A stretch of DNA of 21,989 nt. Origin: a virus. The stretch is from IMG/VR virus record IMGVR_UViG_3300023295_000015, positions 1-21,989 of that record. One strand, given 5' to 3'. The notes beneath the pieces are model-generated. The model was not told the origin of the DNA. It saw only the letters and a program-made list of their open reading frames with translations, and did not search any database. Shown piece by piece: positions 1 to 21,989 of the stretch. The translations under genes were made by a program, and so were the position numbers. The first letter of the stretch is position 1. Every line of letters starts with the position of its first letter.

Positions 1-113
1 GGGTCGTAATTAACTCCAAATCCAGGTGTTTTTATCTTAACGCTTGTTATATTCTTCCCTAGTTGCTCAGTCGTTTCTCCAAGCCAAGATAAAATATCAT
101 CAGTTATTGCCAT
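1..113 (-). CDS. Hypothetical phage late protein, N-terminus only (cut by window edge)
   Basis: An ATG at 113 opens a frame that runs off the left edge, giving 37 residues beginning MAITDDILSWLGE and reaching KTPGFGVNYD. An AAGGAGG ribosome site lies 7-8 nt upstream, overlapping the TAA of the preceding gene, so this is the next gene of the late operon. I do not recognise it. It follows the putative ejection protein, so a further virion or ejection component is an inference from position only. Confidence 0.75.
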   Translation of the reverse strand, partial: MAITDDILSWLGETTEQLGKNITSVKIKTPGFGVNYD

Positions 114-125
114 TATTTTTCCTCC

Positions 126-887
126 TTAACCAAATAAGCTGCCTATCCATCCACCAACTACTCCGCCAATTCCAGGCAAAATAGCATTACCAATACCTGC
201 TCCAATGGCAGTTCCAGCCCCACCAGAAACAGAAGTTCCTCCACCTAAGCCAACAGTATATTCATTTCCTGAACCAGCTTTCCCTGCTCTTGCCAACTGT
301 GCCTGTTTATTCCAGTAGTCATCAGACATTAACCAGTCTTGTTGTGCTTGAGCCATATCGTTTGTTATTTTTGCCTGAGCTTCTTGAAAGTTTTGAATAG
401 CTGTGCGTTCCTCAGTAGTAAAAGTTCTACCAAGTTTGGCTTCTGCACTAGCCCAATCTCTCTGGTCAACAGCTTGTAGTTGGCTCCAGTCTTGAGAGGC
501 TTGTCTTTCCCCAGTAGTAAATTCTCTACCCATAGCTGCTTCAGCAGATTGCCATGCTCTTTGATCTATTGCTTGAGTTGTTTGCCAATCTTGAGAACCA
601 AGTCTTTCTGATGTTTGATACTGCCTAGCTTCTTTTATTCTCTGGTCTGCTTTTTCTTCAGCAGCTCTGCTAATAGCAGCTTGAGTGTATAAATCTTTTT
701 CTTCAGTAGCATAGGTTTCTCCAATTTTACCTTCCTGCTTTGCCAAGATTCCACTATAAAACCTACCTCTAGCACCGTAAGTTTCGGCTGTTTGAGTTAA
801 TGATTCCTCTTTTTTCTTTTTTAATTTCCTTGCTGCAATATCCGCCTGGGCTTGATACGGGTCTGTAACTACTGGTAATTCTGCCAT
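126..887 (-). CDS. Putative ejection (internal virion) protein with 11-residue aromatic repeats
   Basis: The product has 253 aa and starts at an ATG with AAGGAGG six nt upstream. Residues about 80-178 form a helix-rich region in which an aromatic residue recurs every 11 positions: Y90, W101, W112, F123, W134, W145, F156, F167, then M178. Three of these hendecads make a 33-residue super-repeat, seen as SQDW..QA.DQR.W followed by SAEA..GR.F and TT.ER. The C-terminal 45 residues are Gly/Ala-rich (GAGIGNAILPGIGG), a glycine-zipper-like segment suited to membrane insertion. Similar Q/W/R hendecad proteins with a Gly-rich tail occur in environmental phages as structural or ejection proteins; this is from memory, not a search. 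Its position after the tail hub gene agrees with ejection genes of podovirus-like phages. The alternative is a tail-fibre chaperone or another coiled-coil virion protein. Confidence 0.7.
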   Translation of the reverse strand: MAELPVVTDPYQAQADIAARKLKKKKEESLTQTAETYGARGRFYSGILAKQEGKIGETYATEEKDLYTQAAISRAAEEKADQRIKEARQYQTSERLGSQDWQTTQAIDQRAWQSAEAAMGREFTTGERQASQDWSQLQAVDQRDWASAEAKLGRTFTTEERTAIQNFQEAQAKITNDMAQAQQDWLMSDDYWNKQAQLARAGKAGSGNEYTVGLGGGTSVSGGAGTAIGAGIGNAILPGIGGVVGGWIGSLFG

Positions 888-902
888 GATTTCCTCCTTA
901 AT

Positions 903-2501
903 TTATGGGGCTGTTGTTCCCTCGTCTGTTATTCTTCCTTTCAATATCAATCCGATAATCGTTGCATACTGATCCTTCGTGCTTCCTGAAAAAGAAAGCC
1001 TCATATATCTACCCCTTGTTTTTAACTCTTGTCCGGCATAAGGTGTAAATCCATAATCACCGTCGTTAAAATATCTTTTGAATACTTTAGCGTCTGCACT
1101 TTCGTGCCATTTATCAACTCCCCAAATCATTGTTCCCCAACCAGCCTCGCTAGACGACAAGTTAAGGTTAGCTGTTGAATATCCACCGCTATCTCCTTGA
1201 AAATCAATCGTATAACCAAGGGTCATATTCCAGTCGCCTGATTCTTCCGTCCAAACAAACATTTCTTCAAACGCTTTATTAAACTCTCTAATTCCAGCGT
1301 CAAAGTATTTTGTTCTGTAAAACCAACTAATTGCAGTTCCATTATCATTCGTTCCAGTTCTTAATTTATGAACAGTTCCTAGTAATGTTTCCCCAGCATA
1401 AAGATAAGGCACATTCCCAGACTGATAAGAAGCAAAGATGTTAAATCCATAAGTAAACACACTCCAAGGGTATTCTACACGACCATACATATCCGCATTT
1501 CTAATATTCGTATCACAATATAAAGTTGTATCATTATCTGTTGCCGGGTCAATAGGAACAGATAATTCATACTTGTTGTTTAATACTCCGGCAGCACATT
1601 TATAAATAGCGTCTTGGTTTATTGTGTCCCACGTCCCCTGAATATTAACAGATACTTTTCTAACACCAATATTATCAAAGCTATAAACCGAACCGGAATC
1701 AGAAGAAGTTCCACCCAAAGCATAAACTCCATCTCTTGCTGCAAACCAAAGTTCCCCTTGAACGTAAGCAATTGATCTAGGAGCAACCAAACCAACTGCT
1801 GAGTTCACTTGGCGTAATTCCCAAGTAGTAGGGTCAGTTCCAATAATCATAAAGATTGAGTTTCTACCAAAGATAATAGGGCGACCAAACAAAACCGCAC
1901 CACCCATAATTTCATCACCGTTAGGAAGTTCTTCAAAGGCATCAATACCCCATGTTTCGTATTCCCCAGGATCGCACCAATAATATCTTGAAATATAATC
2001 TTTTCCTCTTAAAGCGAATATCCTTGGAGGGCTATGAATTGAAATTAAATAACTACAAGGGCTGGCTGGATATTGAGCTGTTTCTGCCATTGTTGAACCA
2101 TCATAAACTTGTAAGTTTTCTTCTCCGTTGGCAATATACATTTTTCCACCAACATTAACCATACTGCCAAACTTACCGTCGGTTAAGCCTGTCCCGGCTT
2201 CACCCCAAGTGCTACCAGATAATTTATATAACTTAGTTCCGCAGATAGAAAGAAAGTTTCTCGTTCCATCATACTCAACATATTCTGCTAATCCAACAAT
2301 CGGATTGTTGCTAATAACAGTTCCGTTTAATTCTTCGTATCCCCAACGAGTAGCGATAGGACCATAAGAGCTAAAAACCATGTTCTGAATATCAGAAGCC
2401 TGATTTTCTCTAACCAAAGTATTATGAGCGAAGTTATTTAAGCCTCCTGTAAAGTCGGCTAAATCTCCTCTAAATGTTATTCCTGATACTGAAAATGGCA
2501 T
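903..2501 (-). CDS. Tail hub / nozzle-like structural protein (beta-propeller type)
   Basis: About 532 aa. The N-terminus (MPFSVSGITFRGDLADFTGG, followed by LNN) and the following N/R-rich stretch ending in RWGYEELNG match the start typical of large podovirus tail proteins (P22 gp10-like or T7 gp12-like roles). In these, a 'GGLN...N...R.GY..LN' segment precedes a propeller of short strands. Residues about 60-350 contain many short strand-turn units; the last about 150 residues (from WFYRTKYFDAG) look like a separate beta domain. I chose the ATG at 2501 over a TTG at 2513 because the ATG overlaps the TAA of the adaptor gene (TAATG) and has GGGGGA just upstream. The gene follows the adaptor candidate, as expected for the tail part added next. 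The exact tail position is inferred. Confidence 0.72.
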   Translation of the reverse strand: MPFSVSGITFRGDLADFTGGLNNFAHNTLVRENQASDIQNMVFSSYGPIATRWGYEELNGTVISNNPIVGLAEYVEYDGTRNFLSICGTKLYKLSGSTWGEAGTGLTDGKFGSMVNVGGKMYIANGEENLQVYDGSTMAETAQYPASPCSYLISIHSPPRIFALRGKDYISRYYWCDPGEYETWGIDAFEELPNGDEIMGGAVLFGRPIIFGRNSIFMIIGTDPTTWELRQVNSAVGLVAPRSIAYVQGELWFAARDGVYALGGTSSDSGSVYSFDNIGVRKVSVNIQGTWDTINQDAIYKCAAGVLNNKYELSVPIDPATDNDTTLYCDTNIRNADMYGRVEYPWSVFTYGFNIFASYQSGNVPYLYAGETLLGTVHKLRTGTNDNGTAISWFYRTKYFDAGIREFNKAFEEMFVWTEESGDWNMTLGYTIDFQGDSGGYSTANLNLSSSEAGWGTMIWGVDKWHESADAKVFKRYFNDGDYGFTPYAGQELKTRGRYMRLSFSGSTKDQYATIIGLILKGRITDEGTTAP

Positions 2502-3358
2502 TAGTTCCCCCAATACTCCACAAAAGTTCTTTCCTTCGACCTTGTAAGCCCATCTGTAAGAGCCTTCTGAGCTAAACTTAACAACTGACCAATAGAGCCA
2601 ATATCTTTCGTTCTGTCTTTAGGATAAAGCCCTAGAACAGTTTTTAGTATTACACACTCGTCAACTTCGTTAGGAAGGTCGTATTTTAGTGCGTAAAGAG
2701 ATGATGTGTCCGGGTTTGTCGCCCAGGTTGCAACCGTAGCAACTTTAGTAGAGCCAACATAGTCTGTTATCTTTGCTATCTGCCCGGCACCTGTTCCAGA
2801 ATAAACGTCTATGTAAGCACCAATATAATAATCATCAATTTGTTTAACGGTATAATCGTTAGCAGTTGAACCGTTAGGAGTAAGGTCAAAAGTTAAAGAT
2901 GTTGCTGCAAGAGCTGAAACAGTTCCATAATGAAGATTAGGAATACGTCGCAGATAATAAATTGTAACATTGCCAGAAACATTAACTAAACCAACTTGAT
3001 TTCCCCACATATAATAAACTGGGTTAGGAGTAAAAAGGTCGTTATCAGCACGATACAGTTCTTTCTCGTCTACATTTATTGGGTCAACTTTTTGTTTCGT
3101 GCTTGTAACCTCAATTCTTTTTATCGAATCTAAATCTTTTGGTAAGTCATAAAGTTCTGTTCCTGAAACATAAGTAATACTTCCAGTTCTACCGTTTATC
3201 TTTTCGTTGATTGTATTGATAAGATTAACAAAATAAGTTTTAGACAAATTCATTTCTCTAAGAATTTCTGAATCACTCCATTTACCGGAAGTTATTCCTG
3301 TTTCGTCCATCTTTGTCCTAACCTGCTGAACCATCTCAAATGCGTTTAAGTTATTCAT
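2501..3358 (-). CDS. Head-tail adaptor (connector) candidate
   Basis: 285 aa. The N-terminal about 60 residues are helical (MVQQVRTKMDETGITSGKWS, then DSEILREMN), the pattern of phage adaptor proteins that dock under the portal ('...D....W...ei...lN.A...'). A central beta-rich insert follows (about 140-220, with TFDLTPNGSTANDYTV and GTGAGQIAKI). The C-terminus returns to helix with the motif LPNEVDECVILKTVLGLYPK. This helix-beta-helix plan, and the location between a small virion gene and the tail hub gene, fits the gp4 (P22) or gp11 (T7) role. The start has a GAGG site spaced 5 nt, formed by the end of the upstream gene. The family is recalled, not searched, and the adaptor role is inferred from architecture and order. 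Confidence 0.62.
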   Translation of the reverse strand: MNNLNAFEMVQQVRTKMDETGITSGKWSDSEILREMNLSKTYFVNLINTINEKINGRTGSITYVSGTELYDLPKDLDSIKRIEVTSTKQKVDPINVDEKELYRADNDLFTPNPVYYMWGNQVGLVNVSGNVTIYYLRRIPNLHYGTVSALAATSLTFDLTPNGSTANDYTVKQIDDYYIGAYIDVYSGTGAGQIAKITDYVGSTKVATVATWATNPDTSSLYALKYDLPNEVDECVILKTVLGLYPKDRTKDIGSIGQLLSLAQKALTDGLTRSKERTFVEYWGN

Positions 3359-3361
3359 TTT

Positions 3362-3781
3362 TTACCTCATACTTCTTAATTCTTCGATTCCGTCTTGGAT
3401 TCTGTGAAAATTTTCTTTAGTAAGTTCCTGAACAGCGTAAGAATTTCTCTTATCACGTTGTAACTTAAAGTTATCCTCATATTGTTCCATCTCCCCAACT
3501 AAGGCATTAAGACTGTCGTATCTTTGTGTGTCTGATTCTTTTAACTGGTCAATCACTCTGTAATCTAATTTTCTAAAACTTTCATCTTCGTTTTCTACGG
3601 TTAAAATATGATGAGCTTTGTTTTCTATTCTCATAAAGTTTTCTCCGTCAATAGTTCCAACTCTTTTAACAACACGACCGTTTCTGATAATCTGAAAGCG
3701 TTCTTTAACACTATCCCAATTAACGTCAAGATCCTTGTCTAAATTCTTTAACTGCTTAACAAATCCTTTGTCAACTATCAT
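3362..3781 (-). CDS. Conserved phage virion-region protein of unknown function
   Basis: 139 aa, charged, mostly helical in the C-terminal half. The opening motif FVKQLKNLDKDLDVNWDSVK followed by RFQIIRNGR, and the later LDYRVIDQLKESD, resemble a small protein that often precedes adaptor and tail genes in environmental tailed phages ('..LkklD..L.v.Wd..k.rw.I.r..'). I know no function for it. Residues 75-135 look like a coiled coil. It starts at an ATG with GGGGGATTAA upstream and ends three bases before the adaptor start. A role in the head-tail connector is only suggested by position. Confidence 0.65.
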   Translation of the reverse strand: MIVDKGFVKQLKNLDKDLDVNWDSVKERFQIIRNGRVVKRVGTIDGENFMRIENKAHHILTVENEDESFRKLDYRVIDQLKESDTQRYDSLNALVGEMEQYEDNFKLQRDKRNSYAVQELTKENFHRIQDGIEELRSMR

Positions 3782-3805
3782 TTAATCCCCCTTCTGAAAA
3801 AACCA
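3770..3805 (-). CDS. Possible 11-aa leader micro-ORF (MVFSEGGLNDS)
   Basis: An ATG at 3805 with a good GGAGG site (spacing about 5) opens an 11-codon frame whose TGA lies 9-12 nt inside the following 139-aa gene. The frame covers that gene's own GGGGGA site. It could be a coupling leader, or an accident of a site-rich boundary. Confidence 0.25.
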
Positions 3806-3840
3806 TTTTTACCTCCAGTTATTCTGCTCCGTGATACCTT

Positions 3841-3981
3841 CTATTTTCTGATGGTTGTTTGATCGAGAGTCTTTAAGTTGTGCTTAACTAATACATGAAC
3901 AATCCAAAGTATGGCGGATATAGATGATATTGTTATAGCTATTGTGGGTCCGAAATTCCTTACTAATTCAAACATAGTCAT
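3841..3981 (-). CDS. Small single-pass membrane protein (46 aa)
   Basis: The frame from ATG 3981 has AAGGAGG four nt upstream; a second ATG at 3975 is ten nt from the same site, so either start is possible. The product is MTMFELVRNFGPT followed by a hydrophobic helix (about residues 12-32, AITISSISAILWIVHVLV), then a charged tail ending TIRK. One membrane segment with an N-out, positively charged C-terminal tail is seen in small phage membrane proteins, including some holin-like or pinholin-like ones, but nothing specific marks it as a holin. It follows the signal-peptide gene cluster and fills most of an otherwise empty 247-base gap. Confidence 0.6.
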   Translation of the reverse strand: MTMFELVRNFGPTIAITISSISAILWIVHVLVKHNLKTLDQTTIRK

Positions 3982-4028
3982 GAGTCCTCCTTACTTTTCC
4001 TTCACCACAATAGGCTCTGCATTTTCTC

Positions 4029-7000
4029 CTAGTTGTCACTTCTTGAAATTTCATACCACGTTGATTCTCCAGAGTCCCAAGTAACCATCAACGTGTCTCC
4101 CTTTCCAAGAGTCATATCAACACCGCTAGAAAGTTCTACATTGTCCCCATCGTTAATCGTAACCGTATTGGTGTCGTGAGTTCCCTGGATGATACAAGTT
4201 TGACCGTCATTCTTTCCGTCATTTATGGCTGGGTCTGTGTCAAGAATAACTGCTCCACCATTCCCAACAACTCTCTCAATCTTGTCACCACAAGTTATTG
4301 CTCCATCATTTGCCATTGACTGATCTGCCCCATCACAAAAATAAATGTGATCGCCCATTGCAACCCAACCATCAGCATTTTCATCTGCTACAACAATAGC
4401 AGAACCAAACGATTGAGTGATATATAAATCGGCAACCCCGCTTATTAACTTCGTGGCTGGTGATAATGCTATCGGATAAACATCAGCGTCACCATCGTAA
4501 TCATAAGGAATATATGTCCTTCCGTTATCAATGGTATTGTCGGCAAGAGTAATTGTCCTTGCCCCGGCATCATCTCTTGACCCGATGTAAAAATAAGAAC
4601 CATCGGTAGTAATACTTCCAGAAGTTGTGTCCATCTCAAAGGCCATGCCCTCACCAAAAGAAATTGGAGCGTCGTTGCTTCCCGACATAATATTAACGTG
4701 TGTGGCTTGGAATGCCCCTATATTGATAATGCCACCAATAGAACCTCCCCCGGGAGTTCCAGTATCAAACTCAAGATTTCCCACAGGCCCACCAGAGGTA
4801 ACATCCCCGCTTGTAATATATACGCTTCTTGTGTCGGTCGAAGATGTCGGCTCTATAACAATGTCCCCATCAGCAGTCAAGGTATAATCAGCAACTCCTG
4901 AATCGTGAAATGCTGTAACCTGTGGAACAAAGACACTAGTGGCTAAAGTATTCTCAAAACCATAAATCAATGACCCTGCATCTGGGTTTCCAGTTTCCCC
5001 GCCAGTGGCTTTGAACGAAGCGGCAGTTTCCCCTTCGGCTAAATCCTCGGCATAAACATACCCAGCAAAAGCGGCAGAATTATCAGCCGCAGTATAAAGT
5101 ATACTTTGCACATTTTCGTAATCATTAGTTGTAATCTCGGCCGCACCAGCACCAGCAGTAAAAGATCCAATCGCAACCGTGCGAGCAGTTTCATCTTCAA
5201 CATCAAATAGTGTATCTGGGGTAGGGTCTCCTATTCCAACATTTCCTGCGTCTGCCTCAACAATTAAGCCATATTCCCACGTTCCCGAAACTGTGATTGC
5301 TGCCTGACCTTCAAACGTAAGGCTGGAATTTTCTATATTAAGTCCGAAAGTATCATCTTCAAACCCAGTTATTGTAGGATCTAAAACAATGTTCATTCCA
5401 ACTAATTCCCCTGACGCTCCTAAAGCGGTAGGTCTTACTGTTAAATCAATACCAGTAATGGTAGGTGCGGCTCCAGAACTTTGAGAAAGTAATGTCATAA
5501 GAGTAAACTCATCTGAGGGAGCGTCTACTTGAACATTAACTCCGTTAAACCCAATATCAACGTATGGATTTCCGCCTCCTAAAATTTGAAATGATCCATT
5601 TGGGTCGGTTACGTCATATGCTAAATCATATGCACCAAGAGTAGTGGTTCTAGTTTCCGTCAATGTTCCACCTAATCTTACAACTGAGCTTTCCTCGATT
5701 ACGCCATCTTGAAAAGTTATTGCACCTTGATAGTCCGTTCCTTCGGCTGCTATTACCACGTCACCATTTGGAGCAAACGCCCCTAATATTCCACCAACCG
5801 CCCAGCCTGAACTTCTTAACCCACCATTGGCAGCGATAACTCCTACGTCTGATTTTATAGCATAATTTGTTCCTGTGCCTGTTGCACCTGAAACATCAAG
5901 ATTTATTCCAATGTGATCCTGGTTAGTATGAGTTCCAGCCAATTCTATTTTTGCACCAACCAAATCTTGTGCGGCATCAGTTGCTTCTGGTGTTGCATAA
6001 ATATATAGCCCTTGAAAGCCCCACGTTCCGTCAGTTGTTCCATAAATTCCTAGCCCTATTCCATCTTTAACTTCGGCAACAATGACGTGTTCGTCTGAAT
6101 CGGCTTGTCCAGTATCTCCCCTTGTCGCAACAATGTTAGCATTGGAAAAGTCTATTGGGTTAGCGTCTGTTCCAAAAAATGATTCGTTATCAACAAACAT
6201 TCTATCCTCAACTTCTAAATTACCTCGAAGAAAAGCAGAACCTTCTGATGAAATTGTCTCAAACCTTGCTCCGCCAGAATATTCGCTTTCACCAACTACA
6301 AATAATCCGGGTCTTGACCCATCTTGACCACCACCAATTTCAAAGCAAATATCACCGCCAGGAAAAGCGGCTAGTTCAGAGCTGTTTGTCCTAAACATAA
6401 GATCAAAGGCTTCCTCTGTTCCTTCACTAACAGCCTCCATAATAAAATCATCATTGAATCCTAAAAGATGTCCGTTAAAATCTCCAGTAAAGGTTATACC
6501 GAAACTGCCCGGATTATCCTCGCTTACTGTTTCAGATATGGCGATATTATCAATGTATTCAGTATGAGTGTTGCCAAACCCTACCGAGAATCCAATGTAT
6601 ATTTGATTTGCTGCCGGAGCTTCAAAAGTCGTAACTGAAAATTGTGTGTATGCTCCAGTTGTTTCTGCATTGAAAATATTATCATTCCCTTCACCGCCCG
6701 GAGTATAAGCATCCCATTCTTCGTTTGTGAAGTTATAAATTTCTGTTGCAGTTGCAGGGGGAGCATCCCAAAATATGGCACAAATATTTCCCGGAGCTGA
6801 TTCTGCACTTCCGTAAAATGTAACTGTATATTCTGCACCTTCTACTACATCTTCTACTAATTGTGCAAGAATAATTGCTTCGTCAGTTGTGCCGAACATC
6901 TTTCCTGAATAAGTTCCAGCATAAACATTGACTGATTCTTGCTCAAGAGTAGCAGGTGTAGCCATTGGAGAGCCTACGGTAAAAATATCCCAATCGGTAG

Positions 7001-7646
7001 GATTGAAAGCATCATCCCAAAGTTCTAGTGTTCCATTTTCTGTAAGGTTAGGAGTAGCAACAGACCATCCATTATCATTAGAAGCAATCGCTAACGCACC
7101 TATTGAACTACTTGGTGAATCATCTTCGTTGCGATTTATCAAAAGACTTTGAACAAAGGCTGTTTCACCAGGTGTAAGCCCAGATGACCTATAATTAACT
7201 TGAAACAAAGAAGGAACCTCTTCGTCTGGAACCACCTCAGTAACAACCTCGCTTGAACCAATGATAACTGAATCCGTTAGTGTAGCAGGGTAGATCGCTC
7301 CGTTTACAGCGTCCCTTTCCCACAAACTAACAACTGAAGTATCAACTGCCCAATTTCCATCACCAATACCACCAACTAATCGATAAACTAAGTTTGTATC
7401 AATTTGATAGCAAACCATTCCTTCAACACGACGTGCAGCAGTTATGGACAATCTATCTGCTTCATCATCTGCAACCTTGTAAGAACCTTGAATTTCTTCA
7501 GAGAAACCAGAAGCAAAGGTATTGGCATTATCTCCGACGGTAATCCCGGCAGATACAATCGTTCCTGTTTTTGTAGAAATTCCAAAAGCTGGCGTTAAGC
7601 TTAACAGAATCACCACGACTGCTATTAAATATTTTAATTTATTCAT
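4029..7646 (-). CDS. Large tail-fibre-like protein with N-terminal signal peptide and CBM-like domain
   Basis: About 1205 aa. I prefer the ATG at 7646 (MNKLKYLI) to the one at 7652, because the AAGGAG site is 8 nt from the former and 2 nt from the latter. Residues about 1-22 are a Sec-type signal peptide (basic MNKLK, hydrophobic AVVVILLSL, then PAFG). A fibre-type motif GMVCYQIDTNLVYRL, then GGIGDGNW, follows at about 79-101. Residues about 203-375 look like a carbohydrate-binding jelly roll (AGTYSGK, EGAEYTVTFYG, EYIDNIAISE). The middle is repetitive beta structure with NVGIGDPTPDTLFDV near 805, a variant of the 'NVGIGTTSP..LDV' motif common in fibres. The C-terminus (CIIQGTHDTNTVTI, then LGKGDTLMVTW, YEISRSDN) matches a common end of environmental fibre proteins. 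No S74 chaperone domain is evident. Receptor binding is the likely role. The signal peptide is unexpected for a virion fibre. Confidence 0.75.
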   Translation of the reverse strand: MNKLKYLIAVVVILLSLTPAFGISTKTGTIVSAGITVGDNANTFASGFSEEIQGSYKVADDEADRLSITAARRVEGMVCYQIDTNLVYRLVGGIGDGNWAVDTSVVSLWERDAVNGAIYPATLTDSVIIGSSEVVTEVVPDEEVPSLFQVNYRSSGLTPGETAFVQSLLINRNEDDSPSSSIGALAIASNDNGWSVATPNLTENGTLELWDDAFNPTDWDIFTVGSPMATPATLEQESVNVYAGTYSGKMFGTTDEAIILAQLVEDVVEGAEYTVTFYGSAESAPGNICAIFWDAPPATATEIYNFTNEEWDAYTPGGEGNDNIFNAETTGAYTQFSVTTFEAPAANQIYIGFSVGFGNTHTEYIDNIAISETVSEDNPGSFGITFTGDFNGHLLGFNDDFIMEAVSEGTEEAFDLMFRTNSSELAAFPGGDICFEIGGGQDGSRPGLFVVGESEYSGGARFETISSEGSAFLRGNLEVEDRMFVDNESFFGTDANPIDFSNANIVATRGDTGQADSDEHVIVAEVKDGIGLGIYGTTDGTWGFQGLYIYATPEATDAAQDLVGAKIELAGTHTNQDHIGINLDVSGATGTGTNYAIKSDVGVIAANGGLRSSGWAVGGILGAFAPNGDVVIAAEGTDYQGAITFQDGVIEESSVVRLGGTLTETRTTTLGAYDLAYDVTDPNGSFQILGGGNPYVDIGFNGVNVQVDAPSDEFTLMTLLSQSSGAAPTITGIDLTVRPTALGASGELVGMNIVLDPTITGFEDDTFGLNIENSSLTFEGQAAITVSGTWEYGLIVEADAGNVGIGDPTPDTLFDVEDETARTVAIGSFTAGAGAAEITTNDYENVQSILYTAADNSAAFAGYVYAEDLAEGETAASFKATGGETGNPDAGSLIYGFENTLATSVFVPQVTAFHDSGVADYTLTADGDIVIEPTSSTDTRSVYITSGDVTSGGPVGNLEFDTGTPGGGSIGGIINIGAFQATHVNIMSGSNDAPISFGEGMAFEMDTTSGSITTDGSYFYIGSRDDAGARTITLADNTIDNGRTYIPYDYDGDADVYPIALSPATKLISGVADLYITQSFGSAIVVADENADGWVAMGDHIYFCDGADQSMANDGAITCGDKIERVVGNGGAVILDTDPAINDGKNDGQTCIIQGTHDTNTVTINDGDNVELSSGVDMTLGKGDTLMVTWDSGESTWYEISRSDN

Positions 7647-7658
7647 TTTCATTTCTCC

Positions 7659-8456
7659 TTATAATACCTGTATAGAATATGTGCCAGTTAAAAGATTGTT
7701 CGTTCTGTAAACATTATAATTTACTGCATAACCAGAAGCGTTCTCGTGTGATTGAACAGACAACGTCCAGTCTGTATTAGCTAATCCATTAACTTTGAAA
7801 GTTGCTGTTCCGAAAGAAGCTGGATAAGCAACATAAATATATTGTGCAGCAGGAGTAATGGAAAATGTGCTTGCTCTTGAAGTTGCAAAAGCTCCAGTCG
7901 CTAACGCTAAAATTCCTGCGTCATTAACCGTTGCTTCACTTGATGCCCCGTGCCAGGCTTTATCTCTAAAATATAAAGTAGTTGTATCAGTATCATTTTG
8001 AACCGTGTCAGCAACAGTAAGAGTCCATGTATTATTAGTTGTATAGCTTGCGTTATCATCAACTGTTCTAAGAGTTGCTGGAGTTAAAACCCCGACACCA
8101 CTATCAATAGCCTCGTAAGTTATAGTCTTGTTGACTGTCCAGTCAAGCGTGTTAGCTGAAACAGTTGCTCCTTTCTCCGCCACACTAACTGAATTAGTAA
8201 AGGTTGTTACTTCAGGGGAAGTATAAAGCAGATAATCTACTGCGTCTTTCAATGAATCAAACGAACCAAAATCAACATTAGTGTAATAGATAGCGTCGTT
8301 AGTTAAAACACCTGTCATTTCATCACCAGTTTTTAGAACGTATCTAATATCACCTGCTGATCCTTCACCAACATCAGGCTTATCGAATACAATTCTAGCG
8401 TTACTAACTCCAACCAGCAGCGACAACGCCAATATCGCTAGAAATAATTTCTTCAT
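7659..8456 (-). CDS. Signal-peptide-bearing fibre-like protein
   Basis: 265 aa from ATG 8456, which has GGAGGG about 6-8 nt upstream. A longer frame opening at 8579 is rejected because its extra 41 residues overlap the upstream gene and precede an obvious signal peptide. That peptide is MKKLFLAILALSLLVGVSNA (residues 1-20), with an A-x-A-like SNA cleavage site. Just after it comes YVLKTGDEMTGVLTND, a version of the 'L.tGD.MTG.L' motif typical of T4- and lambda-type fibres. The rest is Thr/Ala/Ser-rich beta sequence without recognised domains; its C-terminus (NASGYAVNYNVYRTNNLLTG) looks like a small beta sandwich. Its TAA lies inside the ribosome site of the 1205-aa gene, so the two are tightly coupled. 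It may be a shorter partner of the large fibre. Confidence 0.7.
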   Translation of the reverse strand: MKKLFLAILALSLLVGVSNARIVFDKPDVGEGSAGDIRYVLKTGDEMTGVLTNDAIYYTNVDFGSFDSLKDAVDYLLYTSPEVTTFTNSVSVAEKGATVSANTLDWTVNKTITYEAIDSGVGVLTPATLRTVDDNASYTTNNTWTLTVADTVQNDTDTTTLYFRDKAWHGASSEATVNDAGILALATGAFATSRASTFSITPAAQYIYVAYPASFGTATFKVNGLANTDWTLSVQSHENASGYAVNYNVYRTNNLLTGTYSIQVL

Positions 8457-8469
8457 CTTTTTTCCCTCC

Positions 8470-8835
8470 TTAATATAATCCCCAAAATCTAAAATTGACA
8501 TCTCCAGTTTTTGCCCTAACCTTAATTCTGTTAGTAGTAAAACTATCAGGCGAAAAATGCTCGTTATTCTTAATAACACAAACAGTTGCCTCCGTAGTCA
8601 TCTGATACTCATTCGTGGTTTCTCCAGTAAAATCAACATATACCTCAAGAGTAGAATCATTAACAAACAATAACTCCTGGGCGATTTTACCTCTATCATC
8701 CTTATCAACAACTTTAATCGCTATTGACGCTTCAGCAGTTGCCGTTCCTTCGTAATAGAAAACCTTGGAACTAATAGCAATAGAAACACTCGACATTATA
8801 CCGACGACAAGAAACATTAACAATAACTTTCTCAT
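8470..8835 (-). CDS. Small exported protein with signal peptide (virion or accessory)
   Basis: 121 aa; ATG with GGAGGG eight nt upstream. Residues 1-20 (MRKLLLMFLVVGIMSSVSIA) form a signal peptide. The mature part is beta-rich; the segment AQELLFVNDSTLEVYVDFTG resembles the 'lf..N.s...l.v.vn' pattern of small phage tail-tip or fibre-base proteins, recalled from memory. The single cysteine of the mature part, in ATVCVIKNN, is not followed by a lipobox context, so a lipoprotein is unlikely. Its stop is 13 nt before the start of the next signal-peptide gene. I cannot assign a function. Confidence 0.65.
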   Translation of the reverse strand: MRKLLLMFLVVGIMSSVSIAISSKVFYYEGTATAEASIAIKVVDKDDRGKIAQELLFVNDSTLEVYVDFTGETTNEYQMTTEATVCVIKNNEHFSPDSFTTNRIKVRAKTGDVNFRFWGLY

Positions 8836-8861
8836 TTCAACCCTCCATATTTAATATTTGT

Positions 8862-9038
8862 TTAGCGTTTTTTACGCTTAATTTTCTTAGTTACTTTCTT
8901 AACTTGTTTCACCTTTTTTACGACCTCTATCTTCTTAGCAACAGGAGCAGGAGAATCAACTGGTTTTTCTGATTCATCTAACGCTTTCAATCTTGCTATC
9001 TCAACTTTCCATTCCTGATCTGTAAATCCTTGTGGCAT
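8862..9038 (-). CDS. 58-aa protein with Lys-rich tail
   Basis: The ATG at 9038 has a strong AAGGAGGG site 7-8 nt upstream. The product begins MPQGFTDQEWKVEIARLKAL, has a short Pro/Ala linker (VDSPAPVAKK), and ends in an alternating Val/Lys tail (KKVKQVKKVTKKIKRKKR). The tail is suited to nucleic acid or acidic-surface binding. The gene lies directly after a 16-bp hairpin and before the signal-peptide genes. I do not recognise a family. A small head-packaged DNA-binding protein or a scaffold-type accessory are guesses from charge and position. Confidence 0.65.
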   Translation of the reverse strand: MPQGFTDQEWKVEIARLKALDESEKPVDSPAPVAKKIEVVKKVKQVKKVTKKIKRKKR

Positions 9039-9060
9039 TTTTAGCCCTCCTTTTTATTTT

Positions 9061-9098
9061 GGGGCAGATAGCACATATTAGGATATGCTATCCACCCC
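9061..9098 (-). other. Strong intergenic RNA hairpin (16-bp stem, 6-nt loop)
   Basis: On the transcribed strand GGGGTGGATAGCATAT pairs with ATGTGCTATCTGCCCC around the loop CCTAAT: 13 Watson-Crick and 3 G-U pairs without a bulge. It sits between the stop at 9106 and the ribosome site of the 58-aa gene. The RNA after the stem is A-rich (AAAATAAAAAGG), not U-rich, so this is not a standard intrinsic terminator in the direction of the genes. An RNA-stabilising or processing element is possible. Confidence 0.8.
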
Positions 9099-9105
9099 GG
9101 AATCA

Positions 9106-10083
9106 CTAAGTAGCCTGGATGGCTTCTCCGCCATTCACAGCATTTGCAGCACCACTCGCATTGTATATGCCAGTAGCATTAGCAAAATCATCCGCACCGA
9201 TAATCGTGCAATCCTTTAACAGAATATATCCGACTGTTAAGGAAGCAGCAGCTGTCAATCCATTCGCCATTGACGCAGCAGCTAACTTTGTGTTGAAGAA
9301 TAAGCAGTCTTTGAACAACAACATTCTTTCAACGTCAGCAGCACCAGCCGAGTGAATAAAACTATTAGCAACCTCGCCAGCATTTCTCCAGAAGAAACAA
9401 TCCTTAAAGGTTACATCTCTGCAAGACTTACCAGAAATTGTTCCTGTGGTTAGCAACACACAAGGTCTTGCCCCTGTTGCTGTGATTGCATTAGCGTTTG
9501 ACCCGATTGTGCAACCTTCATACTTGGAACTATCACCATTACAAAGAAGTTCAGCAGCGTCGTCCTCGTCTAAATCAGTTGATTTGTAGAACTCACAATT
9601 CGTAAACTGTGTATATTCTCCACCATCTGCAACTGTATAAAGACTTGCGGCAACTGTGCTTGAACTATCAAACTTGATATTGGTAAAAGAAACAGCTTGT
9701 CCTGTAACCTGAACAAGTGCAATATCGGCAGCAGTAGTAGAATCACCCATTGTAATTCTTGCTCTTTGACCATAATATTTACCACCAACATCAGCACCAA
9801 GAAAATGAACCTTCCTCTTTGTAACACTTAGCATAGAGGTTAGAGCATGACCTTCAGGAGCAAGAATAATAACATCATTCCTGTTCGTTACGGTCTGTGC
9901 ATAAGCGGCAGCAAGTGTTAGAAATAAATCTCCGGCTGGAACTTCATTACTCCAACGATCATACAATGGAGATGTGGAAGGGCATACATACAAAATTCTA
10001 CCCATTCCCGGTCCAACTCCGCCACCTGCAATCTTTGAAAGTGAAATCGCTGCGTCTGGAGCTACGTTTCTATTTTTTATCAT
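9106..10083 (-). CDS. Beta-helix-like structural protein downstream of capsid gene
   Basis: 325 aa; ATG with AAGGGGG eight nt upstream. The N-terminus NRNVAPDAAISLSKIAGGG resembles the 'aaAaIalSKia' segment of phage fibre and decoration proteins. Residues about 60-310 contain repeating short strands ending in Asn/Asp/Cys turns (VSFTNIKFDSS, YTQFTNCEFYKS, CRDVTFKDCFFWRN, RMLLFKDCLFFNT, GYILLKDCTIIGA), the ladder pattern of right-handed parallel beta-helices. Five of the rungs carry FKDC/TNC-type turns in register. No catalytic lyase residues can be named. Being the first gene after the capsid gene, a head decoration or tailspike-like part is plausible. The role is inferred. Confidence 0.68.
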   Translation of the reverse strand: MIKNRNVAPDAAISLSKIAGGGVGPGMGRILYVCPSTSPLYDRWSNEVPAGDLFLTLAAAYAQTVTNRNDVIILAPEGHALTSMLSVTKRKVHFLGADVGGKYYGQRARITMGDSTTAADIALVQVTGQAVSFTNIKFDSSSTVAASLYTVADGGEYTQFTNCEFYKSTDLDEDDAAELLCNGDSSKYEGCTIGSNANAITATGARPCVLLTTGTISGKSCRDVTFKDCFFWRNAGEVANSFIHSAGAADVERMLLFKDCLFFNTKLAAASMANGLTAAASLTVGYILLKDCTIIGADDFANATGIYNASGAANAVNGGEAIQAT

Positions 10084-10108
10084 CTTAGTTTCCCCCTTAT
10101 AGTTTCCC

Positions 10109-10124
10109 CTCTACTTTAGTAGAG
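10109..10124 (-). other. Short hairpin after the capsid gene (6-bp stem, TAAA loop)
   Basis: The transcript reads CTCTAC-TAAA-GTAGAG followed by GGGGAAAC, so it folds as a compact hairpin but has no U-run. It is 25 nt upstream of the ATG of the beta-helix gene and just before its purine-rich ribosome site, so it could tune initiation there. Confidence 0.55.
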
Positions 10125-10130
10125 ATACTT

Positions 10131-10156
10131 GACGGTTTTTAACTATAAGAACCGCC
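10131..10156 (-). other. Hairpin 16-42 nt after the capsid stop (7-bp stem)
   Basis: GGCGGTT pairs with AACCGTC (one G-U) around a 12-nt loop on the transcribed strand. No U-tract follows. With the next hairpin it forms a two-stem spacer between the major capsid gene and the gene after it, where differential mRNA stability would make sense. Confidence 0.5.
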
Positions 10157-10172
10157 AAACTTATTGATACTA

Positions 10173-11489
10173 TTAAGCTGGTTGTCCGGCTTCAATATCA
10201 GTTAATCGTCCGTTTTGGTTTCGGGCAGTAACCGCAAACTGTGAATACCAGTAAAGGATTGCCTCATAAGCGTCCTCACCAGATACACGAGAAAGGATTG
10301 CTCCGTCTTTGTCCATCCAGTCCCAATTACTTTCTTCAAACAACGTCAAGGATTTCATTGTAAGGAAATACATATCATCCCTTGTGCAATCTGAATCAGT
10401 AACAACTGGAATACCGTTGAAATCAACAGAAGTATAACCACCTTTTAACTTTGTAGTCAAAAAGCGTTTATCTGCTCTAAGCAAGCTAACTAATTGTCTG
10501 CGAATAGCTCTGGTTGTGATAATCAAATCACAATTACCGCCATTATCAGCAATATCGTCAACTACTTCGTCCATAAGATCTTCGGTCAATGCTCTGCGAG
10601 TAGGAGCAACTTTACCAGAAACCCTTGGAGTTCCGGATTCCTTAACAACAGCTTTCCATTCTGGATAAGAATTGATGTCTACTAATCCTAGAGTGTAGTT
10701 GCCAGCAGGAGTTCCATCTTGGTTCCACCAATCAGCGTCCTCAGGACAGTTTCCATCATCCACAAGCAAACGCAAACCATTAAGTTCCTTAGAACTCGTG
10801 TCGTCATTTGATCCAGAAGCAGCATACATGGAACCATAAGCTCCTAGTAAATCTCCTGTAACCGCACTTGTGAAAACACTTCCATCAAAAGGAACAGATG
10901 TGTTAGTAGCAGTTCCGTTGACAGCACAAGCGGTTGCACCATCAGCAGGTCTGAGCGTAGAATAATCGTCAACAGTCAACATTTGAATTGGTCTGTTATC
11001 AGGCAAGTATTTACTTGCGTCGTGATATAAACCCATAACGGTTAAAGGAGTAGTAACAGTATCACTGTTATTAACAGCTAACGCACCAGTAGAATCACTA
11101 AACAACTGTCTGTTTACGTCTTTTTTAACGTCTAAAACTAAACCTTTGATGTTAGCGTCAACTGCTTTAGCGAAAGCACCTTTGTCGTTCTTAGAGGCTT
11201 GGATTGTAGGACCAGTAACTTTCAGGCGACCATAGTTATATTTCATCTTCCATTTGGAAGCAACATAACCTTGCTGCCCTGCGGTTGGAAGTGTGCCACC
11301 ATCAGCCCTGGCACCAGTTCCGTTGTTCCTACTCATGTGCAAAGGAATTACTCCGTATTTACCAGAGATGTCCTTAGAATTGCGAGATACCTTTTCAAGA
11401 AGTATCTTTTCTTGACTTAACTGTTCTCGAATCGGTCCTACATAGACTTCTTTAAGAACAGCGTCAAAGTTTGACATATTTTGAGCCAT
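10173..11489 (-). CDS. Major capsid protein
   Basis: 438 aa; ATG with AGGAGG about 8 nt upstream. The N-terminal segment (FDAVLKEVYVGPIREQL, then KILLEKVSRN) followed by GKYGVIPLHMSRNNGTGAR and LPTAGQQGY is the pattern of a HK97-fold capsid family common in environmental podovirus-like and siphovirus-like phages. In that family a flexible N-arm leads to a Gly/Arg-rich loop. The run VTGPTIQASKNDKGAFAKAV matches the next conserved helix. Length is normal. It lies immediately after the scaffold gene, the usual order. No protease gene is seen, so maturation may rely on the separate scaffold rather than on delta-domain cleavage. Capsid identity is firm; the exact fold is recalled, not modelled. 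Confidence 0.88.
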   Translation of the reverse strand: MAQNMSNFDAVLKEVYVGPIREQLSQEKILLEKVSRNSKDISGKYGVIPLHMSRNNGTGARADGGTLPTAGQQGYVASKWKMKYNYGRLKVTGPTIQASKNDKGAFAKAVDANIKGLVLDVKKDVNRQLFSDSTGALAVNNSDTVTTPLTVMGLYHDASKYLPDNRPIQMLTVDDYSTLRPADGATACAVNGTATNTSVPFDGSVFTSAVTGDLLGAYGSMYAASGSNDDTSSKELNGLRLLVDDGNCPEDADWWNQDGTPAGNYTLGLVDINSYPEWKAVVKESGTPRVSGKVAPTRRALTEDLMDEVVDDIADNGGNCDLIITTRAIRRQLVSLLRADKRFLTTKLKGGYTSVDFNGIPVVTDSDCTRDDMYFLTMKSLTLFEESNWDWMDKDGAILSRVSGEDAYEAILYWYSQFAVTARNQNGRLTDIEAGQPA

Positions 11490-11501
11490 TATAATTTCCT
11501 C

Positions 11502-12290
11502 CTAGTTTTGATTAGCAAGGAACTCAGTTGCAGCGTCAAGAGTGTTCTCACCTAGAACGACCTTTCCTGCCTTGGGTGCGGTAACTGTTCCACCGGCTCC
11601 CTCAGCTCCACGTTTTGCTCTCTTTTCAGCCTCGTCCAGATAATTCTTTTGCCAAGTAGCTCTCACTTCAAGTTCTTTCTTGTGAGAGGCTTCGGCAAGA
11701 GCCATAATATCTGCGTCTGGTCTGAACCTTAGAGTAGCAAAAATACTATCGTCATTCATCAGCTCGAATTTATCCTTAGCTTCAGCTAGTCGCTTACTGA
11801 GATCTTTCTGGATTGTAGTAACCTCACGTTCAAACTTCTCCTTCGTTTGGATTGCTGTTAGTTCATCAACCTTTCTAGCAACTTTTGTGAACTCATCTTC
11901 CTCCTCAATTTCTTGATTAGGATTAGTAGGGTCAACAGCAGGAACAGGAGCCGGTTTGGTTTGGTTATCCGCAAGCCATTTCTCAACAGAAGCATTTGCT
12001 AACTCATTCGCCTTGGATTCCACGTCTTGATTATACTGTCCAACTTTCTGAGCATAGTGTCTACCTTGCTGTGCGTAATCCAACACTTTACTCAACGGAA
12101 GGCTCTCCTCTTTCCCATCAACTTTCAGCGTGTGCATGGCTTCTGCTGGAGTTGCTGGTTCCGGGGTCGGTTCTTCCAATTTAGGTGTAACTTCAGGATC
12201 TACAACAGGTTCAGGATTGGTTGCTACTGGAGCAACTTCTGTTCCAAGTGGATCTTGATTCGTTACTTCTGCTTCTACTTCTAATACCAT
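11502..12290 (-). CDS. Capsid scaffolding protein
   Basis: 262 aa; ATG with AGGAGG five nt upstream. The N-terminal 50 residues are acidic and Pro-rich (PEPVVDPEVTPKLEEPTPEP). They are followed by TLKVDGKEESLPLSKVLDYA and QQGRHYAQKVGQY (about 54-86), the 'v.vdGke..v.l.el...aqkG..y..k' module seen at the start of many phage scaffolds. A long charged coiled coil fills residues 85-235 and a short basic C-terminal segment ends the protein, fit for capsid binding. It is encoded directly upstream of the capsid gene, as scaffolds usually are. It would act inside the procapsid and leave before DNA entry. Confidence 0.82.
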   Translation of the reverse strand: MVLEVEAEVTNQDPLGTEVAPVATNPEPVVDPEVTPKLEEPTPEPATPAEAMHTLKVDGKEESLPLSKVLDYAQQGRHYAQKVGQYNQDVESKANELANASVEKWLADNQTKPAPVPAVDPTNPNQEIEEEDEFTKVARKVDELTAIQTKEKFEREVTTIQKDLSKRLAEAKDKFELMNDDSIFATLRFRPDADIMALAEASHKKELEVRATWQKNYLDEAEKRAKRGAEGAGGTVTAPKAGKVVLGENTLDAATEFLANQN

Positions 12291-12339
12291 TTTTTCCTCC
12301 TAGACAACTTATTCAATTAAGAACATTAGTTGTATGAAA

Positions 12340-12750
12340 CTACTGAACTGGCGGAACTCCTGTTCCTTGTGCTGGCGTTCCTCGATTCTGTCCTTCCTGT
12401 GGAGTGCCTCTCATCTGTCCAGGTTGACCCGGTGCCGGTTGTCCTGGCTGTGGTTGCCCACCTCCTTGAACTGATTGCTTGATTTCCTCGATAACAGCTT
12501 GAACTTGACCAACAACTTGTGCCAACTTATCTGCTTCTGCTTTGTGTCCCATCATTCCCATTCTCGAAGCAACTGCATTGAGCAAATTGATTGCTGTAAC
12601 TGCTGGAGCTTGCTGCTTGCCACCAGGTTGACCAGGCTGACCGCCAGCGTTAGCTCCTGGAGCTTGCGGAGCTTGAGCTGGAGCAGGTTGTTGATTTTGT
12701 GCCGGAGCTTGCTGTAATCGCCCTATTGCCTCTTGTTGCGGATTCATCAT
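12340..12750 (-). CDS. P/Q/G-rich virion-region protein
   Basis: 136 aa; ATG-ATG start with GGAGGG upstream. Both ends are low complexity: residues 1-50 are Gln/Pro/Ala-rich (QAPAQNQQPAPAQAPQAPG) and residues 96-136 Gly/Gln/Pro-rich (QPQPGQPAPGQPGQMRGTPQ). The centre (about 51-93) is one amphipathic helical pair (AINLLNAVASRMGMMGHKAE, then ADKLAQVVGQVQAVIEEIK). Such proteins occur between portal and scaffold genes in several environmental phages, with unknown function. The composition resembles the portal protein C-terminus (PAEPAPGQAPEAPGGQPEQ), which may point to a shared origin or partner. Confidence 0.65.
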   Translation of the reverse strand: MMNPQQEAIGRLQQAPAQNQQPAPAQAPQAPGANAGGQPGQPGGKQQAPAVTAINLLNAVASRMGMMGHKAEADKLAQVVGQVQAVIEEIKQSVQGGGQPQPGQPAPGQPGQMRGTPQEGQNRGTPAQGTGVPPVQ

Positions 12751-12769
12751 TTATACTTCCCTCCTTTTT

Positions 12770-12979
12770 TTAATTGCTACTCGTAACTTTAATTCCCAAA
12801 ACTTTTGGGTAATCAGTTAGTAAGGCTTCCATTGGAACTATCGGATTCTTTTGAACGTCGTTCATAAAGAACATCACCGGGTCATGCTCCAAGGCATTAC
12901 AAGCCGGGCAACCTTTAATCATGGTGCTTTTCTCGTAAACACGCCCACACTTCAAACATCTTAACTTAGTTGTGTTCAT
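12770..12979 (-). CDS. Small zinc-ribbon protein
   Basis: 69 aa with two CxxC knuckles, C8-L-K-C11 and C24-P-A-C27, separated by 12 residues: a classic four-cysteine zinc ribbon. The remaining 40 residues are not recognised. Its ATG overlaps the TGA of the portal gene (ATGA), so it is translationally coupled to the portal. Zinc ribbons of this size are seen near phage head genes but have no settled role. Confidence 0.72.
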   Translation of the reverse strand: MNTTKLRCLKCGRVYEKSTMIKGCPACNALEHDPVMFFMNDVQKNPIVPMEALLTDYPKVLGIKVTSSN

Positions 12980-14955
12980 TGTTCTGGTTGACCTCCGGGA
13001 GCTTCCGGGGCTTGCCCAGGAGCCGGTTCAGCCGGTTGAATGAAATCTATATGTTCCTGTCTGTGTTTAATCATTTCATTCTTCATATCTTCGCTGAGTT
13101 GACCAAACTCCTCTGTTTTCATAAATGCGTCATGCGTATCAACGTGAACTTCATGTCCTTGATACGGTCTAACAATAGCAGTAATATTTCTCTTAAAACC
13201 ATCATTCTCAATCTGTGCTTCCATCCTGTCTGCTCCTTCTTCCTCATAAAGCTCGTCAACATTACCAACTTCAAGCAATCTCATTAGCTTTTTGTTCGTC
13301 TTAGGGTCGTCTTTAGCACCTAACGCTCCAATCTTATACAAATCAAGGTAAAATGCTTGCTGCCCGGACTTGGTTCTTGCCATAGCTGATCCAGCTTCAA
13401 CAATAATCCTTCCACCTTTAGGAATCGTGCCTTCCTCTGTAACCTCTCCATTTTCACCAACAACATTAGGTTTGAAGGTTAAAGTTCTAGGTTTGCCGGA
13501 ATATTTACCTGTAATAAAGAATACTCGTTCTTCTGTGTAATTCTGAGCTGCAATAGACAACATCATGTTGCCAACCTTCTCCAAAGCTCGTTCATAGTTA
13601 GCTGTTATATCTCCAACAATCGTATCATCTGATTCTTGCAGATAGTTGATAGCAACACCTGATGTTACACCAGCCGGGACATTACCCTTTGAAATCTCAT
13701 GCTGTGAGGTTATATTCTGATAATCTCGTTGGTAGATATTGTCTAATCCACTTATAACATAAGTTGGTATCGTTGGCGGAACTAACCAGCCAGGTTTATG
13801 ACCGGCAGTAGTAGTTGGATCCCATTCCACGTTCTCACCCGGCTCAGAAGTGATATTATCCACTCCGCAACCTTTAGGTTTCAAGAACTTAGGCTTGGAA
13901 GTCAAGCGTTCACTCTCTCGAATATGTGAAATGAGTTCGTTCTTAGCCTTCTGAATAGGTATCTCATCCTCAATGTTTGACCTACCAAGAATCCTACCAG
14001 CCATCTTGAAGTCATAAAGCGGAACGAATGGTAGGAACGGTTCCTCGCTGTCATTCCAAGAGTAAGGTAGGTTGTTTTTCTCCAACAATTTCTTGTTAGC
14101 AACTACAATCTTTTTACCTTTAGGGAATTGTTTACATGGTTTAACCCATAATTCCTTAACAATAGCTGAGTTATCAGACGTTTCTACCTGAGATATTCCT
14201 CCATCATCTGTTCCGGCTCCAACCATGCCTTGAATCTTACGCCAAAAGCTGTTAGATACGCTCTCATCCTTCTCAGCCTGAACTTCTCCACCATTCTCAG
14301 GGTATCTTTCAACGATATAATCAAGAGTTCTTGCTCTGGAGTGTAGAATCTTTCTTAAATCTTTCCATTTACGAGCGTCAAAAGGATCAAGTATAATCTC
14401 AAATGGCGAACAAGCCTCAAGCTGTATTTCTCCATCACTCCAAGTTTGTCCATCTTCCGAAGCTCTTTTCTTGCCAAGCGTAGGATTATAAAACACTTTC
14501 ATAAATCCTGTGCCGCAAGAACAACCATACTTCAACCATTCGTCTAGCTCACCTTCAACGTCAATTACCGGACTTGACCACCAAGCCTCGATTAACTCGT
14601 TGCTTTCCTTCATCTTCTTTTCTGATTCAATATCAGTCTTACCTGCTGAGATGTAAAGCGTAGGGCGTTTCTTCTTTAACTTGGCAACCTTCTTGCGGAA
14701 CGTAGGCATAATATCATTGGCAACGTGTCTAACTCTCCAGTTTGGAACTTTTGGTTCATACAATCTCTTGAGCCGGTTATCCCATTTAACCCATTGCTGA
14801 CCGCTTAGAAAGGCTATGTTCATATACCATTGACGTTCGAAAACATACTTCTTGCTGTTTAACTCGTAAACATCACCAACCATCTGAACATAATCTTCAT
14901 CCTGCATTTCTTCTTCAGTCTTGCCTTCATACAGCTTTTTGTTGTTATTTACCAT
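12976..14955 (-). CDS. Portal protein
   Basis: 659 aa, long enough for a podovirus-type portal. The N-terminal stretch (KKYVFERQWYMNIAFLSGQQ, then WVKWDNRLKRLY) is the conserved opening helix of the portal family, in which 'r...f......n..fl.G.qw..w' is usual. The core contains EACSPFEIILDPFDARKWKD, followed by LRKILHSRARTLDYIVERYP, the clip and wing region of this family. The C-terminus ends in a Pro/Gly-rich tail. It follows the large terminase and a 74-aa gene and overlaps both neighbours by stop-start fusion. It forms the dodecameric DNA gate at the capsid vertex in known phages. Confidence 0.88.
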   Translation of the reverse strand: MVNNNKKLYEGKTEEEMQDEDYVQMVGDVYELNSKKYVFERQWYMNIAFLSGQQWVKWDNRLKRLYEPKVPNWRVRHVANDIMPTFRKKVAKLKKKRPTLYISAGKTDIESEKKMKESNELIEAWWSSPVIDVEGELDEWLKYGCSCGTGFMKVFYNPTLGKKRASEDGQTWSDGEIQLEACSPFEIILDPFDARKWKDLRKILHSRARTLDYIVERYPENGGEVQAEKDESVSNSFWRKIQGMVGAGTDDGGISQVETSDNSAIVKELWVKPCKQFPKGKKIVVANKKLLEKNNLPYSWNDSEEPFLPFVPLYDFKMAGRILGRSNIEDEIPIQKAKNELISHIRESERLTSKPKFLKPKGCGVDNITSEPGENVEWDPTTTAGHKPGWLVPPTIPTYVISGLDNIYQRDYQNITSQHEISKGNVPAGVTSGVAINYLQESDDTIVGDITANYERALEKVGNMMLSIAAQNYTEERVFFITGKYSGKPRTLTFKPNVVGENGEVTEEGTIPKGGRIIVEAGSAMARTKSGQQAFYLDLYKIGALGAKDDPKTNKKLMRLLEVGNVDELYEEEGADRMEAQIENDGFKRNITAIVRPYQGHEVHVDTHDAFMKTEEFGQLSEDMKNEMIKHRQEHIDFIQPAEPAPGQAPEAPGGQPEQ

Positions 14956-15179
14956 TAGCTAACCTCTTTTTGTGGGGTTATTCCCTGTCTTTTACAGTAG
15001 ATTTCATACTCTGAACGATCACTCATTGACTGCGGTTCCTCTGTTTCACTCTTATCCTTTATTGCTTTATATTCGCCTAATCCTCTTGACATAACTCTGT
15101 CCATCAAGTCTTTAATAATAACCATCTGAAAGATTATAACTACGATACAAGTGCCGAAAGATATTGCTAGGTAAATCAT
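14955..15179 (-). CDS. Small membrane protein between terminase and portal
   Basis: 74 aa. Residues 2-22 (IYLAISFGTCIVVIIFQMVI) form one membrane helix, followed by a cytoplasmic helix DLMDRVMSRGLGEYKAIK. The 'kdL.dR.M.r...eYk' motif is shared by small proteins found at the same place, between terL and portal genes, in many environmental phages; none has a known function. The gene starts at the TAATG junction with the terminase stop and ends at the TAATG junction with the portal start. Confidence 0.7.
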   Translation of the reverse strand: MIYLAISFGTCIVVIIFQMVIIKDLMDRVMSRGLGEYKAIKDKSETEEPQSMSDRSEYEIYCKRQGITPQKEVS

Positions 15180-16624
15180 TAGTCGTTATCCACCTTTTGA
15201 GTATGTCTTTTCTCCATGTCCCGGATATGTTCTCTACGTCTTTGCTCCATGTTATCAACATGAACTGCTTCGGTTGGTTTCTTGTAGTTGGTTGGCATAC
15301 TGACCAGGTAATATCTTAAATCCATAAGTGCGTGATCCTCTCCGCCTTCTTTAACAATGAACGAATTGTTCTTATCAAAGATTGCTGCTGGTATCTGCGA
15401 CAACAACTTGGTGTTATTGCTGCCAATTTGGTGATAAGGTTTACCATCCGGGGCAATCCTAAACCAGTTTCGCATAGCTTGATAGCCATTCTTACGGTCA
15501 TTATTAGCTGGAATGAAGTCAACTCCGTTATCGTGGAACTCTCTGATAACGCTGGTTCCTTCGCCTTCTGCTTCCTTGCGAATAGGTGTTCTATTCCTGC
15601 ATGAAGGGTCAATATATCTAGCTTTAACCTTAATCTCCATATTCTTCTCAAGGGCTTTAATGTCTTTTGACCATTGATCCGGGTATTTCTTGTTGCCATA
15701 CAGCTCTGCGATAGTAAAACTACGCATGAAAGTAACCTCTGGCATAACAACCTTTCTTACTGCGTGAAGGTGATACGAGAAGGAATCAGGGTCAAAGCCC
15801 CAGTCTGCACTTCCGTAAAACTCGTCTAGCTCGTTAAACTCATAAGCAGGTATAATATGCGTGGATTTGTTCCACTCTGTGAAGAATTGACCTTTGAATA
15901 CGTCCCAATCTCCATTCCTAAACGCTTTTCTAAGGTTCTCCGGCAAGCTGTCCAAGGTTTTAATATAGCTTTTAGCCAAGTAAGGATTATCACTTGCAAG
16001 TGCCTGGATAAAGCCAAACAGCTCTGCTTCCTGTTCGTTCTCATCAAATTGGCGATCAATGAACATACCTCTGACCCAAGCATGACCAATATCTCCAGGG
16101 TTTGTTCCAGCTATGAACTTACAATCTTCAATGCCTGTCCAGCGTAGTCGTGTTCGTAGAAAGAAGAATGTTTCTTGTTCGTTCTTTGTTAGCTCATCAA
16201 CAGCGATAATAGCAAACTCTGCTGATTGATACTTACTGACATCATCAAGGTTTCTAAAACAGATAACGCCTGAGCCATACTCCGGAGCAAGGGTAAATTC
16301 GTTATCACTTTTGTTTAACTTACCAAGCCAATCAGGGAACTCATATTGAACTTTGCTGAGGTGTCTGTCCTTCAAAGCCGGATAATCTTCACAAAACAAG
16401 CCCACACGAACCCCTCTAAAGCCTTTTTTCGCCCACTTGAGCAATCGTAGCAGTAACATCCAACGTAGCCAATAGCTTTTACCGCCGCCCATAGCTCCAC
16501 CGTAAAGAAGGAACTTAAACTTGTCTAGCATATTCTTTGCCTGGCGTTGTTTGTCTGTGAAGTTAGCCAATTCACTAAACTTAATTGGTTCTTTTATCTG
16601 ATCTTGTTCTATTACTTCACTCAT
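15179..16624 (-). CDS. terL: Terminase large subunit (DNA packaging ATPase and nuclease)
   Basis: 481 aa. The Walker A is GGAMGGGKS (42-50), the Walker B AIIAVDE with D143-E144, and the coupling motif AGTNPG (172-177). The RNase H-type nuclease half has the acidic residue D274 in SADWGFDPDS, D339 in YIDPSCRN, and D430/D435 in the typical DHALMDLRY ending. All catalytic residues expected for the two activities are present, so the protein looks functional. It sits between the small terminase candidate (8-nt overlap at the start) and the portal module. It drives genome packaging into the procapsid and cuts concatemers. Confidence 0.95.
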   Translation of the reverse strand: MSEVIEQDQIKEPIKFSELANFTDKQRQAKNMLDKFKFLLYGGAMGGGKSYWLRWMLLLRLLKWAKKGFRGVRVGLFCEDYPALKDRHLSKVQYEFPDWLGKLNKSDNEFTLAPEYGSGVICFRNLDDVSKYQSAEFAIIAVDELTKNEQETFFFLRTRLRWTGIEDCKFIAGTNPGDIGHAWVRGMFIDRQFDENEQEAELFGFIQALASDNPYLAKSYIKTLDSLPENLRKAFRNGDWDVFKGQFFTEWNKSTHIIPAYEFNELDEFYGSADWGFDPDSFSYHLHAVRKVVMPEVTFMRSFTIAELYGNKKYPDQWSKDIKALEKNMEIKVKARYIDPSCRNRTPIRKEAEGEGTSVIREFHDNGVDFIPANNDRKNGYQAMRNWFRIAPDGKPYHQIGSNNTKLLSQIPAAIFDKNNSFIVKEGGEDHALMDLRYYLVSMPTNYKKPTEAVHVDNMEQRRREHIRDMEKRHTQKVDND

Positions 16625-16871
16625 CTATGAGGATTACCTGTTTGGATAGAACGTCTGCAATTATTGTTTGAGGAGCTTTGCCGGCAAGTTGTTCGATAAT
16701 AAATTTAGCAGCGTCAAACTTCGTAGAGGATTGCATTGTATCTTCCATAACATCAAGAGCCTTGTCTAAGGCTTTGGTTTTATCAGCCCATTCTTCAAGT
16801 TTCTTTCTAAACTTTGAAGGCGGTCTGCCATTAGTATTACCGTTCCACTTATTACCTTTTACAAATACCAT
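16617..16871 (-). CDS. Small terminase subunit candidate
   Basis: 84 aa. The N-terminus KGNKWNGNTNGRPPSKFRKK has the 'GN...N..GRP.s' signature of a phage packaging-associated DNA-binding protein class, and the rest is helical (LDKALDVMEDTMQSSTKFDA, AKFIIEQLAGKAPQ). It directly precedes terL and overlaps it by 8 nt. The length is short for TerS, so only the DNA-binding part may be present. The ATG has no Shine-Dalgarno site within 15 nt, unlike nearly all neighbours; an in-frame TAA lies three codons upstream, so no earlier start exists. Confidence 0.65.
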   Translation of the reverse strand: MVFVKGNKWNGNTNGRPPSKFRKKLEEWADKTKALDKALDVMEDTMQSSTKFDAAKFIIEQLAGKAPQTIIADVLSKQVILIDE

Positions 16872-16973
16872 AGTTGTTTATAGTTTTACTATCCTGTTTG
16901 ATAGGTAATTACATAGCTGTAACCTTCTATAATACACAACTACAACGAGAAGTGGTTAAGTATGAGGGAATAT
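16872..16973 (-). promoter_or_regulatory. 102-nt untranslated gap before the packaging genes; possible late promoter region
   Basis: No ORF with a ribosome site is seen here, in a genome that otherwise overlaps its genes. On the minus strand it holds a TATTAT (about 16929-16934) and a TATAAA starting 11 nt upstream of the ATG at 16871, but no convincing TTGACA partner at 16-18 nt. A small stem (CTATC, six-nt loop, GATAG) lies near 16895, and an 8-nt palindrome GTAATTAC next to it. The place, just before terminase genes and after a sigma-like gene, is where late promoters usually sit. The promoter itself is inferred. Confidence 0.35.
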
Positions 16974-17234
16974 TTAGTTTATAGTTCTTTTGTCGTCGGT
17001 TTCTTCTCTCATTAAAAAAGTTGTTAAACTTAATTTAACTCGGTGTTCCAGGTATGATAAGTTTAAGGGCTTTTTCTTCGTAGTTTTTAATTTCTTTAAG
17101 ATTAAGAATCCTTCCTGGACAAGATCTTCTGCTTCGTAGTTGCTGTATTTGAATTTGAGAAGTAGGTGATTAGATATTTTAACAAGGCTCGGTTCAATCT
17201 TGGACCATATGTTTATGATTCTATCTTTACGCAT
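16974..17234 (-). CDS. Sigma-70 region-2-like mini-protein, possible late-gene activator
   Basis: 86 aa; ATG with AAGGAG seven nt upstream and an 8-nt overlap with the previous gene. Residues about 33-50 (YEAEDLVQEGFLILKKLK) match the core of sigma-70 region 2 ('..DL.QEG.l.L..A'), preceded by a basic helix (LVKISNHLLLKFKY). The expected -10 recognition and melting helix (YLEHRVKLSLTTFLMREE) follows in a reduced form. No region 4 (-35 binding) exists, so it cannot act as a full sigma factor. In many phages a sigma-like or ArpU/RinA-type regulator lies immediately before the terminase genes and turns on late transcription. The same position here suggests that role. Confidence 0.6.
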   Translation of the reverse strand: MRKDRIINIWSKIEPSLVKISNHLLLKFKYSNYEAEDLVQEGFLILKKLKTTKKKPLNLSYLEHRVKLSLTTFLMREETDDKRTIN

Positions 17235-17538
17235 AACAAACTCCTTGTTTTGGGGGAGGATAGGTAATAATATTTCCTAGCTTTCCTCTAGCCATGTAAT
17301 CATTTAGAGCATCTTCGTTCCTTCTTACTTTGTTTATTTTTCTCCAGTAGGAAGATAGCCTAACATCTATCTGCCATTGAGGATTGTGAAACCCACATAA
17401 ACCAGAAGGGATTATTCCTTCATGATAACAAGAGGAACGAGGCAAAACCTGTTCTTTATCATATTCATAGCAATCTAACTTCTCAAACTCCAAATTATCT
17501 GGATCGCTAAAAATATCATCAACAGGGATTGATTTCAT
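17227..17538 (-). CDS. Hypothetical protein with Cys/His cluster
   Basis: 103 aa, not recognised. It starts at an ATG with AAGGAGG upstream. Residues about 34-51 (RSSCYHEGIIPSGLCGFHNP) contain C37, H39, C48 and H51, a possible metal site; C23 precedes it. The middle and C-terminal helices are basic (YWRKINKVRRNEDALNDYMA). It overlaps the sigma-like gene by 8 nt, so the two are probably made together. Confidence 0.6.
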   Translation of the reverse strand: MKSIPVDDIFSDPDNLEFEKLDCYEYDKEQVLPRSSCYHEGIIPSGLCGFHNPQWQIDVRLSSYWRKINKVRRNEDALNDYMARGKLGNIITYPPPKQGVCYA

Positions 17539-17607
17539 CTATGCAACCTCCTTAGCTTTATAAAGATATTCTACACAGGCTCTTAATTGGTTGATATAAT
17601 CCTTCAT
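17539..17607 (-). CDS. Possible 22-aa micro-ORF
   Basis: The ATG at 17607 overlaps the TGA of a 10-codon ORF (ATGA) and opens a frame reading MKDYINQLRACVEYLYKAKE and ending in VA. It ends in TAG directly before the next gene's ATG. The product is an amphipathic helix. Its own ribosome site (GGAGAG) is too close, so re-initiation after the upstream ORF would be required. The frame is also open upstream without a start codon, so a frameshifted single small gene is possible. Confidence 0.4.
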   Translation of the reverse strand: MKDYINQLRACVEYLYKAKEVA

Positions 17608-17636
17608 CTCTCCAAACTGTTTGCTTCTTGAACCAT
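17604..17636 (-). CDS. Possible 10-aa leader micro-ORF (MVQEANSLER)
   Basis: ATG at 17636 directly after the TAA of the 62-aa gene, with AAAGGAGG five nt upstream. It stops at TGA overlapping the next micro-ORF's ATG. The good ribosome site argues for translation, though the peptide itself is too short to judge. Confidence 0.3.
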   Translation of the reverse strand: MVQEANSLER

Positions 17637-17825
17637 TTAATCCTCCTTTATCTCCGGAATATCAATCGTGAGATTATACTCCTTAATCGGAGCCATCATA
17701 GTTAGTTTCATAACCTGGGGCAACTCTCTGGTGTAAGCCTCGAAAGTTATCTTGCTGTTATTATCTCTATCTATGCTGAAACAGGCTCCGTTCCCCTTCT
17801 TAACTACCTTAAACTTTACTAGCAT
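17637..17825 (-). CDS. Hypothetical small protein (62 aa)
   Basis: Its ATG overlaps the stop of the preceding 79-aa gene (TAATG). The sequence (MLVKFKVVKKGNGACFSIDR, EAYTRELPQVMKLTM, LTIDIPEI) looks like a small beta barrel or sandwich. No family is recognised. It is part of a run of four overlapping genes starting with the 82-aa membrane gene. Confidence 0.6.
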   Translation of the reverse strand: MLVKFKVVKKGNGACFSIDRDNNSKITFEAYTRELPQVMKLTMMAPIKEYNLTIDIPEIKED

Positions 17826-18064
17826 TACTTCACCTTCAAAATACTATTTACTCCACTCTTTTGCTTGGCAATCTGTTCTCTCTGAGCTTCAACGCCTTTT
17901 TTAGTTTCTTCGTTCTTAGCCCGGAGCTGCTTGGATTTCAAATCTTCTATCTCTGCGTCTTTATGAACAACCAAGGCAACCAACTCTTGCTTCTCTGCTT
18001 CCTTGTCGTTCAGTTGTATCTGAATCGTTACGGTTTTAGGAACTATTACTTCTTCTGCTTTCAT
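17825..18064 (-). CDS. Small coiled-coil protein
   Basis: 79 aa. Residues 18-72 are highly charged and helical (NDKEAEKQELVALVVHKD, LKSKQLRAKNEETKKGVEAQ), a single long coiled coil. The first 16 residues (MKAEEVIVPKTVTIQIQL) form a strand. Start ATG overlaps the TGA of the GroES-like gene (ATGA), with GGAGG about 6 nt upstream. The function is unknown. Coupling to the co-chaperonin gene may mean a linked role. Confidence 0.6.
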   Translation of the reverse strand: MKAEEVIVPKTVTIQIQLNDKEAEKQELVALVVHKDAEIEDLKSKQLRAKNEETKKGVEAQREQIAKQKSGVNSILKVK

Positions 18065-18384
18065 TTTGTTTCCTCCTTTATTACTAATTCAACATCACCC
18101 TGCGTAAGTAGAATAACTGTATTATCAACTGCTTTGACTTTTAACCCGGTGTATCTATGAAAAAGAACGGTGTCGCCTTCCTTCACAATCATTTCTTCTC
18201 TCTTGCCTTCTGCTCCCATCTTGCCCTTCCCGGCTTTAATAACAATCCCGGTAAAGAACTTCTTGGCGTTCTCGGTTGTAGGAGCAATAATTATTCCGGA
18301 TGAAGTTTTCTTTTCTTCTTCAACAGGTCTAACAGCTATGCGATCCCCTAGGAGAGTAAGATTATCTAATTTACTTCTTAGCAT
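18061..18384 (-). CDS. groES: GroES-like co-chaperonin (Cpn10)
   Basis: 107 aa, close to GroES length. LLGDRIAVRPVEEE (11-24) is the first barrel strand pair ('pL.DRvlv....e'). KKTSSGIIIAP (25-35) is the mobile loop that holds the GroEL-binding hydrophobic tripeptide (III here), followed by GIVIKAGKGKMG, the 'G.V...G.G' strand. VKEGDTVLFHRYTGLKV matches 'v..GD.Vlf..y.G..v', and ILLTQGDVELVIKEE the final strand. All core elements are present. No GroEL gene is in the window, so the protein would work with host GroEL, as T4 gp31 does for its capsid. It overlaps the upstream membrane gene by 14 nt; the nearest AAGGAG is 13 nt upstream. Confidence 0.88.
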   Translation of the reverse strand: MLRSKLDNLTLLGDRIAVRPVEEEKKTSSGIIIAPTTENAKKFFTGIVIKAGKGKMGAEGKREEMIVKEGDTVLFHRYTGLKVKAVDNTVILLTQGDVELVIKEETK

Positions 18385-18619
18385 TTTTAGATTTTAACTC
18401 CTTTATCTTAGTTTCATAAGAAGCAACTGCTTTTTTCCAATTCTGCTGCTGTGCTTTGTAAAGTCTTTGAACCTCGACTACTCTTTGATTAGCCCATCTA
18501 ACCTTGTTTCCCTCAAATTTACCATATCCAAATAAAACAGTAACCAATACCAAAGCAACGATTCCGTATATCTTCCAAAAATTATCTAACTTTGCGTGTG
18601 CATAATCATCTCTAAACAT
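18371..18619 (-). CDS. Membrane-anchored coiled-coil protein, spanin-like topology
   Basis: 82 aa; one N-terminal membrane helix (about 16-32, KIYGIVALVLVTVLFGYG), followed by a charged coiled coil (about 40-78, RVVEVQRLYKAQQQNWKKAV, ETKIKELKSK). This is the topology of an Rz-type inner-membrane spanin, but no partner Rz1-like lipoprotein ORF is seen nearby and no holin or endolysin is recognised. It may equally be an unrelated membrane-tethered protein. The start has AGGAGG about 10 nt upstream. Confidence 0.6.
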   Translation of the reverse strand: MFRDDYAHAKLDNFWKIYGIVALVLVTVLFGYGKFEGNKVRWANQRVVEVQRLYKAQQQNWKKAVASYETKIKELKSKNAKK

Positions 18620-18621
18620 TT

Positions 18622-18978
18622 TTATATCCTCCTTTCTAATTTTGATAATCGAGCATTGATCCTGGCTTCCTTTTCGTAATGTGATTTATTATCTTCCTCT
18701 AGCTTATTCATTCTGCCATGATCCAAGTCAATCGTTAGCATAAAAACAAACTGGACAAACAAGAAAATAACCCAACAAATCAAAGAAACAATTATCCACC
18801 TCCTTATTGATTGAGAATCTATCCATCTTATCACCATGTTTCCTAACTCTCCAACGCCGTTCCAAACGCTCTGCAAGAATCCCGATTCTTTTTTATCTTC
18901 AATAATTTCAACCTCGCTTCCATTTGCAGTTGTCGTGTGCTTTTTCATATGCTCATCAACATCATCCAACATTCCCAT
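18622..18978 (-). CDS. Membrane protein with short coiled-coil tail
   Basis: 118 aa. Residues about 61-83 (WIIVSLICWVIFLFVQFVFM) form one membrane helix. The N-terminal about 60 residues are soluble and hold a likely amphipathic segment (FLQSVWNGVGELGNMVIRWI). The C-terminal 30 are a coiled coil (KLEEDNKSHYEKEARINARL). The start has GGAGGG four nt upstream of the first ATG (a second at 18972 is also possible). Single helix plus coil also fits phage hemolysin-XhlA-like proteins, but no strong motif supports this. The function is unknown. Confidence 0.62.
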   Translation of the reverse strand: MGMLDDVDEHMKKHTTTANGSEVEIIEDKKESGFLQSVWNGVGELGNMVIRWIDSQSIRRWIIVSLICWVIFLFVQFVFMLTIDLDHGRMNKLEEDNKSHYEKEARINARLSKLERRI

Positions 18979-18993
18979 AAATCCCTCCTTTAC

Positions 18994-19341
18994 TTAATAA
19001 CTACCTGCTTCAAAATAAATTCCCTCTTTTTTTGAACCTTCAATTATTTCGCTTCTTTCTCTTTTTATCTGTTTATCATCTAACCACAATATTTTATTAG
19101 CCGAATCAGTAAAACCCTTAAACAAGTTGTCTATATCTGCCCGGCATTTTCCTTTAAAGAAGAACTTTAATTTTAGCCAGGTTCTTTCCTCTATTTTTAC
19201 CAAATTTAATTTATGGAGTTCGTAACCAATAAGAGTTTTGTAATTAAAATAACCCCGGCTACGCTTATTCCAAAGAGATCGCCCTGTTGTCCTAACTGCT
19301 GGTCTAGGCTTAATCTCAATAAACCCTGAAATTTTAATCAT
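18994..19341 (-). CDS. rusA: RusA-type Holliday junction resolvase
   Basis: 115 aa, close to the about 120-aa size of RusA. The catalytic motif CRADIDNLFKGFTDSANKIL, then WLDDKQI, supplies D69, D71, N72, K75 and D88/D89, matching the three metal-binding aspartates and lysine of RusA (Asp70, Asp72, Asp91, Lys76 in E. coli). The N-terminus KPRPAVRTTG fits the basic DNA-binding strand. It would resolve branched DNA during replication, late recombination or before packaging. It begins at an ATGA overlap with the upstream 55-aa gene. Confidence 0.9.
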   Translation of the reverse strand: MIKISGFIEIKPRPAVRTTGRSLWNKRSRGYFNYKTLIGYELHKLNLVKIEERTWLKLKFFFKGKCRADIDNLFKGFTDSANKILWLDDKQIKRERSEIIEGSKKEGIYFEAGSY

Positions 19342-19505
19342 TTTCTTATCCCCTTTATCTCAAATCTTTTCAATATATCCTTAGCTAAATCAATCGGTTC
19401 ATCTTCAAGGAAGTTAAACTTGGTTATTATCTCGGTAAGCATAAGTAAGAATACTCTTTCTTTATATTTATCCTCATCTTCTTTTGATGTTATCATTATT
19501 ACCAT
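19338..19505 (-). CDS. Small acidic hypothetical protein (55 aa)
   Basis: ATG at 19505 with GGAGGGGGA just upstream (inside the 21-nt repeat). The product begins MVIMITSKEDEDKYKERVFL and ends DLAKDILKRFEIKGIRK, a helical acidic/basic peptide. Its TGA overlaps the resolvase start (ATGA). No family is recognised; its tight coupling to the resolvase gene is the main clue. Confidence 0.6.
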   Translation of the reverse strand: MVIMITSKEDEDKYKERVFLLMLTEIITKFNFLEDEPIDLAKDILKRFEIKGIRK

Positions 19506-19638
19506 GTTCCCCCTCCTTATCTAGCACTGCCTGGGCTTCCTGAACATCTTCTTCTGTGTATACCTCGCCATCAGACATGAACTTATCGTCTTTACCGTTC
19601 CAATCACTAACTATTTTCATTGCTTCTTCTTTATTCAT
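19474..19638 (-). CDS. Small acidic hypothetical protein (54 aa)
   Basis: ATG at 19638 overlapping the TGA of the upstream 135-aa gene (ATGA), with GGAGGGGGA four nt before. The product begins MNKEEAMKIVSDWNGKDDKF and contains EVYTEEDVQEAQAVLDKEGE. The stretch VLDKEGE is also the end of the upstream 135-aa protein, encoded by a 21-nt perfect repeat. It overlaps the 55-aa gene by 32 nt. Confidence 0.55.
   Translation of the reverse strand: MNKEEAMKIVSDWNGKDDKFMSDGEVYTEEDVQEAQAVLDKEGEHGNNDNIKRR
19508..19528 (-). repeat. 21-nt direct repeat, copy B (gene end plus ribosome site)
   Basis: This 21-nt sequence, beginning AGTGCTAGATAAGG on the minus strand, is identical to 19642-19662. It codes VLDKEGE in the 54-aa gene and ends in the GGAGGGGGA that serves the 55-aa gene. 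Confidence 0.85.
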
Positions 19639-20042
19639 TTCTCCCCCTCCTTATCTAGCACTTGGATTTCAAGTGAAACTATAACATCTTTGTATTCCAA
19701 ATTATTTACATCTTCTGGTAGATAAATAAAACTATTTCCATAAATATCCGAACTAACAGAAGAAGAAAAAACATAATCCCCCTCAGCTTTTTTGAAGTGC
19801 TGGCAGAGATACTTTAACCAGCCCCAAACATAACGAGCATTTAACATTGATTCCCCACAATCTTCAAGTTTATCTCCATCTAGTAAATTAGCTTCAAAAT
19901 CTTTCTTTAATTCATTTTCCCTAAACGATTCAAAAGAATGTGTGGGGACTTCAATAGATATTATATTCATAGTTGTTTTATCTAAGTCAAATTCTTTAGC
20001 TGCTTTATTTAGGTCTTTGAGCAATATATATTCTTCTGCCAT
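19635..20042 (-). CDS. Hypothetical protein after the methyltransferase (135 aa)
   Basis: Not recognised. ATG overlaps the TAA of the methyltransferase gene (TAATG) and has AAGGAG nine nt upstream. The N-terminal 65 residues are acidic and helical; residues 68-100 hold YVWGWLKYLCQHFKKAEGDY, then SSSVSSDIYGNSF, and the end is a strand pair (DVIVSLEIQVLDKEGE). Tryptophan/tyrosine clustering suggests a compact domain. Coupling to the MT-A70 gene is the only functional hint. Confidence 0.6.
   Translation of the reverse strand: MAEEYILLKDLNKAAKEFDLDKTTMNIISIEVPTHSFESFRENELKKDFEANLLDGDKLEDCGESMLNARYVWGWLKYLCQHFKKAEGDYVFSSSVSSDIYGNSFIYLPEDVNNLEYKDVIVSLEIQVLDKEGEK
19642..19662 (-). repeat. 21-nt direct repeat, copy A (gene end plus ribosome site)
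   Basis: Perfect match to 19508-19528. It encodes the VLDKEGE near the C-terminus of the 135-aa protein and contains the ribosome site of the next gene. The copies are 134 nt apart in the same reading frame relative to the ends of the two genes. Confidence 0.85.
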
Positions 20043-20650
20043 TATTTCATCTCCTTAAGTAAATCAATATCGCTTTCAACTTCGTTCCCCCATACATCCC
20101 AGCCTTCTTGTTTTTCTCTGGCAAATAATTCTATACGAGGTAAATCACCAAATAATCTTACAATTTCATTTCTTAAATAACTAGGTTTTGAACTATGTCT
20201 ACCTCTAGGATATATTTGAATTTGTTTTACATTTTTAACCATTCTTTTTGGTGAGCCTTTTTTTGCAAACAAACAAAGTTCTGCATTTCCATTTACCCAA
20301 TGTCCCATTCCACTATAAATACCTCCTTTTATTTCAACATCTGGCATTGTCCTACCTTCTATTTTTTTTTCAATCAATTCTGCATTAGGGTTTATTTTAA
20401 TCCAATTAAATAAACAAGTCTTATAATTAAAACCCCACGCTTTTATAAGCTCTAAGCCCTCTTGTAACATTGGCATTGTAACCCACATACAAAGAACACT
20501 ATCTTTATCAGCAATTTCATTTACTTTAAATCCTTTCATTTCTTTTAATGTGGTTGTTTTATATGTAATTCCTCCCATAGCAGGGTCATTGTTTTTCTTA
20601 TCTTTATAATCCCAAGCTGGGTCTGCGTATATTATTTTATATTTCTTCAT
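20042..20650 (-). CDS. MT-A70 family DNA N6-adenine methyltransferase
   Basis: 202 aa, compact size as in phage MT-A70 enzymes. The catalytic motif is YADPAWDY (D10-P-A-W13), the DPPW-type motif with Ala at the third place. The SAM-binding region follows in GHWVNGNAELCLFAKKG (about 120-136), and RGRHSSKPSYLRNEIVRLFG with RIELFAR (about 150-180) is the conserved end. It would methylate adenine in DNA, probably to evade host restriction. The start has GGAGG ten nt upstream within the 57-nt repeat, and it is preceded by the MKKVWLARDKH micro-ORF. No restriction enzyme is visible, so it looks like an orphan enzyme. Confidence 0.9.
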   Translation of the reverse strand: MKKYKIIYADPAWDYKDKKNNDPAMGGITYKTTTLKEMKGFKVNEIADKDSVLCMWVTMPMLQEGLELIKAWGFNYKTCLFNWIKINPNAELIEKKIEGRTMPDVEIKGGIYSGMGHWVNGNAELCLFAKKGSPKRMVKNVKQIQIYPRGRHSSKPSYLRNEIVRLFGDLPRIELFAREKQEGWDVWGNEVESDIDLLKEMK

Positions 20651-20704
20651 TTCCCATCAACCTCCTTTATGTTTATCCCTCGCCAGCCATACTTTCTTCA
20701 TTGT
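20648..20704 (-). repeat. 57-nt direct repeat, copy 1 (micro-ORF leader before the methyltransferase)
   Basis: This region matches 21265-21321 at 55 of 57 positions, with 36 identical bases at 20669-20704. It begins 3 nt before a micro-ORF ATG and ends exactly at the methyltransferase ATG. Similarity stops right there, so the unit is micro-ORF plus ribosome site plus start codon. Confidence 0.95.
20657..20701 (-). CDS. Micro-ORF MKKVWLARDKHKGG (14 aa)
   Basis: ATG at 20701 overlapping the TGA of the 53-aa gene, with AAGGAG five nt before it. It ends in TGA 7 nt before the methyltransferase ATG; its last codons are the GGAGG of that gene. The start 'KVWLARD' resembles the N-terminus of a small phage protein family ('.vWiARDkdGsLyLf...kP'), from memory, so this could be a truncated remnant or a leader. 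A near-identical 11-codon copy lies at 21283-21318. Confidence 0.5.
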   Translation of the reverse strand: MKKVWLARDKHKGG

Positions 20705-20859
20705 TGCTCCTTAATCCATTTTTTCCAAGCTTCTTGTCTTTCTTCTTCATAAGAGCAACTAGCCATTGCTGGAGCTACACTTTTTCCTGGGGCTAAATAC
20801 CCTGTTTCCTTATAAAATCTTTCAGCTTTTTCCTCAAACAATTCATTTGCAACCCCCAT
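20698..20859 (-). CDS. Small phage protein with FYKETGYLAPGK motif (53 aa)
   Basis: ATG at 20859, AGGGGG ten nt upstream, overlapping the micro-ORF start at its TGA. The sequence ERFYKETGYLAPGKSVAPAM, followed by EEERQEAWKKWIKEQQ, matches a pattern I recall in small phage proteins ('.F...TG..APGK..p........r...W..w'). The function is unknown. It lies between the two 57-nt repeats, next to the YopX gene. Confidence 0.65.
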   Translation of the reverse strand: MGVANELFEEKAERFYKETGYLAPGKSVAPAMASCSYEEERQEAWKKWIKEQQ

Positions 20860-20865
20860 AACTCA

Positions 20866-21267
20866 TTAACCCCCTATGTTTTTAGTTTTGGTTAGAAGCT
20901 CTGGATTATCTGACTCGTTTCCAATTATCTCTAAATCATCTTGCCAATTCAAATGATATTCTTCCACCTTCTCGGTTACAAAATCGCTTCCACGCCTAGT
21001 GTGATCTTCAAGATAAAAACCAACACCCTCATAGCCGCCCTCAAAAAAATTCCTTCCAAATCTTATGACTGCTCTGCAAACAGAATAATATTTAATAATG
21101 TCCCCTTCATAAATCTCTTTGCCATTTTTATCTTTACTACCTATGTATTGCCCTACTGTTTCAAGGTCTACTAATGCCCAGAACCACTCCCACTCATCCA
21201 CATCACGATCAGGAGTTGCATACTGCCAGTGCCCGTTAATTTTTCCCCTAAATTTTATCTCTCTCAT
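20866..21267 (-). CDS. YopX-family phage protein
   Basis: 133 aa. MREIKFRGKINGHWQYA at the start, then VGQYIGSKDKNGKEIYEGDI (about 38-57), WEWFWALVDLE, and the C-terminal EIIGNESDNPELL together match the YopX domain from its first to its last conserved element. The function of the family is unknown; it is common in accessory regions of phages of Firmicutes and others. The gene has GGAGG ten nt upstream in copy 2 of the 57-nt repeat and ends 6 nt before the 53-aa gene. Confidence 0.9.
   Translation of the reverse strand: MREIKFRGKINGHWQYATPDRDVDEWEWFWALVDLETVGQYIGSKDKNGKEIYEGDIIKYYSVCRAVIRFGRNFFEGGYEGVGFYLEDHTRRGSDFVTEKVEEYHLNWQDDLEIIGNESDNPELLTKTKNIGG
20870..20884 (-). repeat. 15-nt direct repeat, copy 1 (TAAAAACATAGGGGG)
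   Basis: Identical to 21861-21875. It holds the end of the YopX gene and the ribosome site (AGGGGG) of the 53-aa gene. Together with the 57-nt and 21-nt pairs it is the third repeat placed on a gene boundary. Confidence 0.7.
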
Positions 21268-21321
21268 TTCCCATCTACCTCCTTAATGTTTATCCCTCGC
21301 CAGCCATACTTTCTTCATTGT
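21265..21321 (-). repeat. 57-nt direct repeat, copy 2 (micro-ORF leader before YopX)
   Basis: Matches 20648-20704 with two substitutions (21276 and 21285). The second turns the AAA codon of the micro-ORF into a TAA stop. It ends exactly at the YopX ATG. The copies are 617 nt apart and flank the YopX plus 53-aa genes. Confidence 0.95.
21283..21318 (-). CDS. Micro-ORF MKKVWLARDKH (11 aa)
   Basis: ATG at 21318 overlapping the TGA of the 45-aa membrane gene, with AAGGAG about 8 nt upstream. TAA ends it at 21283, within the ribosome site region of YopX. Identical to the first 11 codons of the copy at 20657-20701. Confidence 0.5.
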   Translation of the reverse strand: MKKVWLARDKH

Positions 21322-21452
21322 GAGGACTCCTTAATCTTTACTTCTATTCCGTTCAATCCCCACTTTAAGCCAATTCCTAAAAAGTAGCCAAGATAAACAA
21401 GCCCCACCATCAAAAGAATGGTCATGCCAACAATTTGAATATATTCTATCAT
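21315..21452 (-). CDS. Small single-pass membrane protein (45 aa)
   Basis: ATG at 21452 with GGAGG seven nt upstream, overlapping the 54-aa gene's TGA. Residues about 5-29 (IQIVGMTILLMVGLVYLGYF) form a membrane helix, followed by a short tail (KWGLNGIEVKIKESSQ). Its stop overlaps the micro-ORF start (ATGA). No known family; the GxxxG-type spacing (GYFLGIG) may mediate helix packing. Confidence 0.62.
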   Translation of the reverse strand: MIEYIQIVGMTILLMVGLVYLGYFLGIGLKWGLNGIEVKIKESSQ

Positions 21453-21613
21453 TTCAAATCCTCCGCTTTTACCTCAAACTTTTTAATTTCATCTAGGGCA
21501 GAATTGAAGCCATCTTCTCTTGCGTCTGTCATATGATGAAAAGTTGGATGCTTAGGCTTTTTCCTCAACCCCTCAAGCTGTTTCTCACTTATTAAATATT
21601 GTTTATCTATCAT
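21449..21613 (-). CDS. Small hypothetical protein (54 aa)
   Basis: ATG at 21613 with AAGGA nine nt upstream. The product contains KHPTFHHMTDAREDGFNSAL and ends KKFEVKAEDLK. It overlaps both neighbours or abuts them, as in a cistron of the same transcript. The family is not recognised, though 'GFNSALDEIK' is a pattern seen in small phage proteins. Confidence 0.6.
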   Translation of the reverse strand: MIDKQYLISEKQLEGLRKKPKHPTFHHMTDAREDGFNSALDEIKKFEVKAEDLK

Positions 21614-21615
21614 GG

Positions 21616-21855
21616 TTATTGTTCCTTAACTTTTATAAACTCGACAATCTCAGACAACACCTTTAATGTTTTTTTGTCTAGTTTTTCTGCAATATAACAA
21701 TATTGTATGTTCCTGTCTGATTGTTTTAACATACTATCGTTCAACCCTTCACAAAATCCATTTAATAAATCTGACTGACAATTATCATCGGAACAACCAA
21801 TATCGAAACCAATTGAACGAGCCATTTTTTCTACTGAACTAATTATTCTACTCAT
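21616..21855 (-). CDS. Hypothetical small Cys-containing protein (79 aa)
   Basis: ATG at 21855 with AGGGGGAT 3-5 nt before it. The sequence has C21 and C26 in DIGCSDDNCQSDLLNGFCEG, plus a C-terminal helix (EKLDKKTLKVLSEIVEFIKV). No family recognised. It is the first complete gene of the window, just after the Cys-rich partial ORF. Confidence 0.6.
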   Translation of the reverse strand: MSRIISSVEKMARSIGFDIGCSDDNCQSDLLNGFCEGLNDSMLKQSDRNIQYCYIAEKLDKKTLKVLSEIVEFIKVKEQ

Positions 21856-21860
21856 ATCAT

Positions 21861-21875
21861 CCCCCTATGTTTTTA
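21861..21875 (-). repeat. 15-nt direct repeat, copy 2 (TAAAAACATAGGGGG)
   Basis: Identical to 20870-20884; it carries the AGGGGG ribosome site of the 79-aa gene. Confidence 0.7.
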
Positions 21876-21880
21876 ATAAA

Positions 21881-21989
21881 CTAATCCCATATTTTAATAT
21901 TTTTAACTGCATTTTTTTCCTCCTCGCACCCCACGCACTCGCCGCACTCCTCGCACCCCACGCCGCACTCTCCGCACTCGCCGCACTCG
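21881..21989 (-). CDS. C-terminus of a Cys-rich repeat protein, cut by right window edge
   Basis: The reading frame runs in from beyond the right edge and stops at TAG (21881-21883). The visible 35 residues begin ECGECGECGVGCEECGECVG and continue CEEEKNAVKNIKIWD. Seven cysteines occur with spacing C-x2-C-x2-C-x3-C-x2-C-x2-C-x2-C, mixed with Glu and Gly. Codons are GC-rich (GAG, TGC, GGC, GTG, GGG), unlike the AT-rich rest of the window, and the DNA is nearly a tandem GAGTGCGGC repeat. A metal-binding or metallothionein-like tail is possible. A repeat-driven artefact at a contig end is also possible. Confidence 0.55.
   Translation of the reverse strand, partial: ECGECGECGVGCEECGECVGCEEEKNAVKNIKIWD

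Follow-up and report, generated by a model that had tools for sequence, protein, structure and literature searches.

Paired signal peptides suggest that a two-gene tail-fibre set may be exported in some tailed phages

Two adjacent tail-fibre genes, here called A and B, each begin with a predicted Sec-type leader in the stretch of viral DNA that we analyzed (IMG/VR record IMGVR_UViG_3300023295_000015, 21,989 nucleotides; hereafter the window), and six distinct relatives of the window likewise carry a leader on both genes. Textbook tailed phages assemble within the cytoplasm, tail fibres included; the paired leaders suggest, as far as sequence can tell, that some tailed phages ship their receptor-binding fibres from the cytoplasm rather than building them on inside. 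On balance, we favor a Sec-exported fibre pair that would join the virions at lysis.

Three adjacent genes with Sec-type leaders

The A–B set sits among virion genes, with the capsid gene upstream and an adaptor gene downstream; a third leader-bearing gene (gene 1) precedes A. The features discussed here are as follows.

2501..3358, minus strand: SU10-type head-tail adaptor (Pfam SU10_adaptor, E 6e-9)
3841..3981, minus strand: holin-like ORF, 46 aa, single transmembrane segment, no Pfam match
4029..7646, minus strand: gene B, 1205 aa, with leader, conserved N-terminal domain, long body and depolymerase-type C-terminal domain (Shine-Dalgarno site, profiles, Pfam, PHROG)
4056..4229, minus strand: Phage_depo_C match, B residues 1140-1197 (Pfam, marginal at 26.4 bits against a cut-off of 25)
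7285..7285, no strand: recombination breakpoint of B, position approximate (residue ~120; DNA identity to record L006)
7320..7580, minus strand: N-terminal domain conserved in B (residues ~23-109), with a presumed role in virion docking (alignments A2, A5 and A10; pairwise alignments)
7581-7646, minus strand: predicted leader of gene B (rule-based Sec/SPase I test)
7659..8456, minus strand: gene A, 265 aa, partner of B, with leader and two Ig-like beta domains (Shine-Dalgarno site, profile family, AlphaFold, BFVD)
8397-8456, minus strand: predicted leader of gene A (same test)
8470..8835, minus strand: gene 1, encoding a small protein of 121 aa that has a Sec-type leader (ORF, Shine-Dalgarno site, leader rule)
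8776-8835, minus strand: predicted leader of the 121-aa protein (same test)
10173..11489, minus strand: major capsid protein, SU10 type (Pfam SU10_MCP, E 1e-5; PHROG 14242, E 6.9e-65)

The 325-aa gene adjoining the capsid gene is another candidate appendage, and a non-exported one.

Each of the three genes has its own ribosome site 5′ of the start: GGAGG at 8842-8846 for the 121-aa gene (6 bases away), AAGGAGG at 8465-8471 for A (8 bases) and AAGGAG at 7655-7660 for B (8 bases, overlapping the stop of A). Because of these sites, we preferred the 265-aa and 1205-aa starts over the longer mechanical ORFs of 306 and 1207 aa. No internal start backed by a Shine-Dalgarno sequence was present between residues 9 and 60 of A and B, and a leaderless product is therefore not evident.

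All three proteins passed a home-made Sec/SPase I rule (not a trained predictor), possessing a positive n-region, a hydrophobic core and a small-x-small cleavage pattern ~20-22 residues in. The predicted cuts fall after MRKLLLMFLVVGIMSSVSIA and before ISS in the 121-aa protein, and after MKKLFLAILALSLLVGVSNA and before RIV in A; in B, the cut as read by eye lies between MNKLKYLIAVVVILLSLTPAFG and IST, whereas the script placed it after ..LTPA. Consequently, the residue following the cut is I, R, and I or F, respectively. Coordinates, ribosome sites and leader test hence agree with the three consecutive leader-bearing genes described in an earlier note on this DNA.

As to the specificity of the rule, 459, 96 and 505 of 5000 shuffled versions of residues 2-41 passed for the 121-aa protein, A and B, respectively. 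The rule was loosened once both leaders of record L029 had failed its strict form; they pass the loosened one. In the initial set of loci, the loosened rule was passed by 18 of 419 ORFs, eight of these 18 being members of the gene families studied here, which puts the background at ~2% and the chance of three adjacent passes at roughly 1e-5 if independent (the 121-aa gene is outside this count, being overlapped by the longer 306-aa frame). Between the window leaders and those of relatives, 11-13 of 20-22 residues differ and the rule is still passed; under simulated random drift, a pass was retained in 18-31% of cases per leader.

The small protein encoded by the 121-aa gene is probably also exported. 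A 32% identical relative with a leader of its own occurs in phage record L004, where no leader-bearing A–B pair was seen. The earlier note had placed CBM-like motifs on the 1205-aa protein; the one such signal, a weak, sub-cut-off CBM9_1 match (E 0.00077), sits on the 121-aa protein instead, next to an equally sub-cut-off match to DUF3244. This protein showed no profile ties to fibres and no tblastn match among named phages. Perhaps it is a partner of the exported fibre, though this is a guess, and the gene is a matter separate from the A–B pair.

A and B as a fibre set

Profile, synteny and fold identify A and B as fibre parts, in line with the fibre-like character ascribed to them before. 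The GDEMTGVL fibre motif reported for A is present. While a first AlphaFold model from nine alignment rows was useless (pLDDT 44), 42 rows gave a pLDDT of 86 for the mature part and two Ig-like domains; proteins of the tail fiber, tail and baseplate are among its matches in BFVD. In the PDB, it matched nothing beyond Ig/CBM sandwiches of a generic kind (best Foldseek hit at E 2.9e-4, TM 0.24; best structural alignment 2c26, with Z 8.5 and an rmsd of 2.3 over 80 residues), and we therefore drew no function from these matches. A close-relative scan with the 265-aa protein returned no match, and neither alignment A1 nor the 12-row A5 held a stretch suitable for scanning. It was the 265-aa protein that gave the route to relatives in named phages; the 121-aa query did not, nor did the 1205-aa protein, which had no tblastn match there either whole or as its N-terminus alone.

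Gene B matches PHROG 24134 (virion structural protein; E 4.9e-4) and, at E 0.1, shows no Pfam match to a catalytic domain. Its N-terminal domain keeps the G, RR.GM and Y.L.GG positions in alignments A2, A5 and A10, and a profile recognized this domain in all leader-bearing B proteins. Leaderless B proteins begin MAxIxGTNV.., with the domain at or near residue 1; in a pairwise alignment, the mature B of the window begins ISTKTGTIVSAG and the B of L097 begins MRNTGTLVGAQ. The exception is the B protein of L029, with an N-terminal leader and an internal conserved domain. The leader-bearing B of L120 carries a Peptidase_S74 match; this record came from scan A11, whose profile included the leader, and was kept outside the pair counts below.

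Leaders occur in pairs across diverse phages

Together, A and B form a two-gene tail-fibre (receptor-binding) set that is widespread in very diverse tailed phages. In the window, the two are profile-matched, lie on the same strand and, as ORFs, are 6 bases apart; A was directly upstream of B in 80 of the 100 B rows examined, a set that omits contigs already represented through another scan and keeps near-identical ones (for example L034-L046, L006/L007 and L051-L053). Comparison of relatives with and without the leader revealed that, near copies included, 71 of these 80 pairs have no leader, eight have one on both genes, one on A only (L086, a marginal case) and none on B only. Co-occurrence on A and B is strong (Fisher p 3e-10), albeit overstated since the rows are related. 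In six records with leader-bearing pairs, which may be incomplete, we saw no second, leaderless pair.

We computed trees from 50 rows, after removal of L007, L052, L053 and L056 as well as identical ends and short domains; in a second tree, the window and L006 rows entered without their leader, the matched stretch being shortened by its first 18 residues. A single clade of all seven leader-bearing A rows was rejected (AU p 0.0017), arguing that paired leaders were gained or lost at least twice. By contrast, the AU test did not reject a clade uniting window/L006 with L029/L066/L096/L103 (p 0.47). It thus secures only two origins of the three that the quick tree favored.

Searching the named phages yielded no cultured relative with a leader-bearing A or B. 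PTm5, a cultured Bacteroidota phage, has a leaderless pair (its A was found by fold, not by profile), and leaders are therefore not required by Bacteroidota hosts. Judging by the style of their leaders and the lack of Shine-Dalgarno sites, phages of the L066, L096 or L103 type probably have Bacteroidota hosts. Nor is a need for disulfides indicated as the reason for export: the leader-bearing A and B are cysteine-poor, with 1.3 and 3.5 cysteines per 1000 residues compared with 3.4 and 5.2 in the leaderless ones (raw rates), the opposite trend.

A fibre-body swap behind the conserved domain

Record L006 (IMG/VR 3300005915) resembles the window in having three genes with leaders, identically ordered and placed. 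It is of the contractile-tailed myovirus type, with a tail sheath and a capsid family other than that of the window. Its first gene (122 aa) is ~20% identical to the 121-aa protein and not clearly related, and its counterpart of the 46-aa holin-like ORF is longer (96 aa, 9562-9852). Within B, DNA identity between the two is 58-85% ahead of residue ~120, whereas the body past this point is 95-100% identical in most sampled windows (lowest 90%). Leader, N-terminal domain and A have diverged, unlike the body. These identities mark B as the product of a fibre-body swap between two virion types; a break just after a conserved N-terminal domain is typical tail-fibre behavior.

Export, docking and other readings

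Taken together, the paired leaders and the comparison of relatives support, at the level of sequence, the earlier suggestion that these proteins are secreted during infection, and we consider it very probable that A and B are exported. Made late, they would be threaded through SecYEG and trimmed by signal peptidase, and the fibre would fold outside the cytoplasm. The N-terminal domain of B may then dock the finished fibre on the virion, at lysis or as virions meet the envelope; of this later step we are only modestly confident. We infer export and cleavage as well as the docking role of the domain. More tentatively still, and with some doubt, we propose that there are tailed phages whose Sec-exported fibre subunits mature outside the cytoplasm and are added at lysis, a state reached more than once by paired leaders. 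Against the favored explanation count the cytoplasmic assembly known for tailed phages and the many pairs that do without a leader.

The less likely, yet most serious, alternative is that A and B are exported without being virion parts and act as free fibres. By covering the infected cell, debris or competing receptors, they would block re-infection or stop progeny from sticking to debris; otherwise they might aid adhesion. Llp of T5 is reportedly a working analogue of such blocking; Llp-type superinfection blockers are lipoproteins with a lipobox and Cys at +1, a feature absent from all three window leaders. Free fibres would account for the leaders with no need for assembly by an unusual path, and the 325-aa gene next to that of the capsid gives the window another, non-exported candidate appendage. 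Moreover, the chromosomal gene L113 combines a leader and the B domain with a body resembling host secreted proteins, showing that a leader-bearing B-domain protein can occur outside a recognizable virion operon. However, the B domain is recognizable in every leader-bearing B protein, the six records showed no second, leaderless pair, and in the swap the body was exchanged but the domain and A stayed specific to each phage; a free decoy would not require a phage-specific N-terminus.

If instead the hydrophobic N-termini were retained, they could tether both proteins to the cell membrane or lie buried in a virion joint. Their h-regions could span a membrane, but each window leader ends in the small-x-small pattern, and in L029, L066, L096 and L103 a Q directly follows a small residue near the probable cut. 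Since the leader is followed directly by the conserved domain, with which leaderless relatives themselves start, the proposal in the earlier note that the hydrophobic ends may anchor a new kind of fibre finds no support, and we regard retention as improbable. Still less probable are hybrid genes, in which the leaders would be carry-overs from fragments of the host's genes for secreted surface proteins, doing nothing specific for the phage. The genome behind L113 does encode several leader-bearing secreted GIGTT-repeat proteins, which match the L113 body at 37-39%, and window B contains an NVGIGDPTPD stretch; yet the similarity of window B to that genome is confined to the first ~137 residues (46%) and does not extend to the body, and paired leaders across lineages, maintained despite divergence, are hard to square with hitch-hiking. 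That the leaders are hydrophobic only by chance, or that the start codons are misassigned, can be all but set aside: the background of passing ORFs allows for some such cases, but the ribosome sites fix the starts, the diverged leaders of relatives still pass, and leaders are paired on A and B.

Implications and comparison with known systems

Tail fibres determine host range. If export and docking hold true, assembly would be split between compartments, with fibres joining at lysis and perhaps shared in the medium among co-infecting phages; if the fibres are not on virions, they would make up a class of secreted fibres acting without the virion. The rule that leaders stand on A and B together, before the conserved domain, eases the finding of further cases. 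The absence of signal peptides has been taken in one paper as supporting phage origin (PMC6199706); a signal peptide alone is unsafe ground for calling a gene on a viral contig cellular. Within the literature covered, with most subscription journals outside it and sources available in part, we came across no tail fibre described as bearing a signal peptide.

The closest arrangement is that of gp28-gp29 in Tunturiibacter phage Tunturi_5, annotated as tail fiber proteins: an A-type gene is followed, 4 bases on, by a B-type gene with the same domains. Unlike in the window, neither has a leader, the B domain starts at residue 1 and the phage is 308 kb in size. In Bacteroides phages DAC19 (genes 87-88) and SJC03 (genes 81-82), the A domain is C-terminal in 87/81 and the B domain N-terminal in 88/82; these phages differ from the window in lacking leaders and in having A fused behind an N-terminal part of ~350 residues. 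SU10, a Kuravirus, shares capsid and adaptor families with the window and builds its long tail fibre from two proteins, proximal gp12 and distal gp13, for which the accessible part of the source mentions no leader, whereas A and B of the window bear one (PMC9509320). Searched against PDB sequences, the A profile had no match and B a single chance-level one (tachylectin, E 0.39), none being SU10 gp12/gp13. Finally, secreted endolysins and filamentous-phage assembly use host Sec or secretion machinery, according to the available portions of two sources (PMC7143992, PMC4823517); those are lysis enzymes or membrane-assembled virions, whereas the putative cargo encoded in the window is the fibre of a tailed phage.

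A run of leader genes between capsid and adaptor

The window record, linear and 21,989 bases long, is that of a short-tailed, SU10-type phage, with a capsid and an adaptor of the SU10 type and a portal of the P22 type (profile matches). Between capsid and adaptor sit three consecutive minus-strand genes with apparent Sec signal peptides (leaders):

8470-8835, minus strand: 121-aa protein
7659-8456, minus strand: gene A, 265-aa protein
4029-7646, minus strand: gene B, 1205-aa protein; a conserved N-terminal domain (residues ~23-109), then the body

The earlier note had proposed these signal peptides, and our analysis confirmed them: each of the starts (8835, 8456, and 7646) is backed by a Shine-Dalgarno site, and all three N-termini passed a rule-based Sec/signal-peptidase-I leader test. 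Inspection of residues 9-60 of A and B turned up no internal start with a Shine-Dalgarno site. Under a loosened rule, 18 of 419 ORFs in the first set of loci passed, eight of them members of these gene families. Relative to one relative each, 11 of 20 leader residues differ in A, 13 of 22 in B, and 13 of 20 in the 121-aa protein (compared with L004, a fetched locus), with both sequences passing every time. Random drift to equal distance left a passing leader in 18-31% of cases per leader and direction; the joint chance of all passing under drift would be ~1%, modest evidence for selection.

Profile searches gave no assignment for the 121-aa gene. Its L004 relative (32% identical) keeps the leader while no leader-bearing pair was seen in that locus, and the gene may therefore have a role separate from the A-B pair.

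Elsewhere in the window lie a GroES-like co-chaperonin gene (18061-18384, minus strand; Pfam Cpn10, E 9.9e-20), with a GroES-like ORF also recognized by eye in L004 (642-950), and an MT-A70-type methyltransferase gene (20042-20650, minus strand; E 5.8e-26). A 325-aa protein adjoining the capsid gene (9106-10083, minus strand), without match in Pfam or PHROG, is a candidate second appendage; its start (MIKNRN.A..A..LSKIAGG or close) is common to L004 (10704-11696) and L005 (9856-10752). The large terminase gene of L004 (2582-4729) is interrupted by an intein (Intein_splicing barely over cut-off).

A and B resemble tail-fibre proteins

Relatives of A occur in gut phage contigs, in Bacteroides phages DAC19 and SJC03, and in Tunturi_5, where gp28 is annotated as tail fiber; in these three named phages, the next gene encodes a long protein that shares the N-terminal domain of B. 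By scanning virus and genome collections and surveying 4756 ORFs with profiles, we collected 100 B rows (twice-fetched contigs removed), 80 of which have an A gene directly upstream. Mature A was modelled as two Ig-like domains (pLDDT 86, 42 aligned rows), and the 42 matches of this model among predicted viral structures (E up to 0.001) include some with the names tail fiber, tail, and baseplate wedge. The C-terminal end of B matches Phage_depo_C, barely over cut-off.

Leaders come in pairs

Comparing relatives with and without the leader, as the earlier note had suggested, we found it on neither protein in 71 of the 80 pairs, on both in eight (window, L006 and its near copy L007, L029, L066, L096, L103, and L110), on A only in one (L086, a marginal call), and on B only in none. 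The conserved domain opens leaderless B directly in nearly all rows (MAxIxGTNV..), and the leader of leader-bearing B stands immediately ahead of this domain, as seen when the window is aligned with leaderless L097; the exception is L029, with an N-terminal leader and an internal domain near residue 775-780. A further pair with leaders, L120, was left out of the counts since its query contained the leader; the genes upstream of it we read as tail and baseplate genes, a Pfam match being absent for the one tested. No second, leaderless pair was seen in six leader-bearing records, which may be incomplete.

Several loci have further features. In L066, two extra leader-bearing genes (11074-12303 and 12317-12760) follow the pair, making four in a row. 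A patatin-like phospholipase gene (5961-7004; E 2.2e-24) separates leaderless A and B in L016, and a single L020 ORF (5352-6989), lying between an A gene and a second B gene, begins with a B domain and closes with an A domain. L007 encodes, upstream of its capsid gene, a 799-aa protein (1759-4158) that contains an ATP-dependent DNA ligase domain (E 7.4e-26) and whose N-terminal part by eye resembles a prohead protease.

L113, a gene at a contig end in a lake-sediment bacterial genome, carries a leader and a B domain 51% identical to the window's (alignment A10), and in its body it matches further leader-bearing proteins encoded there. L113 (190-1428) and L116-L119 form a family of GIGTT-repeat, surface-like proteins with leaders, and in one of these the leader is followed by the phage-type B domain.

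A tree built from 50 A domains requires three changes of the leader label. Since a single clade of all seven leader-bearing rows was rejected (AU p 0.0017) and one of six, without L110, was not (p 0.47), paired leaders must have changed at least twice; the counts cannot separate gain from loss. L029, L066, L096, and L103, which we take to be Bacteroidota-hosted, are without Shine-Dalgarno sites and have a small residue followed by Q near the likely cut; Shine-Dalgarno sites are present in the window, L006, and L113.

Exchange of fibre bodies and the probable export of the pair

The L006 phage has a tail sheath, and its capsid belongs to a family other than the window's. Across gene A and B residues 1-120, DNA identity between the two is 38-85%; beyond residue 120, it is 95-100% in most sampled windows (lowest within B, 90%), and this stretch covers the rest of B and extends into the following gene. 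Fibre bodies have been exchanged between the two, with the virion-specific ends retained. Close to where the swapped stretch ends, a holin-like ORF (window 3841-3981, minus strand) measures 46 aa versus 96 aa in L006.

The earlier note had offered two explanations, secretion during infection or hydrophobic ends acting as attachment anchors; the comparisons support the former and not the latter. The main rival among secretion readings is a fibre that never joins virions. A free secreted protein, however, would need no phage-specific N-terminus, and the swap is thus, we infer, the strongest sign that leader-bearing B still works on virions. Judged from sequence, A and B are most likely a Sec-exported tail-fibre pair added to virions at lysis. 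No description of such a pair was found in the literature searched; in PTm5, a cultured Bacteroidota phage, an A-type gene (identified by fold) adjoins a B-domain gene, both without leaders.

Follow-up and report, generated by a model that had tools for sequence, protein, structure and literature searches.

The early-gene cluster of a 21,989-base IMG/VR virus record (the window, meaning the whole stretch of DNA analysed) carries a 58-nt direct repeat, one copy lying before a methyltransferase gene and the other before a YopX gene. Judging from its sequence, this unit is probably a recently duplicated gene boundary which arose through gene exchange and may now act as a strong, perhaps coupled, initiation region. 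The main genes of the window are on the minus strand, and all genes, micro-ORFs, ribosome-binding sites (RBS) and boundary repeats located below are on that strand. They include terminase, portal, major head protein, a GroES-like protein, RusA and small early-type genes. The GroES-like co-chaperonin is phage-encoded and located at 18061-18384 (phrog_3188, E 4e-18). The contig ends (21920-21988) in G+C-rich degenerate tandem repeats of GCCGCACTC units, which differ from the A+T-rich sequence beside them and possibly mark an edge of the assembly or the beginning of a repetitive element.

Copy 1 of the unit (20647-20704) is located directly 5' of the ATG of an MT-A70 family adenine methyltransferase (202 aa, 20042-20650; PF05063, E 6e-26; phrog_359), and copy 2 (21264-21321) directly 5' of the ATG of a YopX family protein (133 aa, 20866-21267; PF09643, E 2e-12; phrog_98); both genes have canonical starts. 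The copies are in direct orientation with a spacing of 617 nt and are identical at 56 of 58 positions, where a preliminary description of this DNA had counted 55 of 57. That description had also excluded random homology and reported a different gene after each copy, and both statements agree with our data: the maximal exact core is 36 nt, whereas after dinucleotide shuffling of the 3-kb region an average of 0.04 exact repeats of at least 15 nt was found, and none of at least 20 nt.

Each copy has the layout SD1, micro-ORF, SD2 and ATG. Micro-ORF 1 (20657-20701) encodes the 14-residue MKKVWLARDKHKGG and stops with TGA; micro-ORF 2 (21283-21318) encodes the 11-residue MKKVWLARDKH and stops with TAA. 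As described before, their starts overlap the stops of the preceding genes, with the sequence CAATGA in both copies. The preceding gene is a 53-aa orphan (20698-20859) in copy 1, for which the search revealed no relatives, and a hydrophobic 45-aa gene without family match (21315-21452) in copy 2. The unit had been regarded as self-contained and 57 nt long; it does end at the next ATG, but upstream the homology passes the micro-ORF ATG, and GATTAAGGAG (SD1) is common to both, a small in-frame indel lying between it and CAATGA. The segment 20705-21321, containing YopX and the 53-aa gene, forms a removable module flanked by the repeat, and recombination between the copies would delete exactly this pair, as had been pointed out. 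The cluster is tightly packed between 17.6 and 21.9 kb, and its largest gaps are the two of 47 nt which are filled by the micro-ORF stubs.

The peptide MKKVWLARDKH corresponds to the N-terminus of a small phage protein family, M..[VI]W[ILV]ARDK[DH]G, whose members mostly have about 60-80 aa. This WxARDK family (L003/L102-L131), which is near phrog_1972 and phrog_22292, occurs in IMG/VR and in Bacteroides and crAss-like phages; tblastn detected relatives of L003 in Bacteroides DAC phages and crAss-like phages. Matches of a degenerate pattern in viral contigs begin with MKMWIARDKHGEIYLYSTKP... (L003) and MWLARDEDGTLVL... (L004). From a five-member alignment, 30 viral and 2 genome loci were recovered, most of them carrying [WY][ILV]ARD among their first eight residues. 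The full pattern of L102-L131 is M..[VI]W[ILV]ARDK[DH]G...LFPEVKWED, and these proteins showed no Pfam match.

With the N-terminal family profile, WLARDKH scored 22.3 bits, 11 bits above the next 7-mer of the window (11.3); the best background value was 15.6 bits among 820,000 7-mers from 80 other phage loci. Furthermore, the full-length family gene L122 carries the identical 16 bases TGGCTGGCGAGGGATA at the corresponding place. From this score and these shared bases, the stub is very probably the 5' end of a WxARDK-type gene, cut after codon 11 and directly before SD2. The G that follows in the family is not in register in the window copies, where K or a stop is found instead, and a full-length body with the C-terminal half [LK][FY]P[ES][VI] is absent, since the ORFs end after 11 or 14 codons. 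The missing body indicates a decapitated gene start, so that by its sequence the stub is a remnant of the family and not a member of it. The idea of a decapitated remnant, raised in the preliminary description, is therefore well supported.

The region contains two other exact repeats of at least 15 nt (21 and 15 nt; 0.04 expected by chance), and both are located at RBSs. The 21-nt repeat AGTGCTAGATAAGGAGGGGGA lies before two adjacent small genes, a 54-aa gene (repeat at 19642-19662, ATG at 19638) and a 55-aa gene (repeat at 19508-19528, ATG at 19505). A single 54-aa gene lies between its copies, and the repeat encodes VLDKEGE within the gene that precedes each start. The 15-nt repeat TAAAAACATAGGGGG lies before the 53-aa gene (repeat at 20870-20884, start 20859) and before a 79-aa gene (repeat at 21861-21875, ATG at 21855), and it alternates with the 58-nt repeat in a C-A-C-A order, as tandem duplication and later gene replacement would leave it. 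With these two, three duplicated gene boundaries are found within the same 2.6 kb.

Start-linked repeats are also a wider feature of YopX-bearing phages, because at 80 other YopX loci both copies were at RBSs for 8 of 207 repeats of at least 16 nt. Random placement would give about 0.5 (the zones make up 4.9% of the sequence), an expectation which shared SD motifs raise somewhat. Those RBS repeats were of 16-24 nt and had no micro-ORF. In another phage (L034, 2586-5233), four genes, YopX among them, are preceded by a start-linked repeat (TAGGTGGTGGAGATTATGA or shorter forms of it), which may be a further instance of start-associated sequences.

We propose the following order of events. A WxARDK-type gene would have been deleted in such a way that its start was joined to SD2, the RBS of the gene that follows, and the resulting unit would consist of the first 11 codons of the deleted gene, its former SD1, and SD2 of the next gene. 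Most likely this boundary was then duplicated when recombination at gene boundaries brought in or exchanged the pair of YopX and the 53-aa gene, a step suggested by the two further RBS-spanning repeats within this early-gene cluster. Today the unit most likely functions as a strong translation initiation region, plausibly by re-initiation through the stub: ribosomes finishing the upstream gene would restart at the ATGA overlap and translate the stub of 11-14 codons, which would keep SD2 open and allow reinitiation at the ATG of MT-A70 or YopX. SD2 would recruit ribosomes directly as well.

The two copies of SD1 (GATTAAGGAG) lie in the last codons of the preceding genes, at 20707-20716 in the 53-aa gene (5 nt to the micro-ORF ATG) and at 21327-21336 in the 45-aa gene (8 nt). 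SD2 is AAGGAGG in both, at 20661-20667 (-14.0 kcal/mol) before MT-A70 and at 21278-21284 (-13.9 kcal/mol) before YopX, each time 10 nt from the ATG. Among the 33 gene starts of the window these two rank first and second in anti-SD pairing, the next being -12.4 kcal/mol. Both copies thus present a bicistronic-leader layout of SD1, short ORF, SD2 and ATG, into which the previously suggested coupling cassette plausibly fits. Some details count against the explanation we prefer. The stub stops are 6 and 18 nt 5' of the ATG and lack the ATGA/TAATG overlap of the tightest coupling, and a spacer of 10 nt between SD2 and the ATG is longish.

SD2 could be sufficient by itself, without coupling. This leads to the reading in which the repeats are a recombination scar alone and the stub is untranslated baggage, which we regard as possible but doubtful. 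The remnant origin of the stub, the strength of SD2 and the nearby RBS repeats without a micro-ORF all agree with it, but both copies have an intact SD1 and an intact overlap of stop and start, which permit translation of the stub. Stub and SD2 together might constitute a portable natural bicistronic leader, copied by the phage before newly acquired early genes so that these are translated strongly and in a coupled manner regardless of their native start regions; we find this unlikely.

Also unlikely is a role of the micro-ORF as a leader peptide under selection, in which its translation, or a signal sensed during translation, would regulate the methyltransferase and YopX jointly. Such a peptide would agree with the separate SD1, with the start overlapping the upstream stop, and with 11 identical residues in both copies. 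The retained stops point in the same direction. Micro-ORF and next gene share one reading frame and are kept apart only by the stop codon of the micro-ORF; both substitutions between the copies fall in the two stop codons, leaving one stop per copy although its position is shifted. Loss of the old stop together with gain of a new one is expected for about 0.8% of random double substitutions, a post hoc figure which is suggestive and not proof. However, with only two substitutions between the copies the peptide identity has no statistical power and selection on the peptide cannot be judged from it, and descent from the WxARDK family already explains the peptide.

No stable RNA fold was found for the two unit copies (z -0.01 and 1.68), the unit had no Rfam match, and the gene strand lacked terminator-like sites. 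The counts of promoter-like and of terminator-like sites were at chance. These results speak against regulation by a leader, and neither a structured regulatory leader nor the leader peptide of the preliminary description gained independent support. A ribosome-mediated attenuator or riboswitch was also considered and rejected, as stable alternative RNA structures and a known family are lacking.

Searches revealed no copy of the unit outside this record in viral contigs, genomes, phage records or plasmids, so its proposed use as a module elsewhere was not borne out. An exact degenerate peptide pattern and a pattern of stub, GGAGG and ATG gave no matches in 2.9 million viral contigs; the latter pattern does match the window itself. 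MKK.W.ARD was absent from 84,980 genomes, blastn of the 58-nt unit against phages and plasmids gave chance-level pieces of 19-27 nt only, and tblastn of the micro-ORF peptide against phages gave no matches. No WxARD stub was detected at 10 loci of MT-A70 relatives or at 80 YopX loci.

Among relatives identified by their terminase, one contig (L005, IMGVR_UViG_3300005936_000519) is 99.5% identical to the window over 7.5 kb (9982-17451), which excludes the repeat region; at this identity it and the window phage are taken as one phage species. Two others (L006 and L007) are 44% identical and are short contigs. The terminase, MT-A70 and 53-aa gene searches found no relative covering the repeat locus, although near-identical records may be missing from the collections searched. 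No relative was found that has a single copy, carries an intact WxARDK gene at this locus or has the unit ahead of a different gene, which counts against the duplicated-boundary explanation.

A binding site for a phage protein, or a dedicated recombination site for swapping accessory genes, is very improbable as the identity of the unit. Its ends at exact gene boundaries, the two-gene module it flanks and the alternation of the 15-nt third repeat with the 58-nt repeat would suit such a site, but no inverted repeat was found in the unit, no second genome with it was obtained, and among the genes scanned no recombinase was recognised except a RusA-type resolvase. Duplication of the 58-nt segment by the assembly is hardly credible: the region is known from a single contig, L005 covering only the part given above, but the copies differ at two positions, each has unique surroundings of its own in which the genes to either side are intact, and their length is below that of the k-mers usual in assembly.

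If the duplicated-boundary explanation is right, the window shows gene exchange in a phage while it is still recent: a single early-gene cluster contains three RBS-spanning repeats, and the gene that was lost can be identified. If coupling is also true, decayed gene starts could naturally supply bicistronic leaders like those which synthetic biologists build. ORFs of 11-14 codons fall under annotation cut-offs and are readily overlooked.

By analogy, the unit resembles the boundary repeats of the mycobacteriophages Island3 and Brujita, the start-associated sequences of mycobacteriophages and synthetic bicistronic leaders. Short conserved sequences at gene junctions have been proposed as places of homologous exchange in phage mosaicism (cited in PMC3029335); unlike in that case, we found no boundary common to the window and a second phage. 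In Island3 and Brujita (mycobacteriophage cluster I), direct repeats of about 50-60 bp at gene boundaries flank a gene absent from the near twin, and general recombination between the repeat copies was proposed (PMC3029335). The repeat of the window is similarly a direct repeat of comparable length at gene boundaries, and this parallel, together with the two adjacent RBS repeats, supports the recombination boundary suggested in the preliminary description. However, the Island3/Brujita repeat is located at gene 3' ends, whereas the window unit is composed of a gene 5' stub and an RBS ending at the next ATG; the former flanks one gene which the twin lacks, the latter flanks two, and no single-copy twin was found.

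Of the SAS/ESAS elements of cluster K mycobacteriophages, SAS has a 13-bp consensus, GGGATAGGAGCCC, and 11-19 copies per genome (PMC3203893). Like the window unit, these elements are AGGAG-containing repeats directly upstream of the ATGs of unrelated genes and are confined to the non-structural region. The window unit differs in its length of 58 nt, its micro-ORF and its sequence, which does not match the consensus GGGATAGGAGCCC, and in having two copies in the record, whose genome is possibly incomplete, instead of 11-19.

In the bicistronic design (BCD), SD1 is followed by a leader of less than 20 aa, by SD2 at or in the 3' end of the leader, and by the target gene (PMC5995908, after Mutalik et al. 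2013). The stop of the BCD leader is at the ATG with a 1-bp shift, whereas the stop in the window unit precedes the ATG by 6 or 18 nt and shares its frame. The window unit is natural and would come from a decayed gene, and its likeness in coupling is one of layout; it contains SD1, a short leader ORF, SD2 and the target gene in the same order as the engineered design.
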